Shown in pieces: positions 1-64,000 of a stretch of DNA of 64,000 nucleotides. Within the stretch, counting starts at the first letter, position 1; each line of letters starts with the position of its first letter. This DNA comes from Microbacterium pseudoresistens (GTDB lineage Bacteria > Actinomycetota > Actinomycetes > Actinomycetales > Microbacteriaceae). The position numbers were made by a program, and so were the translations under genes. Where the stretch lies: assembly GCF_013409745.1 (NCBI RefSeq), contig NZ_JACCBH010000001.1:930001-994000 (forward strand), in the 5' to 3' direction. Under the pieces are notes generated by a model, which was not told the origin of the DNA, did no database searches, and saw nothing but the letters and a program-made list of their open reading frames with translations.

Positions 1-541
1 CCTGCTCCTCACCGGCACCACCACCATCACCACCGACGCCGGGCTCGACGGGGTTCACGCCACCGTGCAGGTCACGATCGCCGCGACCACCCTCGCCGGG
101 CTCGACGACAAGCCCGCCGAACTCGACGGACACGGACCCCTCCACCCCGACATCGCCCGACGCCTCGCCGGACACGCCACCTCATGGTCCAGACTCTTCC
201 TCGACCAGACCGGAATGGTCACCCGAGTCGACCGATACACCCCCACCAACGACATGAAACGATACCTGTGAGCAAGAGACAGACACTGCCGGTTCCCCGG
301 ATGCCGCACCCCCGCCCGACGCTGCCACCTCGACCACAACCACGACCACGCCAAAGGCGGACCCACCGACCTACGAAACCTCGCACACCTCTGCCCCGCA
401 CACCACGCCCTCAAACACCCCGACCACGACGACCGATGGCGATGGACCGCGAAACAACTCTCGGGCGGCAGTATCCGATGGACAACACCATCCGGGCACA
501 GCTACACCGACGCATCCCCACCCCGCGTCATGTTCGTCTGA
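1..541 (+). pseudogene. DUF222/HNH endonuclease, 3' part, broken by an in-frame TGA
   Basis: The reading frame is open from the window edge and reads through a DUF222 C-terminal segment (GMVTRVDRYTPTNDMKRYL) to a TGA at 269-271. The same frame then continues without a shift into a complete HNH module: ARDRHCRFPGCRTPARRCHLD, then the HNHDHAKGGPTD core and LCPAHHALKH, ending at a TGA at 539-541. Relatives have an Arg at the interrupted place, so a single CGA-to-TGA change explains the break. DUF222/HNH genes are multicopy in actinobacteria and are thought to be homing-like nucleases of unknown use. The 5' end lies outside the window. A sequencing error or stop readthrough cannot be excluded. 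Confidence 0.85.
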
Positions 542-575
542 CGCAACGCCGGCATGCCGGATAGTGAACCGCGAG

Positions 576-1592
576 TCAGCCGCGCATCGCGACGCCGCGG
601 CGCCAGTAGCCCATGAAGGCCACCTGCGCGCGATCGATGCCGAGGTCCTTCACCAGGTGCCGTCGAAGCGTGGTGACCACGCCGCTCTCCCCCGCGATCC
701 AGAAGTACCGGTCCGTCGCATGGCCGACGCCGGTGACGTCTTCGCCGAGGCCCGAGTAGATCGGCGTCTCCCATACGAGGGCGTCGCCCTCCACGTCGGT
801 GACGGTGATCTCGGCGCCCGCATCGCCATCGCCCAGATAGTCGAGCACTGTGGGGATGAGGCGCAACCCGTGCGCCGCGTCACCGCGCGCCAGCCAGTGC
901 ACCTCCACGCCGTCGGGCGCATCGATCGCCAGTTCGTCCTGGGTCGAGGGCACCTCCAGGAAGGCAATGCCGCGAAGATCGCGCGGCGCGTCTTCCAGGA
1001 TGCGGGCGATGGCCGGTGCAGCCGTCTCGTCGCCCGCCAGCACTACCGAGGTCGCCGCACCCGGGGCGTACTCGATGCCGCTGCGATCCGTCCGTCCGCG
1101 CCGCGGGCCGATGACGAGCAGCTCGTCCCCCACGGATGCCGTGCTCGCCCACCGCGAGGCCGGTCCGGTCAGACCCGGCTCGAGATGCAGCACGAAGTCG
1201 ACGACGACCTCGGTGGCGACATCCGTGACACGCAGCTCCCGCACCGAGTACGTGCGCATCGAACCTCGTTCGCCCTCCGGCACCGCGAGGTAGTCGCCCC
1301 ACCAGTCGTCCGTGTCGGGCGAGATCGGCGGCAGGATGCCCGAGTCCGGCGGGAAGACGAGCTTGATGCGCGCGTCGAACACCTCCCCCGGCGTGCCGAA
1401 GTCGTCGAGATCGTCGCCGCCCAGAGTGATGCGCACGAAGTTCGGCGACACCCTCTCGACCGCGCGCACGGCGGCGCGCGCCAGCACGTACGAGGGGCGC
1501 GGCCGTGCGGTCGCTCCCGCACCGCTGTCTCCGGCGTCCTCGTCGTCCGTCACCGTCGCGATCCGCTCAGCCGATGCTGTTCGTGTGGACAT
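576..1592 (-). CDS. Siderophore-interacting protein (FAD-dependent ferric-siderophore reductase)
   Basis: This 338-residue cytoplasmic flavoprotein should reduce imported ferric siderophore so that iron is released. The N-terminal FAD-binding barrel (about 30-170) carries the flavin motif MRTYSVREL. The C-terminal SIP domain contains VVLAGDETAAPAIARIL and the family ending VAFMGYWRRG. The start is placed at MSTRTASAER, where similarity to the family can begin; it overlaps the 3' end of the upstream ATPase gene by 26 bases. The frame is open for another 600 bases upstream, but that stretch is a shadow of the ATPase gene. It is the last gene of the iron-uptake operon and so presumably shares its iron control. 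Confidence 0.92.
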   Translation of the reverse strand: MSTRTASAERIATVTDDEDAGDSGAGATARPRPSYVLARAAVRAVERVSPNFVRITLGGDDLDDFGTPGEVFDARIKLVFPPDSGILPPISPDTDDWWGDYLAVPEGERGSMRTYSVRELRVTDVATEVVVDFVLHLEPGLTGPASRWASTASVGDELLVIGPRRGRTDRSGIEYAPGAATSVVLAGDETAAPAIARILEDAPRDLRGIAFLEVPSTQDELAIDAPDGVEVHWLARGDAAHGLRLIPTVLDYLGDGDAGAEITVTDVEGDALVWETPIYSGLGEDVTGVGHATDRYFWIAGESGVVTTLRRHLVKDLGIDRAQVAFMGYWRRGVAMRG

Positions 1593-2382
1593 GATGCCTC
1601 CCGATGGGTGTGACCATCGGCTTTCCCGAGACGGGGTCGATGGTGATCTGATTGGCCAGGCCGAAGACCTCTTCGACCATGGCGGTGGTGACGACCTCCG
1701 CCGGCGCCCCCACGGCATGCACGCGGCCCTGCCGCATGGCGACGATCTCGTCGGAGTATCGCGCGGCGAGGTTGAGGTCGTGCAGCACCATGACGATCGT
1801 GGTGCCGCGGGCGACGCTGAGGTCTGTGAGCAGGTCGAGCACGTCGACCTGGTGGGCGACGTCGAGGAACGTCGTGGGCTCGTCCAGCAGCAGGATGTCG
1901 GTCTCCTGAGCCAGCGCCATCGCGATCCACACGCGCTGGCGCTGCCCGCCAGAGAGCTCGTCGACGCTGCGGTCGGCAAGCGCTGTGATGCCGGTCGCCT
2001 CCAGCGCGTCGGCGACGACCTCGTAGTCGTGAGTGCTCCAGCGCGCCAGCGCCTTCTGATGCGGATGCCGCCCGCGGCCGACGAGGTCGGAGACAGCGAT
2101 CCCCTCGGGCGCGATCGGCGACTGCGGCAGGAGCCCCAGGATGCGCGCGACCTCCTTGGTGGGCCGCGAGTGCACCGACTTTCCGTCGAGCACGACCTGT
2201 CCCGCACTCGGCGAGAGCAGCCGCGCGAGCGCCCGCAGCAACGTGGATTTGCCGCAGCCGTTGGCCCCCACGATCGAGGTGATCCGCCCTGGCGCGATCG
2301 TCAGGTCCAGCCCCTCGATGATGAGGCGATCGGTGTAGCCGAGGGTGAGTCCCTCGGCGGTCAGGCGATGCGCTTCGGTCAC
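1567..2382 (-). CDS. Iron-siderophore ABC transporter ATP-binding protein (FecE/FepC type)
   Basis: This 271-residue ABC ATPase powers the FecCD permeases encoded upstream. It shows a Walker A at GANGCGKST, the signature motif ELSGGQRQRV, Walker B ILLLDEPTTF and the H-loop VLHDLN. Length and order are normal for the FepC/FecE family. The GTG start overlaps the permease stop in a GTGA (2379-2382), so translation is probably coupled. The C-terminal extension (VSGKPMVTPIGRHH) is typical of siderophore-uptake ATPases. Confidence 0.95.
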   Translation of the reverse strand: MTEAHRLTAEGLTLGYTDRLIIEGLDLTIAPGRITSIVGANGCGKSTLLRALARLLSPSAGQVVLDGKSVHSRPTKEVARILGLLPQSPIAPEGIAVSDLVGRGRHPHQKALARWSTHDYEVVADALEATGITALADRSVDELSGGQRQRVWIAMALAQETDILLLDEPTTFLDVAHQVDVLDLLTDLSVARGTTIVMVLHDLNLAARYSDEIVAMRQGRVHAVGAPAEVVTTAMVEEVFGLANQITIDPVSGKPMVTPIGRHHVHTNSIG

Positions 2383-3449
2383 AGTGATCCTCCCGCGCGG
2401 TTGATGCGGATGAGCAGATAGATGAGGTACGGGGCCCCGAGCACGCCGGTGACGACGCCGACGGGGTAGCGCGCGCCGAGGCCGTACTGCGCCACGAGGT
2501 CGCCCGCGAGCACGAGCAGCGCCCCGACCAGCGCCGACGGCAGCAGCAGCGAGGCGCCGGTCCCCGTGATCCGCGCGGCGATGGGCCCAGCCATGAACGC
2601 GACGAACGCAACGGGCCCGACCGCGGCGGTGGCCACGGCGAGCAGCATGACGGCGCCGAGGATGAGCAGCATGCGCGTGGAGCCGACGCGCACGCCGAGC
2701 CCGGCAGCCGAGTCGTCGCCGAGTTGGAGCGCCCCCAGCGCGCGGCCACGCGAGAGCATCACCGGCATGAGCACGGCCACGGCGAGCGCGAGCGGCAGCA
2801 CGTCGTCCCACGACGCGTTGTTGAGGCTGCCGGTGAGCCACTGCATCGCCGTCTGGATGTCCCACTGCGCGGCGCGCGAGAGCACGTACGACACGACGCT
2901 CTGGAGCATCGCGGCAACCCCGATGCCGATGAGGATCAGCCGGGTGCCGGCGAAGCCGCCGCGGTTCGAGAGCCCGTAGATCGTCAGGGCCGTGAGCACG
3001 GCACCGCCGAGAGCGAGCAGCGACACCGCCGGACCGCTCCACCCGAGCACGACGATGCCGACGACGGCCGCGGCGCTCGCGCCCTGCGAGATGCCGATGA
3101 TGTCGGGCGAGGCCAGCGGGTTGCGCAGCAGGGTCTGGAACGACACGCCCGCCATGCCGAACGCCGCGCCGGCGAGGATCGCCAGCGCGGCGCGCGGCAG
3201 GCGCAGCTCGCCGATCGTGAACGAGGCGCCGGGCACGGTCTCGCCGAGCAGCACGCGCACGATCTCGTCAGGCCCGTAGAAGGTGTTGCCGACCATGAGC
3301 GCCACGACGAACACGGCGAGGACGAGCACCGCCAGCACGATCGAGGCGGCCGCGTGGCGCCGCTGCCGGGCACGGCGTCCGGCGAGCACCGCATCCGCCC
3401 CGGTGCGGATGGGGCGGGATGCGGGCGGGCGCGTATCGACGGCGGTCAC
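2379..3449 (-). CDS. FecCD-family iron-siderophore ABC permease
   Basis: A 356-residue polytopic membrane protein forming one half of the ferric-siderophore channel. After a short cytoplasmic leader there is a first membrane span (about 35-55). The FecCD landmarks follow: RLPRAALAILAGAAFGMAGV, LLRNPLASPDIIGISQGA and the final GVLGAPYLIYLL. About nine or ten hydrophobic spans can be seen. The GTG start sits in a GTGA overlap with the upstream permease stop (3446-3449), the same arrangement as at its own 3' end. It most likely forms a heterodimer with the next permease. Confidence 0.94.
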   Translation of the reverse strand: MTAVDTRPPASRPIRTGADAVLAGRRARQRRHAAASIVLAVLVLAVFVVALMVGNTFYGPDEIVRVLLGETVPGASFTIGELRLPRAALAILAGAAFGMAGVSFQTLLRNPLASPDIIGISQGASAAAVVGIVVLGWSGPAVSLLALGGAVLTALTIYGLSNRGGFAGTRLILIGIGVAAMLQSVVSYVLSRAAQWDIQTAMQWLTGSLNNASWDDVLPLALAVAVLMPVMLSRGRALGALQLGDDSAAGLGVRVGSTRMLLILGAVMLLAVATAAVGPVAFVAFMAGPIAARITGTGASLLLPSALVGALLVLAGDLVAQYGLGARYPVGVVTGVLGAPYLIYLLIRINRAGGSL

Positions 3450-4498
3450 AGTTCGCGCACCTTCTGGCGGCGGACGATCCATATGAAGAACGGTGCGCCG
3501 ATGACGGCCGTGACGATGCCGACCTGGATCTCCTGCGACGACGGGGCGATCACGCGGCCCACGATGTCGGCGGCGACGAGCAGTGCGGCCCCGGCGACCG
3601 CCGAGAACGGCAGCAGCCACCGGTGGTCGGTGCCCACGAGCATCCTGCACATGTGCGGCACGACGAGCCCGATGAAGCCGATGGGCCCGGCGAGCGCGGT
3701 GGCCGCACCCGCGAGGATCACGGCACCCAGCGCCGACACCAGCCTGGTGCGGAACACGTTCTCCCCCAGGCCCGCCGCCATGTCGTCGCCGAGGGCGAGC
3801 GAGTTCATGCCTCGCGCGCACACGAAGCAGATGAGCGCACCGACCGCGAGCACGGGGGCGGTGGCGGAGATGCGCGGCCACTCCGCCCCGCCGACGCCGC
3901 CGATCTGCCACGACTGGAAGACCTGCAGCAGGTCGACGCGCGGCAGCATGACGGCGCTGATGAGCGAGGCGAATGCCGCCGAGGTGGCGGCCCCGGCGAG
4001 CGCCAGCTTGAGCGGGGTCGCGCCGCCGCGGCCGAGCGAGCCCACCGCGTAGACGAAGACGCCCGCCCCCGCCGCGCCCGCGATGGCGAAGACCATGAAG
4101 CTGTACGGATCGGCGATCCCGAGGAACGCGATGCCGACGACGACCGCCAGCGACGCCCCGTTGGTGACGCCGAGGATGCCCGGGTCGGCGATCGGGTTGC
4201 GGGTGACGGCCTGCATGCTCGCACCCGACAGTGCGAGGGCGGCGCCCACGAGCAGGGCGAGCACGGTGCGGGGGATGCGCTTGACGATCGCCGCCTGCGA
4301 CACGGTGTCGGTGTGGCCCGCCAGCGCGGCGACAATGTCGTCGACGTTCACCGCGCGCACACCGAACGCGATCGACAGCGTCGCGAGCACCATCAGTGCC
4401 ACGACCCCGGCGAGCAGCCACAGCATCCGCACCGCTGCCGGGCGCCGCAGAGTCGCGGAGTCCGGCGCGGCGGGACGCGTCATGGTGCTGGCGTTCAC
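3446..4498 (-). CDS. FecCD-family iron-siderophore ABC permease (second subunit)
   Basis: This 350-residue membrane protein is the second FecCD half of the channel. Family landmarks are RIPRTVLALLVGAALALSG, VTRNPIADPGILGVTNGA, IGFIGLVVPHMCRML and the C-terminal VIGAPFFIWIV. The longest frame starts at a GTG (4498), with an ATG five codons inside (4483) as an alternative. It is the first permease after the binding protein, from which it is separated by a 62-base gap that may allow a different expression level. Confidence 0.94.
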   Translation of the reverse strand: MNASTMTRPAAPDSATLRRPAAVRMLWLLAGVVALMVLATLSIAFGVRAVNVDDIVAALAGHTDTVSQAAIVKRIPRTVLALLVGAALALSGASMQAVTRNPIADPGILGVTNGASLAVVVGIAFLGIADPYSFMVFAIAGAAGAGVFVYAVGSLGRGGATPLKLALAGAATSAAFASLISAVMLPRVDLLQVFQSWQIGGVGGAEWPRISATAPVLAVGALICFVCARGMNSLALGDDMAAGLGENVFRTRLVSALGAVILAGAATALAGPIGFIGLVVPHMCRMLVGTDHRWLLPFSAVAGAALLVAADIVGRVIAPSSQEIQVGIVTAVIGAPFFIWIVRRQKVREL

Positions 4499-4560
4499 GT
4501 GCTGCCGTTCACGAGGTGGTGTTCACGAGTGGACCAGGGTCGTCGGTGCGGCCCCGTCGG

Positions 4561-5631
4561 TCAGTTCGCCAGCAGCGGCTTCTCGAGGATGGTGAAGTAA
4601 TCGTCGATGCCCCACCCGATCGACAGCGGCGACGGGTTGGCGGAGGCCGCGATAGGAGTGGCGTCGGGCAGGATAGCGATATGCCCGGCGGCGATCGCGG
4701 GGATCTTCGACAGCAGCGGATCGGCCTGCAGCAGCGGGATCATCGACGCATCGCCGTACGTGATGAACACGTCGACGTCGGCGAACTTCTCCGCCTCCTC
4801 GGCGCTCACCATGAGGTAGAACTCCTCGGTGTCGGCGTTCTCCTTCACGATCTCGGGTTCGGGGAAGCCGAGGCCCGTGAGGTAGCCGGGGCGTGTGTCG
4901 GCCGCGGTGTAGTAGCCGATCTGGCTGAGGTCGCTGGGGTCGATGTAGGAGAACAGCAGCTTCTGGTCCTGCAGCGCGGGGTGGGCGGCGAGCGCCGCAT
5001 CCGTCTCGGCGTGGATCTGCTCGATGAGCGCGGCGCCCTCGTCGGCCAGACCCAGCGCCTCGGAGTTGAGGGTGATCATGTCTTCGACCGAGGTGCCCCA
5101 GGCGACCTCGGGGTATGCCACGACGGGGGCGATCTTCGACAGCGTGTCGTAGTCCTCCTGCGTGAGGCCCGAGTAGGAGGCGAGGATGACGTCGGGCCGG
5201 GTGTCGGCGACGGCCTCGTAATCGATGCCGTCGGTCTCATCGAACAGCACCGGCACCTCGCCGGCCTCCTCGGCCTTCTTGTCGCCGATGAGCGACACGT
5301 CGACGCCGAGGTCGGTGAGCGTGTCTTCGACCCAGGGCAGGACACCGTTGTCGTCGTCATCGCCCCAGGTCGCCTTGCTCATGCCGACCGGCACGATGCC
5401 CAGGGCGAGCGGCACCTCATGGTTGGCCCAGGCGACGGTGGCGACGCGCACGGGCTTCTCGGTGATCGTGGTCTCGCCGTAGACGTGCTCGATCGTGACG
5501 GGGAAGCCGTCGGCGGATGCGGCACCGCCGGCGTCAGCGGCCCCCGAATCGGAGGCGGGTGTGGAGCAGGCGGCGAGGCCGACGGCGAGCACGGCAGCGG
5601 TGCCGACGGCGAGGATGCGGGTGAGGCGCAC
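4561..5631 (-). CDS. Iron-siderophore ABC transporter substrate-binding lipoprotein
   Basis: A 356-residue lipoprotein that catches ferric siderophore outside the cell and delivers it to the FecCD permeases. The signal peptide ends in a lipobox (VGLAACSTP, lipidated Cys near residue 22). A low-complexity Ser/Ala/Gly linker and a periplasmic-binding fold of the FepB/FhuD class follow, with the family phrases PVRVATVAWANHEVPLALG and RPDVILASYSG. The GTG start is supported by GAAGGAG placed six bases upstream. It is the first gene of the operon and lies directly behind the iron-box-like inverted repeat. Confidence 0.93.
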   Translation of the reverse strand: MRLTRILAVGTAAVLAVGLAACSTPASDSGAADAGGAASADGFPVTIEHVYGETTITEKPVRVATVAWANHEVPLALGIVPVGMSKATWGDDDDNGVLPWVEDTLTDLGVDVSLIGDKKAEEAGEVPVLFDETDGIDYEAVADTRPDVILASYSGLTQEDYDTLSKIAPVVAYPEVAWGTSVEDMITLNSEALGLADEGAALIEQIHAETDAALAAHPALQDQKLLFSYIDPSDLSQIGYYTAADTRPGYLTGLGFPEPEIVKENADTEEFYLMVSAEEAEKFADVDVFITYGDASMIPLLQADPLLSKIPAIAAGHIAILPDATPIAASANPSPLSIGWGIDDYFTILEKPLLAN

Positions 5632-5675
5632 GGGCGCTCCTTCACGGTGCGGAGGTCACGGAGGGGAGGATGCTT

Positions 5676-5699
5676 TGGTAAGCCTGCCCTAACTTACCA
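5676..5699 (-). promoter_or_regulatory. Candidate DtxR/IdeR iron-box operator
   Basis: Two perfect 7-base arms, TGGTAAG and CTTACCA, are separated by 10 bases containing TTAGG. Read on the minus strand, one half (GTAAGTTAG) matches seven of nine positions of the TTAGGTTAG half of the DtxR consensus; the other half matches poorly. It lies 45-68 bases upstream of the binding-protein start, where a repressor would block transcription of the siderophore operon. The site call is inference from position and symmetry. Confidence 0.6.
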
Positions 5700-5791
5700 G
5701 ATGTTCGTGCTTGTCAAAGTCGCGGCACGACGAGCGGGTGGGTGACGTCGTCGCGGAGCGCCTCCCGCGAACAGGATGAGAGGATCGGGGC

Positions 5792-6355
5792 GTGCTCACG
5801 GAGACTGCCGACACGCTTGCCCTCACGGCGGATACGGGCCGCGGCGCGCCCAGCCGACGCCTGCTCGCGGGTCTCGGAATCGGGAGCGCAGCGATCGGCG
5901 CAGCACTGCTGGCGTGGTGCGTCTGGCGACTTGTCGACGGCATCGCCCCCGCCGCCGCGGTCGGCGCGGTCGCGGGACTCGCGCTGCTCGCGGTCGCCGG
6001 CGCCTGCCTCACCGTCGTGCAGACGCTGCAGCGCACCGAGCGCAACGGGCTCATCCTGGCGGTCGAACCCGGCCGGGTCGTCACGCCCGGCGGCCCGATC
6101 CCCGCATCCGCCCTGCGCCGCATCCGCCTGCGCAGCCGCCGCTTCGCCCTCCGCACGCGGCACCCCGTGACGGCGGAGTGGGAGGCGCGAACGGGCACGG
6201 GAACGCACCGCACGATCGTGTTCGAGCGCACGGACGGCGCCGTCGAACGCGTGCACGCGGCCGTCTTCGCCACCGACGACGAGTTCGCCCGCGTCGTCCG
6301 CGCCGTGCTGCGCTTCGCCGAAGCGCACACCATCCCCGTCCAGCGCGGTCGCTGA
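5792..6355 (+). CDS. Two-span membrane protein of unknown function
   Basis: A 187-residue protein that I do not recognise. After about 25 polar residues there are two hydrophobic spans (about 25-48 and 53-75) joined by a short loop. A soluble C-terminal part of about 110 residues follows, rich in Arg, Val and Thr with alternating beta-like patterning (RTIVFERTDGAVERVHAAVF). Layout and composition resemble small actinobacterial proteins with a PH-like (bPH) domain behind two membrane helices, but no diagnostic motif is visible. It starts at a GTG and stands alone, divergent from the iron operon. Confidence 0.65.
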   Translation: MLTETADTLALTADTGRGAPSRRLLAGLGIGSAAIGAALLAWCVWRLVDGIAPAAAVGAVAGLALLAVAGACLTVVQTLQRTERNGLILAVEPGRVVTPGGPIPASALRRIRLRSRRFALRTRHPVTAEWEARTGTGTHRTIVFERTDGAVERVHAAVFATDDEFARVVRAVLRFAEAHTIPVQRGR

Positions 6356-6504
6356 GGGCACCTCGCACCACACAGCGGTATATGCGCGCGTCCGGGTGGA
6401 ACTGCACAAGTGTGGCCGGACGCACATATTCTGACCCGCCGCGCACCTGAGAGTGTTCATCTCAACGACCCACAGACGAGCAATGTTGACGCGAGGAAAC
6501 ACCC

Positions 6505-7770
6505 ATGACCAACGCATCCGTCGCGCCGGGATCGACTTCCCGTAAGACACACGATGCTGAGCCCGGCGCCCTTGACGGCGTCGTGGTCATCGATATCACA
6601 AGAGTCGTAGCGGGGCCGTACTGCTCGATGATTCTTGCCGATCTCGGTGCCACCGTGATCAAAGTCGAGCATCCGGACGAGCCCGACTACACGCGGACCT
6701 TCCCACCGATGCTGCAAGGCGACGGGGCCAGAAGCATGAGCGGCTTTTTCGCGCAGTACAACAGGAACAAGCTGGGCGTCACCATCAACCTTCGTCACGA
6801 CGACGGAAAGGCGCTCCTGCGCAGACTCGTCGAATCCGCGCATGTCCTGGTCGAGAACTTTCGTCCGGGCACCATGGACAAGCTCGGCGTTGGCTATGAA
6901 ACCCTCCGACAGATCAACCCGCAGCTCGTCTATGCGGCGCTCAGCGGATTCGGACAGCACGGTCCGTACCGCACCAAGCCGGCCTATGACAACAGCGCCC
7001 AGGCCACGGGCGGCCTGTGGTCGATGAACGGCCCCCTCGGGGGTCCTCCCGTGCGCGTGGGGACCATCATCGGCGATCTCGCCGCGAGTCTTTATGGCGT
7101 CGTCGGCGTGCTCGCCGCCTTGCGCCATGCGGAACGGACCGGAGAAGGACAGCTCGTCGACATCTCGCAGCAGGACTCCGTGCTCACGCTGACGGAGAAC
7201 GCCGTCGTCAACTACTCCGCGACCGGCGAAGTTGCCATGCCCCTCGGAAACCAGCATCCGTTCGTCCGCCCCTACGAGCTGTTCCCCTGCGCCGACGGCT
7301 TCGTCTTCTTCGGTGGGTACACCGACAAGTTCTGGAAGCTCTCGTGCGAGATCTTCGGCGCACCGAGCGACTTCGCGGACAATCCCGATCTGCACAGCAT
7401 GGCGGTCCGATTCTCCGACGAGGCGTATCGGGATCGGGTCCGTCCTCTCATCGAGGGCTGGTTTCGTTCACGCACGAAGGCTGAGCTGGAGAACCTCGCC
7501 GGGGATCACGTTCCACTCAGCGCGGTGAAGAACATCAGCGAGGTCGTCGCCGATCCGCAGATCGCCGCGCGCGACATGGTGATCGAAACAGAATACGAAG
7601 GCTTCGGATCGCTTCAGACCTTCGGCTCACCCATCAAACTGACGCGCACGCCGCCCCGGGTGCGCGGTCTCGCTCCGCACACCGGTGCGCACACCGAGAC
7701 CGTGCTCAGAGATCTTCTCGGTCTCACGCAGGACGAGATCGCGGATCTTCGCCGCGGCGGGACGATCTGA
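6505..7770 (+). CDS. CaiB/BaiF (class III) CoA transferase
   Basis: This 421-residue cytosolic enzyme moves CoA between acyl-CoA and a free carboxylic acid. Class III landmarks are VVIDITRVVAGPYCSMILADLGA near the N-terminus (about 27-50), VLVENFRPGTMDKLG, and the conserved catalytic-Asp region GDLAASLYGVVGVLAALRHA followed by TGEGQLVDISQQD. The start has GAGGAAA eight bases upstream. It is the first gene of a three-gene plus-strand unit, and its stop overlaps the crotonase start by one base (TGATG). The partner amidase operon suggests that the acid it activates comes from an amide. Which acid cannot be read from sequence; carnitine-like and short unsaturated acids are possible. Confidence 0.92.
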   Translation: MTNASVAPGSTSRKTHDAEPGALDGVVVIDITRVVAGPYCSMILADLGATVIKVEHPDEPDYTRTFPPMLQGDGARSMSGFFAQYNRNKLGVTINLRHDDGKALLRRLVESAHVLVENFRPGTMDKLGVGYETLRQINPQLVYAALSGFGQHGPYRTKPAYDNSAQATGGLWSMNGPLGGPPVRVGTIIGDLAASLYGVVGVLAALRHAERTGEGQLVDISQQDSVLTLTENAVVNYSATGEVAMPLGNQHPFVRPYELFPCADGFVFFGGYTDKFWKLSCEIFGAPSDFADNPDLHSMAVRFSDEAYRDRVRPLIEGWFRSRTKAELENLAGDHVPLSAVKNISEVVADPQIAARDMVIETEYEGFGSLQTFGSPIKLTRTPPRVRGLAPHTGAHTETVLRDLLGLTQDEIADLRRGGTI

Positions 7771-8549
7771 TGGCGAAGGTGGTCCTCGAGCGCCTCGAGG
7801 GGGTCGGGGTGATCACGATCACGCGACCGGAGAAGCTGAACTCTCTGACTCTCTCGATGTACGACCAACTCGGAGAAGCCTTTGCTGAAGTCGCCGAGGA
7901 TCCCGGGATCGGCGTCGCAATCTTGACCGGCTCGGGCACGAGGGCGTTCTGCGTCGGAGCAGATCTCGGTGAGTCGATACCGGCGCTCACCGAGGGACGA
8001 TTCGACATCAGCCGATGGGACGCCGCGCACCAGAAGCACTCCCGGCTCGACAAGCCGGTCATCGCGGCGGTGAATGGTCTCTGCCTCGGTGGCGGGTTCG
8101 AGATCGTGCTCTCCACCGACATCCGGATCGCGTCGGAAGACGCATCGTTCGGCCTTCCCGAGACCGGTGTCGGCGTCGTACCCGCTGGAGGAACACTCGT
8201 CCGTCTCGTCCGGCAGATACCGTACGCATTCGCGATGGACCTGATGATGCGGGGAACGCGGATCGATGCACGCACCGCCGAACGCTACGGGATCGTCAAC
8301 CAGGTGGTCCCGGCTACCGACCTTCTCGACGTTGCATGGGATATCGCCGGTGATCTTCTGACCCGCAGCAGAACGGCTGTCGCAACCGTGAAGGCGGCGG
8401 TCCGCGAGCTCATCGACCTCCCTTACGACGAAGCGTTCCGACGCGAGGCTCTCCTCGGGCAAGGGGCGTTCACGAGCGATGATGCGAGGGAGGGCCTCAC
8501 CGCATTCGCCGAGCGGAGAGCACCGGTCTTCCCCTCGCAGCAGGCCTAG
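7770..8549 (+). CDS. Enoyl-CoA hydratase/isomerase (crotonase) family protein
   Basis: A 259-residue crotonase-fold enzyme, probably adding water to the double bond of the CoA ester made by the preceding transferase. The oxyanion-hole segments are AFCVGADLGE and NGLCLGGGFE. The first catalytic Glu region (FGLPETGVGVVPAGGT) is present, but the place of the second catalytic Glu (usually AME) reads AMD. Hydratase activity on a simple enoyl-CoA is therefore not certain; isomerase or CaiD-like chemistry is possible. It is coupled to the CoA transferase gene by a one-base overlap, and the PucR gene starts two bases after its stop. Confidence 0.9.
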   Translation: MAKVVLERLEGVGVITITRPEKLNSLTLSMYDQLGEAFAEVAEDPGIGVAILTGSGTRAFCVGADLGESIPALTEGRFDISRWDAAHQKHSRLDKPVIAAVNGLCLGGGFEIVLSTDIRIASEDASFGLPETGVGVVPAGGTLVRLVRQIPYAFAMDLMMRGTRIDARTAERYGIVNQVVPATDLLDVAWDIAGDLLTRSRTAVATVKAAVRELIDLPYDEAFRREALLGQGAFTSDDAREGLTAFAERRAPVFPSQQA

Positions 8550-8550
8550 A

Positions 8551-10602
8551 ATGCCGACATCGCTCCCGAACGGTCCGGAGCGCTGGTCGAACGGGGCTCT
8601 GAGCATGGCGGGGATGACAAAGAAGTCGACCGCCGATATGTCGGACCTGCCGACGATCGCGAAAGAGATCCTCGCCGCGGCCCGGGCAGAACCGGGCCAG
8701 GTGCCGAGTTCGCTGCGCCTCTTCCTCGATCGCGCGGGAACCGGAACCGACGAGGTTGCCGCTCTGCTCGCCGCCGTCCACGAATCGCAGATCCTCGGAG
8801 CGCGCCTGAGGCGAAGGACCGCCGAACTGGAGGCGCTGTTCTCGACCGCACGAGAGCTTGTCCGCCTGCAGGATGTGAATGATGTGCTCCGCCGTCTCGT
8901 GCAGCGCGCGCACGACCTGATGGGCACCGACGTCACCTATCTTTCCGAAGTCGAGGTCGGGACCCAGGACCTCATCGTCCGGCACTCCGTCGGCACGGTC
9001 ACCCCGGAGTTCCGCGATCTCCTCGTTCCCGCCGGTTACGGGCTCGCGAGCCGCGTCGTCCAGACCAGGGAACCGGTCTGGGTTTCGAGGTACGAGACGA
9101 TGCAGCTCGCGCGTCGCGATTCGCGGATCGACGCCGCCGTGGTCGCCGAAGGACTCGTGTCCTTTCTCGGTGTGCCTCTCGCCGTGGGTGACGAGGTGCT
9201 CGGCGCACTCTTCGCTTGCAACCGCTTCCCTCATGAGTCCTCGCCGGACGAAGTACTGTTGCTGTCCGCCTTCGCAGACCATGCGGCCGCGGTGCTCCAC
9301 AGTGTGCGCGTGCTCGCGAGCGCCGAGACGGCGACGTTGCGCGCGGAGGAGGCCTATCAAGAGCTGGAGAAGCACCTCTCGGCGACCGAGCTCGCCGGCG
9401 CGGTCCACGAGGAACTGACATCCGCGGTGATCTCCGGCGGAACCGTCGTGGACATCGTCGAAACGCTGGCCCGAAGCCTCGACACGCGAGTGTGGGCGAT
9501 TGATGAGAACGGCAGAGCTCTGCATCTGTCAGAGGAAGCGGACCTGCCTTCGCGCACCGCTCTGGACTCGGCGCTGGCGCAGAGCAGATCGAGCGGTCAC
9601 GTGGCGAGCGTCCACTCCGATGATCGCGGATGGTTCGTCGTGGCGATCCTGGGCGCCGATCGGGTACTTGGGGCGATCGTCGCCGAGGAACAGGAGGGGC
9701 TTCCAGACGATATCGCCCGTCGCACGCTGGAGCGGGCAGCCCACGTCGCCGCGCTTGTCTCGTTCAAACAAGAGGCCGTCTCGGCCATTCGAGCCGAGCG
9801 CCGAGCGCGGTGGCTCTTGATGACGTTGGATGGACGCGATCCATCCCCCGACGGAGGAGATCCTCTGGTCCCCTCTCCGAAGCTCCTCACCGGCTGCGCT
9901 GTGGTGAGCATCGGCGGGAGCCGAGGAACGGAGGCGTCTGCCATCGCGGAACGAGCGGTGGGGGACACAGGTTTCGTCGCATTGCACCGCGACGACAGGA
10001 TCATCGTCGCCTGGACGATTCCCGATGTGTTGGACTCCACAGAGCGACTGCGCAGAGTGCTGGCTGACAATCTCCGTGAGCCGCAGGTCACCGCGGTCGC
10101 CTGTGTACGGGACGTCGCTCCGAACGAGCTGCCGGAGATCGTCGACCGCGCTTCGCGGGATCTGAGCTTCCTCCCCGCGCTGGGCGTGACGGGGACCACT
10201 GTGTCGTCCGATGCCTTCGCCCCGTATCATGTGCTGTCGCCGAGCGATCCGGAGACGGTCGGTCGCTTCATCGATGGCCTCCTCGGCAACGTCATCGCGT
10301 GGGACAACCACCGCGACGCGCGCCTGTTCGAGACTCTTCTGGCCTACTTCGAGGAAGGAGAGAACCGCTCCGTCGTCGCCGCGTCCCTCCACATCCACAA
10401 GAACACCGTTCAGCAGCGGTTGGAGCGGATCCAAGCGCTGCTGAACGGTGAACTATCCGATCCCGAGTTCCGCTTCCGCCTCCAGGCAGCAGTCCGTCTG
10501 GAGCATCTGCGACGCACCCTCCGGGCTGGGACGACGGCGGCGTCGAACGCCGAGACCGTCCCTGCCCGTCACCGCAGCCGGCGACCGATCACTCAGGAAT
10601 AA
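8551..10602 (+). CDS. PucR-family transcriptional regulator with N-terminal GAF domain
   Basis: A 683-residue regulator. Residues about 90-250 form a GAF sensor domain (LFSTARELVRLQDVNDVLRRL then FLGVPLAVGDEVLGALFACNR). The middle resembles the GGDEF-like region of CdaR/PucR proteins, and the C-terminus holds the PucR helix-turn-helix (YFEEGENRSVVAASLHIHKNTVQQRLERI, about 600-630). The chosen ATG lies two bases after the crotonase stop; a later ATG at 8605 is possible. It probably senses the substrate or an intermediate of the amide pathway and controls its own operon and the convergent one. Its end overlaps the end of the convergent small gene by 10 bases. Confidence 0.9.
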   Translation: MPTSLPNGPERWSNGALSMAGMTKKSTADMSDLPTIAKEILAAARAEPGQVPSSLRLFLDRAGTGTDEVAALLAAVHESQILGARLRRRTAELEALFSTARELVRLQDVNDVLRRLVQRAHDLMGTDVTYLSEVEVGTQDLIVRHSVGTVTPEFRDLLVPAGYGLASRVVQTREPVWVSRYETMQLARRDSRIDAAVVAEGLVSFLGVPLAVGDEVLGALFACNRFPHESSPDEVLLLSAFADHAAAVLHSVRVLASAETATLRAEEAYQELEKHLSATELAGAVHEELTSAVISGGTVVDIVETLARSLDTRVWAIDENGRALHLSEEADLPSRTALDSALAQSRSSGHVASVHSDDRGWFVVAILGADRVLGAIVAEEQEGLPDDIARRTLERAAHVAALVSFKQEAVSAIRAERRARWLLMTLDGRDPSPDGGDPLVPSPKLLTGCAVVSIGGSRGTEASAIAERAVGDTGFVALHRDDRIIVAWTIPDVLDSTERLRRVLADNLREPQVTAVACVRDVAPNELPEIVDRASRDLSFLPALGVTGTTVSSDAFAPYHVLSPSDPETVGRFIDGLLGNVIAWDNHRDARLFETLLAYFEEGENRSVVAASLHIHKNTVQQRLERIQALLNGELSDPEFRFRLQAAVRLEHLRRTLRAGTTAASNAETVPARHRSRRPITQE

Positions 10603-10775
10603 ACTGAGAAGACCAGTTGAGGCTCTTCTGCCTCGGCCAGTTCGAGGGTGTACAGCGCATCGACGGCCGCTCGCTGGGCGGGATACAGCCGTCCAAGGAT
10701 AGCGAGCTCCGCCTCGGAGGCGCGGATACCGGCGGTCTCCAGCAAGAAGGCGACGGTCTCTTCAGGGGTGCTCAT
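10593..10775 (-). CDS. AtzG/DUF4089-like small partner of amidase
   Basis: A 60-residue helical protein (MSTPEETVAFLLETAG...LELAEAEEPQLVFSVYS). Size, helix pattern and the acidic PQLVF ending resemble AtzG/DUF4089 proteins. These wrap around amidase-signature enzymes such as AtzE, and are themselves relatives of GatC. The gene follows the amidase with an ATGA overlap (10772-10775), the usual arrangement for such a subunit. The assignment rests on size, context and a weak pattern, so a lineage-specific companion protein is the alternative. Confidence 0.65.
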   Translation of the reverse strand: MSTPEETVAFLLETAGIRASEAELAILGRLYPAQRAAVDALYTLELAEAEEPQLVFSVYS

Positions 10776-12223
10776 GCGATGCTCTCCTTCACGATGTCCG
10801 ATTCTGCGAGGTGGTGGCTGGTGCGGCGCTGGAAGGCGTCAGCTATCCGCAGCACGGTCGACTCTTCGAACGGGCGGCCTGCGAGCTGCAGTCCGAGCGG
10901 AAGCCCCGTGGCATCCTGTCCCATCGGCACGGAGATCGCGGGATAGCCGACCCCGTTCCAGTAGCCGGTGTTCACGACGTCGATGTACTGCTCGAAGTCC
11001 TGCGTCGCCAGCGGCAGCCCACCGGTCATCGCCGTCGGGGTGAGGTGGATATCGATATGTGCGAACATCTCCTCCATCTCCCGGACGGCTGCCCGGCGGA
11101 GACGTTGCATCTGGACGTAGTCACCGGAGGAGAAGAGTGCCCCGGTCGCGATCGACAGCCGCGTCTCGGCGCCGTAATCCTCCCAGCGTGACTTGAGGTT
11201 CTCGCGGTGATACGCGAACGCCTCCATCACGAACCCGAGCATGGTCGCGTCCTTGAGCTCGTCGCGGTAGGGCAACGGCGCATCGGAGATCACCACCCCC
11301 GCCTCGCGGAGTACGGCGATCGCTGCATGGACGCCCTCGGCGGTAGCGGGATCGCAGAGCGGCGAGTCGAGGAAACTCAGATCGATACCGACCCGCAGAC
11401 CCTCGATGTTCCCGTCAAGCCCGGCGACGTAGTCATCGACCGGACGGTCGACGCTGCACGCGTCGGACTCGTCGTGACCGGCGAGCACATTGAGCATCAG
11501 CCCGCAGTCATAAGCGGTCCTGGTCATGGGCCCCACATGGTCGTAACTGAATCCTAGAGGGACGATACGCGACTTCGGCACACGTCCGAAGGTCTGCTTG
11601 AACCCGGAGATCCCGCACCATGCGGCCGGCATCCGAATGCTCCCTCCCGTGTCGGTTCCCAGCCCCCCGAGGAACAGTCCCGAAGCCACCCCCGCGCCCG
11701 TTCCCGAGCTGGATCCGCCTGTCCAATGGTCCGTGGAGAAGGGGTTGCGCGGGATCGGGAACGGCTTCTGCGGGTCCGGCATGCCCACCGCGAACTCCAT
11801 GGTGGTGGTCTTGCCCGTGAGGACGGCGCCGGCCGCTCTCAGACGTGCGACCACCGGTGCGTCCTGACCTCCCCCGAAGCCCGATTCGAGGACGAGGCTC
11901 TGCGCGGTCGTCGGCGCATCGGATGTGGAGATGTTGTCCTTGATCCCCAGCGGTATACCCTGTAGCGGGCCGATTTCGACGCCGCGGGCGAACTGCTCAT
12001 CCGCCCGATCGGCCGCCTGCCTCGCCTCGTCATCGAGGCGGACGATATACACGCCCAGGCGCTCGGCGAGCGCGTCGGCACGGGCGATGGTCTTCTCGGT
12101 CAGCTCACGCGAGGTGATTGTGCCGTCGCGCAGCGCACGCGCGGCGGCGCTGATGGTCAGTGGCAGCCGATCGGCTACGCGAGAGATGTCCGCGTCCTCG
12201 CGAACGTCCTTGTCTGTCTTCAT
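10772..12223 (-). CDS. Amidase (amidase signature family)
   Basis: A 483-residue hydrolase that should cleave an amide to an acid and ammonia. The Ser-cisSer-Lys triad is complete: Lys95 in GIPLGIKDNI, Ser171 in TGGSSSGTGAG and Ser195 in GTDTGGSIRMPA. The 24-residue spacing of the two serines is canonical. It lies between the AtzG-like subunit and the amide-type ABC importer, so its substrate is most likely what the importer brings in. AtzE, mandelamide hydrolase and aryl-acylamidase all share this fold, so the substrate cannot be named. Confidence 0.93.
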   Translation of the reverse strand: MKTDKDVREDADISRVADRLPLTISAAARALRDGTITSRELTEKTIARADALAERLGVYIVRLDDEARQAADRADEQFARGVEIGPLQGIPLGIKDNISTSDAPTTAQSLVLESGFGGGQDAPVVARLRAAGAVLTGKTTTMEFAVGMPDPQKPFPIPRNPFSTDHWTGGSSSGTGAGVASGLFLGGLGTDTGGSIRMPAAWCGISGFKQTFGRVPKSRIVPLGFSYDHVGPMTRTAYDCGLMLNVLAGHDESDACSVDRPVDDYVAGLDGNIEGLRVGIDLSFLDSPLCDPATAEGVHAAIAVLREAGVVISDAPLPYRDELKDATMLGFVMEAFAYHRENLKSRWEDYGAETRLSIATGALFSSGDYVQMQRLRRAAVREMEEMFAHIDIHLTPTAMTGGLPLATQDFEQYIDVVNTGYWNGVGYPAISVPMGQDATGLPLGLQLAGRPFEESTVLRIADAFQRRTSHHLAESDIVKESIA

Positions 12224-12259
12224 GGTGTCGATCTCCGGATTCGATGGACGGGGTGGCTT

Positions 12260-12964
12260 CTACACGCCGAGATACTGGTGCTGCAAGGACTCCTCTCGTA
12301 CGAGGTCCTCCACACGGAGGTTTGCGACGATCTGACCGCGATCGATCACCCGGACGCGCTCCGCGACCTTGGCGACGAAGTCGAGGTTCTGCTCGACCAC
12401 GAGGACGGCGAGCCCGCGTTCTTGCGCGATCCTAGCGACGGTCTCCGCGATCTCGGCGACGATCGAAGGTTGGATGCCTTCGGACGGCTCGTCCAGCAGC
12501 AGCACCTTCGGGTCGCTGATCAGCGCCCTGCCGATGGCGAGGATCTGCTGCTGTCCACCGCTGAGACTTGCGCCCCGATCCTGCAACTTCTCACCGAGCA
12601 GGGGGAGCATGTCGAGGATCTCCGCCAGCCGACGCGATGGATCGCGCATCCGCATCGCCTTCACCGCGACCAGCAGATTCTCCTTGACCGTCAGCGTGCC
12701 GAATATGTCCCTGCCCTGCGGGACATAGGCGATCCCGGCTCTCGCCCTGCGGTGGGGCGGGAACGAGGTGACCTCTTCCCCGGCAACTGCGACGCTCCCC
12801 TCTGTCGCCCTGCGGTGCCCCGCGACGGCGCGAAGCAGGGTTGTTTTCCCGACACCATTGCGGCCGATGAGAACCGAGATCTCTCCCGCGGAGACGCTCA
12901 GATCTATATCGCGCACCACGACGAGAGGACCGTATCCGGCCACGAGCCGTTGAATGTCAAGCAT
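12260..12964 (-). CDS. Branched-chain/urea-amide type ABC transporter ATP-binding protein (LivF/UrtE type)
   Basis: A 234-residue ABC ATPase with Walker A GRNGVGKTT, signature LSGGQQQIL, Walker B VLLLDEPSEG and the LivF-type tail LDFVAKVAERVRVIDRG. The start chosen is MLDIQRLVAGYG, preceded by GGGCGGG and overlapping the 3' end of the LivM-LivG gene by eight bases; an ATG seven codons upstream (12985) is an alternative. It would pair with the LivG half of the fused protein to form the nucleotide-binding dimer. Confidence 0.93.
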   Translation of the reverse strand: MLDIQRLVAGYGPLVVVRDIDLSVSAGEISVLIGRNGVGKTTLLRAVAGHRRATEGSVAVAGEEVTSFPPHRRARAGIAYVPQGRDIFGTLTVKENLLVAVKAMRMRDPSRRLAEILDMLPLLGEKLQDRGASLSGGQQQILAIGRALISDPKVLLLDEPSEGIQPSIVAEIAETVARIAQERGLAVLVVEQNLDFVAKVAERVRVIDRGQIVANLRVEDLVREESLQHQYLGV

Positions 12965-14741
12965 GTGCCCGCCCGAGATAGACATTGAGAACCCGCTCGT
13001 CGCTCCGGAGCTCGTCGATCGTGCCCCTGGTCAGGATCGCGCCGCGGTCGAGAACCGTCACCGGTGCTCCAAGGTCGCGAATGAACTCCATGTCGTGCTC
13101 GACGACGATCACGGTCAGATGCGAGGCCACAGAGCGGATGAGCCTTGCGATCGCCCTGGTCTCCTCCGTGGTCATTCCCGCCGTGGGCTCGTCGAGCAAG
13201 AGAACCCGTGGGCGTGTGGCCAGCGCCATACCGATCTCGAGGAGCTGCCGATGCCCGTGCGCGAGCTGGGAGGCGTCGAACGAAGCGGCGTGGCCGAGTC
13301 CGAGCCACGACTCGATCTCCGCCGCGCGCGCCGTCGCCGCAGACGCACTCCGATCGTCAGCGTATACAGCGAGCCAGAGGTTCTCTCGGACGGGAAGATC
13401 CATGAAGACACTGGCGATCTGCCGTTTGAGCGCGAGTCCGCGACGGGCGCGGACGAAGACGGGAAGACGCGTGATGTCGTCGTCCCCGAGCCTGATGGTT
13501 CCGTCATTCGGCTGCACATAGCCCATAAGCAGCCCGAACAGTGTCGATTTGCCCGCGCCGTTCGGGCCGACGATCGAATGGATCTCGGCAGCGTCGAACG
13601 TGAGAGAGACATCTCGGGTGACCTCGAGACCGCCGTATCGCTTCGAAAGGTGAGCGACCGACAGCGTCGCGCCTCCTCGCTCGTTCGACGGAACCGGGAA
13701 GGGCCCGCGCACAGCATCCAGGACTTGCTCGGATGCGACGGCGGAACGTCGTCGATCATGCAGGCGCTTGATGAGCGCGCCGAGACTGGGCACGATCCCC
13801 GTAGGGAGGACAAGAACGACGACGATCAGCACGAGGCCGAGCACGATGGGACTGAGGTCTCCACCGGCCGAACCCAGCACAGAGGTAAGAGGCTCCACGA
13901 TGAGCACGCCCACAAAGGCGCCGGCGAGAGAGGTGCGGCCGCCGACCATCGCCCAGACCACGACGAGCGCCGCTTGTGAGAGGCCGAAGACGGACGGATC
14001 CGTGTACAGCACCGTCGCTGCATAGAGCGCCCCGGCGAGTCCCGCCAAGCCGCCGCCGACCATGAAGGCGCGGAGCTTGACGTTTCTGACGTTATAGCCG
14101 AGCAACTCAGCTCGATCTGGGTTGACCGCGGTCGCGACGACAACCCGCCCGAAAGGACGGCGGAGTATGCCCTTCAGGAGATAGACCGCGGCTGCGGCGA
14201 GCAGCGCGATGAGCACCAACGTAGGCAACGGCGCGAGCGTGCCCTCAAGGCCCGGGAACGTCAGTGGCACACCGGAGATTCCGTTGTATCCACCGAGAGG
14301 CACGTCTCCCACGCGGATCGAGGGATCAGCGAGACCGCCGAGAATGGTGACCAGAACCAATGAGAACGCCAAAGTGACCACGGCCACGGGCAGAGGGCCC
14401 AGACGACCGTAGAAGACCACATACCCGAGCCCTGCCGCTACGAGCGCGGAGACGGCCACCGCTATCAGCACCGCCGAGACGGTCTCCCGCGTGACGTCCA
14501 CGATGTTGCCTGCGGTCAGACAATAGACATAGGCGCCGATTCCGAAAAAGGCGGCCTGCGCGAAGCTGAACACCCCTGCTTTTCCCCACACGAACGTCAG
14601 GCTGAGGGCAAGCATCCCGTAGATCAGCCAAGTCGTCGACTGCTGCACCTGCGCGCGGCCGGAGAGCGCGCTCCAGAGCACGAAGATCACGGCGGCCGCG
14701 ATCGGCCACAGCACCTGCCACGTCGTTGCTGCGCGCCTCAT
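12957..14741 (-). CDS. Fused LivM permease-LivG ATPase of a urea/amide-type ABC importer
   Basis: One 594-residue reading frame joins two normally separate subunits. Residues about 1-340 are a LivM permease with many membrane spans (LALSLTFVWGKAGVFSFAQA, MVGGRTSLAGAFVG). After a linker, residues about 365-594 are a LivG ATPase with Walker A GPNGAGKST and Walker B VLLLDEPTAGM. The signature region reads SQLAHGHRQLLEIG, the degenerate form common in LivG/UrtD. The ATG start forms an ATGA overlap with the LivH stop (14738-14741). The frame stays open to 15053, but that part is a shadow of livH. Confidence 0.92.
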   Translation of the reverse strand: MRRAATTWQVLWPIAAAVIFVLWSALSGRAQVQQSTTWLIYGMLALSLTFVWGKAGVFSFAQAAFFGIGAYVYCLTAGNIVDVTRETVSAVLIAVAVSALVAAGLGYVVFYGRLGPLPVAVVTLAFSLVLVTILGGLADPSIRVGDVPLGGYNGISGVPLTFPGLEGTLAPLPTLVLIALLAAAAVYLLKGILRRPFGRVVVATAVNPDRAELLGYNVRNVKLRAFMVGGGLAGLAGALYAATVLYTDPSVFGLSQAALVVVWAMVGGRTSLAGAFVGVLIVEPLTSVLGSAGGDLSPIVLGLVLIVVVLVLPTGIVPSLGALIKRLHDRRRSAVASEQVLDAVRGPFPVPSNERGGATLSVAHLSKRYGGLEVTRDVSLTFDAAEIHSIVGPNGAGKSTLFGLLMGYVQPNDGTIRLGDDDITRLPVFVRARRGLALKRQIASVFMDLPVRENLWLAVYADDRSASAATARAAEIESWLGLGHAASFDASQLAHGHRQLLEIGMALATRPRVLLLDEPTAGMTTEETRAIARLIRSVASHLTVIVVEHDMEFIRDLGAPVTVLDRGAILTRGTIDELRSDERVLNVYLGRAHA

Positions 14742-15601
14742 AGCGTGCGCTTCCAGGACGCCGAGATGCCGTTCGGCAGCATTCTCAGGAGCAGCATGGC
14801 GACGACCATGAGGGCGGCAGTCCCGAGAACTGGGCTCACCGCGTTCGCAACGATCTCGCGGCTCGCGCCCAGTACACCGGATGCGGCCACCAGCCCCGCC
14901 AGCACCGCAGGGCCGCCGAGGACTACGGTCATGAAGGCCGACGAGATCAAGGGCAGGCCCATCGATGGGACCACGGCGAGCAGCGGAGAGAGCACAGCGC
15001 CGGCGAGGGCGGCGAATGCCGACCCCAGCGTGAAGGTGGTGGCGTTGACCCATCGGGTGTTCACCCCGAGGCTGGCGGCCATGTCACGATTCTGCATGGT
15101 CGCACGTGCCAGCATCCCGTACCGGGTCCGAGTGAACACGAGATAGGTCGCGATGACGCAGAGGCAGGCGATGCCGATGATCAGCAGCGAGTACCAGCCG
15201 ATGGAGTAAGAGCCGATCGCAAGGCTGCCGAAGGGCGTCTGGATGCCACGTGGTGTGGTGCCGATGAGCAGCACTGCGGCCTGCTGCAGCACAAGGCTGA
15301 GACCGAACGTGGCCAGCAGTGTGCTCTCGATCCGGCGACCGTAGAGACGGCTGATGAGCAGCCGCTCGACGATCAGCCCGAGCATGGCGCCCGCTGCGAC
15401 GGCGCAGACGATGGCGAGAACGAAGGGCACTCCGGAGGAGGTGAGAATCACCGTGACGAAGGCACCAATCATGATGAACTCTCCGTGCGCCATGTTGATG
15501 ACGCCCATGATGCCGAACGTGATCGATAGACCCAACGCGGAGATCACAAGGGTGGAGATCCCGACGAGTGCGCTCAGGGAAGTCACGAGGAGGAAGTCCA
15601 T
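14738..15601 (-). CDS. LivH/UrtB-type ABC permease
   Basis: A 287-residue membrane protein forming the second channel half. Typical LivH/UrtB features are GLSITFGIMGVINMAHGEFIM early, LLATFGLSLVLQQAA in the middle and several further spans. The ATG at 15601 is preferred over the GTG at 15607 because GAGAGGGAG sits five bases in front of it. It lies 64 bases after the binding-protein gene. Confidence 0.92.
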   Translation of the reverse strand: MDFLLVTSLSALVGISTLVISALGLSITFGIMGVINMAHGEFIMIGAFVTVILTSSGVPFVLAIVCAVAAGAMLGLIVERLLISRLYGRRIESTLLATFGLSLVLQQAAVLLIGTTPRGIQTPFGSLAIGSYSIGWYSLLIIGIACLCVIATYLVFTRTRYGMLARATMQNRDMAASLGVNTRWVNATTFTLGSAFAALAGAVLSPLLAVVPSMGLPLISSAFMTVVLGGPAVLAGLVAASGVLGASREIVANAVSPVLGTAALMVVAMLLLRMLPNGISASWKRTL

Positions 15602-15665
15602 CAGCACTCCCTCTCCGTCGTACCGCCCTCAAGGGGGCGGTACGACGGTCGAATCATCGTTGAGA

Positions 15666-16910
15666 TCATGGCGTGTACTGCTGGTTGTCGTCGGGGTTCG
15701 CCACGAGGTCGCAGACTTCCTGCTCGAAGGTCGGTACCTGTGCAGTGAGCGTGTCGAGGACCGTGAACGCCCGATTGTCGACCTGAGCGATGGAGATGTC
15801 TCGGATCGTGTGATTGGTCTTCGGATCGATGGTCACTGTGCCGGCCGGACCGTCGAAGGACACGTCGCCGGTGGCAATGGCTTCGAGTACCTTGTCCCGA
15901 TCAGTCGAACCGGCCTTCTCCACTGCGGCTGCCCACAGATGCCACGCTTCCCAGTCCTTCTCCGCGAGTCCGCTGATGTAAGAGTGGTCGCTGCCGAACG
16001 CGTCCTCGAACTTCGCCAGGAAGTCTTTGTTCGCCGGGTTATCGAGTTCCTCGTAATAGTTGTATGCGGTGATGATGCCGTTCGTGTCTTCCGCAGGAAG
16101 CGTCTCCTGTTCGTTGCCGAGGCCGAAGGCATTGGAGATCACCGTGGTCGAATCGAGAATCCCTCGAGTCTGAAGCTCGCGATAGAACGGCACGTGGTTC
16201 GCGCCGACGACGAAGGACGCGATGACATCCGGTTTCGCGGCCTGAATCTTGCTGAGCGTGGCGCTGAAGTCGCCGCTGTCCAGTGAGATGAAGTCCGTTC
16301 CGACAATGGTCGACCCCGACTCATCGGCGTATTTCTGGAGCCACTGGGCGGAGATCTGTCCGAAGTTGTAATCCGCTGCGACGATGTAGATGCTCTTGGG
16401 ACCAGAGGCGGTCGCGTAGTCGAACAGTGGCTTGATGTACTGAGATGCCGTCTCTCCGGTCGTGATCTCGTTGATGTCGCACACGCCACCCTCATAGCCG
16501 GCGTTGAAGAAGTACAGCGTTTCGGCGCGATCGAGAACGGGCCGCATCGCCTCTCGCGCAGCACTCGTGGTACCACCCATCACGACCGCTACTTGGTCCT
16601 TGTTCACGAGTTGATTCGCGAACTCGACGTTCTTCGCCGTCGAGGATTGAGAGTCGTATTGGATCAGCTCGAGCTGTCGACCCAGCACACCGCCGCTTTG
16701 ATTGATGTCGTCGATCGCCAACTCTGCGACTTGCGATTTCACGAGCGAGTACACATTCAGCGGCCCCGTCATATCGAGCACGGATCCGACCTTGATGACA
16801 TCGCCGCCGTCATCTTGCTGCGGCGACTCCGTCAGCCCAGAGCACGCCGTCACAGTCGTCATCGCCACAACGGCTACAACGCCTAAACTCCATCGTCTAG
16901 CGCTATTCAT
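15666..16910 (-). CDS. Urea/short-chain amide-type ABC substrate-binding lipoprotein (UrtA/AmiC-like)
   Basis: A 414-residue lipoprotein, first gene of the importer-amidase operon. The signal peptide ends in VTACSGL (lipidated Cys near residue 22). The type I binding fold follows the UrtA/AmiC pattern: VIKVGSVLDMTGPL, AIDDINQSGGVLGRQLE, VVMGGTTSAAREAM and GPAGTVTIDPKTNHTIRDI. UrtA-like sequences bind urea, amides or related small polar compounds, which fits the downstream amidase. The ATG start has AGGAGAGTT directly upstream. Confidence 0.9.
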   Translation of the reverse strand: MNSARRWSLGVVAVVAMTTVTACSGLTESPQQDDGGDVIKVGSVLDMTGPLNVYSLVKSQVAELAIDDINQSGGVLGRQLELIQYDSQSSTAKNVEFANQLVNKDQVAVVMGGTTSAAREAMRPVLDRAETLYFFNAGYEGGVCDINEITTGETASQYIKPLFDYATASGPKSIYIVAADYNFGQISAQWLQKYADESGSTIVGTDFISLDSGDFSATLSKIQAAKPDVIASFVVGANHVPFYRELQTRGILDSTTVISNAFGLGNEQETLPAEDTNGIITAYNYYEELDNPANKDFLAKFEDAFGSDHSYISGLAEKDWEAWHLWAAAVEKAGSTDRDKVLEAIATGDVSFDGPAGTVTIDPKTNHTIRDISIAQVDNRAFTVLDTLTAQVPTFEQEVCDLVANPDDNQQYTP

Positions 16911-17192
16911 AACTCTCCTGTGTCCGTAGTCAGGAGTGCCCGATCGAGGTGAAGAAGCCGAGCACCCAAGCGGATCGGAAGGAATCCGGTCACGTCGCTT
17001 GCAATGACGATAAGTTGCGGAGACAGGCCCGCTATAGATGATGCGCACACATAGTTGCGATACTCGATATGTGCTCTCGAACCAGCCGTGACGCGGGTTG
17101 TGCTCGAGCTTCGAATCGACGCACCAGCCTCTGGCCGCCCGTCTCCGTCGGCGCGCCGACAACCCCTGCCGAGCACGGGAGAGCGGACTGTT
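16911..17192 (-). promoter_or_regulatory. Leader/promoter region of the importer-amidase operon
   Basis: This 282-base stretch has no credible gene. It must hold the promoter of the binding-protein operon, since the neighbouring genes are on the same strand and the gap is long. On the minus strand it contains CACATA and TATGTG 14 bases apart (17050-17073). The octamer GCACATAT also occurs upstream of the CoA transferase gene (6422-6429), so a shared regulator such as the local PucR could act at both; this is a guess from a short match. Confidence 0.35.
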
Positions 17193-18134
17193 TCAGTAAG
17201 CCAGCGCCTTTGCGACTCGTGACGTGATGGGCTTGCGGAGCACGTCGGCGAGCCACAGGCTCGTCTCGTGCAGGGCATCGGGATCGATGCCCGTGCGGAT
17301 GCCGAGCCCGGTCAGCATCCACACGAGGTCGTCGGTGGCGAGGTTGCCCGTCGCCGATCTCGCGAACGGGCAGCCGCCGGTCCCCCCGGCGGCGGCGTCG
17401 AAGATCCGCACGCCCTCCTCCAGCCCGGCGTAGACGTTGGCGAGGGCCATCCCGTAGGTGTCGTGCATGTGCAGCGCGAGCGAGGCGACGGGGATGCCGT
17501 CGGCCGCGAGCGCCCGCACGCTCGCCCGGACCTGGCCCGGGGTGGCCACGCCGATCGTGTCTCCGAGCGAGAGGTCCTCGATCCCCCAGGACCGCATGGC
17601 CTGCGCCAGACGCACCACCTCGCCCACGGCGACCTCCCCCTCCCAGGGGTCGCCGAAGACCATCGATAGGTAGCCGCGCACGCGCACGCCGTCGGCCTTC
17701 GCGCGCTCGGTCACCTGTACGACGGCGCCCTCCATCCGCTCGCGGGAGGCGCCGAGGTTCTCGCGCGAGAACGACTCGGTGACGCTGAGGAACACGGCGA
17801 TGTCATCCGCGCCGGCCGCACGCGCCAGCTCGTAGCCGCGCACGTTGGGCACCAGCACGGGGGTGCGCGCAGGCAGGCTCTTCACCTGCGCGAACACCTC
17901 GGAGGAGTCGGCCATCTGCGGCACGCGGTCGGCGCGTACGAAGCTGCCGACCTCGATCACCGGCGCCCCCGCCGCGGCGAGGCGGCGGATGAGCTCGACC
18001 TTCGTGGTGGCGGCGACGAGGGTCGGCTCGGCCTGCAGGCCGTCGCGCGGGGAGACCTCCCAGATCTCCACGGCGTCGGCCAGCCCCGGCTGGTCCGCCA
18101 CGGCGGGCAGCCCCAGTTCGCGGGTGGTGGTCAT
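17193..18134 (-). CDS. mvaB: Hydroxymethylglutaryl-CoA lyase
   Basis: A 313-residue TIM-barrel enzyme cleaving HMG-CoA to acetyl-CoA and acetoacetate. The family pattern is clear: VSPRDGLQAEPT for the metal-binding Asp, LALHMHDTYG for the two metal His, and the HMGL signature GGTGGCPFARSATGN with the catalytic Cys. Its ATG overlaps the reductase stop (ATGA, 18131-18134). Together the two genes convert mevalonate through HMG-CoA to central metabolites. Confidence 0.94.
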   Translation of the reverse strand: MTTTRELGLPAVADQPGLADAVEIWEVSPRDGLQAEPTLVAATTKVELIRRLAAAGAPVIEVGSFVRADRVPQMADSSEVFAQVKSLPARTPVLVPNVRGYELARAAGADDIAVFLSVTESFSRENLGASRERMEGAVVQVTERAKADGVRVRGYLSMVFGDPWEGEVAVGEVVRLAQAMRSWGIEDLSLGDTIGVATPGQVRASVRALAADGIPVASLALHMHDTYGMALANVYAGLEEGVRIFDAAAGGTGGCPFARSATGNLATDDLVWMLTGLGIRTGIDPDALHETSLWLADVLRKPITSRVAKALAY

Positions 18135-19396
18135 CGCCCCGCCCGCAGCTCGGCGAGCACCGTCTCGGCGACGTCGGCGCGCACGGCGCGGCGCTCGACG
18201 AGGGCGGCGGCCACGGCATCCACCTCGTCGCCCGCAGCGCCCGCCGCGACGGCGACGTTGCGGGCGTGCAGGCCCATGTGCCCGCGCTGGATGCCTTCGG
18301 CGGCGAGCGCCCGGACCGCCGCGACGTTCTGAACGAGGCCGATGGCGGTGACGATCTCGGCGAGCTCGCGCGCGGTGGTCGCCTCGGTGAGGGCCACGGC
18401 GGCGCGGGCGGCCGGGTGCGACTTGGTGGCGCCGCCGACCAGGCCCACCGCCATGGGCAGCTCGAGGGTGGCGACGAGGTTGCCCTCGGCGTCGCGCTCG
18501 AAGCGCGAGAGGGCGCGGTACTGCCCGTCGCGGGCCGCATAGGCGTGGGCACCCGCCTCGACCGCGCGGGTGTCGTTCCCGGTGGCGAGGACGACGGCGG
18601 AGATGCCGTTCATGATGCCCTTGTTGTGCGTGGCCGCGCGGTAGGGGTCGTCGTAGGCGAGATTCGCCCCGAGCACCATGTTCGCCACGACCTCCTCGCC
18701 GCCGATCTCCTCGGGGCGGATGACCACGCGCACGCGGGTGAGGCGCAGGTCGGCGAGGTTGGTGAGGATGCGCAGGAGCGAGCGGCCGCCGGCGATCTCG
18801 GCCAGGCGCGGCGCGATGGCCTCGGCCATGGTGTTCACGGCGTTGGCGCCCATCGCGTCGCCGACGTTCACGACGAGATGCACGACGAGGTGATCGTCGA
18901 GCAGGCCGTGCACCGTGCGCACGAGCAGGTCGCGGGCCCCGCCGCCGATCTCGACCAGGCGCGGGTCCTGCTCGTCGGCGAGGGTGAGGATCTCGTCCTT
19001 GGCCTCGATGAGGCGGGCACGCGCGCCGTGCGGGTCGGCGACGTCGAGCAGCTGGATCTGAGCCTGCATGATCGGCTCGGTGGAGGTGGCGAACACGCCG
19101 CCGGTGGAGCGCGCCATGCGGGCGATGTTGGAGGAGGCCGCCACGACCGAGGGCTCCTCGGTGGCCATCGGGACGATGACCTCGCGGCCGTTCACGATGA
19201 GGTTGGTCGCCACCCCGACGGGGATCCCGATCTGGCCGATGACGTTCTCGATCATGCGGTCGGCCTGATCGTCGCCGAGACCGCGCCCTTCGAGATCGCT
19301 GAGGTCGATGTCTGCGCCGATCGCGTCGACGACGCTCGCACGGCGCTGCGCGATCGTGAGATTGCGCAGGCCGCTGAGCCGGGATGTGGTGGTCAC
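18131..19396 (-). CDS. mvaA: Class II hydroxymethylglutaryl-CoA reductase (degradative)
   Basis: A 421-residue soluble enzyme of the class II type, which usually oxidises mevalonate to HMG-CoA with NAD. Catalytic residues are visible: Glu80/81 in MATEEPSVVAA, Asp180 in GDAMGAN, Lys259 in THNKGIMNG and His373 in GHMGLHARN. There is no membrane anchor and the length fits Pseudomonas mevalonii-type enzymes. The GTG start has AGGAAGGA nine bases upstream. Pairing with HMG-CoA lyase, without other mevalonate-pathway genes nearby, supports a catabolic role. Confidence 0.94.
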   Translation of the reverse strand: MTTTSRLSGLRNLTIAQRRASVVDAIGADIDLSDLEGRGLGDDQADRMIENVIGQIGIPVGVATNLIVNGREVIVPMATEEPSVVAASSNIARMARSTGGVFATSTEPIMQAQIQLLDVADPHGARARLIEAKDEILTLADEQDPRLVEIGGGARDLLVRTVHGLLDDHLVVHLVVNVGDAMGANAVNTMAEAIAPRLAEIAGGRSLLRILTNLADLRLTRVRVVIRPEEIGGEEVVANMVLGANLAYDDPYRAATHNKGIMNGISAVVLATGNDTRAVEAGAHAYAARDGQYRALSRFERDAEGNLVATLELPMAVGLVGGATKSHPAARAAVALTEATTARELAEIVTAIGLVQNVAAVRALAAEGIQRGHMGLHARNVAVAAGAAGDEVDAVAAALVERRAVRADVAETVLAELRAGR

Positions 19397-19549
19397 GGTG
19401 CTGTCCTTCCTGGGCGACGTCCGCGTCGCCCAGGAAGCAAGTCAAATGACCCGAACCCTCGTTCAACAGGTTCGTGAGGAACATAGTGAGGGACACGAGT
19501 ATGTCCGGCCGATACGGCATCCATCGACGGATGGGATGATCGAAGCATC

Positions 19550-22054
19550 ATGTCTGCGCCGCTGGATCCGTCCATTCACTCCGTTGACGGCGCGAAACCC
19601 GATCCGGACGCCGTGTACGCGGCGTTCGCGGAGTGGGTCGAGTCCACCGGCATCTCGCTGTATCCCGCGCAGGACGAGGCGCTCATCGAGATCGTCTCGG
19701 GGCAGAACCTGATCCTGTCCACACCCACCGGCACGGGGAAGTCGCTCGTGGCGATGGGCGCACACTTCGCCGCCCTCTCCGAAGGTCGCCGCACGTATTA
19801 CACGGCCCCCATCAAGGCGCTGGTGAGCGAGAAGTTCTTCGCCCTCGTCGACGTGTTCGGGGCGGACAGCGTGGGCATGGTCACGGGAGACTCCTCGGTG
19901 AACGCCGAGGCACCGATCGTGTGCTGCACGGCGGAGATCCTCGCCAACCTCGCCCTGCGCGAGGGGCCGGATGCGGACGTCGGTCAGGTCGTCATGGACG
20001 AGTTCCACTTCTACGGAGACCCGGACCGGGGATGGGCGTGGCAGGTGCCGCTGCTGACCCTCCCCCAGGCGCAGTTCGTGCTCATGTCGGCGACGCTCGG
20101 CGATGTCAGCACGCTCGCTGAAGACCTCACTCGACGCACTGGGCGCGAGACGGTCGTGGTCACCGGGGTCGAGCGGCCGGTCCCGCTGCACTTCCACTAC
20201 GAGACGACGCCCATCCACGAGACGATCGACGAGCTGCTGCACACCGACCGCGCCCCGGTCTACGTCGTGCACTTCGCGCAGGCCGCCGCCATGGAGCGGG
20301 CGCAGGCGCTGGCCAGCGCCAAGGTCGCCACCCGCGAGCAGCGCGACGAGATCGCCGCCCTCATCGGCGGGTTCCGCTTCACCACCGCTTTCGGCAAGAC
20401 CCTGTCGCGCCTGCTGCGGATGGGCATCGGCGTGCATCACGCCGGGATGCTGCCCAAGTACCGCCGCCTGGTCGAACAGCTCGCCCAACGCGGACTGCTG
20501 CGCGTCATCTGCGGTACCGACACCCTGGGCGTGGGGATCAACGTCCCCATCCGCACCGTGCTTCTGACCGCGCTGACGAAGTTCGACGGCACCCGGATGC
20601 GCCAGCTCAACGCCCGCGAGTTCCACCAGATCGCCGGGCGTGCGGGTCGCGCCGGGTTCGATACCGCCGGCACCGTCGTCGCGCAGGCGCCCGAGCACGA
20701 GACCGAGAACCTCGCCGCGATCCGCAAGGCGGGCGACGACGCGAAGAAGAAGCGCAAGATCATCCGCAAGAAGGCGCCCGATGGCTTCGTCTCCTGGGGC
20801 GAGCCGTCGTTCCAGAAGCTCATTGTCGCCGAGCCCGAGACCCTCACCTCGCACATGCGGATCACGAGCGCGATGATGCTCAACGTGATCGCCCGCGGCG
20901 GCGACGTGTTCGGAAACATGCGGGCACTGGTATACGACAACCACGAGCCCCGCGCACAGCAGCGGGTGCTGGCGCTGCGGGCGCTCGGGATCTACCGGAC
21001 GCTGCGCGCATCCGGGGTCGTGGAAGACGGGCCGGACGGCATCCGCCTCACCGTCGACCTGCAGCCGAACTTCGCCCTGAATCAGCCGCTGTCGCCGTTC
21101 GCGCTGGCGGCGTTCGAGCTGCTCGACCCGGAATCGCCGTCGTTCGCGCTGGATGCGATCTCCATCGTCGAGGCGACGCTTGACGATCCGCGCGCCGTGC
21201 TCTCGCAGCAGCAGTTCTTGGCACGCGGCGAGGCCGTGGCCGCGATGAAGGCGGAGGGCATGGAGTACGACGAGCGCATGGAGGCGCTCGAAGAGATCAC
21301 ATACCCGAAGCCGCTGGACGAACTGCTGAGCGCGGCGTTCGAGACGTTCAGCGCCTCCCAGCCGTGGATTCGCGACTTCGAGCTGCGGCCCAAGTCGGTC
21401 GTGCGCGACATGTACGAACGTGCCATGTCATTCGGGGAATACGTCGCGCAGTACAAGGTCGCCCGCTCGGAGGGCGTCGTTCTCCGCTACCTCTCCGATG
21501 CCTTCCGCGCCGCCTCGCAGACGATCCCGGAGCACCTCAAGACCGAAGAGCTGCGCGACCTCATCGAATGGCTCGGGGAGCTCGTCCGTCAGGTCGACTC
21601 CTCCCTGCTCGACGAGTGGGAGCAGCTGGTCTCCGGAGGCGGCCCCGTCGACCATGACGACGAGCCGATCGTGCCACCCGCTCCGAAACGACTGACCGGC
21701 AACGTGCGGGCGTTCCGCATCCTCGTGCGCAACGAGCTGTTCCGTCGGGTGCAGCTCGCCGCGAGAGAGGACATCGACGCACTGGCCGCGCTCGATCCCG
21801 AGCTGGGAGCCGAGGGTTGGGCCGACGCGCTGGATGCGTACTTCGCCGAGCACGACGAGATCATCACCGGGGCGGATGCGCGAAGCACCGTCCTGCTCGT
21901 CCTCGAGGAGTCGGGTCGCACCTGGCACGCGCAGCAGATCCTCGACGACCCGGCCGGCGATCACGATTGGCGCATCTCCGCGACGGTCGACCTCGACGCC
22001 TCCGACGAGGCCGGCGAGGCGGTCGTCTCCGTCACATCCGTCCACCGCCTCTGA
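19550..22054 (+). CDS. DEAD/DEAH-box RNA helicase with C-terminal DUF3516-type region
   Basis: An 834-residue superfamily 2 helicase of the Ski2/Mtr4-like group found in actinobacteria. It has Walker A STPTGTGKS near residue 61, Walker B VVMDEFHFYG, motif III MSATL, and motifs V-VI CGTDTLGVGIN and QIAGRAGRAG. About 400 further residues carry the DUF3516-type region (FETFSASQPWIRDFELRPKSVVRDM). The ATG start is nine bases after the nearest upstream stop region and divergent from the mevalonate operon. RNA unwinding is expected; the precise substrate is unknown. Confidence 0.92.
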   Translation: MSAPLDPSIHSVDGAKPDPDAVYAAFAEWVESTGISLYPAQDEALIEIVSGQNLILSTPTGTGKSLVAMGAHFAALSEGRRTYYTAPIKALVSEKFFALVDVFGADSVGMVTGDSSVNAEAPIVCCTAEILANLALREGPDADVGQVVMDEFHFYGDPDRGWAWQVPLLTLPQAQFVLMSATLGDVSTLAEDLTRRTGRETVVVTGVERPVPLHFHYETTPIHETIDELLHTDRAPVYVVHFAQAAAMERAQALASAKVATREQRDEIAALIGGFRFTTAFGKTLSRLLRMGIGVHHAGMLPKYRRLVEQLAQRGLLRVICGTDTLGVGINVPIRTVLLTALTKFDGTRMRQLNAREFHQIAGRAGRAGFDTAGTVVAQAPEHETENLAAIRKAGDDAKKKRKIIRKKAPDGFVSWGEPSFQKLIVAEPETLTSHMRITSAMMLNVIARGGDVFGNMRALVYDNHEPRAQQRVLALRALGIYRTLRASGVVEDGPDGIRLTVDLQPNFALNQPLSPFALAAFELLDPESPSFALDAISIVEATLDDPRAVLSQQQFLARGEAVAAMKAEGMEYDERMEALEEITYPKPLDELLSAAFETFSASQPWIRDFELRPKSVVRDMYERAMSFGEYVAQYKVARSEGVVLRYLSDAFRAASQTIPEHLKTEELRDLIEWLGELVRQVDSSLLDEWEQLVSGGGPVDHDDEPIVPPAPKRLTGNVRAFRILVRNELFRRVQLAAREDIDALAALDPELGAEGWADALDAYFAEHDEIITGADARSTVLLVLEESGRTWHAQQILDDPAGDHDWRISATVDLDASDEAGEAVVSVTSVHRL

Positions 22055-22057
22055 CCG

Positions 22058-22124
22058 CGAGACGACGACGCCGTCCCGAGACAGCGGAATCCACCCGGGG
22101 TTTCGGAACGGCGTCGTCGTCTCG
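22058..22124. repeat. Palindromic intergenic repeat, copy 1
   Basis: The outer arms CGAGACGACGACGCCGT (22058-22074) and their exact reverse complement (22108-22124) enclose a GC-rich core with GCGGAATCCACCC. It starts three bases after the helicase stop and could act as its terminator. The core and arm ends recur at 22733-22798. Confidence 0.85.
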
Positions 22125-22157
22125 TGGGTAGCGGCTGCCGGGCCCCGCGCCCCGCGC

Positions 22158-22547
22158 TCAGCCCTGCATGACGGCGAGGACGTTTCCCGCGGGATCGCGG
22201 AACCAGGCGATGTCGGGGCCGTGCTCGCCGCCGCGCACGATCCCGCGCTCGTCGGAGGGGAACTCCTCGTCGCTGTATATCTTCGTGTCCACCCCGCGGG
22301 AGATGAGGTCGTCCACCGCAGCCTCGATGTCGGGCACCGGGAAGTTCAGGATCGTGAAGCTCGCAGGCTCGTGGTTCGGCTTCGGATAGACGAAGACCGA
22401 TCCTCCGTTCGGAAGCCGCAGGTCGAGAAACCCCATCGGATCGACCGAGACGTCGAGTCCGAGCGTGGTTCCGTAGAACTCGCGTGCCGCATCGATGTCG
22501 TCGACGCTGAAACCGCTGAACGCACCATCCACTGCGAAGCCCGACAT
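22158..22547 (-). CDS. VOC/glyoxalase-family protein
   Basis: A 129-residue single VOC-fold protein. Two beta-alpha-beta units are apparent: GFSVDDIDAAREFYGTTLGL and FPVPDIEAAVDDLISRG, ending in the common WFRDPAGNVLAVMQ. Such proteins include glyoxalase, fosfomycin- or bleomycin-resistance and many unassigned enzymes. The usual metal ligands are not clearly conserved, so a binding role is possible. It stands alone between two copies of a palindromic repeat. Confidence 0.85.
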   Translation of the reverse strand: MSGFAVDGAFSGFSVDDIDAAREFYGTTLGLDVSVDPMGFLDLRLPNGGSVFVYPKPNHEPASFTILNFPVPDIEAAVDDLISRGVDTKIYSDEEFPSDERGIVRGGEHGPDIAWFRDPAGNVLAVMQG

Positions 22548-22616
22548 GCCTCCAGCATCCGCCGATCGAGCCGCAATGTCGAGACTCCGCTGACCTCGTT
22601 CCGCCGAACGCCTTCG

Positions 22617-22666
22617 CGTGCCCCGATCCGCCCTCCGTGCGCCCGCACCGGGCGGATCGGGGCACG
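22617..22666. terminator. Very strong perfect hairpin
   Basis: Two perfect 17-base arms (22617-22633 and 22650-22666) enclose a 16-base loop that itself contains GTGCG/CGCAC. There is no T-run on either side, so it is either a Rho-independent-like element of the GC-rich type or a repeat. It is upstream of the minus-strand VOC gene and about 220 bases before the DUF808 gene. Confidence 0.55.
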
Positions 22667-22703
22667 TGAGTCGGCGGGTCGCGCCGCGCGGGCCCGCGGC
22701 GTG

Positions 22704-22716
22704 CCCCCCCCCCCCC
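22704..22716. repeat. Homopolymer of 13 C
   Basis: Thirteen consecutive C bases lie in the gap between the VOC and DUF808 genes, between the strong hairpin and repeat copy 2. No reading frame is disrupted. The length is prone to slippage and to sequencing error. Confidence 0.9.
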
Positions 22717-22732
22717 GCCCCACCGCTGACGG

Positions 22733-22798
22733 CGAGACGACGCCTCCCTTCCGAGCGGCGGAATCCACCCGGGGTTTCGGAACGGAGTTGTCGTCTCG
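22733..22798. repeat. Palindromic intergenic repeat, copy 2
   Basis: This 66-base copy shares arm ends CGAGACGAC/GTCGTCTCG and the core GCGGAATCCACCC with copy 1 at 22058-22124. Its inner stem is imperfect, but several changes are matched on both sides (CTCC with GGAG), as expected if the hairpin is under selection or is copied as a unit. It ends 90 bases before the DUF808 start. Confidence 0.85.
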
Positions 22799-22887
22799 CG
22801 GATGGGATGGGGAAGGAGCGCAAGGCGGGATGCGCCCAGTAGTGTGGGTTCGCGGGCCGCAGGCACCGGTCGCGAAGGGGGATGCAC

Positions 22888-23826
22888 ATGTCGGTTGGAC
22901 TGCTCGCCGTCGTCGACGACATCCTCAGCGCCGCGCTCAAGGCCTCGGCGAAGTCGGCCGCGGTCGTGGTCGACGACGCCGCCGTCACCCCGCAGTACGT
23001 GCAAGGCATCACGCCCGCGCGCGAGCTGCCGGTCGTGGGGAAGATCGCACTGGGGTCGATCGCGAACAAGTTCCTCATCATCATTCCGCTCGCGCTGCTG
23101 CTCACCGCGTTCGCGCCCTGGGTGCTGCCGTATCTGCTCATCATCGGCGGCTCGTACCTCTGCTTCGAGGGCGCCGAGAAGGTGCTCGAATGGTTCGGAA
23201 TCCACCACGGAGGCGAGGAGGACGGCACGCGCGACGAGAAGCGGCTCGTGCTCGGCGCCGTGCGCACCGACCTCATCCTCTCCACCGAGATCATGCTCAT
23301 CTCCCTGTCGAACCTCGACGACGACATGGGCATCCCGATGACGCTGGCCGTGCTCGCCGTGATCGCGATCGTGATGACCGGCGTTGTCTACGGCGCCGTG
23401 GCGCTGCTGGTGAAGATCGACGACATCGGCCTGAAGATGGCCAAGGACGACAACCCGCGCGTGCGCCACACCGGAGCGCGCATCGTGCGGTCGATGCCGG
23501 CCGTGTTCCGCGTGATCAGCGTGATCGGCACCGTCGCGATGCTGTGGGTCGGCGGGCACCTCGTGCTCGCGAACCTCGGCGAGGTCGGAGTGGTGTTCTT
23601 CTCCGACATGCTGCACGGCATCGAGCATCTGCTCGCGCCCGCCGGCGCCGTGGTCGCCTGGGTCGGCGAGACGCTCGTCTCGGCCATCGCAGGGCTCGCC
23701 TGGGGCCTTGTGATCGTCGGCATCGTGATGCTCATCGCACGGCTCTTCGGCAAGAACCCCTCATTCCACGAGGGCGGCGAGTCGCCGCAGGCCGCCAAAG
23801 CGTCCGGAGCCGCCCCCGGTCGTTGA
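22888..23826 (+). CDS. DUF808 (YedI-type) membrane protein
   Basis: A 312-residue membrane protein of the DUF808/YedI family, recognisable by LLAVVDDILSAALKASAKSAAVVVDDAAVTPQYVQG at the N-terminus and by EKVLEWFG. Several hydrophobic spans follow (about 65-85, 90-110, 150-180, 210-235, 265-290). The function of the family is unknown. The ATG at 22888 has GAAGGGGG at a proper distance, while the ATG two codons earlier is too close to it. The gene appears monocistronic and converges with the MscS-like gene. Confidence 0.88.
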   Translation: MSVGLLAVVDDILSAALKASAKSAAVVVDDAAVTPQYVQGITPARELPVVGKIALGSIANKFLIIIPLALLLTAFAPWVLPYLLIIGGSYLCFEGAEKVLEWFGIHHGGEEDGTRDEKRLVLGAVRTDLILSTEIMLISLSNLDDDMGIPMTLAVLAVIAIVMTGVVYGAVALLVKIDDIGLKMAKDDNPRVRHTGARIVRSMPAVFRVISVIGTVAMLWVGGHLVLANLGEVGVVFFSDMLHGIEHLLAPAGAVVAWVGETLVSAIAGLAWGLVIVGIVMLIARLFGKNPSFHEGGESPQAAKASGAAPGR

Positions 23827-23845
23827 CCGCGCTGCGCGCCTCCGC

Positions 23846-24919
23846 TCATCGCCCGGGTCGAGCGGGCTCTTCCACCGCCACGCGCGTGACGGGCAGGGCC
23901 TCGGGATGCTCGCGCTGCAGCCACGTCACGATCGACTCCCGCAGGTGGCAGCGCAGCGTCCACTGGTCGTCGGCATTGGCTGCCGAGATCTTGAAGCGCA
24001 CCGTCACCCGGCCGCCCTCGGCACCGGTGACGAGCACATTGGCCGAACGGCCGTCATACTCCGGCGCCGCCTCGATGATCTCGGTGAACTTGGCACGCAG
24101 CTCATCGATCGGCACCCGCCAGTCGAGGTCCATGTAGACGGTGCCGATGATCTTGTCCGAACGTCGGGTCCAGCTCTCGATGGGTGTCTTCGTGAAGTAG
24201 GTGCACGGCAGGATGAGCCGCCGCTCGTCCCACACGTCGACGACGACGTACGAGAGGTTGATCTCACCGATCCGCCCCCACATCCCTTCGACGACGACGA
24301 TGTCTCCCACGCGGATCGAGTCGGTGAAGGCGATCTGTAGGCCGGCGATGAGGTTGCCCAGCGTCGACTGCGCGGCAAGGCCCGCGATCACGCTGACGAT
24401 GCCGGCCGAGGCGAGCAGGCTCGTGCCGACGGCCCGCACCTCGGGGAACGAGAACAGCACGATCCCCAGTGCGACGACCCCGATCGCGACGATCACGAGC
24501 CGGTTGATGATGGTCAGCTGCGTACGACGGCGACGACCCTGCACCGTGCTCACATCACCCGCGACGCTGCGCAGCATGAGCCGGCTCATCCCGAACGAGA
24601 CGAGCGTGGCGAGCACCCACGCACCGCTGAGGATCGTCGCGATGAGGAACACCCGCTCGGCAACCGGCCACCAGCCCTGCCCCGCGGGAAGCGTGAACGC
24701 GCACGCGATCCACAGCCCCACGACGAGGCACAGCACCGAGCCCGGGATGCGCAGGTTCCGCTCCATCTCAGCCAGCCATTCGCGTCGGCGAGCGAGTCGG
24801 GTGAGCGTGAACCGCACGGTGATCACGATCGCGGCCGCGGCGACCACGGCCAGCAGCACAGCGACGAACCAGCCCAGCCACGACTCCCACTCCAGCAGTG
24901 GATCGGTGTTCGTACCCAT
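23846..24919 (-). CDS. MscS-family mechanosensitive ion channel
   Basis: A 357-residue small-conductance channel protein. Spans are visible near 17-38, 55-75, 85-107 and 135-158. The pore helix and beta domain then carry the MscS pattern LLASAGIVSVIAGLAAQSTLGNLIAGLQIAFTDSIRVGD and VEGMWGRIGEI. The C-terminal alpha/beta part follows (residues about 250-350). It should open under membrane tension and protect from osmotic downshift. It begins with an ATG and is a single gene. Confidence 0.93.
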   Translation of the reverse strand: MGTNTDPLLEWESWLGWFVAVLLAVVAAAAIVITVRFTLTRLARRREWLAEMERNLRIPGSVLCLVVGLWIACAFTLPAGQGWWPVAERVFLIATILSGAWVLATLVSFGMSRLMLRSVAGDVSTVQGRRRRTQLTIINRLVIVAIGVVALGIVLFSFPEVRAVGTSLLASAGIVSVIAGLAAQSTLGNLIAGLQIAFTDSIRVGDIVVVEGMWGRIGEINLSYVVVDVWDERRLILPCTYFTKTPIESWTRRSDKIIGTVYMDLDWRVPIDELRAKFTEIIEAAPEYDGRSANVLVTGAEGGRVTVRFKISAANADDQWTLRCHLRESIVTWLQREHPEALPVTRVAVEEPARPGR

Positions 24920-24966
24920 TCCCTCAGCCTACGACCCGTCCCTCTCCGTCCAAGGTCGCAGGGCGG

Positions 24967-26187
24967 TCACGCGCTGATCGCGAGGCATTCGCCGGTCGCC
25001 GATTCCAGCCGGAACGGCCCACCCGAGCCGGGGAGCACCACCCGATCGCCGTGCAGGAGCCGTCGGCGGCCTTCGACATCGCAGAACACCGTCCCGTCGG
25101 CTGCCATCGCGATGAGCTCGACGCCCACGCGCACCAGCGCAGGGGCGTCGGGCGTGGGAAGCCGCGTGATGGCCGTGCGTCCCGCGTGCACCGCGTCGAG
25201 GATCGCTTCGGGGCTGCGCTCCTCCGCGGCCACCCACGTCACCGGTGTACCGGGCAGGTATTTCAGCTCGGGGCTGTGGTAGTCGCTGCCGCCGAGCAGC
25301 ACGGCATCGCGGCGCCAGCGTGCGAGCAGCGCCCAGGGTGCGGTGGCTGTCGCCTCGAGGAACCAGCTGACATGCCACAGTTCGAGGGCCGCGGGCAACG
25401 CATCCAGCGGATGCTGCCATGCCCAGTCGCCCTGCAGCGGATGGTTGATGCTGAGCAGGCCACCGCGCTCGGCCGCCTCGGTCACCCAGCGGTGCGCGGG
25501 TTCACGGAAGTCGATCCAACCGATCTCGCCGAAGGCATTCGCGTGACCGTGCGGGGTCGTCACCTCCTGGCCGGGGAGCAGCGTGATGCCGTGCGCGGCA
25601 CCGACGCCGTCGAGCAGCGGATGATGCGAGACGGTGTTGTGCTCGGTGACGGCGAGGAAGTCGAGCCCGTTGCCGACGGCGAGCGCGGCGAGCTCGCCCA
25701 GCGACTGCGCACCGTCGGAGTGCGTCGAGTGCGCGTGGAAGTCTCCGGCGAACCAGGTGAGCCCCGCCGGAGCGGGAAGGTTGCGCGCGCTCGCTCGCGG
25801 CGCATCCGGCCGCGGTGCGCCGAGGGGTTCGTCAGGGATCGCGGATCGTGCGGGCGTCTCGATGACGACGGTGACATCGACCGGCTCGACCGGCATCTTG
25901 TACAGGCCGAGTTGCACGCTCCACTCGCCCGGTTCCAGCGGCCCGGGCACGTACCCGGGGGTAGCCGCGTCGGCACGGATGACGAATGACGAGCGGGCGC
26001 CGCCCGACCATCCGCGCCAGCCGTCGGTGCCCTCGCATCCGAGATCGATCACGGCGGCATCGCGGTCGTACGAGAGCGTCACCTCCACGCTGTCGTCGCC
26101 GGCGCCGATCTCGAACGGGATGCCGATGACATCGTTCTCGAAGGCGTCGTCGCGGCCGAGCCTCAGCGTGTGCCGGGTGGTCGTCAT
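24967..26187 (-). CDS. CehA/McbA-type PHP-domain metallohydrolase
   Basis: A 406-residue protein. A beta-rich N-terminal part (about 1-135) precedes a PHP domain with metal-binding motifs GDFHAHSTHSDG, TEHNTVSHH, SINHPLQGD and GGSDYH. PHP proteins of the CehA/McbA group include ester and phosphoester hydrolases. It starts one base after the ChbG stop and is the last gene of a three-gene operon with a sugar symporter, so a sugar ester or phosphoester substrate is plausible. Confidence 0.88.
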   Translation of the reverse strand: MTTTRHTLRLGRDDAFENDVIGIPFEIGAGDDSVEVTLSYDRDAAVIDLGCEGTDGWRGWSGGARSSFVIRADAATPGYVPGPLEPGEWSVQLGLYKMPVEPVDVTVVIETPARSAIPDEPLGAPRPDAPRASARNLPAPAGLTWFAGDFHAHSTHSDGAQSLGELAALAVGNGLDFLAVTEHNTVSHHPLLDGVGAAHGITLLPGQEVTTPHGHANAFGEIGWIDFREPAHRWVTEAAERGGLLSINHPLQGDWAWQHPLDALPAALELWHVSWFLEATATAPWALLARWRRDAVLLGGSDYHSPELKYLPGTPVTWVAAEERSPEAILDAVHAGRTAITRLPTPDAPALVRVGVELIAMAADGTVFCDVEGRRRLLHGDRVVLPGSGGPFRLESATGECLAISA

Positions 26188-26188
26188 G

Positions 26189-27019
26189 TCATCCGTCCTC
26201 TCGATCGGTCCAGGTCGTCGCCTTCACGATGCCTTCCTCCTCCAGGGCCTCGCGCCACTGCGCGTCGCGCAGCAGGCGGGCCTCCCAGGAGCGCATGATC
26301 CCGGCGTCGCCGGGCACGGCGTCTTCCGCCGACGGGTGCACGAAGAACTCGCTGGTCCCCTCGGGTACGAGCGTCAGCTGCCCGATCATCGCGTCGAGGA
26401 ACGCGTCGTACGAGCCCCACTCGGCGGCCGTGCCTCGATTCGTGAGGATGCTGTCGGGAAGCGGCACTCCGAGCCGGTCGGCGGCGGTGATCGCCCGCTC
26501 GTGGGCGACGGCGAGCGCGGCGGGCAGCGGTTCTCCGATGTACGACGTGGGATCTCGCGGCAGCCGGAAGGCGAGCGCGTGCTGCGCGCACCACGGGAGC
26601 ACATGCTCCAACCAGGGGCGACCATCCAGTCCATAGAGCGCCCCGGCGTGCGCGTCGGCGACGACCGGATGCGCACCGCGTTCCACGAACCAGGCGTGCT
26701 GGGCGTCGAGCTCGGCGATCACGGTGTCGATGGAGACGCCGGCGAGCGCTGCCGGGTCGGCGGGCAGAAGACCGTCGTCATCGGCCGGGGCACCGCTCAA
26801 CGGCGCCCAGCCGGTGCCGACGTCGCGGGTGAGAGCAAGGTGCGCGTGCGGCACGGCGTCCATTCCTCGCAGCGCATGCACGGCGTCGTCCGCGGCGGGG
26901 GCGACGGCGAGCAGTGTCGCAGCGGTCACGCATCCGTCGGCGAACAGGCCGAGAATCGCCTCGTTCGTCGCGGAGTCGCGGCCCAGGTCGTCGGCCGTGA
27001 TCACGAGCCGCCGCGTCAT
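26189..27019 (-). CDS. ChbG/YdjC-family carbohydrate deacetylase-like protein
   Basis: A 276-residue protein of the YdjC/ChbG family, whose best-known member deacetylates chito-oligosaccharides. The N-terminal metal motif RLVITADDLGRDSATNEAI and the later DAHAGALYG and AHLALTRDVG fit the family. Its ATG overlaps the stop of the transporter gene (ATGA, 27016-27019). Operon partners (a GPH-type symporter and a PHP hydrolase) suggest use of an acylated oligosaccharide or glycoside. Confidence 0.88.
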   Translation of the reverse strand: MTRRLVITADDLGRDSATNEAILGLFADGCVTAATLLAVAPAADDAVHALRGMDAVPHAHLALTRDVGTGWAPLSGAPADDDGLLPADPAALAGVSIDTVIAELDAQHAWFVERGAHPVVADAHAGALYGLDGRPWLEHVLPWCAQHALAFRLPRDPTSYIGEPLPAALAVAHERAITAADRLGVPLPDSILTNRGTAAEWGSYDAFLDAMIGQLTLVPEGTSEFFVHPSAEDAVPGDAGIMRSWEARLLRDAQWREALEEEGIVKATTWTDREDG

Positions 27020-28389
27020 GATTCCCCCTCGACGCGCACCGGGGGCGCATCCTCCGGCGGCCCCTCGGCGTCGGCCCGGTCCGCCGGCGGCTCCGGAACC
27101 TGCAGGAAGCGCGCGGCGATCGCGCCCACCGTGGTGAACACGAGCGGATACGCGCAGAGGTATACCCGGAACGCCATACCCGGGTCGGATCCGGGCGCAT
27201 CCCCCGACTCGTATCCGAAGAACAGCGCCAGCGAGGCGAGCGCGAGGCCCGTGACGATCGAGTTCAACCGTCCGAAGAAGCCGAAGGCCGAGAGGAACAG
27301 CCCCTCGCGGTGCTCGCCGTTGGTCTCGGCATCCGCATCGAGCACGCGCACGACGATGAGGTCGTTCGTCGCGAGCATCCCTGACCATCCGATGCCCACG
27401 AGCGCTCCGGCGCAGATCGCCGAGACGAGATCGAACGCGAAGAACAGCGCCACGAAGCTCAGAGCCAGCACGGCGAAGGCGAGCCGCCAGGTGCGCAGCG
27501 CTCCCCAGCGGGCGACGAGGCGCGTCCAGCCCACCAGTCCCGCCGCGGCGACGACGATCACGGCGGCCTGCAGATACAGTGCCATCGCCACCGGCAGACC
27601 CAGCGAGTACTTGACATACAGCTGGAGCCCCGCGAGCACGATGGCCATCGCGATGCCGTAGCAGGCCCCGATGAGGCCGACCTTCCAGAACAGCGGGTTG
27701 CGGACGATCGAGCCGATGCTCGACCACAGCGGTGGACGGACCAGCGTCGAGTATCGCGGATTCTCGCGCGCGCTGAGCGCCATGAACCAGATGACGGCGA
27801 CGGCGATGGATCCGTAGATGATCGCCGTCGTGGTGAAGCCGACCGTGGTGTTCTCCGTGCCGAACACGCTCGTGGTGAGCAGTGGCGTCAGCGCGAGAGA
27901 GATCACCAGCGCGACGAGCTGGAAGCCCTGGCGCAGGCCGTTCGCCACGGCGCGCCTGCGCTCGGTGGGGTAGAGCTCGGGCAGCAGCGCACCGTAGTTG
28001 GCGTTGAGCATCGAGTCGAACGCCTCGCACAGGATCGCGAAGACCGCGAACCACAGCACGAGGCCCAGGCCGTCGAGCGACGCCGGTGCGGAGAAGAACG
28101 CGATCATGCACGCGGCCAGCAGAGGCGCGCCGATCATCAGCCACGGCCTGCGCCGCCCGAACCGGGTGCGCGTGCGGTCGGAGAGGTACCCGAGGATCGG
28201 GTTGTCGATCGCATCCATCACCGCGTAGATCACCATGACGACCGCGTACGCGCGCACGTCGAGGCCGAGGATGTCGACGTAATAGAGGATCATCGACCCT
28301 TTGATCATGTTGATCGGGATCGAGGTGCCGAACATGCCGATGGCATAGCGCCACGGCGCCGTCGCGCGAGTCCCCATCGCCTCTGTCAC
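27016..28389 (-). CDS. MFS/GPH-type glycoside symporter
   Basis: A 457-residue transporter with about 12 spans. The GPH-family marker DNPILGYLSDRTRTRFGRRRPW lies in the loop after span 2, and SMLNANYGALLPELYPTERRRAVANGLRQG follows. GPH members import glycosides, pentosides or hexuronides with a cation. The GTG at 28389 is used; an ATG four codons inside is possible. It is the first gene of the operon with ChbG and the PHP hydrolase. Confidence 0.9.
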   Translation of the reverse strand: MTEAMGTRATAPWRYAIGMFGTSIPINMIKGSMILYYVDILGLDVRAYAVVMVIYAVMDAIDNPILGYLSDRTRTRFGRRRPWLMIGAPLLAACMIAFFSAPASLDGLGLVLWFAVFAILCEAFDSMLNANYGALLPELYPTERRRAVANGLRQGFQLVALVISLALTPLLTTSVFGTENTTVGFTTTAIIYGSIAVAVIWFMALSARENPRYSTLVRPPLWSSIGSIVRNPLFWKVGLIGACYGIAMAIVLAGLQLYVKYSLGLPVAMALYLQAAVIVVAAAGLVGWTRLVARWGALRTWRLAFAVLALSFVALFFAFDLVSAICAGALVGIGWSGMLATNDLIVVRVLDADAETNGEHREGLFLSAFGFFGRLNSIVTGLALASLALFFGYESGDAPGSDPGMAFRVYLCAYPLVFTTVGAIAARFLQVPEPPADRADAEGPPEDAPPVRVEGES

Positions 28390-28468
28390 GGGGCAAGCCT
28401 AGGTCAGAACACCGAGCCCCGCCCCCGGTCGTTGCGCCGGGAACGGGCAGAGGGCGCACAATGGAGGC

Positions 28469-28687
28469 ATGGGACTGTTCACGCAAGGACCCCAGCACCG
28501 CAAGGACGAGTGGGCGGGGCTGCCCTCCGAGCCGTATGAACCCGAGGGCGTCGAGGATGTGCTCGGCACCGTTCCCGCCGCCGACCCGTCGAACCTCGGC
28601 ATGGGCGAGCTGGCCGATGCGGAGGTCACGACGATCGACATCCCCCTGCCGCCCGCGTCCGACGCATCCGGATCCGCGGGGGACTGA
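28469..28687 (+). CDS. Small acidic protein, unknown
   Basis: A 72-residue acidic, Pro-rich protein (MGLFTQGPQHRKDEW...), with a predicted pI well below neutral and no membrane segment. The GQGLFTQGP-like start and DPSNLGMGEL phrase look like a conserved short actinobacterial protein, but I cannot name a family. It is preceded by a moderate GGAGG-type site (GGAGGCATG). Confidence 0.6.
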   Translation: MGLFTQGPQHRKDEWAGLPSEPYEPEGVEDVLGTVPAADPSNLGMGELADAEVTTIDIPLPPASDASGSAGD

Positions 28688-28705
28688 CCGCGGTCACTGC
28701 GGAGG

Positions 28706-29308
28706 TCAGGACGGGGTGAAGTCGACGCGGATCACCCAGACGACCACTTCGCGGGTGCCGTCGGTGATCTGGATCCAGATCTGCGGGGCGGTGAGCTGGG
28801 CGTAGAGGTCTTCGTGGAAGACGGTGCCCGACAGATCCCATTCCAGCGCGCACGGCCCGCTGTCACCCAGGCAGTCCGCTCCCGCCGACGGGTCGAGCGC
28901 GAGGGGTGCGACTCCTCGCTCATACGGATCCTCCACGTGCAGGATCGCGCGCACATCCGCATCCGTCGCGGAGTAGCCGACGAGCGTGGCGGCGATCGAG
29001 GCGGTGACGTTCGAGGTCGTCGTGCCGAGATCCGTGATCAGCGCCGTCGTCCCGCCCAACGGGAACGGCTGATCCATCCCGCATTCGACGGCATCGACGA
29101 GCCCGTCCATCGACGGCGCGAGCGCCGTACACGGATCCGCCGCTTCGGGTTCCGGCGACGACTCGCCGGCCGCGCCCGCGGAAGGCGAGTCGTCGACGGC
29201 GCCGGGGTCGCCGGACTCCGCAGGCGCGCATCCCGCCATCGACAGCGCCAGCGCACCGGCGGCGAGCGCGACCGCGGCCCGCATCGCCACCCACCGGTTC
29301 GCAGCCAT
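28706..29308 (-). CDS. Hypothetical lipoprotein
   Basis: A 200-residue exported protein. The signal peptide ends in ALSMAGCAPAES (lipidated Cys near residue 27), then comes a Ser/Pro/Glu linker and a soluble domain with two likely disulphide pairs (Cys in DPCTAL, VECGMD, ADCLGDSGPC). ATG 29308 is chosen because GAGGAGG lies eight bases upstream; the GTG at 29314 would be too close to that site. Family and role are not recognised. Confidence 0.72.
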   Translation of the reverse strand: MAANRWVAMRAAVALAAGALALSMAGCAPAESGDPGAVDDSPSAGAAGESSPEPEAADPCTALAPSMDGLVDAVECGMDQPFPLGGTTALITDLGTTTSNVTASIAATLVGYSATDADVRAILHVEDPYERGVAPLALDPSAGADCLGDSGPCALEWDLSGTVFHEDLYAQLTAPQIWIQITDGTREVVVWVIRVDFTPS

Positions 29309-29447
29309 CGTCACCGCCTCCTCGGTCGTCTCACGTGCGTTCCCGACCCTACGTCGCCGCCCCGTCCCTCCCGGTCACGGATTCGCCGCGGGGAGCCACG
29401 TGCGCGACGCGCCCGGCCGCCGCGCACGCCGCCGTTACGGTGGAGGG

Positions 29448-30119
29448 ATGACCATCACCGCCGCCGCAGACGGCTCCGCGCTGGGCAACCCGGGTCCCAA
29501 CGGCTGGGCCTGGTACATCGACGAGCAGAACTGGGCGGCAGGCGGATCACCGCACGGCACGAACAACCAGGGCGAGCTGCGCGCGGTGCTCGAGCTGCTG
29601 CACGCGACCGCCGGCACCGACGACGACCTGCGCATCCTGTGCGACAGCAAGTACGTGATCGACTCCATCACCAAGTGGATGCCCGGATGGAAGCGCCGCG
29701 GATGGCGCAAGTCCGACGGCGGCGCCGTGCTCAACCGCGACCTCATGGAAGCGCTGGATGCGGCCATGCAGGGTCGTGACGTGCGCTTCGAATGGGTCAA
29801 GGGACACGCCGGGCACGATCTCAACGAGGCCGCCGACGTCCGCGCGAACGCCGCGGCGAAGGCGTATCAGCAGAAGTCCGAGCCCGACCGCGGGCCCGGG
29901 TTCACGGCCGGTCGCGCGAGTCCGCAGCCCGCGGCCCCGGCTCCCGTCTCAGCACCCCGATGGGCCGAGGCGATCGACCTGCTCGCCGGCCTCGACGCCG
30001 AGGACGACGCACCCGTCGAGGTCCGTCTCACGCTCACCCCCGCCGAGCACGCCCGTCTGCGCGGCCGCGCCGCGGCGCAGGGCCTCTCGCTCGACGAAGC
30101 TCTGCGCCGCCTGATCTGA
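29448..30119 (+). CDS. rnhA: Ribonuclease HI with C-terminal extension
   Basis: A 223-residue protein. Residues 1-145 are RNase HI, cutting RNA in RNA-DNA hybrids. The catalytic acids are present: Asp8 in AADGSALGNPGP, Glu43 in NNQGELRAV, Asp66 in LCDSKYV and Asp130 in NEAADVRAN. A Pro/Ala linker follows, then about 50 residues ending EVRLTLTPAEHARLRGRAAAQGLSLDEALRRLI, which look like a ribbon-helix-helix. The ATG is preceded by GTGGAGGG. Confidence 0.9.
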   Translation: MTITAAADGSALGNPGPNGWAWYIDEQNWAAGGSPHGTNNQGELRAVLELLHATAGTDDDLRILCDSKYVIDSITKWMPGWKRRGWRKSDGGAVLNRDLMEALDAAMQGRDVRFEWVKGHAGHDLNEAADVRANAAAKAYQQKSEPDRGPGFTAGRASPQPAAPAPVSAPRWAEAIDLLAGLDAEDDAPVEVRLTLTPAEHARLRGRAAAQGLSLDEALRRLI

Positions 30120-30123
30120 CGCC

Positions 30124-32070
30124 TCAGCCCCGCGGGGGCGAGTCCGGGTCGACCGGCACCATCGCCTCCGGCGGCGACTCCGGATCCACGCCGACATCCG
30201 CCCCCTCGCCCGTGCCATCGTCGGCATCCGCATCCTTGATGATGTCGATGGCCGAGGTGGTGGCGGCGTAGGTCTCGGCGAGAGAGTCGTCGAGCTCATC
30301 CTCGTCGACCCACGGATGGTCATCCTTGGAGTGGTCGTAGGCGACCGGTACGAGCGCGAAGTCGCTGCCGTAGCCGCTCAGCCCCGCGCGCACGCTGTGC
30401 CGCACCGCACTGCGCGCATACTTGTCGCGCAGGATGAGCGGATCGTTGCGGAGGTCTTTGAAGAACGCGATCATCATGAACGCCATGATCACGGCGAAGG
30501 GCAGCGCGGCGATGATCGTCACATTCTGCAGCGATTTGAGGCCCGAGCCTTCCTCTCCGGTGATCAGCAGCACGGCCGCGATGACGCCCACGAGCGTGCC
30601 CCACACGACCGCGACCCAGCGCGACGGGTTCGGGCGGCCCTGCTGCGAGAGAGTGCCCATCACGAGCGAGGCCGAGTCCGCGCCGGTGATGAAGAAGATC
30701 GCGATGAGCCCGATCAGGGCGACACTGGTGATCATCGGCAGGGGGAGGTTGCCGAGCACGCCGAAGAGCACCTCCTCGGGCGGGTCGACGATGAGGCCCG
30801 CGCCGTTCATCTGCTGGTCGATGGCGGTGGCACCGAAGATCGCGAACCACACGAGCGAGATGACCGCCGGCACGACGATGACCACGGACACGAACTGGCG
30901 CAGGGTGCGACCGCGTGAGATGCGCGCGATGAACATGCCCACGAAGGGCGACCACGAGATCCACCACGCCCAGTAGAAGATGGTCCAGCCCGAGAGGAAC
31001 GCCTGCGCCTCGGGCCCCTGCGAGCCGGAGCGGCCGATCATCTGCGGCAGATCGCCGATGAACTCCACGGCCACGGCCGGGATCATGTTGAGGATCAGCA
31101 GCGTCGGCCCGACGAAGAACACGAAGAACGCCAGGATGATCGCGGCGACCGCGTTGATGTTCGCCAGCGCGCGGATGCCCTTCGAGACGCCCGAGACGGC
31201 CGACGCGATGAAGCAGGCCGTGAGCACGGCGATGACGATGATGAGGATGCCGTTGCCGAGCTCGCCGATGCCGGAGACGATCTCGACGCCGTGGCCGATC
31301 TGCAGCGCGCCAAGTCCGAGCGAGGCCGCCGTGCCGAACAGCGTCACGATGATGGAGAAGATGTCGATGGTGCGGCCCACCGCGCCGTCAGTGCGCCCAC
31401 CGGGCAGCAGCGGCGCGAAGATCGACGAGATCAGAGGTGTACGCCCGCGACGGTATGCACCGTAGGCGATCGCCCCGCCGACGAGGGCGTAGAACGACCA
31501 CGCCTGCGGACCCCAGTGGTAGAGCACCTGCGCCTGGGCCTGGTGCATCGCCTCGAGCGTGTTCGCCTCGACGGTGCCCGGCGGCGGGTTCTCGAAGAAG
31601 GTGAGCGGCTCGGCCGCTCCCCAGAACACCAGCCCGATGCCCATGCCGGCGGCGAACAGCATCGAGATCCAGGAGAACATCGAGAACTCGGGCTCTTCGT
31701 CATCCCGGCCCAGCGGGATGCGTCCGAAGCGACTGAAGCCCACGACCAGCATGAAGATGAGCACGGTCGTCGAGATCGAGGTGAGGAAGAACCCGAGGTT
31801 CGTGACGACCCAGTCCAGCACCGTCTTCGTCGTGCCGGCGAGGTTGTCGCCCGCGAACACGCCCCAGGCGATGAACGCGAGCGTGAAGGTGACCGCGATG
31901 CCGAACACGAGCGGGTCGGTGCGGTAGGTGCGCCCGGTGTCTTCGACGGCGACGCCGGGCACGAGAGCCGGATGCACGGAGTCCCGACCGGGCCCGCGCG
32001 TCACCCCCTCGATGATCTTGTGGGCCGCCGTGGCGGCCCGACCAGCAGGGCGTCCGTTCCGGGTGTCCAT
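30124..32070 (-). CDS. BCCT-family betaine/choline/carnitine transporter
   Basis: A 648-residue sodium-coupled symporter with 12 spans. The BCCT Trp signature is present (FYWAWWISWSPFVGMFIARI), as are VSKGIRALANINA and GMGIGLVFWGAAEPL. The long acidic C-terminal tail (about 100 residues) may sense osmotic conditions, as in BetP-type proteins. The ATG is at MDTRNGRP; the frame extends 21 codons further upstream without support. No choline- or betaine-oxidising genes are nearby, so osmoprotectant uptake is most likely. Confidence 0.92.
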   Translation of the reverse strand: MDTRNGRPAGRAATAAHKIIEGVTRGPGRDSVHPALVPGVAVEDTGRTYRTDPLVFGIAVTFTLAFIAWGVFAGDNLAGTTKTVLDWVVTNLGFFLTSISTTVLIFMLVVGFSRFGRIPLGRDDEEPEFSMFSWISMLFAAGMGIGLVFWGAAEPLTFFENPPPGTVEANTLEAMHQAQAQVLYHWGPQAWSFYALVGGAIAYGAYRRGRTPLISSIFAPLLPGGRTDGAVGRTIDIFSIIVTLFGTAASLGLGALQIGHGVEIVSGIGELGNGILIIVIAVLTACFIASAVSGVSKGIRALANINAVAAIILAFFVFFVGPTLLILNMIPAVAVEFIGDLPQMIGRSGSQGPEAQAFLSGWTIFYWAWWISWSPFVGMFIARISRGRTLRQFVSVVIVVPAVISLVWFAIFGATAIDQQMNGAGLIVDPPEEVLFGVLGNLPLPMITSVALIGLIAIFFITGADSASLVMGTLSQQGRPNPSRWVAVVWGTLVGVIAAVLLITGEEGSGLKSLQNVTIIAALPFAVIMAFMMIAFFKDLRNDPLILRDKYARSAVRHSVRAGLSGYGSDFALVPVAYDHSKDDHPWVDEDELDDSLAETYAATTSAIDIIKDADADDGTGEGADVGVDPESPPEAMVPVDPDSPPRG

Positions 32071-32129
32071 GCCCTCGATACTTGCACACGGCCTCCGACG
32101 CGGGTGGTCGGAGGCCGTGCGCGCAGGGG

Positions 32130-33116
32130 TCACCGACCGGCGAGCACCTCGTGCTCGAGGCGGGCGAACGAGGCCTCCATGCCGTCGGCCATCCCCGTGG
32201 CGAGGATCATGTCGCGGGTCTCGAGGTCGGGGTATTCGATGAGCACGGTGACCAGGGTCGCGCCGTCTTCCTCGTAGAGGTTCAGGTCGTTTATGGTCTC
32301 GATCGGCTGCCCCTGCATCCGCTCGGTCGTGACGGCCCGGCGGGGTTCGTCGACGAGCAGCACCTCGCCCTCGAAGCCGAAGGGCTCGCCCTCGGTGTCA
32401 CCGACGGGCGCCCACGAGGTGCGGTAGCTCTCGCCCACCGTCGTGGACATGACGCACTCCGTCATCTCCCAGCCGTCGGGCCCGAGCATCCACTGCCGGA
32501 CGAGGTCGGGATCGTGATGCGCCCGCCACACCAGCTCACGCGGCCCGTTCACCAGCCGGGTGATCCGCACGTGCGTGTCGTCGATCAGTTCGACGCGGGT
32601 GCCCTTGCCCTCGGCGTACTCGCGGAGATCCTGCAGCACGGCGTCGAGCTGATCCATCGCCATGCGCGTGCCCTCGACCGCGCCCATCGCGACGACCTGT
32701 TCCAGGGCATCCGCGCTGTCGAAGTAGCTGGTGTTGACCATGCGCGAGCCGGTGCTGGTCTCTTCGAACGTGAAGCTCATCCGCATCGCGGGGAACCCGT
32801 CGAGCGGCTTGCCCTCGTCGTCGACGAACGAATCGAGCACCTCGAAGCCGCGCGGCTCGTCGATCGAGAGGAACTCCCATGAGCCCGATGACTTCTCCCC
32901 GCGGGGACTGGTCATGAAGTACTGCGCCCGCCCGCCGACCGTGAAGTCGAACTCGCGGAACGTGGAAGGCCAGCCAGGAGGGCCCCAGAAGCGCTCGAGC
33001 TGACGCGGCGTCGTGAACGCGTTCCAGACGCGCTCGACGGGAGCGGCGAACTCGGCCGTGACGGTCATCGTGAGCGCCTCGGGGTCAGTGGTGATGTCGG
33101 TGACAGGCATGATCAT
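32130..33116 (-). CDS. Tandem SRPBCC (AHSA1-like) domain protein
   Basis: A 328-residue protein with two consecutive START-like/AHSA1 domains. The first (about 10-160) begins VTAEFAAPVERVWNAFTTPRQLERFWGPPGW. The second (about 178-325) begins RITRLVNGPRELVWRAHHDPDLVRQWMLGPDGW. Such domains bind small hydrophobic ligands. The gene follows an ArsR-type regulator with an ATGA overlap (33113-33116), a pairing usual for this protein class, so transcriptional coupling is clear even though the ligand is unknown. Confidence 0.88.
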   Translation of the reverse strand: MIMPVTDITTDPEALTMTVTAEFAAPVERVWNAFTTPRQLERFWGPPGWPSTFREFDFTVGGRAQYFMTSPRGEKSSGSWEFLSIDEPRGFEVLDSFVDDEGKPLDGFPAMRMSFTFEETSTGSRMVNTSYFDSADALEQVVAMGAVEGTRMAMDQLDAVLQDLREYAEGKGTRVELIDDTHVRITRLVNGPRELVWRAHHDPDLVRQWMLGPDGWEMTECVMSTTVGESYRTSWAPVGDTEGEPFGFEGEVLLVDEPRRAVTTERMQGQPIETINDLNLYEEDGATLVTVLIEYPDLETRDMILATGMADGMEASFARLEHEVLAGR

Positions 33117-33472
33117 GCTCCTTGCGGATCGGATGCCGGCGGTTCTGCCAGCAGGTCGTCGAGACGGGCGATCCTGGCCCGCCACAGGTCTTCGTATCGG
33201 GCGAGCAGCGCCCTGGCACGCGCGATCATCTCGGGATTCGCGCGGACGAGCCGCTCGCGTCCCTCGGCGCGCTTGATGATGAGGCCGGCGGCTTCGAGCA
33301 CGGCGACGTGCTTCTGCACCGCCGCGAACGACATGTCGTAGTCGCCCGCGAGAGTCGACACCGACTGCTCGTCCGTGATCGTACGGCGCAGGATGTCGCG
33401 TCGCGTCGCCGTCGCCAATGCGTGGAACACACGGTCGATCTCCGCTTCGCCCAGTTCAATTTGTGCAACCAT
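33113..33472 (-). CDS. ArsR-family winged-helix repressor
   Basis: A 119-residue dimeric winged-helix regulator: FHALATATRRDILRR for the first helices, TLAGDYDMSFAAVQKHVAVLEAAGL for the recognition helix region and IIKRAEGRERLV for the wing. The Cys metal box of metal-sensing ArsR is absent, as in the SRPBCC-linked subgroup. A perfect palindrome (33466-33479) covers its start codon, which indicates autoregulation. No Shine-Dalgarno is evident, so the mRNA may be leaderless. Confidence 0.9.
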   Translation of the reverse strand: MVAQIELGEAEIDRVFHALATATRRDILRRTITDEQSVSTLAGDYDMSFAAVQKHVAVLEAAGLIIKRAEGRERLVRANPEMIARARALLARYEDLWRARIARLDDLLAEPPASDPQGA

Positions 33473-33479
33473 TTGGTTG
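33466..33479. promoter_or_regulatory. Operator palindrome at the ArsR start
   Basis: CAACCA-TT-TGGTTG is a perfect inverted repeat. It extends partly to GT...AC on the outside and overlaps the ATG of the ArsR gene. Position and symmetry make it the probable binding site of that repressor. Confidence 0.7.
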
Positions 33480-33737
33480 TACGTTACGACGGCGGGAATG
33501 CCGTGTCAAGAGCGTCGTCGCATCAGACCTGACGGGCGACACGGGATCTATCAGCGGGACACGTTTCGTGGCCGCAGGCGACATCGAGTGGCTGCTTGAC
33601 ACGCCGGCTGGCAGCGCCTGCGTTGAAGGGGTTGGCGAGCATCTGCTGGATCGTCGGCAACCCCGGGGACTTCGCAGTCCGCTCGGGTCGGCGACGATCA
33701 TTGCGAACCGATCGGTGTGGCCGATAGTAGCAGTTCG
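33480..33737. other. Intergenic gap without recognised gene
   Basis: No convincing coding region is seen between the ArsR start and the end of the GntR gene. Short open frames exist (for example on the plus strand with GDIEWLLDTPAG), but they lack a start context and family resemblance. They could be debris of an older gene at the edge of the catabolic cluster. Confidence 0.4.
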
Positions 33738-34427
33738 TCAGTGCTCGACAGACCAGTCAATGTCGGGAGAGTTCAGCAGAACTTCGGTCGTCTTGCCAAC
33801 ATGGTCAGCCAGCAACGAGGCGGCGAGGGCAGCATCACGAGCAAGTATGGCCTCGACGATCGCCCGATGCTCGCCGCTGATGTCGCGCGCCTGCCTGTCA
33901 GCGAATGCCAGCGACCAACGCCGGTACACCTCGGCGGAGTCACGTAGCTGCGCCGCCACAGCGGACAGCCGATCGCTGCCACAACCACGCAGCAGAGTCT
34001 CATGGAACTCCCGGTGGACGTTTGCCCACTCATCGCTCGACTCGTCGTACTCGCAGGACGCGAGACGGTGGTGCGCGGCGAGCACTTCGGACTCCCACGC
34101 GATGTCCTTGCGGTTCACGGCATAGGTGATCGCGAGACCCTCGATACCACAGCGAGCAACCGTTAGATCTTCTAGATCGGTTGCCGAGAGCGACATGACT
34201 GCGTAGCCGGATTGATGCGTCAGGGAGATCAGTCCTTGCTCAACCAGCCGTGACAGCGCTTCGCGGATGACGCCGACGCTCACGTCGTATCGCTTGCAGA
34301 TCTCGTTGAAGCGGAGGCGTTCACCGGGACGTAGCACGCCATGCAGGATGTCGGCGCGCATGCGGTCGAAGGTCGCCTGCTGGCGGGACTTCGCCTGTTG
34401 GCGGGGCTTCGCCTGCTCGATCGTCAC
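33738..34427 (-). CDS. GntR-family regulator with FCD domain
   Basis: A 229-residue regulator. The N-terminal winged helix (about 18-85) includes RPGERLRFNEICKRYDVSVGVIREALSRLVEQGL, and the FCD ligand domain (about 95-215) has the expected metal or ligand His pattern (HRLASCEYD, NVHREFHETLL, SGEHRAIVEAI). The first 18 residues are an unusual basic Gln-rich repeat (KPRQQAKSRQQA). It is divergent from the extradiol dioxygenase gene and so is the likely local controller of the catabolic cluster. Confidence 0.9.
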   Translation of the reverse strand: MTIEQAKPRQQAKSRQQATFDRMRADILHGVLRPGERLRFNEICKRYDVSVGVIREALSRLVEQGLISLTHQSGYAVMSLSATDLEDLTVARCGIEGLAITYAVNRKDIAWESEVLAAHHRLASCEYDESSDEWANVHREFHETLLRGCGSDRLSAVAAQLRDSAEVYRRWSLAFADRQARDISGEHRAIVEAILARDAALAASLLADHVGKTTEVLLNSPDIDWSVEH

Positions 34428-34506
34428 AATCCGCTCCTTTGCCTGGCACGCATCGTATGCGTTGAGAACTGACTGTAGTCGTAGTCGGATGGTTTTCGGA
34501 AGTCAT

Positions 34507-34536
34507 TGACAGTTTCGAAATTTATCCCTACTGTCA
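34507..34536. promoter_or_regulatory. Promoter with flanking inverted repeat for the catabolic cluster
   Basis: TGACAGT (34507-34513) and ACTGTCA (34530-34536) form perfect arms 16 bases apart in an AT-rich gap. TTGACA (34506-34511) is a perfect -35 box inside it, with a weak TACTGT at the -10 position after 17 bases. This places a candidate GntR operator directly over the promoter of the dioxygenase gene. Confidence 0.55.
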
Positions 34537-34569
34537 GACCAACGGTCCGGAAAACGAAGATGGAGGGCA

Positions 34570-35184
34570 ATGATGCCGAAGGGCAACCGAGCACGGCAGC
34601 AGCCGCTGGTCGCACCAAAGTTCCACCACACGACCTTCACCACCAAGAAGCTCGATCGGATGGTGGAGTGGTATTCGACAGTCGTCGGCCTGCGCCCGGT
34701 GTTCCACGGCGAGGGCGGTGCCTGGCTGACGAACGACGAAGCCAATCACCGCATCGCGCTGCTCGCGCCGCCGAACCTGAAGGACCCGGAGGACAAGGGT
34801 CATACCACCGGCCTGCACCACACTGCCTTCGAATACCCCGACTTCGACGCGTGGCTGAACAACTACATCCGGCTGCGCGACCTCGGCATCCTGCCGTTCC
34901 TCCAGCTCGATCACGGCATGACGGTGTCGCTCTATTACCAGGACCCGGACGGCAACGGCGTGGAGATCCAGGTCGACGCATTCGGTGACTGGTCGGAGTC
35001 ATCGGCGTTCATGTTTTACTCCATCGAGTTCGCTAACGACCCCGTCGGCGAGCACTTCGACGCGGAGCAAATGGTCGAGGCGCGCGAGGGCGGTCTCTCG
35101 TTCGAGGAGATCCACCGTCGGGCCCGTGCGGGCGAGTACCGCCCCGAGATCATCCCCGAGATCTACCTGCCCGAGCTCTACTGA
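34570..35184 (+). CDS. Extradiol dioxygenase-like VOC protein
   Basis: A 204-residue protein of the vicinal-oxygen-chelate fold, resembling type I extradiol ring-cleavage dioxygenases. The 2-His-1-carboxylate iron site is visible: His20 in KFHHTTF, His84 in GLHHTAF and Glu132 in DGNGVEIQVD. The second half ends in an EIIPEIYLPELY tail that I do not recognise. GGAGGG lies in front of the ATG. It is the first gene of the catabolic operon, consistent with cleavage of a dihydroxylated ring made by the downstream monooxygenase. Confidence 0.82.
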   Translation: MMPKGNRARQQPLVAPKFHHTTFTTKKLDRMVEWYSTVVGLRPVFHGEGGAWLTNDEANHRIALLAPPNLKDPEDKGHTTGLHHTAFEYPDFDAWLNNYIRLRDLGILPFLQLDHGMTVSLYYQDPDGNGVEIQVDAFGDWSESSAFMFYSIEFANDPVGEHFDAEQMVEAREGGLSFEEIHRRARAGEYRPEIIPEIYLPELY

Positions 35185-35212
35185 GCCACCGGCCAGAACA
35201 GAAGGACAAGCG

Positions 35213-36082
35213 ATGAGAATTGCGAATGTTGACGGCCGCGCGACGCTGGTGCTCGAGGCCGGTGCGGGTGCGGATGTCTTCACGGCATCGGCGGGCCAGT
35301 TCGGTCCCGATCCGCACGGCATCTTCGAGCAGTGGGCGGAGTTCCGTACGTGGGCGAACAACGTGAACGCGAAGGTCGACGTGCGCTTCGATGCCGAGCA
35401 GCTCGGGGCGCCGGTGCCGTCACCTCGACAGATCTTCGCAATCGGGCTCAACTACGACGCGCACGCGAACGAGTCCGGCTTCGCGACGCCGGAGCAGTTG
35501 CCGCCCGTCTTCACAAAGTTTCAGAGCTCGCTCAGCGGGCCGCAGACGACGGTGATGCTGCCCGAGGGCGGCAACACCGACTGGGAGGTCGAGCTGGTCG
35601 CGGTCATCGGGCAAACCGCGCAGGACGTCCCGGTCGACCGCGCTTGGGAGTACATCGCCGGTCTCACCGTCGGGCAGGACATCTCGGAGCGGATCGTGCA
35701 GCTCCGCCCGCCGGCACCGCAGTTCGGGCTGGGGAAGTCATTCGCGGGGTTCGCGCCGACCGGACCATGGGTCGTCACGCCCGATGAGTTCGCCAATCCC
35801 GATGACCTCGAACTCGGCTGCGAGATCGACGGCGAGGTCGTGCAGCAGGGCCGCACGAGCGCCCTCATCTTCTCCGTCCCCGAGCTGCTCTCCGAGCTGT
35901 CGAGGATCGTCACTCTGTACCCGGGCGACCTCATCTTCACGGGCACGCCCGCCGGTGTCGGCATGGGCCGAGAGCCGCAGCGGTTCCTGCAGGACGGCGA
36001 GCACCTCCGCAGCTGGGTCGAGGGCATCGGTGAGCTACGGCAGACCTTCGTCTCACCGTCAGCCCTGCGCATGCAGCACTGA
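35213..36082 (+). CDS. Fumarylacetoacetate hydrolase (FAH) family protein
   Basis: A 289-residue hydrolase or decarboxylase of the FAH superfamily, typically splitting a C-C bond in ring-cleavage products. The metal-binding pattern is present (NTDWEVELVAVIG, GLTVGQDISERI, KSFAGFAPTGPWVV, LYPGDLIFTGTPAGVG). It starts 28 bases after the dioxygenase with GAAGGA in front. The position directly after a ring-cleavage enzyme supports action on its product. Confidence 0.9.
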   Translation: MRIANVDGRATLVLEAGAGADVFTASAGQFGPDPHGIFEQWAEFRTWANNVNAKVDVRFDAEQLGAPVPSPRQIFAIGLNYDAHANESGFATPEQLPPVFTKFQSSLSGPQTTVMLPEGGNTDWEVELVAVIGQTAQDVPVDRAWEYIAGLTVGQDISERIVQLRPPAPQFGLGKSFAGFAPTGPWVVTPDEFANPDDLELGCEIDGEVVQQGRTSALIFSVPELLSELSRIVTLYPGDLIFTGTPAGVGMGREPQRFLQDGEHLRSWVEGIGELRQTFVSPSALRMQH

Positions 36083-36099
36083 AACCCATCGGACGAGCA

Positions 36100-36933
36100 G
36101 TGTTCACAGCAACGCTGAGAGAGGCCACGTGGCAGACCATGGACACATCGCATGCACCCGCACCAACCGATGCGGCAGAGACGGTCGTTCGAGTCGACGA
36201 CCTGACCCACTGGTTCGCTTCGTCGCAGTCAACGCACGTCGCATTGAAGTCCATCGACCTCGAGGTACCCAAGGGTCAGTTCCTCTGCCTCGTGGGCCCC
36301 AGCGGCTGCGGCAAGACGACCCTGCTCAACATGATCTCCGGAGCCCTGCGACCCGAGCGCGGATCCGTCAACGTCAACACTCAGAAACCTCGAGCATCCG
36401 CCGTGGGCTATATGTTCGCCCGGGATTCGCTGATGCCGTGGCGCCCCGTCCGCACCAACGTCGCCTATGCGCTCGAGCTCCGAGGCGTCCGCAAGCAGGA
36501 CCGTCTCGCCCGTGCCGACGAGATGCTCGAGCTGGTCGGCCTCGGCGGCAAGGGCCACCTGCATCCGCAGCAGTTGTCGCACGGCATGCGGCAGCGCGCC
36601 AATCTCGCCCGCACCCTCGCTCTCGACCCCGAGTTGATGCTCGTCGACGAGCCCTTCGGCGCACTGGACGCGCAGACCAAGGCGCGACTCCAGGGGGAGT
36701 TCCTCCGCATCTGGGAGGGCACGGGCAAGACCGTCATCTTCGTCACCCACGATCTGAGTGAAGCCGCGCTGATCGCCGACCGCATCGTCGTGATGGGCGA
36801 GGGCGAAATCCGCAAGGACATCACGGTCGACTTCGAGCGACCCCGAGACCTGGACAAGCTCCGGTTCGCCAGCGGATACCAGGACCTCGTGCACTCGCTC
36901 TGGGGTCTGTTCTCGAGTGGGGAAGAGCAATGA
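36100..36933 (+). CDS. NitT/TauT-type ABC transporter ATP-binding protein
   Basis: A 277-residue ABC ATPase with Walker A GPSGCGKTT, signature QQLSHGMRQRANLART, Walker B LMLVDEPFGALD and H-loop FVTHDLSEA. The FGALD form and tail are those of SsuB/TauB/ThiZ-type transporters. The GTG at 36100 opens the frame; an ATG at 36139 is an alternative and neither has a strong ribosome site. It is coupled to the permease by an ATGA overlap (36930-36933). Confidence 0.9.
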   Translation: MFTATLREATWQTMDTSHAPAPTDAAETVVRVDDLTHWFASSQSTHVALKSIDLEVPKGQFLCLVGPSGCGKTTLLNMISGALRPERGSVNVNTQKPRASAVGYMFARDSLMPWRPVRTNVAYALELRGVRKQDRLARADEMLELVGLGGKGHLHPQQLSHGMRQRANLARTLALDPELMLVDEPFGALDAQTKARLQGEFLRIWEGTGKTVIFVTHDLSEAALIADRIVVMGEGEIRKDITVDFERPRDLDKLRFASGYQDLVHSLWGLFSSGEEQ

Positions 36934-37778
36934 CCAGTGCAACGGCCACCATAGTCACGCAGAACGCGCCCGCCGAGCTTGCTCGGGCAATCGAAGGCTC
37001 GCAGCAGCGGGCGAAGCGCAAGAAGACGAAGTGGAGCGCGCTCACGGTTGCGCTGCAGGTGCTCAGCCTCGTCGTGGCGTTAGGCATGTGGGAGTGGGCT
37101 GCTGCCAGCGGCAGCATCAACACGCTCTTCTTCTCGCAGCCGAGCGCCATCGGCACCTTCGCCATCGCGAATGCAGAGGGACTGTGGAATGACACGTTGG
37201 CCACGCTCCGCGCGACCGTCTTCGGCTTCGCCATCGGCAGCGTCGCGGGGGTGGCGGTCGCGTTCTTCATCACCTCGATCCCGCTACTCGATCGTGTGCT
37301 GCAGCCATGGATCTCGGTGCTGATGAGCATCCCGCGCGTCGCGCTCGCACCGCTGTTCCTTCTCTGGTTCGGCATCACCGAGACATCGAAGGTGGCGCTC
37401 GCGGTCTCCATCGTCTTCTTCATGGTGCTGGTGTCGACCGCAGCCGGCCTGAAATCGGTCGCGCCCGATCTGCTCGCGCTGGGCAAGGCGTTCCATGCCT
37501 CGCCGTGGCAGCGCTTCCGCACCATCCTGCTGCCCTCGTGCGTGCCCTCGATCTTCGCGGGCCTGCGCCTCGGCGTCGTGACGGCCATCCTCGGCGTCGT
37601 CTCGTCGGAGATGGTCGCCTCGAGCAACGGCCTCGGCCAGCGCATCGTCCTGTACGGCCAGAACTTCCAATCGGCAGGTGTCTTCGCCGTGCTGGCGCTG
37701 CTCGCGATCATCACCGGCGTCATGACGGCGCTTGTCGCATGGTCGGAGCGATACCTGCTGCGGTGGCAGGCCATGTAG
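36930..37778 (+). CDS. NitT/TauT-type ABC transporter permease
   Basis: A 282-residue inner-membrane protein with about six spans. The ABC permease EAA loop is clear (LGKAFHASPWQRFRTILLPSCVPSIFAGLRLGV), and SIPRVALAPLFLLWFGITETSK is typical of the SsuC/TauC family. The basic leader before the first span (QQRAKRKKTKW) is longer than usual. It works with the preceding ATPase and the following binding protein. Confidence 0.92.
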   Translation: MTSATATIVTQNAPAELARAIEGSQQRAKRKKTKWSALTVALQVLSLVVALGMWEWAAASGSINTLFFSQPSAIGTFAIANAEGLWNDTLATLRATVFGFAIGSVAGVAVAFFITSIPLLDRVLQPWISVLMSIPRVALAPLFLLWFGITETSKVALAVSIVFFMVLVSTAAGLKSVAPDLLALGKAFHASPWQRFRTILLPSCVPSIFAGLRLGVVTAILGVVSSEMVASSNGLGQRIVLYGQNFQSAGVFAVLALLAIITGVMTALVAWSERYLLRWQAM

Positions 37779-37851
37779 TAACCCAATCGCGGGGACGTCA
37801 GCGACGACGCCCGCAGCGCATCAACCCGGTAGTTCCAAAGGAGGACACACC

Positions 37852-38898
37852 ATGCACAAGCACACCCGCATCACCCTCGGCACGGTCGGAGCGCTCGCAC
37901 TCGCGCTCAGTCTGGTCGCCTGCAGCACCGGGGGCCACACTCCCAAGCCCAGCGGCAGCGATCCGACGGGCGAGCCGACGGAGCTGATCACCGTCAACTA
38001 CAGCGCTCCGGTCCCTGGCGCCCTGCCGTTCCTGCCAGTCGATATCGCCGCCGCGCAGGGCTTCTTCGAGGAGGAGGGCATCGAGCTTGTCGTCACGCAG
38101 ACCTCGGCGCAGGCACTCCCCGCGGCGCTCACCTCTGGTCAGATCGACATGACGGCGGACACGGCGTACAACGTTGGCCGCTACCTGGAGAACGGCGTCG
38201 AAGTGCGCTTCGTCTCCGGTCTCAACGACAACGTCGACTTCACGCTCCTCGCCGCGGACGGGGTCGATATCCCCGGCCCCGATGAGGTAGGCGGCTGGCG
38301 AGCCTCGATCGAGGCTCTGCGCGGGCTGCGTATCGGCACAGCGGCGCAGGCCGGGCCCATCGGCCTCACGGTCGCTGCGCTACTCGAGGAAGCCGGGGTC
38401 GAGGAAGGCGAGTACACCTTCGTCGACACGCCGGGCGCCGCGGCAGGCAACGCACTCGAGGCCGGCCAGGTCGATGCTGTGTTCTCCGGCGGCGGGTTCG
38501 ACGCACCGCTGGTCGCCAACGGCCTCGCCACACACGTCCTCTCGTTGGGCACTGATATCCCCGACATCTTCGGGGACCAGGTGAACGCCGCGCTCACGAT
38601 GACCGCCACTTTCATCGAGGAGAACCCCGAGGCGCCGGCGCGCGTCCAGCGCGCCATCGCTCGCGCGATGGAGTACATCCAGGATCCTGCGAACATCGAC
38701 TCGGTCGTCGCCGACGCCATCGCCTCGGGCACGCCCGAAACAGACGAGCTCGCGGAGAAGATCCAGTCGTACGCTTACTCAGCCGCGCTCTCGATCGACG
38801 GTATCCAGGCAGCGCTGGAGTGGGCGAACCGGGCAGGTATCAGCTCGACCGTGATCGACGCGAACGACTCGATCGCCGAAGGGGTCGAGACCGTATGA
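37852..38898 (+). CDS. NitT/TauT-type substrate-binding lipoprotein
   Basis: A 348-residue exported lipoprotein (lipobox SLVACSTG, Cys near residue 24) with the NMT1/THI5-like fold used for sulfonates, aromatic acids, pyrimidine and flavin-like compounds. Marks are FLPVDIAAAQGFFEEEGIEL and ALTSGQIDMTADTAYNVGRYL. A strong AAAGGAGG site precedes the ATG, so it should be made in excess over the permease, as usual. Its stop overlaps the next start (ATGA). Confidence 0.9.
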   Translation: MHKHTRITLGTVGALALALSLVACSTGGHTPKPSGSDPTGEPTELITVNYSAPVPGALPFLPVDIAAAQGFFEEEGIELVVTQTSAQALPAALTSGQIDMTADTAYNVGRYLENGVEVRFVSGLNDNVDFTLLAADGVDIPGPDEVGGWRASIEALRGLRIGTAAQAGPIGLTVAALLEEAGVEEGEYTFVDTPGAAAGNALEAGQVDAVFSGGGFDAPLVANGLATHVLSLGTDIPDIFGDQVNAALTMTATFIEENPEAPARVQRAIARAMEYIQDPANIDSVVADAIASGTPETDELAEKIQSYAYSAALSIDGIQAALEWANRAGISSTVIDANDSIAEGVETV

Positions 38899-40217
38899 GC
38901 GACAGCGCGGCCCGCGACGGACTGGACGAGGCCCAGCGAGCGGTCTACGACGCCATCCTGAACGGGCCGCGTGGTGCGGCATCGCCCTTCCCGCTCACCG
39001 ACGAAACTGGGAATCTCCAGGGGCCCTTTGGGATCATGACCAGGTTCCCCATGATTGGCGCTGCCTTGCAGGAGCTCGGATCCGCCATCCGCTACCGGAC
39101 GAGCCTGACGCAGCGACAGCGCGAGCTCGCTATCCTGCGCGTCGCCGCAGCAACCGACTCCGGCTTCGAGGTGCATGCCCACCGGCTCGTCAGCCTCGCC
39201 GTTGGCTTCACCGCAGCCGAGGTGACCGCGGTGCTCAATGGGCGGTACGAAGCCGCCGACGCACTCGAAGGCGACGTCCTGCGCCTCACTGATGCGCTGC
39301 TGGCCGGTGGGGGCACCGCCGGAGTCGCACTTCGGCTCGGGGAGCAGGCGGCCGCAGAGGTGGTCACTCTGGTCGGCTACTACCGGCTTCTCGCGCAGCT
39401 AATGGAGTGCTTCGAGGTCGGCGTGCAGGCGGCAGAGGCGGAGCTGATATCGGTGCGCGCTGACCCGGACCATCTAATCGACGTCGACCTCTACGGCGCG
39501 CCTACCGTAGACGCACCCCTGATCATCTACCTCCATGGCGGCGGCTGGACCGGGGGCAGCCGCAAAGACCATGCCGAACGCTTCCACGCGCTCACGGCGC
39601 GTGGAATCTCCGTCGCATCCGTCGACTATCGACTCGCGACCGAAGCCCCGTACCCGGCCCAGCTCGATGACGTGCGGGCCGTGCTCGATTCGCTCGACCG
39701 GCAGGACAGACCGACGTTCCTCATGGGTGCGTCTGCCGGGTCGACGCTCGCCGCGCTCGCGGCCTTCAGCGGCCAACTCCACGTCGACGGCTTCATCGGG
39801 CTGTTCGGTCGCTACGACATCAGCAGCGCGGGGGACGCGCTAAGACCAGCAGCCGGGCTCAAGTTGCCGCAGGAGATCGTCGACGCCCTCGCCGCGGGGC
39901 CGTCGCTGTCGCCGAAGCATCGCGTGGCCATACTCGCCGGCGTTGATCCTGAGCACGCCAGTCACGACGAACTCGCCGCCGTCAGCCCGATCGCACACCT
40001 GCATGCCGGCGCTCCTCGCATGCTGCTCATCCACGGCACCGGCGACGCAGTCGTCGACCATCGCCACTCGATCCGTCTCGCGGAGCACGCCAGTCGGTTG
40101 GGTGTCGCGTGCGACCTGCGACTGCTGCCGGGCGAGAACCACGAAGCACCCGCCTTCGCCACAGACGCTGTGGTCGACGAGATCGCCGACTTCATCCACC
40201 GTAACTTGCACTACTAG
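38895..40217 (+). CDS. Fused carboxymuconolactone decarboxylase-like/alpha-beta hydrolase protein
   Basis: A 440-residue protein with two parts. Residues about 45-185 resemble the helical CMD/AhpD domain (SLTQRQRELAILRVAAATDSGFEVHAH), but without the redox CxxC. Residues about 195-440 are an HSL-type alpha/beta hydrolase with YLHGGGWTGGS (oxyanion hole), Ser280 in GASAGST, Asp384 in GTGDAVVDHRH and His416 in GENHEAPAF. The two activities may act one after another on a ring-cleavage lactone or ester. The ATG overlaps the upstream stop (38895-38898). Confidence 0.88.
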   Translation: MSDSAARDGLDEAQRAVYDAILNGPRGAASPFPLTDETGNLQGPFGIMTRFPMIGAALQELGSAIRYRTSLTQRQRELAILRVAAATDSGFEVHAHRLVSLAVGFTAAEVTAVLNGRYEAADALEGDVLRLTDALLAGGGTAGVALRLGEQAAAEVVTLVGYYRLLAQLMECFEVGVQAAEAELISVRADPDHLIDVDLYGAPTVDAPLIIYLHGGGWTGGSRKDHAERFHALTARGISVASVDYRLATEAPYPAQLDDVRAVLDSLDRQDRPTFLMGASAGSTLAALAAFSGQLHVDGFIGLFGRYDISSAGDALRPAAGLKLPQEIVDALAAGPSLSPKHRVAILAGVDPEHASHDELAAVSPIAHLHAGAPRMLLIHGTGDAVVDHRHSIRLAEHASRLGVACDLRLLPGENHEAPAFATDAVVDEIADFIHRNLHY

Positions 40218-40234
40218 TACCAAGGGAACTCACC

Positions 40235-41728
40235 ATGGACACTGACGTTATCGTCGTCGGCGGCGGCCCCTCCGGCCTCGTCACGGCCATCGAAGCAACC
40301 CTACAGGGCGCCCGCGTCACCGTGCTCGAGCGCCGCACCGCACCCGTGCAGTCGCGCGCCGGCACCGTGCTACCGCGCGTGCTCGACCTGTTCGACTACC
40401 GCGGGCAGGCCGAGCGCTTCATCGGCCGCGCCCGTGACATCCGCCCCAACCCGTTCCTGACGTTCCATATCTGGGCGGGGATGCAGCCGGTGCACTGGCG
40501 CAACATCGACGTGAGCTACCCCTACCGCCTGATCCTGCCGCAGAACCACACTGAGGAAGTGCTGCTCGAGATCGCGCGCGAGGCGGGCGTCACGCTCCTG
40601 CACGGCCACACAGTCACGGGACTGACCCAGGATCCGGACGGCGCTGCGGTGACCGCGGCCCTGGAGGACGGCGGCGAGGTCGAGATCAGCGGCCGCTACG
40701 TCGTCGGCGCCGACGGCGGCAGGAGCATCACGCGCACGCTCGCCGACATCCCCTTCCCTGGCCACGACGGCACGTTCACGGGCATCATCACCGATCTGCC
40801 GCTCGCGATGAACTGGCCCGCCGGCCGCGCGATGACCGACAACGAGCACGGCTGGGGCGCATCCTTCCCGTTCGGTGACGACGGCACCACGACTCGCTTC
40901 AACTTCGTGCACGCAGAGCGCCGTCACGCCGACAAGTCGGAACCGGTGACGGCCGACGAAGTGCGTCGCTGCCTCAAGGAGATCTGGGGTCTCGAGCTCG
41001 AGTTCGACGACGTCGTGTGGGCCTCTCGCTTCACCGACGCCATGCGCATCGCCGATCGACTGCGCGAGGGCCGGGTCTTCCTGGTCGGCGAGAGCGCTCG
41101 CATCCACTACCCGGCCAGCGGCGTCGGCATGAACTTCTGCATCCAGGACGCGTTCAACCTCGGTTGGAAGCTGGGCCGCGTGGTCGCAGGGCTGTCGCCC
41201 GACGCGGTGCTCGACACCTACGAGAGCGAGCGCAGGCCGGTCATGGAGGCGCTGCTGGAGAGCGTGCAGGCGCAATGCGCCGTGCAGTTTGACTTCAGCC
41301 CGGAGGGCATCAGCTTCCGCCGCATGTTCGCCCGCGACATACTTCCGGCCGAGCAGGTCAACCGCGAGATCGGGCTCCAGCTCAACGGACTCACGTCCCG
41401 CTACACCGGTGCGAGCGACCACCCGGCGGTCGGGCTGCCCCTTCCGCCTGCGATCCTGCAGACCGTGGAGGGGTCGGTGCGCGTGGCGGAGCTGCTCCAT
41501 TCCGGCACCTTCGTGCTGTTGGACCTCACCGGCGGAAACGCGTTCGACGGTGTGGAAGTGCCCGGCACGACCGTCGTGACCGGCGTGCTCCCCGACGAAC
41601 CTGATGTGCTCCGCGGCGTGACCGCCGTGGTCGTCCGCCCTGATGGCTACGTGCACTGGGTGACGACGGATACGTTGCCGTCGGCTGACGAGGCAGGGGC
41701 CCAGTTGGCGACATGGGCATTAGCATGA
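40235..41728 (+). CDS. FAD-dependent aromatic monooxygenase (phenol hydroxylase type)
   Basis: A 497-residue group A flavoprotein hydroxylase. The dinucleotide-binding motif is VIVVGGGPSGLVTAIEA, and the second FAD motif is VVGADGGRSITR. The third (usually GDAAH) reads GESARIHYPASGVGMN at about 285-300, with Glu instead of Asp. A C-terminal thioredoxin-like part is short (about 420-497). It should hydroxylate an aromatic or heteroaromatic ring, preparing it for the extradiol enzyme. Confidence 0.9.
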   Translation: MDTDVIVVGGGPSGLVTAIEATLQGARVTVLERRTAPVQSRAGTVLPRVLDLFDYRGQAERFIGRARDIRPNPFLTFHIWAGMQPVHWRNIDVSYPYRLILPQNHTEEVLLEIAREAGVTLLHGHTVTGLTQDPDGAAVTAALEDGGEVEISGRYVVGADGGRSITRTLADIPFPGHDGTFTGIITDLPLAMNWPAGRAMTDNEHGWGASFPFGDDGTTTRFNFVHAERRHADKSEPVTADEVRRCLKEIWGLELEFDDVVWASRFTDAMRIADRLREGRVFLVGESARIHYPASGVGMNFCIQDAFNLGWKLGRVVAGLSPDAVLDTYESERRPVMEALLESVQAQCAVQFDFSPEGISFRRMFARDILPAEQVNREIGLQLNGLTSRYTGASDHPAVGLPLPPAILQTVEGSVRVAELLHSGTFVLLDLTGGNAFDGVEVPGTTVVTGVLPDEPDVLRGVTAVVVRPDGYVHWVTTDTLPSADEAGAQLATWALA

Positions 41729-43068
41729 GCACTGCGTCGCGGCTGCTCATCACCGACGCCACCATCGTCTCCGTCGACCCTGGCATCGGCGTCGTCCCGG
41801 TCGGCGACATCGCCGTGGAGGACGGCGTGATCACGGCGGTCGGACCGGGGCAGCCGCGCGAGGGCGCGATTGTGATCGACGGCAGCGCGTGGATCGTCGC
41901 ACCCGGTTTCGTGGACACACACCGTCACACCTGGCTCAGCGCGATCCGGCACAGTTATGGCGACGTCGATCCGCTGCGCTACTTCAAAGAGGTGCTCGGC
42001 GGAGCCGGTCCCCGGTACAGCCCAGAGGACGTCTACGCAGCGACCCGGCTAGGCGCAGTGTCGGCGCTCAGCTCCGGGACCACCACGCTGATGGACTGGG
42101 CGCACATCCAGAACACGCCCGACCATGCCGACGCCGGGCTTGCCGCGCTCACCGAGTCAGGCATTCGTTCGATCTACGGGCATGGCTGGCCGATGACGAC
42201 GGACGGTGCCTGGACGAGCAGCAGCGAGCTTCGACACCCGGACGACATCTGGCGGCTCGCAGACATCATCGATGGGCAGGAGCGCACATCGCTCGCGCTC
42301 GCGGCTCGCGGGCCGGAGATGGCAGTCGCCGACGTCTGGGAGCACGAGCTGCGGCTCGCGCGCGAGCTGGGCATACGCACCAGCGTGCACGTCGGTGCGT
42401 ATGCGCCTAACGCGCGGGCCCGCGCTGTCGAGGCCTATGCCCAGCGCGGCCTGCTCAGCGACGACATGACCTTCGTGCACTGCTCGAATACCAGTGACGA
42501 GGAGATCGCGATGCTCGCCGAGGCGGGCGCGACGGTCTCGCTCGGCGTACATTGCGAACTCAACTCGCAGGGCATCGGCGACGTCCCGCTCGACCGCCTG
42601 CTCGCCCACGGCGTCCGCCCGAGCCTCAGCGGTGACAACGAGACGAAGTGCGCCGGTGACATGTTCACACAGATGCGATCGCTGTTCGCCTACTACCGCT
42701 CGTGGGTCGGCGGCCGCCACAGCTCGATCGCCGATCCACACCCGCTCACGCTGCAGGACATGCTCGAGTTCGCCACCATCGAAGGCGCACGTGCGGTCGG
42801 CCTGCAGGACTCCATCGGCTCCATCACGCCGGGCAAGCAAGCCGATTTGATCTGTCTGCGTCACGACGACCTGAACATCGCCCCCGTCACCGACCCGGTC
42901 GCGGCCATCGTGCTGGGCGCGCACGAGGGCAACATCGACACGGTGTTCGTCGCGGGGGAGCAGCTCAAGTCGGGCGGGCGGATGATCCGCGCCGATTCCG
43001 CCGAGACGGTCCGACTGGCACTCGAGGCGCAGCAGCGGCTCTACCCCGAGTGGGATCTCCGGCCGTGA
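41725..43068 (+). CDS. Atz/Trz-type amidohydrolase (deaminase/chlorohydrolase family)
   Basis: A 447-residue metal-dependent amidohydrolase of the cytosine-deaminase/AtzA/TrzA branch. Metal ligands are His66 and His68 in FVDTHRHTW, a His in MTFVHCSN, a later His (SLGVHCELN) and Asp in LSGDNETK. Members hydrolyse C-N bonds in purines, pyrimidines, triazines and related rings. The ATG at 41725 forms an ATGA overlap with the monooxygenase stop. It suggests that the pathway substrate carries ring nitrogen or an amino group. Confidence 0.88.
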   Translation: MSTASRLLITDATIVSVDPGIGVVPVGDIAVEDGVITAVGPGQPREGAIVIDGSAWIVAPGFVDTHRHTWLSAIRHSYGDVDPLRYFKEVLGGAGPRYSPEDVYAATRLGAVSALSSGTTTLMDWAHIQNTPDHADAGLAALTESGIRSIYGHGWPMTTDGAWTSSSELRHPDDIWRLADIIDGQERTSLALAARGPEMAVADVWEHELRLARELGIRTSVHVGAYAPNARARAVEAYAQRGLLSDDMTFVHCSNTSDEEIAMLAEAGATVSLGVHCELNSQGIGDVPLDRLLAHGVRPSLSGDNETKCAGDMFTQMRSLFAYYRSWVGGRHSSIADPHPLTLQDMLEFATIEGARAVGLQDSIGSITPGKQADLICLRHDDLNIAPVTDPVAAIVLGAHEGNIDTVFVAGEQLKSGGRMIRADSAETVRLALEAQQRLYPEWDLRP

Positions 43069-43077
43069 CCGCCGCGC

Positions 43078-43137
43078 CAGCGGTAGCTGCCGCTGATTCT
43101 CCCAGTTGCGTTAGCGGTACTTCGGGACTGCAGTACC
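43078..43137. terminator. Possible bidirectional terminator
   Basis: Two small inverted repeats occur in the 70-base gap of convergent genes: CAGCGG-TAGCTG-CCGCTG (43078-43095), and GGTACT with AGTACC (43116-43121 and 43132-43137). Position fits transcription stop for both strands; there is no clear T-run. Confidence 0.4.
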
Positions 43138-43138
43138 C

Positions 43139-44155
43139 CTACTCGTGCAACAATCCCTCTCGCATCGCGGGACGCGCGCGGTCGCCCAGAAAGGCGTCGA
43201 CCTCGGCAGCGGTCGGGGCGGTGCTCGGGCCGCGCCGGGTCACGGTGATGGCGCCGGCGGCGTTGGCCCGACGGCAGGCATCCACCCACGAGGCGCCTGC
43301 GGCGATGCCCGCGAGCAGCGCGCCCGTGTGGGTGTCGCCGGCGCCGTTCGTGTCGACGGGCTTCTGCGGAAAGCCCGGCACGTAGGTGGCCTCGCCCTGC
43401 ACCGAAACCGCGCACCCCTCCGGCCCGTCGCGCACGATGGCGACGGCGCCCTCGCGCAGCACCGGCTCGAGCGCACGCGCCTGCGCGGCGATCTCGCGCT
43501 CGTCGGCGTCGGCAGGAGCGGGGGTCGACAGCACCGCGAGCAGATCTGTCGCCTCTTCGGCGTTGCTCGTCCACACATCCGTGCGGGCGAGCATCGCATC
43601 GCGCACCTCGGCCGGCAGCGTCGCGAAGGCCGCACCGGGGTCGAGCACGACGACCGCCTCGGGCGGAAGGGTGGCCATCCATCCCAGCAGCGGGTCGCGG
43701 GTCTGCGCCACGGCGAGCGAGTATCCGGTAACGCAGACGAGATCGCCCGGCTGCACGTCGGCGGTCGAGAGCGACTCGACCGTGATGTCGCGCTCCGCGC
43801 CGAGGGTCGTGACGAAGGTGCGCTCGGCGGTCGGTTCGACGAGCACGACGCAGACCCCGGTGTCACGGTCGGTCACCGGCGGGGCGGATGCCGTGATGCC
43901 GTCGGCCGCCAGCGCCGCCCGGATCAGGTCGCCGCGCGGGCCCGTGCCGTGTGCCCCGGCGTGCACGCACGCGGCGCCCAGGCGCGTCGCGGCCAGCAGC
44001 ACCGTGACTGCACCGCCGGCGTAGTCGGCTACGGAGTTCGCCATGACGTTCTGTCCCCGCGCCGGAAGCTCCGGCACCTCGACCACCTGATCGACCAGCG
44101 CCTGCCCGGTGTGGATGACGCGCGGGCGTCGAGTCGGGCCGGCATCCGTGCGCAT
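43139..44155 (-). CDS. PfkB-family carbohydrate kinase
   Basis: A 338-residue ribokinase-like enzyme phosphorylating a sugar or nucleoside with ATP. PfkB signature 2 is present (DTNGAGDTHTGALLAG, with catalytic Asp in GAGD), as are the N-terminal GQALVDQVVEVPELPARG and the GGAVTVLLAATRLGA sugar-binding pattern. The substrate is not identifiable. It stands alone, convergent with the catabolic operon. Confidence 0.9.
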   Translation of the reverse strand: MRTDAGPTRRPRVIHTGQALVDQVVEVPELPARGQNVMANSVADYAGGAVTVLLAATRLGAACVHAGAHGTGPRGDLIRAALAADGITASAPPVTDRDTGVCVVLVEPTAERTFVTTLGAERDITVESLSTADVQPGDLVCVTGYSLAVAQTRDPLLGWMATLPPEAVVVLDPGAAFATLPAEVRDAMLARTDVWTSNAEEATDLLAVLSTPAPADADEREIAAQARALEPVLREGAVAIVRDGPEGCAVSVQGEATYVPGFPQKPVDTNGAGDTHTGALLAGIAAGASWVDACRRANAAGAITVTRRGPSTAPTAAEVDAFLGDRARPAMREGLLHE

Positions 44156-44243
44156 GCGGTCAGCCTACCCAGAGCCGCGTCCGTGCTCCTATCCTTGTTC
44201 CTCACGCGGCGTTCCTCGCTCACGCCCGGAAGGAGGTCGCCCC

Positions 44244-44687
44244 ATGCCCATCAGGATCGACAATGTCGGCATCGCCGTCGACGACATCGAAGCGGCGATC
44301 TCGTTCTTCACCGACCTCGGGCTCACCGTCCTCGGCCGCGACACCGTGAGCGGCGAATGGGCCGACCAGGCGGTGGGGCTGGACGGCAATCATGCCAAGA
44401 TCGCGGTGCTCCAGACCCCCGACGGTCACGGACGCCTGGAGTTCTTCGAGTACATCCACCCAGATGCCATTGAGACGCACCCGACGATGCCGAACGAGAT
44501 CGGGATGCACCGCGTCGCGTTCGCGGTGGATGACATCGACGAGGCGCTGGCGATCGCAGCCACGCACGGCTGCTATCCCCTGCGCGGCGTGGCCACGTAT
44601 GAAGACGTCTACAAACTCACCTATCTGCGCGGACCCAGCGGAATCCTGGTGATGTTCGCCCAGAATCTCACTGCGCAGACGACCTGA
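44244..44687 (+). CDS. VOC/glyoxalase-family protein
   Basis: A 147-residue single VOC protein. Two modules are seen: RIDNVGIAVDDIEAAISFFTDLGL and HRVAFAVDDIDEALAIAATHG. A middle HAKIAVLQTPDGHGRLEFFEY carries possible metal ligands. A strong AAGGAGG precedes the ATG. The kinase-like gene starts 15 bases later, so the two may be co-transcribed. Methylmalonyl-CoA epimerase and small-molecule resistance proteins share this fold; no specific role is evident. Confidence 0.85.
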   Translation: MPIRIDNVGIAVDDIEAAISFFTDLGLTVLGRDTVSGEWADQAVGLDGNHAKIAVLQTPDGHGRLEFFEYIHPDAIETHPTMPNEIGMHRVAFAVDDIDEALAIAATHGCYPLRGVATYEDVYKLTYLRGPSGILVMFAQNLTAQTT

Positions 44688-44702
44688 GGACGCCTTACGA
44701 CA

Positions 44703-45377
44703 ATGAATGCCATCATCGACAGCCTGCCCGCAGACGCCACACACCGCGACGCCGAACGCGCCTTCCGCGAAGCGGGCTGGACGCCGTGCGGCGAGGGCGA
44801 CTGGGCGATCGCCCTGCGCTCCCCCGATGGCACGGCTGCCGTGCGGATCAGCCCGTTCGACCCGGTCGGGCCGTACACCGCTGCGCTGTATCGCGAGGCG
44901 GCGCACACGCGTCAGGTTCCGCAGCTGTTCGCTCATCGCCGGCTCGCAGGCGGAGGTGATCTGCAGATGTTGGAATGGCTGAACGAGGTCGACGAGCAGG
45001 ATGCCGTCAGGTTCCACACCGCGATCGCCGAGCGCGAGACGCACGTCGCGGAGCTCGTCGACATCGTGCGCCGCATCCATGCCGATGCTGTCAGGGAACT
45101 GCCGTGGTGCGGTCCGCTCGATCAGAATCCGTCGAACATCATGCGTGGCAGCGACGGGCGTCTCGTCGCGTGCGACCTCTATTACGCGGACGGCCCCGAC
45201 CTGTACGCGACCGCGGGGTCTGACCCGGCGGGATTCGCCGCACGGATGCCGGAACCCGAGCGCCGGTATATGACCGAGATCCCGCTCGCGTGCTCCGGCC
45301 CGTGGGATGCCGCGTCGCGCGAGGCGATGCGGAAGGGCCTCGCCGAGGCGGACGCCGCAGCGGCCCGGAGGGAGTAA
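44703..45377 (+). CDS. Kinase-like (phosphotransferase fold) protein
   Basis: A 224-residue protein with traces of the aminoglycoside-phosphotransferase/choline-kinase fold. VAELVDIVRRIHADA is followed by a catalytic-loop-like GPLDQNPSNIMRGSDGRLVACDLYYADGPDLY, with candidate Asp and Asn. It is shorter than typical kinases of this class and the N-terminal lobe is reduced (TAAVRISPF for the Lys strand). Activity is uncertain; a pseudokinase is possible. It follows the VOC gene closely. Confidence 0.7.
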   Translation: MNAIIDSLPADATHRDAERAFREAGWTPCGEGDWAIALRSPDGTAAVRISPFDPVGPYTAALYREAAHTRQVPQLFAHRRLAGGGDLQMLEWLNEVDEQDAVRFHTAIAERETHVAELVDIVRRIHADAVRELPWCGPLDQNPSNIMRGSDGRLVACDLYYADGPDLYATAGSDPAGFAARMPEPERRYMTEIPLACSGPWDAASREAMRKGLAEADAAAARRE

Positions 45378-45413
45378 GCGCGCCCCGGGGAATCGCTCCT
45401 GGAGAAGCAGGTC

Positions 45414-45782
45414 TCAGGCCCGGTCGTGGAGAGTGATCCGATACCCGTCGGGGTCAGCGAATGTGAAGGTGCGCCCGAACGGACCGTCGATGGGGGCAGA
45501 CACGATCGTATGACCGTCGGCGACGAGCGCATCGTGGATGGCCTGGGGATCGGTGGCGTGCAGCCAGATCGCCGCACCGATGCCCGGGTGCGGCACGGAG
45601 CCGAGGTCAGTGCCCTCGACGACCTCGCGCAGCGCGAACGCGATGGGCGTGGTCTCGAAGACGACCGCATGCGGCGGGCCCACCTGCGAACGGACGAGGC
45701 CGAGGTAGTGCTCGTAGAACGCCTGCGATGCGTCGAGGTCGCGGGCCTGCAGAGAGATGAAGTCGGGACCGGTGACGGGCAT
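45414..45782 (-). CDS. VOC/glyoxalase-family protein controlled by MarR
   Basis: A 122-residue VOC protein of the bleomycin-resistance type (DFISLQARDLDASQAFYEHYLGL and FTFADPDGYRITLHDR). The ATG at 45782 is preferred over the one at 45803 because GAAGGAG lies seven bases upstream of it. It is divergent from a MarR gene with two identical operators in between, which suggests induction by a toxic small molecule. Confidence 0.85.
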   Translation of the reverse strand: MPVTGPDFISLQARDLDASQAFYEHYLGLVRSQVGPPHAVVFETTPIAFALREVVEGTDLGSVPHPGIGAAIWLHATDPQAIHDALVADGHTIVSAPIDGPFGRTFTFADPDGYRITLHDRA

Positions 45783-45802
45783 GGGATTCTCCTTCGTTTG
45801 CA

Positions 45803-45846
45803 TGTCAGTTTTCTGACATGTCTGACGGTATGTCAGAATACTGACA
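45803..45846. promoter_or_regulatory. Twin MarR operators in a divergent promoter
   Basis: Two palindromes with the same arms, TGTCAG-N4-CTGACA, lie at 45803-45818 and 45831-45846, with centres 28 bases apart. The second ends on the A of the MarR ATG. CTGACA (45813-45818) and CAGAAT (45834-45839) could be the -35 and -10 boxes of a leaderless MarR transcript. The sites are probably bound by that protein. Confidence 0.75.
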
Positions 45847-46289
45847 TGAGTCAGGACGGAAGCGGCATCGACCTGGAGACGTCACTGGGGTATGTGCTCA
45901 AGGAGGCTTCGAGCGCGCTCCGTACGGCGATGGAGGCGGTGCTGCGTCCGCTCGGGATGACCATCACGCACTACTCGTGCCTCGAGCTGCTCGCCCAGCG
46001 TCCCGGCATGTCGAACTCCGCGCTCGCGCGCGGCACCTTCGTCACGCGACAGTCGATGAACGTCCTGCTGCAGACGCTGGAACGAGACGGTTATGTCACG
46101 CGACCCACCGAGGCTCCGGTCGGCAAGGTACTGCCGGTGCAGTTGACGTCACGGGGGCGACGCCAGCTCGAAACGGTGAGCACCGCGGTGCGATCGGTGG
46201 AAGAGCGGATGCTGAGGGGCATGAGTCCGGATGAACAGAAGAGCACGCTAAAGGCTCTGCGCGGCATGGTGGCGGCGTTGCGGGACTGA
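45846..46289 (+). CDS. MarR-family transcriptional regulator
   Basis: A 147-residue winged-helix dimeric repressor. Helices and wing follow the family: LRPLGMTITHYSCLELLAQRPGMSNSALARGTFVTRQSMNVLLQTLERDGYV, then LTSRGRRQLETVSTAV. No ribosome-binding site is present before the ATG, and a twin operator ends at it, so a leaderless autoregulated transcript is likely. The divergent VOC gene is its probable target. Confidence 0.9.
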   Translation: MSQDGSGIDLETSLGYVLKEASSALRTAMEAVLRPLGMTITHYSCLELLAQRPGMSNSALARGTFVTRQSMNVLLQTLERDGYVTRPTEAPVGKVLPVQLTSRGRRQLETVSTAVRSVEERMLRGMSPDEQKSTLKALRGMVAALRD

Positions 46290-46322
46290 TCTCGGACCGA
46301 AGGCGCAATGACGCGGCTCCTT

Positions 46323-46553
46323 TCAATGCATCCGGAAGCAATGACTGACCTCCTCCCCCGAGGCGACAGCTCGTGCTGTCGCCTCGTCAAGCGTGACGAA
46401 CCTTGCGTTCTCCGCCGCGAGAAGTTGCTCTTGACGACCTGCCGGGCACCCTGGATCACGACGGGCGGGAAGGTGCTGGACGCGATGCTCGAGGGCTGAC
46501 GATCCAACGAGCGCTGGATATCGTCGTACACGACCGAGAGGTAGCATGCGAGG
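46323..46553 (-). pseudogene. Frameshifted N-terminal remnant of a DUF4143/AAA_14 ATPase
   Basis: On the minus strand one frame reads YLSVVYDDIQRSLDRQ then PPVVIQGARQVVKS, matching the start and Walker A of DUF4143 ATPases (the normal GKS reads VKS). One frame over, the sequence continues LLAAENARFVTLDEATARAVASGEEV, the next conserved segment. It then stops after SHCFRMH. So one frameshift, a lost Walker Gly and loss of the remaining 80 percent of the gene are seen. Confidence 0.7.
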
Positions 46554-46574
46554 CCATGGGGAGGATCGTGCGCG

Positions 46575-46979
46575 CTAATCCGACGCAGGCGGCCGCAAGA
46601 GCTCGATGACCTGCTCAATGTGTTTCGCCATGTCAAGGTCGGGATCGAGGAGCCAGAGCGGTTGCAGCCCGTCGGCCAGGGCATGCAGCGTGCGGACGAT
46701 CCACTCCGCCGACAGGTCGTCGCGCAGCACTCCCTCGCGCTGCGCTTTCTCGACCCAGCCGACCGAGGCGGACTCCATGCGGTCGGTGCGTTCGAGGAAG
46801 AAGTCGCGCGCCGGATGCTCGGGCTCTCCCACTTCGATAGCGAGTTGTGCATACAGTCTCACGAGAGGCACTCGTGCACCCCGGTCATAGGCGTCGCGCA
46901 CGCCGGCGAACGCGTCGAAGATCCGCTTCTGGGAGACGTTACCCCGAGGCGAGGGGGCAGGCGGAGACCATGTGGTCAA
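46575..46979 (-). pseudogene. TetR-family regulator lacking its DNA-binding domain
   Basis: The 134-residue frame matches only the C-terminal ligand domain of a TetR protein (AFAGVRDAYDRG, VRLYAQLAIEVGEPEHPARDFF, AEWIVRTLHALADGLQPLWLLDPD). The N-terminal helix-turn-helix, about 80-100 residues, is missing. The first 18 residues (MTTWSPPAPSPRGNV) fit nothing. The break lies immediately at the end of the defence-island operon, whose last stop overlaps this ATG by chance or by fusion. Confidence 0.75.
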
Positions 46980-47707
46980 GAAGCGGCAAAGAGTACGTCG
47001 ATCAACTCACGCAGTTCGTCGTCGGCCAACGATCCGAGGTCTGTCACCCTGGACTCGAACTGCACACCCTTGAGCCCAGCCCGAACAATGTCGCGCCGCG
47101 GCAAGTCCTTCTGCGTAGATGCGATCTGCTCGCTGATGAACCTCGCGAGCCGATGGTCTGAGGAGAGGTTGCGGTCGATGAGACCGACGAGATCATCTTC
47201 GAAGAGTTCAACCTCCGGATCATACAGGAGGGGGCCAAGAACCACAGAGCGCAGGTATGCCCGATAGAACACATTTCGACGCCCCGCAAGAAACCGATCG
47301 GGGGACAAGCGGCCGTGCTTGTCGAGCGGAAATCGTCGAACCGCCAGATCTGGGAGAATCGCGATCGTGAGATACGACCACATGCCAGGATGTGCTGCTT
47401 GCCCTCGGAGATCGTCCGAGAACCACAGCGCAAGGCTCTCCCCGGCGAGCAGGTCGAACTTGCGATCGTAGTTGCGCTGTCCGGTGGCCACCGTCGACAG
47501 TTGCTCACGCATCTCGTTGCGAAGAGCCGCGAGCTCCATCACGGTCACTGTACCGGCGCCGCCTACTCCGAAGTACGCCCGCGGGTGGTGCGTGCCATGG
47601 GTGAAGCTTGGCGGCGGCTGCCCCATTGCAACTGCATTCTCGAGTTCCGTGAACGCCCGGCGCGCATCATCCGTTGAGAAGCGTGGGTAGATCGCACCCA
47701 TCGTCAC
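46976..47707 (-). CDS. DUF6339-like protein of the GHKL/Z1 defence operon
   Basis: A 243-residue soluble protein. Recalled family pattern (DUF6339): an opening GAIYPRFSTDDARRAFTEL, a middle LTIAILPDLAVRRFP and a closing DDELRELIDVLFAAS. No catalytic motif is visible and most of the C-terminal two thirds is predicted helical. It is the last gene of the defence operon and overlaps its predecessor by GTGA (47704-47707). Family membership is from memory, not from a search. Its role in the system is unknown. Confidence 0.7.
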   Translation of the reverse strand: MTMGAIYPRFSTDDARRAFTELENAVAMGQPPPSFTHGTHHPRAYFGVGGAGTVTVMELAALRNEMREQLSTVATGQRNYDRKFDLLAGESLALWFSDDLRGQAAHPGMWSYLTIAILPDLAVRRFPLDKHGRLSPDRFLAGRRNVFYRAYLRSVVLGPLLYDPEVELFEDDLVGLIDRNLSSDHRLARFISEQIASTQKDLPRRDIVRAGLKGVQFESRVTDLGSLADDELRELIDVLFAAS

Positions 47708-48600
47708 GCCACCTCCGTCATGAAGCTACTGGCCTCCCGAGCCCGATCGATGAGGTTCATGGCGTCCTCGCTGGCGATTCGCAGTGCGAGTTCGAGGTCG
47801 AATCCGAGCACGGACGCGACGTGAGAACAGAACGCCGCGAAGGACGTGACGTCCGTTTCGGCGCATTCAGCGACGAAAGTCGGGGAGTATCCATCGCGTA
47901 CGGCGGCCAATTGAAAGAGCGCCGCCGAATAGATATCGGCCTGAATCGCCTGATAGATCCACCGTGGTGCCGATCCGTCGAGGATTGTCTCAGCCGCGGC
48001 CAGATCGATGTTCACGTAGAGCCTCATCGCCGAGCTAAGCCCCCACGCAGGCTCGGCATCGTGAGCAACATCCACTTGCCAGGGGACTCGCCGCCGCCCG
48101 GTTTCGGCAAAGCTCACTGCTGAGGTCGGGAACGCTTCACCGAGGCGCTCGAACGGTATCTTGATCGTTGCGGGCAAGCTCCAAAGGCGCGCCGCGTGGT
48201 GTACGCCGCGAGCAGGGTCTGGATGCCCGGTACGTCCGGGGCCGACCACTGCAACATCCAGCAGTGCCTCGACGGCGACCGCATCCCCGTCGACCTTGAT
48301 TTCCACCTCCGCCGACCAGGTCTGCCCGTCGTGGGCGAAAGGGGACTCGCCTCGCCATTTCTCTCTGGCGACCAGACAAGTCACGTCACCTACGAGCACA
48401 ACACTCTCATCCACGGGAATGCCGCACTCATCCCAGAACTCCGGCGCGAGCTCGGCACTGACTCGGATCACGAGGTCTTGCCCAGGTTCCCATTCATCTG
48501 GAAGTTCGTTCAGCTCGACTTCGGGATTCACGCACCGAACCCGCACCGTGACAGAGCGCTGCGCAGGAACTCGGTACGGGCGCGACTCATTAGCTGGCAT
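47704..48600 (-). CDS. Unknown two-part protein of the GHKL/Z1 defence operon
   Basis: A 298-residue protein that I cannot assign. Residues about 10-160 alternate hydrophobic and polar residues as in beta sandwiches (SVTVRVRCVNPEVEL, DLVIRVSAEL, AVEALLDVAVVG). Residues about 190-298 look helical (IYQAIQADIYSAALFQLAAV, FAAFCSHVASVLGF). No nuclease or ATPase motif is visible, so it may be a binding or bridging subunit. The ATG at 48600 is chosen; one at 48615 is possible. It overlaps the GHKL stop by 11 bases. Confidence 0.72.
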   Translation of the reverse strand: MPANESRPYRVPAQRSVTVRVRCVNPEVELNELPDEWEPGQDLVIRVSAELAPEFWDECGIPVDESVVLVGDVTCLVAREKWRGESPFAHDGQTWSAEVEIKVDGDAVAVEALLDVAVVGPGRTGHPDPARGVHHAARLWSLPATIKIPFERLGEAFPTSAVSFAETGRRRVPWQVDVAHDAEPAWGLSSAMRLYVNIDLAAAETILDGSAPRWIYQAIQADIYSAALFQLAAVRDGYSPTFVAECAETDVTSFAAFCSHVASVLGFDLELALRIASEDAMNLIDRAREASSFMTEVA

Positions 48601-50497
48601 TGTCGACGCTCGCATTCATCTCGATGAGCAACGCGCGCCGAGAGGGTCCGACAACAGTGACGGTCTGAGCCAGATTGCCTTTGGCCCGCGCCTTCCCACC
48701 CCCTAGATCGCTTGCGCGATCCCAGACAGACAGCAGGTCGTTGGCAGGAAGCCTCATACGGGCGCCGTCGTCGCCGACAACGGAGACAGCGACATCGACG
48801 ATGAACTCGCCCTCTCCGTCTACAAGAAAGCCGATCTGCTGCTGTTGTCGACCGTCCGAGAAGGTCCTCACGAGGCGGGGAGCTTCGACTGAGATCAGCT
48901 GTCTGCGTGAACTACGGCGACCCGCCGCTGGCGGGGTTCGAGGCTTCGATGAGGGCTTCTCTTCCGGCTTCGATGGGAGCAGCATCCCGAGCATGCGGGC
49001 AACCGTGCCGACGCCGCGCCGCGCTGAGGCGCCGGGATGTGCCACGTCCGCCGGCTCCGGAACGACGAAGGTCTCCCGGAGAATCGCGCGAACCTTGTTG
49101 CGCATGGCACGGATCACGAGCCCTGTCTCACCGCCGGCACTGCTCACCCACATGTCGTGGGCAGGCGGCTCGGCGTCAGCAAAGGTGCGGTCCCACTCAC
49201 GCGCCGACTTGAATACGGCGACCCAATCGAAGATCGGGGATGCCGTGTGGTCCGACCAATCATCCGTGGCAACAACGAGCTCTGCCTGGTCACGCATCAT
49301 CGCGATTCGTTGTACCGAGTCGTCGTCCCACACGGGGTCCAGATCGTCCTCGTCGAGCCGTGCTTCCAAAGCCTTCAATCTCTTTACAACCGCGAGGTGC
49401 CCGATCGTTTTCCGGTTGCGTACCACGGCGTGCACCTCGACCGGCAATCCAGATGGTGCAATCACGGGCGCTTCATCGTCGCGCACACGAGACCGAATCG
49501 CGTTGAGTCCCGCACCCCAGGACGCCAACGCCCCAGGGGTGTCGCCAACCAGATCGACGTTCTGTTCGTGCACCCGCAGCTCGAGCGGCATGGGCGGACG
49601 AGCATGGCCAGGCGCCACGATCAGTTTGGGCCACAAGTGCAGTCGCATGGCTCTTCGTGCTTCTCGGGCGAATTCGTGCTCGAGGGTCGTTGGATCCCCG
49701 TTTCTCAGCTCAGCGGAGTCGGGCTCATCGAATTCTCCGTTGCGCGGCACGGAGATGAGCGGATCCAGGATCAACAATGAGGTCCCGGTCTCGTCCCCCT
49801 CGAAGTGCCGGGCGAAGAAACGTTCGCCGTACGCCTGAGCGACGTCACCGATCAATGGTGCAACCAGCCCGTCCTCGCCGGCTCCCCACCAGTGTCGACC
49901 CGTGAACTGCTTGCCTTCCGAAACGTAGGACTCGTGGAATGCCGAAACGACGAGCCGATATTCGAGGCCATCCCGACCATCCCGGCAGCGGCTCCAGAAG
50001 AGGACAGTTCCTTGAGCGCTGAACGCGTATGCCGCCGTCTTTCCGAATCCGTACGTTCCACCACCCTTGCCGTCATCGCGCGGGACACCCACCTTGAGAA
50101 TGAGGTCTTGAAAATTGCACGGCTCGCCGGGAGACGTCGGCGAGAGATCGGTCGGTCCATCGAGCCCGCTCGTCCCTCGGTCGAATACTTCGAGAACATG
50201 CAAGTTGTTGACACTGGGAACGCGGTGCCTCCCCGATCGCTGTCGCCCTGTTGCGAACAGCCGGTCGAGATCTGCTCGAAGACGAAAATCGACACGGCGC
50301 AGATGCGCACCGTATAGCGGATGGCTGCCGTCGACGCGCGCATCCCAACTGTTCTGAGCTGTCTCGCGGATCAAGACCTCAAGCGGCGACAAATCCGTCC
50401 GTCCGAGCAATCGGTCTCCGCCAGTACCGTCCATGTCACCTGCTTGGAACTGCTTGGGAAACCAGAGAAGCGGTTCGATGATCTTGTCCACGCTCAC
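48590..50497 (-). CDS. MORC-like GHKL ATPase of a restriction-type defence system
   Basis: A 635-residue GHKL ATPase. The N box is LIRETAQNSWDAR (Glu45, Asn49), the first G box FDRGTSG (106-111) and the second GGGTYGFGKTAAYAFS (145-160), as in prokaryotic MORC relatives rather than histidine kinases. A basic Pro/Ser linker (about 505-530) precedes a beta-rich C-terminal domain. These ATPases are known beside Z1 helicases and nucleases in predicted restriction systems. It is expected to undergo ATP-driven dimerisation on DNA. Four-base overlap with the nuclease gene (50494-50497). Confidence 0.85.
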   Translation of the reverse strand: MSVDKIIEPLLWFPKQFQAGDMDGTGGDRLLGRTDLSPLEVLIRETAQNSWDARVDGSHPLYGAHLRRVDFRLRADLDRLFATGRQRSGRHRVPSVNNLHVLEVFDRGTSGLDGPTDLSPTSPGEPCNFQDLILKVGVPRDDGKGGGTYGFGKTAAYAFSAQGTVLFWSRCRDGRDGLEYRLVVSAFHESYVSEGKQFTGRHWWGAGEDGLVAPLIGDVAQAYGERFFARHFEGDETGTSLLILDPLISVPRNGEFDEPDSAELRNGDPTTLEHEFAREARRAMRLHLWPKLIVAPGHARPPMPLELRVHEQNVDLVGDTPGALASWGAGLNAIRSRVRDDEAPVIAPSGLPVEVHAVVRNRKTIGHLAVVKRLKALEARLDEDDLDPVWDDDSVQRIAMMRDQAELVVATDDWSDHTASPIFDWVAVFKSAREWDRTFADAEPPAHDMWVSSAGGETGLVIRAMRNKVRAILRETFVVPEPADVAHPGASARRGVGTVARMLGMLLPSKPEEKPSSKPRTPPAAGRRSSRRQLISVEAPRLVRTFSDGRQQQQIGFLVDGEGEFIVDVAVSVVGDDGARMRLPANDLLSVWDRASDLGGGKARAKGNLAQTVTVVGPSRRALLIEMNASVDNAS

Positions 50498-51465
50498 AGC
50501 GACTCCAACACGCGGCGCTGCTCGTCCTCCGGGAGCGCATCAGGACATGCGTCAAGGAGGAGCTGATAACTAAGGCGATCGACTCCCTTCAACGACGCAG
50601 AGTCCAGTCGGGAGGCCCGCAAACCGGGGAACTCGTCGGACACGAGGTGCAGGCGACGTTCCGTCACCACGAGTCGAAGAGAATCATCGAGAACGAGCGG
50701 CTCCTCGTCGTCCACGCGTTCCCGAAGCAAGTCGCTGCTCGCACCGGCCGCGCTTAACTCCCGGACGATATCGGCGATGGTTTCGCCTTCGTCGGATTCT
50801 TCCACGCGCAACGACAGGAGGTGCAATTCATGCCCGCTCGGGGGATCCAATTGGTAAGCGCCGTGGATCGTAACTTTCGGACTTCCCGTGCCACCGTATG
50901 TCTTCACTTCGAGCGCGTTCAGCTGGGAGAAATCGTGGCGATGCCCCTGGGGCCCTCTCCACAAGGAAACCGCGTCGGTCCCCCGTAGCCGAACGACCTC
51001 ACGAAGTACGACGAGTTCGCCGAACAAGCCGATCAATGCCTGGCGGCTCAAGCCTGCTTTCCCAGATTGAAGAGCTCGATGCCAATCATCGACGACCTTG
51101 GAGACTTCGAGATATACGGTGCCATGCTTCTCGTCGACGCGATCGAGGACCTCGCCGACGAGCGACAGGAAAGTCGATCGCAGGTCGGGGTCGGGGCATT
51201 CAATCTTGATCCGTTCTCGCGGAGCATCAGACGACTGCGGAATCCAACTGATCGGCAATGCGCCTCCGACCTTCGGCTCTATCCGCGGGAGTTCCTCCGG
51301 ACGCTCCACCACAAAGGACAGCCGGTCGGCATAGTCGAGTACCAGGAGAGCCTCACGCATGTGCCAGTCAGGCCCAAGCCGTCGCGCTTTGCTGACTTCG
51401 AGCGTCGGCGACTCCTGCAGTAGGGCCCGCAGCGCCTGTTCCACCCGCGAATGGCCGTTGCTCAC
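50494..51465 (-). CDS. PD-(D/E)XK nuclease (DUF4420 type)
   Basis: A 323-residue protein with the restriction-endonuclease core: Glu150 in GLFGELVVLREV, Asp178 in HDFSQ and Glu186-Val-Lys188 in LNALEVKTYGG. These fit the E...D...ExK arrangement of the DUF4420 family. It is probably the cutting subunit of the system. The ATG overlaps the Z1 stop by four bases (51462-51465), and its own end overlaps the ATPase gene. Confidence 0.88.
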   Translation of the reverse strand: MSNGHSRVEQALRALLQESPTLEVSKARRLGPDWHMREALLVLDYADRLSFVVERPEELPRIEPKVGGALPISWIPQSSDAPRERIKIECPDPDLRSTFLSLVGEVLDRVDEKHGTVYLEVSKVVDDWHRALQSGKAGLSRQALIGLFGELVVLREVVRLRGTDAVSLWRGPQGHRHDFSQLNALEVKTYGGTGSPKVTIHGAYQLDPPSGHELHLLSLRVEESDEGETIADIVRELSAAGASSDLLRERVDDEEPLVLDDSLRLVVTERRLHLVSDEFPGLRASRLDSASLKGVDRLSYQLLLDACPDALPEDEQRRVLESL

Positions 51466-54188
51466 GACTCACCCTCCCCAGCTGCGAAGTCGGCCTCATC
51501 GTCGATGATCTCGGTGTCTCCGTCCTCGTTCTCGTCATCACCGGAATCGAAGATCGATCGGAGCGTAACTGCGTAGTGATCACCGTCCCGTTCGAAAGCG
51601 GCCGGTGGGAAGACGACTGCGACACCGATCGGATGACCGGGTGCTTCCATCGCACCTCGAGTCTTCATCGATGAAGAACTGGGTTGCGAGTTCTTCCCGA
51701 CGGCGTACAGGATGACCAGGCCGTTGTCTGGGCGGACTGCACGGCGGAAACGCTTCACAGCTTGTGCATCGCTTGTGTTGAGCGAATCGAAGTCCGACCG
51801 GATCGTATCGTCGAGACGCCCATTCCGACCAAGGATGGTGAGATCAGCCGTCGAGTCCGCGCTCGACATCAGCGCGCGTATGTTCACGATGTCGGCTCCC
51901 GCCTCCATGGCCTCGCGGAATCGAGTCTTGTCCCACTCGATGCTCAGAGGCGTGCGGCTAACCACATTCACAACGATGCCCGGGCCGTACTCGAACTGGG
52001 CTCCGTTGCTCGCAGGACCGGATACAAGGACCAGATCCCAGGACTTTCCTTCTCCGTGTTCATCCGTCCACTTCTTCATCGCCTCCGGTTGCAACGCGAC
52101 GTCGACCGAGAACACGCCGTACTTGTCGAGAAACGCGATGAGATCTGCGTGCGAGAGGCCCTCGAAGAGATGTGATGCGGCAACGCCTCCCGACGCGCCC
52201 CCGACCGAGTCGAGGGGCGAACCCTGTGCAGCCGCTCGACCAACCAGGTCCCGTACCGCCTGCTGCTGGCGGTCAACACCCGCTTGCGAACGGTCGAGGT
52301 AAATGGTCTGTCGACGGTTCCCTCCGAGACCCGTGTGCACGAGGTCGGCGAAGTCCATCTTGCCTGCACCGGTGATCTGCAACCGTCCCTTGTGCCCGCG
52401 CACGGGAATCGCGATGTCCGCCGGCGTCTTCCCCTCGCTGACCAGCATGGCGATGTCCTCGCGGAGCTCTCGCTCAACGAGAGCGAGGTGGGCGTAATCG
52501 TCGAGCATCCCAGGCGCCGCCCAGACGCGGGCCAGGTCTCGATAATGCGGGCGGAACCCGAACCATCGTCCCATTTGCAGAAGTGTGTCGTACGCGTTCG
52601 AGGTTCGGAGGAAGAACGACACCACGAGGCCCTCGAGTGTCAGCCCGCGGGACAGCGTCCCACCCCCGATCGCTATGACGGTCTGCGGGTCGTCGTCCGG
52701 GTACGACACGCGGTTGTTCGACGTTCCGTTGTCGACCCGCACCTGCACGCGGGAGAGCAAGTCGTCGACCACGTCCCAGATCTCGAACCACTCGGGCAGG
52801 ACTTCGCCATCGCGGAGCTCAGACGCGCGATCGATCTCGTCATCGAAGACTGTCCGGAATTCCGGCTGCCGACGATCGGTCTCCAACGCTATGTCCTTGA
52901 GAAAGTCGACGACGATGTCACGAAGACGATCATGCGCGTCGACCCGATGCGAGGTATGAAGAAGCATCGATGAGTGTTGCGAAGTCCCGGTACGAATCTG
53001 TCGGATCGCAGTCGCGATCAGGAACCACTTGATAGCAACGCTGAGAGAGCAGGTGATGCTCGGATCATAGTCCGTCAGGTCCCGTCCGGTCGGCGCGAGA
53101 ATCGCGGCTTCCTCATCTGGAACGGTGCGGGCAAGGGCATCCGGCGAGACGCCTTCTTCATCATCGACTCCGGACGTGTCGAAGTATGTGTCCGCGCCCA
53201 TGTACCCGGTCGGGCGAGGCAGCACCATCGCGAAGTCATCGGGGTACAGATCGCTCTCGTCGTTCGGATTCGTGAAGATAGTGGCGAACGGCGTCGCCGT
53301 GTAGGCGACATAGGTTCCCGTCCTCACCTCTGACCAGATATCGCGAATGCGTTGATTGATCGTTGAAACAAGGTTCTTGGCACCCTTGGTGTTCGGCGTC
53401 GCCTGATCCGACTCGTCGTCGATGATGAGCACCGCGCGCGACAGGAGCATCTGCGGGTCTTTCTTCGAAATGTCCTTCAGATAGGCGAGGACGTTCGCGA
53501 GTCGCCTCTCATTCTTCTTGACGACCATGATGATCGTGTTCGCCTGATTTCCGACCGGGCTGACCGGGTTGCTCGGCGCAATGTCGGAATCCACACTGGT
53601 CAGCGGGTACCACGCGACGCCGCCGTCCTTGAGCTCCCGCAACTGAAGGTCTCCGTCCAGCCGGGACTGCGTTTGCGCTCGAAGGTTCGAGTGCATCCCC
53701 GCGAGGACGATCACGATGCGGTACCCAGCGTCGACGGCTTTCGCGACGAGCCCGGCATAGTTCGCTGTCTTGCCGGACTGCACGTAGCCGACGACGAGCC
53801 CCTTTCGCTTGTCTCCTCGCTCCAGCGGGTTCGCACACTGCGACAGGATCTGGGACGTCGATTCGTCGACGCTGTCAGCCGCAACTGCAGGTAGGCGCGA
53901 GGCAAGCTTTACGCGATAGACGGGCCAGATTCCCTTCAAGCTCTTCGGACCGCTGTACCAGGCGATTCTCTTCCGGTCTCCGATGAGGCTACTGGCGGCG
54001 ACAAGATCTTCGATCCTCTCGCGCTCGGCCGCGAGATGGGTTCGATAGGCATCTGGGAAGTCCGGATCCATAGCCGCAAAGTTGCTGAGGAGCTCAGCAT
54101 CTCGCGTTTCAGGATCCCGTCCGGCTTGTTTCGCCTGCAAGGCTTCGAACATCGCCTTCAGCTCATCGAACCCAAACCCTGACATCAT
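51462..54188 (-). CDS. Z1-domain superfamily 2 helicase
   Basis: A 908-residue protein. Walker A is VVGYVQSGKTANYAGL (134-141), Walker B VLIIDDESDQ (257-262) and motif III AYTATPFA (297-302). The Z1 domain follows with GGGTLSRGLTLEGL and LLQMGRWFGFRPHYRDL. Z1 helicases accompany MORC-like ATPases and PD-(D/E)XK proteins and probably translocate along DNA. The ATG is doubled (54188 or 54185) behind GCGGGGGA. It begins 155 bases after the methyltransferase stop; that gap holds no gene. Confidence 0.9.
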   Translation of the reverse strand: MMSGFGFDELKAMFEALQAKQAGRDPETRDAELLSNFAAMDPDFPDAYRTHLAAERERIEDLVAASSLIGDRKRIAWYSGPKSLKGIWPVYRVKLASRLPAVAADSVDESTSQILSQCANPLERGDKRKGLVVGYVQSGKTANYAGLVAKAVDAGYRIVIVLAGMHSNLRAQTQSRLDGDLQLRELKDGGVAWYPLTSVDSDIAPSNPVSPVGNQANTIIMVVKKNERRLANVLAYLKDISKKDPQMLLSRAVLIIDDESDQATPNTKGAKNLVSTINQRIRDIWSEVRTGTYVAYTATPFATIFTNPNDESDLYPDDFAMVLPRPTGYMGADTYFDTSGVDDEEGVSPDALARTVPDEEAAILAPTGRDLTDYDPSITCSLSVAIKWFLIATAIRQIRTGTSQHSSMLLHTSHRVDAHDRLRDIVVDFLKDIALETDRRQPEFRTVFDDEIDRASELRDGEVLPEWFEIWDVVDDLLSRVQVRVDNGTSNNRVSYPDDDPQTVIAIGGGTLSRGLTLEGLVVSFFLRTSNAYDTLLQMGRWFGFRPHYRDLARVWAAPGMLDDYAHLALVERELREDIAMLVSEGKTPADIAIPVRGHKGRLQITGAGKMDFADLVHTGLGGNRRQTIYLDRSQAGVDRQQQAVRDLVGRAAAQGSPLDSVGGASGGVAASHLFEGLSHADLIAFLDKYGVFSVDVALQPEAMKKWTDEHGEGKSWDLVLVSGPASNGAQFEYGPGIVVNVVSRTPLSIEWDKTRFREAMEAGADIVNIRALMSSADSTADLTILGRNGRLDDTIRSDFDSLNTSDAQAVKRFRRAVRPDNGLVILYAVGKNSQPSSSSMKTRGAMEAPGHPIGVAVVFPPAAFERDGDHYAVTLRSIFDSGDDENEDGDTEIIDDEADFAAGEGES

Positions 54189-54343
54189 GTCCCCCGCTCA
54201 GATCATCGAGCGCTGATCTAGGCGCCCACGGCTACATTCATATCCGATTGCTCCGACATCGCGCGGGACGCCACTCATCGCGCTTTCGACGACCTGGGCA
54301 TCTGAGAACGACCCGCCGTCTACCCGTTCCTCCGAGCCTCCTC

Positions 54344-55534
54344 CTAGTTGACGGCTTGCTCCCGGCGCGACGTGAGCATCTCCCGCAGATCGATATTCGG
54401 TTCCACCGAGGGGTACTCAACGCCCGCGAACGACTTGAACAGCGCCACGAAGATCGCTTCCGCCCCCTTCACCGGAACAGCCATTCCGACCTGCTTCCGA
54501 ACGCTGTCCTTACGCCCGTGGAACACGAACTCGTCAGGAAACGACTGCAGTCGTGCCCGCTCACGGTTCGTGAGGGCTCGATTCTGCACCCAGTGGTACA
54601 TGTGCGATCCGCCACCGCCAGCGCCCGTCACGGTGTAGGCAGGCTTACCCGGTTCGAGCCTCTTGTACGTCGTGCTGATGGTCGTCCGCGTCTTGATCTT
54701 GAGGTGCTCGGGCATGATCTCGAGTGCGCGCGGGGAAAAAGCGTGCTCCCCGGGGAGGATATAGCTCAATCGCTCCACCACGTTGTCCGACTGCCGGGTG
54801 TACTCATGGTTCGGAGCACCGACCATGATCCGCGGTTCGCTCAACGCCTTCTCCGCGGAGACGTCTTGCCCGGCATAGATCTCCGGAGACGGAACGCGGA
54901 ACACTGTGTAGAGATCGCTGCGAACCCCGACGATCACGATTCGCTGTCGACGCTGAGGCACACCGTACTCGTCAAAGGAATAGAGGTGAGGGACGAGGCG
55001 ATAGCGCAAACCGGGCGCCGGCTCCTGCAGGTGCGCAAGGATCTGCTTGAACGCTTCCCCTTCATTGGCTCCACGTAGCCCGGAGACGTTCTCCGCGACG
55101 AACCACTTGGGGCGCTTAGTGGCGAGGACCTTCACCCCATAGGTGTACAGCGGACCGTACTCGCCGTCGAGCCCCTTCCACTCGCCTACCAAGCTGTAGT
55201 CATTACACGGGAAACCGAACGCGAAGCCGTCGACGGGACCAAGTGCGTCGATGTTCAGATCGTGCACGTTCTGATGAACGGTTCCGCCACCGGCCTCGGG
55301 CAACTCGTCAGCAGATTCGACGACCACAGCATGATCACCGTACGCGGGAACGAGAATATTGTTGCGATAAGTCATGCAGGTATCGCGGTCGTAGTCATTC
55401 GCCCACGCGTGCTTGAGCTCGACGCCTTCGATGGTCGCCGCCGCCCGGCGAGCACCTAGCGCCATACCACCAGGCCCACTGAACAGCTCGCCCATCCGGA
55501 AATGAAGATCAGACAAAGCTCGCTCCTCGATCAT
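54344..55534 (-). CDS. C5-cytosine DNA methyltransferase
   Basis: A 396-residue enzyme transferring a methyl group from S-adenosylmethionine to C5 of cytosine. Motif I is FSGPGGMALG (18-27), motif IV GFPCNDYS (Cys110), motif VI ENV (Glu148), motif VIII QRRQRI (194-199) and motif X GMAVP. The Pro-Cys-Asn form replaces the common Pro-Cys-Gln. It presumably marks the host DNA, protecting it from the neighbouring nuclease system. Divergent from the Vsr gene across a 136-base AT-richer gap. Confidence 0.93.
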   Translation of the reverse strand: MIEERALSDLHFRMGELFSGPGGMALGARRAAATIEGVELKHAWANDYDRDTCMTYRNNILVPAYGDHAVVVESADELPEAGGGTVHQNVHDLNIDALGPVDGFAFGFPCNDYSLVGEWKGLDGEYGPLYTYGVKVLATKRPKWFVAENVSGLRGANEGEAFKQILAHLQEPAPGLRYRLVPHLYSFDEYGVPQRRQRIVIVGVRSDLYTVFRVPSPEIYAGQDVSAEKALSEPRIMVGAPNHEYTRQSDNVVERLSYILPGEHAFSPRALEIMPEHLKIKTRTTISTTYKRLEPGKPAYTVTGAGGGGSHMYHWVQNRALTNRERARLQSFPDEFVFHGRKDSVRKQVGMAVPVKGAEAIFVALFKSFAGVEYPSVEPNIDLREMLTSRREQAVN

Positions 55535-55670
55535 CGAACTCTCCTAAGCAGCCTACCCTGGTTCCGCGGTTGCAGTAGCTCGACCGCGCCGGGGTGGCTC
55601 TTCGTATATTAGTTCGAACGTCAGACATTGCGGCACAACTCGCTTCCGAACCGCGCCGTATGCTCATGAG
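55535..55670. promoter_or_regulatory. Divergent promoter gap between methyltransferase and Vsr genes
   Basis: The gap is visibly richer in A and T than the genes around it (TCGTATATTAGTTCG at about 55600). It must hold promoters for the minus-strand methyltransferase and the plus-strand Vsr gene. No clear operator is seen. Confidence 0.35.
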
Positions 55671-56081
55671 ATGTCCTGGGCGAGCACCGAAGGCTCTCGT
55701 CGGTCGATGAGAGCCAACCGACGTCGCGACACGAAGCCTGAGCTGGCTATCCGCTCGCCCCTTCACGCAGCTGGGCTCCGCTACCGTGTGGACTTCGCAC
55801 CGCTCGGCGGAAGACGCCGCGCAGATATCGTGTTCACGCGGTGGCGAGTCGCAGTGTTCGTCGACGGATGCTTCTGGCACAGGTGCCCCCTTCACGCGAC
55901 CTATCCCAAGCGCAATTGCGACTACTGGTTGCCCAAGCTCCAACGAAACATCGACCGCGATCGGGAAACCGACGAACAACTGAGGTCCTCTGGCTGGATC
56001 GTCGTCCGGTGCTGGGAGCACGACCCTCCAGTCGAAGTCGCGAAGAGAATCGAACACCTCGTCCGCAGGCTGCGAACGTAA
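55671..56081 (+). CDS. vsr: Very short patch repair endonuclease (Vsr)
   Basis: A 136-residue nuclease that nicks next to T:G mismatches arising when 5-methylcytosine deaminates. The family core is present: RRRDTKPELAIR, Asp52 in GRRRADIVF, VAVFVDGCFWHRCPLH (His70, His75) and NIDRDRETDEQL. This is the standard companion of C5-methyltransferases and indicates that the adjacent methylase really makes 5mC. It starts with an ATG and no strong ribosome site. Confidence 0.93.
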   Translation: MSWASTEGSRRSMRANRRRDTKPELAIRSPLHAAGLRYRVDFAPLGGRRRADIVFTRWRVAVFVDGCFWHRCPLHATYPKRNCDYWLPKLQRNIDRDRETDEQLRSSGWIVVRCWEHDPPVEVAKRIEHLVRRLRT

Positions 56082-56158
56082 GTGCCCAGCACAGACCGCG
56101 AATGCCTCGTTGCGACGAGACTTCAGTTCCCCCCTCATCCCATCGCTAGGTTGATGTC

Positions 56159-56395
56159 ATGGCCCGCATACGAGAGTTCATCCAAGGCGACCGTGAAGTC
56201 AAACCGCCGCTGTCCGAGGTCGATGCCTACGTGCAAGAGGTCCGCGACGCAGAGGGGAACCTCTTCGTGTACCTCTACAACTACAGACAAGGCGGACCTG
56301 GCCCCGGCGACAGCCCGACCCAGAGCATCCATTTCGATGTGAGGGCGGCACGCGAGTTCAAGAAGCTCCTCGAAGACGCGTTCGGCCCGCTGTAG
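56159..56395 (+). CDS. Small hypothetical protein
   Basis: A 78-residue protein (MARIREFIQGDREVKPPLSEV...) with alternating charged and hydrophobic stretches (NLFVYLYNYRQGG) and a C-terminal helix (RAAREFKKLLEDAFGPL). I recognise no family. It lies 11 bases before the MazG-like gene and may be part of that unit. Confidence 0.6.
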   Translation: MARIREFIQGDREVKPPLSEVDAYVQEVRDAEGNLFVYLYNYRQGGPGPGDSPTQSIHFDVRAAREFKKLLEDAFGPL

Positions 56396-56406
56396 CCGCC
56401 CCTCCC

Positions 56407-56760
56407 ATGCCCTCCCCTCAGACTCTCGCAGCGCTCCGCGCCTTCGTCGAAGCGCGCGAGTGGGACCAGTTCCACAGCCCCGAGAACCTGGCGAAGAGCA
56501 TCTCGATCGAGGCCGCGGAACTTCTCGAGCTCTTCCAGTGGACGCCTGATGCGGACCGGGCCCGCGTGGAGGAAGAGCTCGCCGACGTCGTCACGTACTG
56601 CATCCATCTCGCGAATGCGCTCGGCGTCGACCTCGACGACATCGTGATGCGCAAGCTGGCATCCACCGAGCAGAAGTATCCGGTTCGCCTCGCCAAAGGG
56701 CGCGCCACGAAGTACACGGAACTCGATGAGGTCGCAGACGGCGGCGAGGAAGAAGAATGA
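56407..56760 (+). CDS. MazG-like nucleotide pyrophosphohydrolase
   Basis: A 117-residue all-helical enzyme of the MazG/dUTPase superfamily. The metal-binding acid pattern is EAAELLELFQW followed by VEEELADVVTYC (ExxE...ExxD). It may cleave a nucleoside triphosphate to the monophosphate and pyrophosphate. Its stop overlaps the next start (ATGA, 56757-56760). Coupling to a nuclease-helicase hints at a defence or nucleotide-depletion role. Confidence 0.88.
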   Translation: MPSPQTLAALRAFVEAREWDQFHSPENLAKSISIEAAELLELFQWTPDADRARVEEELADVVTYCIHLANALGVDLDDIVMRKLASTEQKYPVRLAKGRATKYTELDEVADGGEEEE

Positions 56761-58487
56761 CCGGGTTCAGCATCCAGCGCCTGCCGTTCGAGAAGACGGC
56801 GGTGGATGCCTGGGCACGCGACGACGCACGCCACCCGAACTGGCCGGTCGTCTACGTCATCGACAGCTCGGGCACCAGGCGCAAGCTCTACGTCGGCGAG
56901 ACGGTGAGCACCGCGACTCGCATGCGCCAGCACCTCACCGGCTCCAAGAAGAACGAGGGCCTCGACTCGATCCGCGTAGTGATCGACGAACGGTTCAACA
57001 AGTCGGTGTGCCTGGATCTCGAATCTCACCTCATCCGCTGGTTCCACGGCGACGGGCGGTACGAGCTGCTCAACGGCAACGACGGGCTCACCGACGCCCA
57101 GTACTACGACCGCGCCCTATATCGCGAGTCGTTCCGCGACGTGTTCGAGGCCCTGCGCGCCGAGGGACTGTTCTCGCGCAGCATCCCGCAGATCGAGAAC
57201 TCCGATCTGTTCAAGCTCTCGCCGTTCAAGGCGCTCAACGACGACCAGGCCATCGCCATCACCGACGTCATCGAGGGCCTGCTCGCCGACATGGAGGATG
57301 CCGACAGGCGCTCGACGCTCGTCGTTCAGGGCTCGCCGGGTACGGGCAAGACGATCATCGCGATCTTCCTCATGAAGCTCCTCGCCGACATCCGCGACCA
57401 TCAGGATCATGACGACGTGCAGCCCGACTCGATCTTCGCCGACTTCTTCGTGCCCGAGAACCGCGAACTGCTCGCGGATCTGAGAATGGCGCTCGTCATC
57501 CCGCAGCAATCGCTGCGCGAGTCGGTGAAGAAGGTGTTCACGAAGACGCCGCGCCTCGACCCATCGATGGTGCTCACGCCGTTCCAAGTGGGGGAGTCGG
57601 ATGCCGCGTTCGACTTCATCCTCGTCGATGAGACCCACCGACTCGGGCAGCGCGCGAATCAGGCGTCGGGGGTTCAGAACCGCAAGTTCCGCGACATCAA
57701 CATCGCGCTGTTCGGCGAGGACGATCCGCGGTACACCCAGCTCGACTGGATCAAGGCGCGCAGCCGACACCAGCTGCTGCTAGTTGACGGCGAGCAGAGC
57801 GTGCGTCCGCACGATCTCTCGCCCGCCATCCGCACGCGCGAGGTGCGCGCAGCCCGCGATCAGCATCGCCAGTACCGGCTCACGACGCAGATGAGGGTTC
57901 GTGCCGGCGCGGACTATGTCGAGTACGTGCGGGCCCTGCTGCGGGATGAGCGGCCTGTTCGCCCCGATCTCGGCGACTACGACCTTCGGATGTTCGACGA
58001 CCTGGGCGAGATGCAGGCGGCGATCCGGGCGAGGGATGCCGAGGTCGGCCTCTCGCGCCTCGTCGCCGGGTACGCGTGGGACTGGGTGTCCCGCCGCGAT
58101 CCTCAGGCTTTCGACATCACGCTCGACGGCATCCGCCTGCGGTGGAACAGCACTGACAAGGACTGGATCAACGCGCCCGGCTCGCTCGACGAAGTCGGTT
58201 CGATCCACACCGTACAGGGCTACGACCTCAACTATGCCGGCGTGATCATCGGTCCCGACCTGCGCGTCTCACCGGCCACCGGGCACATCGTCACCGACTG
58301 GGACGCGTACCGTGACAAGAAGGGCAAGGAGCGCACCGGGCATCTCGCGGCCTCGTTCGGCGACGACGACCTGCTCGTATTCATCCGCAACGTCTACGGC
58401 GTGCTCCTTACGCGGGGCATGCTCGGAACGTATGTGTACGTGTGCGACCCAGAGCTGCGCGAGCGCCTGACGCGGCTGCTCGCCTGA
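56757..58487 (+). CDS. GIY-YIG nuclease fused to DUF2075 P-loop helicase-like domain
   Basis: A 576-residue protein. Residues about 30-115 are a GIY-YIG-like domain (VVYVIDSSG, KLYVGETVSTATRMRQH, Glu89 in LESHLIRWF). Residues about 155-576 form a DUF2075 ATPase with Walker A GSPGTGKT (192-199), Walker B DFILVDETHRLG and late motifs GSIHTVQGYDLNYAGVIIGPDL and NVYGVLLTRGM. DUF2075 proteins are found in phage-defence contexts. The gene is translationally coupled to the MazG-like gene. Confidence 0.88.
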   Translation: MTGFSIQRLPFEKTAVDAWARDDARHPNWPVVYVIDSSGTRRKLYVGETVSTATRMRQHLTGSKKNEGLDSIRVVIDERFNKSVCLDLESHLIRWFHGDGRYELLNGNDGLTDAQYYDRALYRESFRDVFEALRAEGLFSRSIPQIENSDLFKLSPFKALNDDQAIAITDVIEGLLADMEDADRRSTLVVQGSPGTGKTIIAIFLMKLLADIRDHQDHDDVQPDSIFADFFVPENRELLADLRMALVIPQQSLRESVKKVFTKTPRLDPSMVLTPFQVGESDAAFDFILVDETHRLGQRANQASGVQNRKFRDINIALFGEDDPRYTQLDWIKARSRHQLLLVDGEQSVRPHDLSPAIRTREVRAARDQHRQYRLTTQMRVRAGADYVEYVRALLRDERPVRPDLGDYDLRMFDDLGEMQAAIRARDAEVGLSRLVAGYAWDWVSRRDPQAFDITLDGIRLRWNSTDKDWINAPGSLDEVGSIHTVQGYDLNYAGVIIGPDLRVSPATGHIVTDWDAYRDKKGKERTGHLAASFGDDDLLVFIRNVYGVLLTRGMLGTYVYVCDPELRERLTRLLA

Positions 58488-58611
58488 GCACTGTTCGCGC
58501 GTATCCACAGAGGCTCGCACAATGTCGGGCGCGACCGATACGCTCGCACCACCTCGAAATCGAGGTCGTCTCGCCTACTGAGATGAAGACCATACGGAAC
58601 CGGAGTGAACA

Positions 58612-59124
58612 ATGGCGAACGAGACGAACATCACCGTGGTGGGCAACCTCACCGGCGACCCCGAGCTGCGCTTTCTGCAGTCCGGCATCGCCGTGGCGAG
58701 CTTCACGATCGCGAGCACACCGCGTACGTTCGACCGTCAGGCGAACGAGTGGAAAGACGGTGAGGCGCTGTTCATGCGCTGCTCCGCGTGGCGCGAGCTG
58801 GGCGAGAACGCCGCAGGATCGCTGACCAAGGGTATGCGCGTGATGGCGACAGGCAAGCTGCAACAGCGCAGCTACCAGGATCGCGAAGGCAACAACCGCA
58901 CGAGCATCGAGCTGACCGTCGACGAAATCGGCCCGTCGCTGCGCTTCGCGACGGCGCAGGTCACACGCGCGCAACGCGGGGGCGGGCAGTCCGGTGCGCC
59001 GCAGGCCCAGCAAGGCGCACCCGTCGCGGCCGGAGTACCCGCTGGCGGAGCCGACACCGGCGATGCCTGGGCGACCCCCGGCGGCGGCTGGGCCCCGGAC
59101 GAGGGCGCGGACACACCGTTCTGA
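58612..59124 (+). CDS. ssb: Single-stranded DNA-binding protein
   Basis: A 170-residue SSB. The OB fold (about 1-112) starts [20 protein letters not shown] and includes [19 protein letters not shown] Gly/Gln/Ala-rich linker ends in the acidic tail DEGADTPF used for partner binding (the normal tip is DDDIPF, here DTPF). It could be the chromosomal paralogue or an accessory copy; a replication operon context is absent. The ATG follows GGAGTGAAC. Confidence 0.93.
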
Positions 59125-59270
59125 GGCGACGGGGTGCCCGCGTTCACGCGTCGTGGGCGCCCTGTCCTTCATCCTGACTCGGCGCCGAACGCCGAGCTGT
59201 TCCTTCAGGGCTCCGATCGTGCGATGGCCGACGCACGTCAACCTCCCATCGGACCGACGGTGCTCGCTGC

Positions 59271-59798
59271 CTACGCCTCCCCGGGCCACCGGCGGGTGCG
59301 GCGCCAGGTGTCGATGGCCATGAGTGTCGGGGTCATGTCGTACGTGCGCAGGTTGAGGCGCAGGGTCTTGCCGGAGGAGAACTGCAGCATGAGCATCGGC
59401 TGGCCCTTGACCGGTCCCGTCCGGAAGTCGGTCACGTCGGTGTACGGATGCACCAGCTCACGACCGAGGCCGGTGCGGAAGGCGATCTCGCGGGCACGGG
59501 GCGCCACATACCAGTTGCGGTAGACGATCACGAAACCCAGCCCGACGACGAACACTACCGAGCTGGCGATGCGCATCGGCCAGAGTCCCTGCGCCTCCCA
59601 CGCGGTGAACCCGGCGAGCGCCATCACCCCGCCGGTTGCGACGAGAATCCATCCCGCGATCGCGACGAACACGGGCAGACGCAGACGATCGGGATGCGTT
59701 CGTGAGCGGTTCGGCAGCCGCGAGATCCACCACATTCCGCCGATGACCACGATCACCGCGACGGCGATGATCGCGAACTTGACCGCGGCGAAGGACAT
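59271..59798 (-). CDS. Membrane protein, PH-like domain, unknown function
   Basis: A 175-residue protein. Hydrophobic spans lie at about 5-25, 42-65 and 70-93. About 80 soluble residues follow, with beta-strand patterning (REIAFRTGLGRELVHPYTDVTDF, MLMLQFSSGKTLRLNL) reminiscent of bacterial PH domains. No enzyme motif is visible. It ends a short distance after ssb on the opposite strand. Confidence 0.7.
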   Translation of the reverse strand: MSFAAVKFAIIAVAVIVVIGGMWWISRLPNRSRTHPDRLRLPVFVAIAGWILVATGGVMALAGFTAWEAQGLWPMRIASSVVFVVGLGFVIVYRNWYVAPRAREIAFRTGLGRELVHPYTDVTDFRTGPVKGQPMLMLQFSSGKTLRLNLRTYDMTPTLMAIDTWRRTRRWPGEA

Positions 59799-59811
59799 GA
59801 GGCGAGCCTAC

Positions 59812-59974
59812 GGGGACGAATGGCTGAACGAGGCGACGAGACCGGGGACGGATGGCTGGCCAGGGCGGCGCCACACCGACGACACGCCGATGCACTCCAT
59901 GGATTCGGGCATTTTCGGCTGTGATGCTCAGCCAGGTGCACTCGTGCTCGAGGCAGGGATCAGCCATCCGTGCC
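59812..59974. repeat. Cluster of three GGACGGATGGCTGA-type repeats
   Basis: Unit copies at 59812-59830 and 59844-59858 (direct) and 59961-59974 (inverted) share GGACGRATGGCTG. The direct and inverted copies can pair into a long hairpin. The same unit recurs four times at 62434-62588. No gene is seen in this 190-base gap. Confidence 0.75.
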
Positions 59975-59990
59975 ACCGCGGAGGCAATGA

Positions 59991-61724
59991 TCACCGCCCG
60001 GGACTCGATCGGCCCGGAAACAGCGCGGCGAGCAGGGGAAGCACCGATGCGCCGACGAGGATCCAGCCGAGCACGGGGACGACGGGAACGATGAGGGCCC
60101 CGCCGACGAGCAGCGCGGCGAACAGGATCGCCCACAGCACGCGCCGCGCGAGGCGCAGCAGGCGGTCGAGGCGGCGTTCAAGGCGACTGGTGTCGAACGT
60201 CACCGTCCCCTCATCGATGCGGGTGATGACGTCGTCGATCCGCTTCGGCAGGCGCCAGGCCACGCTGACGGACTCGAGCGCACGATGCGCCGTCTCCTGC
60301 ACGACGCTGCCGCTCTCGTCGCGGAGGAGCTTCGTCGCGTACGGCTCGACCGAGTCCCAGATGTTGAACTCGGCATCCAGGCCGCTGCACATCCCCGACG
60401 TGAGCGAGACCGCGCGGATGAGCAGTAGCAGGTCTTCGGGCAGCTGGAACGGCAGCGCCCGCACCATGTCTCCGAACTCCTCGGCGAAGTCACGGAACTC
60501 GCGCGGATCGACATCCTTCAACTGCGCGAAGCCCATGCCGCCGAACCTTTCGAAGAGGGCGCCGAGCGCACGCTCGAGCCCGGCCGTATCGGCGCGGGGC
60601 AGTAGCACGCCGATCTCCTTCGCGGCGGCGACCATCCCGCGCCCATCGCGTGCGGCAACGGCGATCACGAGCGAACGCAGTCCGTGGCGCAGGTCAGGCG
60701 AGACCTCGGTCATCATCCCGAAGTCGACGAACGTGAGCCGCCACGGCGCGGAGTCTGTCGGCGCGGCACCGGGTCCGCACGGTGTCACGAAGATGTTGCC
60801 GGGATGCGGATCGGCATGCACGAAGCCGTGAGTGAACAGCTGATCGAACATCACCTCGGCGAACGCGCGCGCCACCTCGGCCGGATCGATGCCCGCCGCG
60901 CGCAGCGCATCCGCGTCGTTGATCTTGATCGCCGTGACATCCGACAGGGTCAGCACCCGCCGGGTCGTGCGCTCCCAGGCCACCTCAGGGGTGTCCACCC
61001 GCGGATCGCCGGCAAACGCCTCGGCGAAGCGCGCGGCGTTCGCCGCCTCGTGCAGATAGTCGATCTCCTCACGGCTGGTCTGCGCGAACTCCTCGACCAG
61101 CGCCGGCGCGTCCACCCTCTCGGCGACGAATCTCACCCGCTGCGTCCACCGGGCCACGCGCCGCAGCGCGGACAGGTCGGTCGCGACGACCCCGTCGATA
61201 CCCGGACGCTGCACCTTGACCACGACATCCTCGAACCCGGTATCGCCGGCGTCCTGTGCCGACAGCCGCGCCCGATGCGCCTGTCCCAGCGACGCAGCGG
61301 CAAGCGGCGCCGCCTCGAACGACGCGAAGACTCTCTCCAGCGGCGCTCCCAGCTCGGCCTCGGCGAGCGCGCGGATCTCGGCGAACGGCACGGGCGGCAC
61401 CTCGTCCTGAAGCCCCGCGAGCTCATCGGTGATCTCGGGCGGCAGCACGTCCAGCCGCGACGACATGAACTGGCCGACCTTGATCATGAGTCCGCCGAGT
61501 TCCACCGCCAGTCCGTGGAACCGCCGCGCGAAGCGCCGCATCCGCGCCGCGCGTGTGCGCTCGGCGATGCCTCGCATCCCGATCCTGGGCAGGATGAGCT
61601 CGAACCACCAGACCGAGGCGAACTCGCGCGCGGCGAAGAGCAGGATGCGACGGTACCGGGCACGGTGGCGCGCGGGCACCCGATCGGCAGGGTCGGTTGC
61701 GGGCGCGGGGTCGGCCGACGTCAT
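59991..61724 (-). CDS. AarF/UbiB (ABC1) family atypical kinase
   Basis: A 577-residue protein of the ABC1/UbiB family. Family marks: GLMIKVGQFMSSR (the KxGQ motif), AASLGQAHRA, VVVKVQRPGIDG, FVHADPHPGNIF (catalytic loop) and TFVDFGMM. Two hydrophobic spans at the C-terminus (about 530-570) anchor it in the membrane. UbiB proteins support quinone or lipid metabolism; the target is not visible here. It lies six bases after a PadR gene, in one unit. Confidence 0.92.
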   Translation of the reverse strand: MTSADPAPATDPADRVPARHRARYRRILLFAAREFASVWWFELILPRIGMRGIAERTRAARMRRFARRFHGLAVELGGLMIKVGQFMSSRLDVLPPEITDELAGLQDEVPPVPFAEIRALAEAELGAPLERVFASFEAAPLAAASLGQAHRARLSAQDAGDTGFEDVVVKVQRPGIDGVVATDLSALRRVARWTQRVRFVAERVDAPALVEEFAQTSREEIDYLHEAANAARFAEAFAGDPRVDTPEVAWERTTRRVLTLSDVTAIKINDADALRAAGIDPAEVARAFAEVMFDQLFTHGFVHADPHPGNIFVTPCGPGAAPTDSAPWRLTFVDFGMMTEVSPDLRHGLRSLVIAVAARDGRGMVAAAKEIGVLLPRADTAGLERALGALFERFGGMGFAQLKDVDPREFRDFAEEFGDMVRALPFQLPEDLLLLIRAVSLTSGMCSGLDAEFNIWDSVEPYATKLLRDESGSVVQETAHRALESVSVAWRLPKRIDDVITRIDEGTVTFDTSRLERRLDRLLRLARRVLWAILFAALLVGGALIVPVVPVLGWILVGASVLPLLAALFPGRSSPGR

Positions 61725-61730
61725 CGGACG

Positions 61731-62324
61731 TCAGTCGGCGAGGATCGTGTAGAGCCTGCGCCGAGCCTCATCGAGCACGGCCACGGCCTGGTCGATCTGC
61801 GCGGGCGATCCCGACCGCTGCACCTGCGCGACGGCGGCGGCGAGGTCCACACCTGCCTTGGGCAGCGCGCCGAACGGCGGGGCCGGCTTGGCCGTTCCGG
61901 TCTCCCACGGCAACGGCTTCTCCTCGCCTTCGGCGGCCTCGCGCCCGGCATCGGTGAGCGAGTACGTCTTGCGGCCGCTGCGCTCCTCGGCCTCGATGAG
62001 CCCCTCATCGGCGAGCAGCTGCAGCGTCGGGTAGACCGATCCGGCGCTGGGCTTCCACGCGCCCTCACTGCGATCTTCGATCTCCTGGATGATCTGGTAC
62101 CCGTGCATCGGCTGTTCGGCGAGCAAGGCCAGCACGGCGGTGCGCACGTCTCCCCGGGCCATGCGGCTCGGTGCCGGGCGCTGGTCGAACGCCGACCGCA
62201 GCTGGTCCATGACCTCCCAGAGTCCCGCCCCGGCGCGGCCGAACGCGGGCCCGAACCCGTTCATCGGGTTACCAGGGCCGCCGGAGCGCTCTCCGCCGAA
62301 ACCCCTCGATCCGTATCCGTCCAT
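61731..62324 (-). CDS. PadR-family transcriptional regulator
   Basis: A 197-residue regulator. A Gly-rich N-terminal tail (about 1-55) precedes a PadR winged helix (RGDVRTAVLALLAEQPMHGYQIIQEIEDRSEGAWKPSAGSVYPTLQLLADEGLIEAEERSGRKTYSLTDAG) and a helical dimerisation tail. It is probably autoregulated through palindromic TATA-containing sequences upstream (62369-62378) and controls the AarF gene behind it. Confidence 0.92.
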   Translation of the reverse strand: MDGYGSRGFGGERSGGPGNPMNGFGPAFGRAGAGLWEVMDQLRSAFDQRPAPSRMARGDVRTAVLALLAEQPMHGYQIIQEIEDRSEGAWKPSAGSVYPTLQLLADEGLIEAEERSGRKTYSLTDAGREAAEGEEKPLPWETGTAKPAPPFGALPKAGVDLAAAVAQVQRSGSPAQIDQAVAVLDEARRRLYTILAD

Positions 62325-62368
62325 GACGACCTCCTCGATCCGGCCCGCATGCGCGAGCGATAGCTCGA

Positions 62369-62378
62369 CGATATATCG
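62369..62378. promoter_or_regulatory. Candidate PadR operator
   Basis: CGATATATCG is a perfect 10-base palindrome in an AT-rich island 45 bases upstream of the PadR start; the flanks (GCTATGTATCGG) add a partial repeat. Its place fits autorepression. The assignment is inference. Confidence 0.5.
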
Positions 62379-62433
62379 CTATGTATCGGAACGGAAGTGT
62401 TTCGGGCAGATGCTCAGGGTTCGCCGCGACAGC

Positions 62434-62588
62434 GGGGACGGATGGCTGAACGGCACCGTCGCGGGTGGGACAGATGGCTGAGCGAAACGGGCCGATCACA
62501 CCGACACGCCACCGCGAGGCCGCGACACGCCGTTGGGTCTCAGCCATTCGTCCCCGCCGGCCGCTTGCCGCTCAGCCATCCGTGCCCC
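62434..62588. repeat. Cluster of four GGACGGATGGCTGA-type repeats
   Basis: Direct copies at 62434-62452 and 62467-62484 and inverted copies at 62540-62555 and 62571-62588 share GGACRGATGGCTGA, with small variants. Pairing of direct with inverted copies would give a large hairpin in the gap between PadR and purL. The spacer includes CACACCGACACGCC, also similar to the other cluster (CACACCGACGACACGCC). Confidence 0.75.
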
Positions 62589-62654
62589 GGATCTGCCGAG
62601 ACCGCCGCCCCCGTAGACTGAACGTGCCCCGCCGGCCCTTCCCTTGGAGTGCGC

Positions 62655-64000
62655 GTGACCGCCTCGAACACCCCCACGACCCACGTCCCCGACTCGGTCG
62701 AGAACGCCCTCGCGACTCCCGAGAAGGAGCAGCCGTACGCGGCCCTCGGGCTCAAGCCCGAGGAGTACGAGCAGATCAAGACGATCCTCGGCCGCCGCCC
62801 CACGAGTGGCGAGCTGGCGATGTACTCCGTGATGTGGTCGGAGCACTGCTCGTACAAGTCGTCCAAGAAGTACCTGCGCCGCTTCGGCGAGAAGGTCTCC
62901 GACGAGATGCGCGAGCGCCTCATGGTCGGCATGGGCCAGAACGCCGGCGTCGTGGATGTCGGCGAGGGCTGGGCGGTCACGTTCAAGGCCGAATCGCACA
63001 ACCACCCGTCGTTCATCGAGCCGTTCCAGGGTGCGGCGACGGGCGTGGGCGGCATCGTCCGCGACATCATCTCGATGGGCGCGCGCCCGGTCGCGGTGAT
63101 GGATGCGCTCCGCTTCGGCGCCATCGACCACCCCGACAGCGCCCGCGTCGTGCACGGCGTGACGGCCGGCATCAGCTTCTACGGCAACTGCCTGGGCCTG
63201 CCCAACATCGGCGGCGAGACGGTGTTCGACGCCGTCTACCAGGCCAACCCGCTCGTCAACGCCCTCGCCGTGGGCGTCCTCCGCCACGAAGACCTGAAGC
63301 TCGCCAACGCCACCGGCGTCGGCAACAAGGTCGTGCTCTTCGGCGCGCGCACGGGCGGCGACGGCATCGGCGGCGCCAGCATCCTGGCCTCCGACTCCTT
63401 CGACGACGGCGGCCCCACCAAGCGCCCCGCGGTGCAGGTCGGCGACCCGTTCGCCGAGAAGGTGCTCATCGAGTGCTGCCTGGAGCTGTACAAGAAGGAG
63501 CTCGTGGAGGCCATCCAGGACCTCGGCGCCGCGGGTATCTCCTGCGCCACGAGCGAGCTGGCCGCGAATGGCAACAGCGGCATGCGCGTCTCACTCGACG
63601 ACGTGCTGCTGCGCGACCCCACGCTCACCGCCGAGGAGATCCTCATGAGCGAGTCGCAGGAGCGGATGATGGCGATCGTCGCCCCCTCTAAGCTCGACGC
63701 GTTCATGGAAGTCGTGAACAAGTGGGAGGTCGAGACGAGCGTGCTCGGCGAGGTCACCGGCGACGGCCGGCTCGTCATCGATTGGAAGGGCGAGCGCATC
63801 GTCGACGTCGACCCGTCGACCGTCGCCGTCGACGGCCCCGTGTACGACCGCCCCGTCGCCTACCCGACGTGGATCGACGCACTCCAGGCGGATGCCGCCG
63901 AACTCCTGCCCCGCTCGAACGACCCCGAGGTGCTGCGCGAGCAGTTCCTGCAGCTGCTGGGCTCGCCGAACCTCGCCGACACCCGCTGGATCACCAACCA
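62655..64000 (+). CDS. purL: Phosphoribosylformylglycinamidine synthase subunit PurL (5' part)
   Basis: The 448 codons visible encode the start of PurL, which converts FGAR to FGAM in purine synthesis using ammonia from PurQ. Visible landmarks are [61 protein letters not shown] and [13 protein letters not shown]. The GTG at 62655 is preferred because GGAG lies five bases upstream; a GTG at 62649 would overlap it. The gene runs off the right edge of the window. Confidence 0.96.

Follow-up and report, generated by a model that had tools for sequence, protein, structure and literature searches.

A probable restriction-type defence locus with a paraMORC2-type GHKL ATPase and two small partner genes in Microbacterium pseudoresistens

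The window analysed here, by which we mean the whole stretch of 64,000 nucleotides, contains a gene set (M, Z, N, G, a and b) that is compact and common to many relatives (Table 1). The set has a lower GC than the rest of the window, as the initial annotation had proposed. A C-terminal fragment of a TetR-type regulator adjoins the stop of b; its counterpart in two relatives is residues ~102-199 of an open frame (200 aa in one, 198 aa in the other), and no N-terminal half was found in the window. This fragment is a possible left edge of the island.

Table 1. Positions of the cassette features and adjoining genes in the window.
Feature	Position	Strand	Basis
M, C5-cytosine DNA methyltransferase, 396 aa	54344..55534	-	Pfam, NCBIfam and PDB matches, motifs
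N, PD-(D/E)XK nuclease, DUF4420, 323 aa	50494..51465	-	Pfam, conserved residues
G, GHKL ATPase of paraMORC2 type, 635 aa	48590..50497	-	motifs, PADLOC
a, 298-aa subunit	47704..48600	-	predicted structure, presence in relatives, profile homology
b, 241- or 243-aa all-helical subunit, DUF6339 family (PF19866)	46976..47707	-	precomputed PF19866.5, relatives
V, Vsr-type T:G mismatch endonuclease, 136 aa, divergent from M	55671..56081	+	NCBIfam, Pfam, PDB
TetR-type regulator, C-terminal part only	46575..46979	-	weak TetR_C models

Just beyond Vsr, a MazG-like gene overlaps a gene for a GIY-YIG plus SLFN-g3 helicase protein by 4 nt (56407-58487, + strand; GC 64.1 and 65.4%), and the two look like a separate defence-type pair. 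They are followed by an SSB-type ORF (58612-59124, named by reading the sequence), which has a second, 77% identical stretch in the same genome and may be part of the island. The region is flanked by APH and UbiB genes that lie 14.6 kb apart in the window and, in the same orientation, 3.2 kb apart in a genus relative (L179, about 4990-10485), possibly a site without the island.

Both the methyltransferase and the divergent Vsr that had been annotated in the system were borne out. M matched Pfam DNA_methylase (4.9e-60), exceeded the NCBIfam dcm cut-off (148.1 bits against 100.65), matched M.HaeIII and M.HhaI in the PDB and contains the motifs FPCND (108), ENV (148), QRR (194) and MAVPV (351). 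V scored 131 bits with NCBIfam vsr (cut-off 97.85), and it matched Pfam Vsr (1.5e-18) and E. coli Vsr (1cw0, 7.8e-18). The PD-(D/E)XK assignment of N also held: the protein matched Pfam DUF4420 (2.7e-35) and PADLOC MzaD (1.5e-9), and residues E150, D178 and E186-x-K188 were kept in 70/70 aligned rows. None of the 80 best loci lacked N. In three further stretches (L127, L130 and L131) we observed Z-G-a-b cassettes in which a DUF4420 nuclease was not detected.

G had been described as a MORC-like ATPase, of which the ATPase part stood and the MORC part did not. Four GHKL ATP-binding motifs were found by eye, ETAQNSWDA (45), DRGTSGLDG (106), GGGTYGFGKT (145) and ETGTS (236), followed by EPPAH (443); a Pfam scan gave no HATPase match, and PADLOC PDC-M33A was matched at 3.1e-10. 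Residues E443, P444, P445 and H447 were kept in 76/76 aligned rows. The EPPxH motif occurred in 76/76 proteins of the Type I kind discussed below and in 0/36 MORC ORFs, whereas the MORC motif GhXhhpXXRhl was found in 34/36 MORC ORFs, was missing in 74/76 Type I proteins and had no match in the G of the window. By that motif G falls outside the MORC family, and it is of paraMORC2 type instead.

A family search had been proposed for the two small subunits, and it placed b in DUF6339 and gave no family for a in Pfam, PADLOC or NCBIfam scans. The AlphaFold2 model of a (mean pLDDT 91.6, pTM 0.60) has a predicted Ig-like beta-sandwich (about 14-153) followed by C-terminal helices (203-291), and a is a profile homologue of the middle gene in PDC-M33-like triads. 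Rarity of the small genes in related operons had been named as a refuting outcome; a is present in 78/80 loci. The model of b is all helical (mean pLDDT 90.0, pTM 0.85). PDB fold searches with the two models gave no convincing relative of either. The precomputed PF19866.5 tag was carried by 69/69 proteins listed, including a 100% copy of b (P0031). The local PF19866.4 profile did not match the b of the window, and its cut-off was exceeded by five of the five b-type relatives tested, including L031 (23.6 vs 23.2 bits), L034, L061 and L121.

A b protein that runs on into a C5-methyltransferase fold was seen in 16 ORFs, of which 15 are distinct; 14 of the 16 lie in L002-L081, and those 14 all come from records titled Streptomyces. 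Motif I (glycine-rich) of the fused fold is recognisable, and PCQ/PCN is replaced (GLPR-type), so that the catalytic Cys is missing in 16/16; PC[QN] was found in 74 of the 75 remaining methyltransferase ORFs with 300 aa or more across the 80 loci. A separate PC[QN] methyltransferase ORF lies nearby in 15/16 of these stretches, and the exception, L059, stops at a contig edge. L143 (11392-12396) and L144 (7985-8971) each have, as a separate gene, a C5-methyltransferase fold that lacks the catalytic Cys, beside one that bears it, and other b proteins have longer C-terminal extensions (L031, L034, L121 and L126). The b of the window is not basic overall (29 R+K vs 33 D+E), and arginines R125, R138, R144, R179 and R209 were kept in 57-61 of 61 rows. 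From these arginines and the dead-methyltransferase fusions we infer that, within the complex, b sits at the end facing the DNA target.

The six genes probably constitute a restriction-type defence in which self-DNA is marked and unmarked foreign DNA is attacked. A rather unlikely reading is that Z-N-G-a-b detects incoming DNA or intermediates of replication independently of methylation, in an Mza-like and possibly abortive manner, and that M and Vsr are a separate, freely exchanged modification module sharing the island. Coupling of M to the core is indeed weak. In pairwise identities across the 52 loci with all six proteins (window included), Z, N, G, a and b correlated with each other (Spearman 0.54-0.81), and M correlated with each core protein at just 0.24-0.38. 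The median M pair identity was 0.285, and some close cassettes had M proteins about as unlike as the median pair (L022/L025 0.29, L011/L021 0.34, L016/L033 0.27), while in others M was conserved like the core or better (L054/L069 0.95, L003/L004 0.79, L002/window 0.76). M thus appears to be exchanged sometimes, not always. Its position and strand vary among relatives, and it was not found in 6/80 stretches, of which L018, L032 and L051 are clipped contigs and L015 is clipped upstream. Mza-type loci such as L112 moreover combine the motor-nuclease pair that they have in common with the window with MORC and AIPR proteins (in L112, AIPR 3.2e-98 and a MORC matching MzaB at 2.4e-100).

Against methylation independence, M was present in 74/80 stretches and in 13/15 triad stretches, and methyltransferase folds are fused to b in the ORFs described above. 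An extra MORC gene, found in 15/80 loci (e.g. L045 and L047), accompanied a methyltransferase of 620 aa or more in 13/16 loci, compared with 1/57 loci that lack such a long one (Fisher 8.7e-11 with kinship ignored, 73/80 loci counted). GHKL proteins and methyltransferases thus track each other.

It is improbable that the system silences DNA by entrapment, in which the GHKL clamp, a and b would coat or loop incoming DNA without cleavage and N would be auxiliary. For eukaryotic MORCs, compaction of DNA is reported (PMC8277788), but N is never missing from the best loci, and selection on the nuclease best explains why its E-D-ExK residues are intact in every aligned row. That the island is decayed or silent in this strain is scarcely credible: the truncated TetR gene and the low GC would fit, but all cassette genes are full length with intact motifs, and the set is kept in relatives L002 and L008 at 54-76% identity per gene to the window.

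The restriction-type reading concerns a kind of system predicted in 2008 and 2022. If a modular reading is right, G, a and b are a portable three-gene module in which a and b are obligate partners of paraMORC2; Mza, PDC-M33 and Type I, which are listed separately, would be linked by shared parts, and a restriction complex could take its specificity from an exchangeable methyltransferase. Prokaryotic paraMORCs would also gain a defined partner set, of use for understanding how GHKL clamps act on DNA. We did not meet the module homology or the dead-methyltransferase fusions in the literature examined, and they may still be published. An open-access literature search found no tested mechanism for this kind of system and no paper on PDC-M33 or DUF6339.

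The window system differs from MzaABCDE. The ATPase there is of the MzaB/MORC type and that of the window is a paraMORC2; G had no match to PADLOC MzaB and matched PDC-M33A. Neither AIPR (MzaE) nor a sigma factor, as which MzaA is described in the available part of PMC9523054, was found among ten window proteins scanned, and the MzaC and MzaD models both scored below their curated NCBIfam equivalog cut-offs (329.6 of 1500 bits and 51.6 of 420 bits). The same scan of ten proteins found no PLD-B3 R-protein domain, which sets the locus apart from CglI and NgoAVII, whose nuclease is a PLD-B3 R-protein and for which GHKL, a or b are not mentioned in the accessible portion of PMC4267653. For the PADLOC candidate PDC-M33 the picture was mixed: besides the match of G to PDC-M33A, DUF6339 relatives of b matched PDC-M33C, which did not match the b of the window itself. 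In two PDC-M33-like triads (L245 11156-14749 and L249 11031-14627) the GHKL lies inside an ORF of ~1200 aa, which in L245 also matches sigma-70 regions 2-4 and HTH.

The paraMORC2 operons of Iyer, Abhiman and Aravind (2008, PMC2292703) share with the window a GHKL protein with ExxxH, a C5 methylase, Vsr, an SF2 helicase with DThhQXuRhFG and an RE-fold protein with E-D-ExK; the two small subunits are without description in the accessible part of that paper. The initial annotation had cited these authors' prediction of the core set as restriction-type; taken together, its observation was partly confirmed and its interpretation partly supported. The putative Type I of PMC9523054, a six-gene system whose function needs more study according to its authors, is described in the available text as a PD-(D/E)XK nuclease, a cytosine methyltransferase, three extra genes and a linked DNA repair endonuclease, with AIPR assigned to Type II instead. 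The window likewise has a nuclease, a cytosine methyltransferase, Vsr and three more genes, G, a and b, which we equate with the three extra genes by composition alone; the paper prints DUF4220 and the window has DUF4420. A similar island in Corynebacterium diphtheriae BH8 (CDBH8_0988-0994), likened here by its description in the accessible text of PMC5379612, has an EcoRII-like endonuclease, an HTH-fused methylase and three unclassified genes. Since the six-gene Type I and the BH8 island are already in print, the locus belongs to an already predicted kind.
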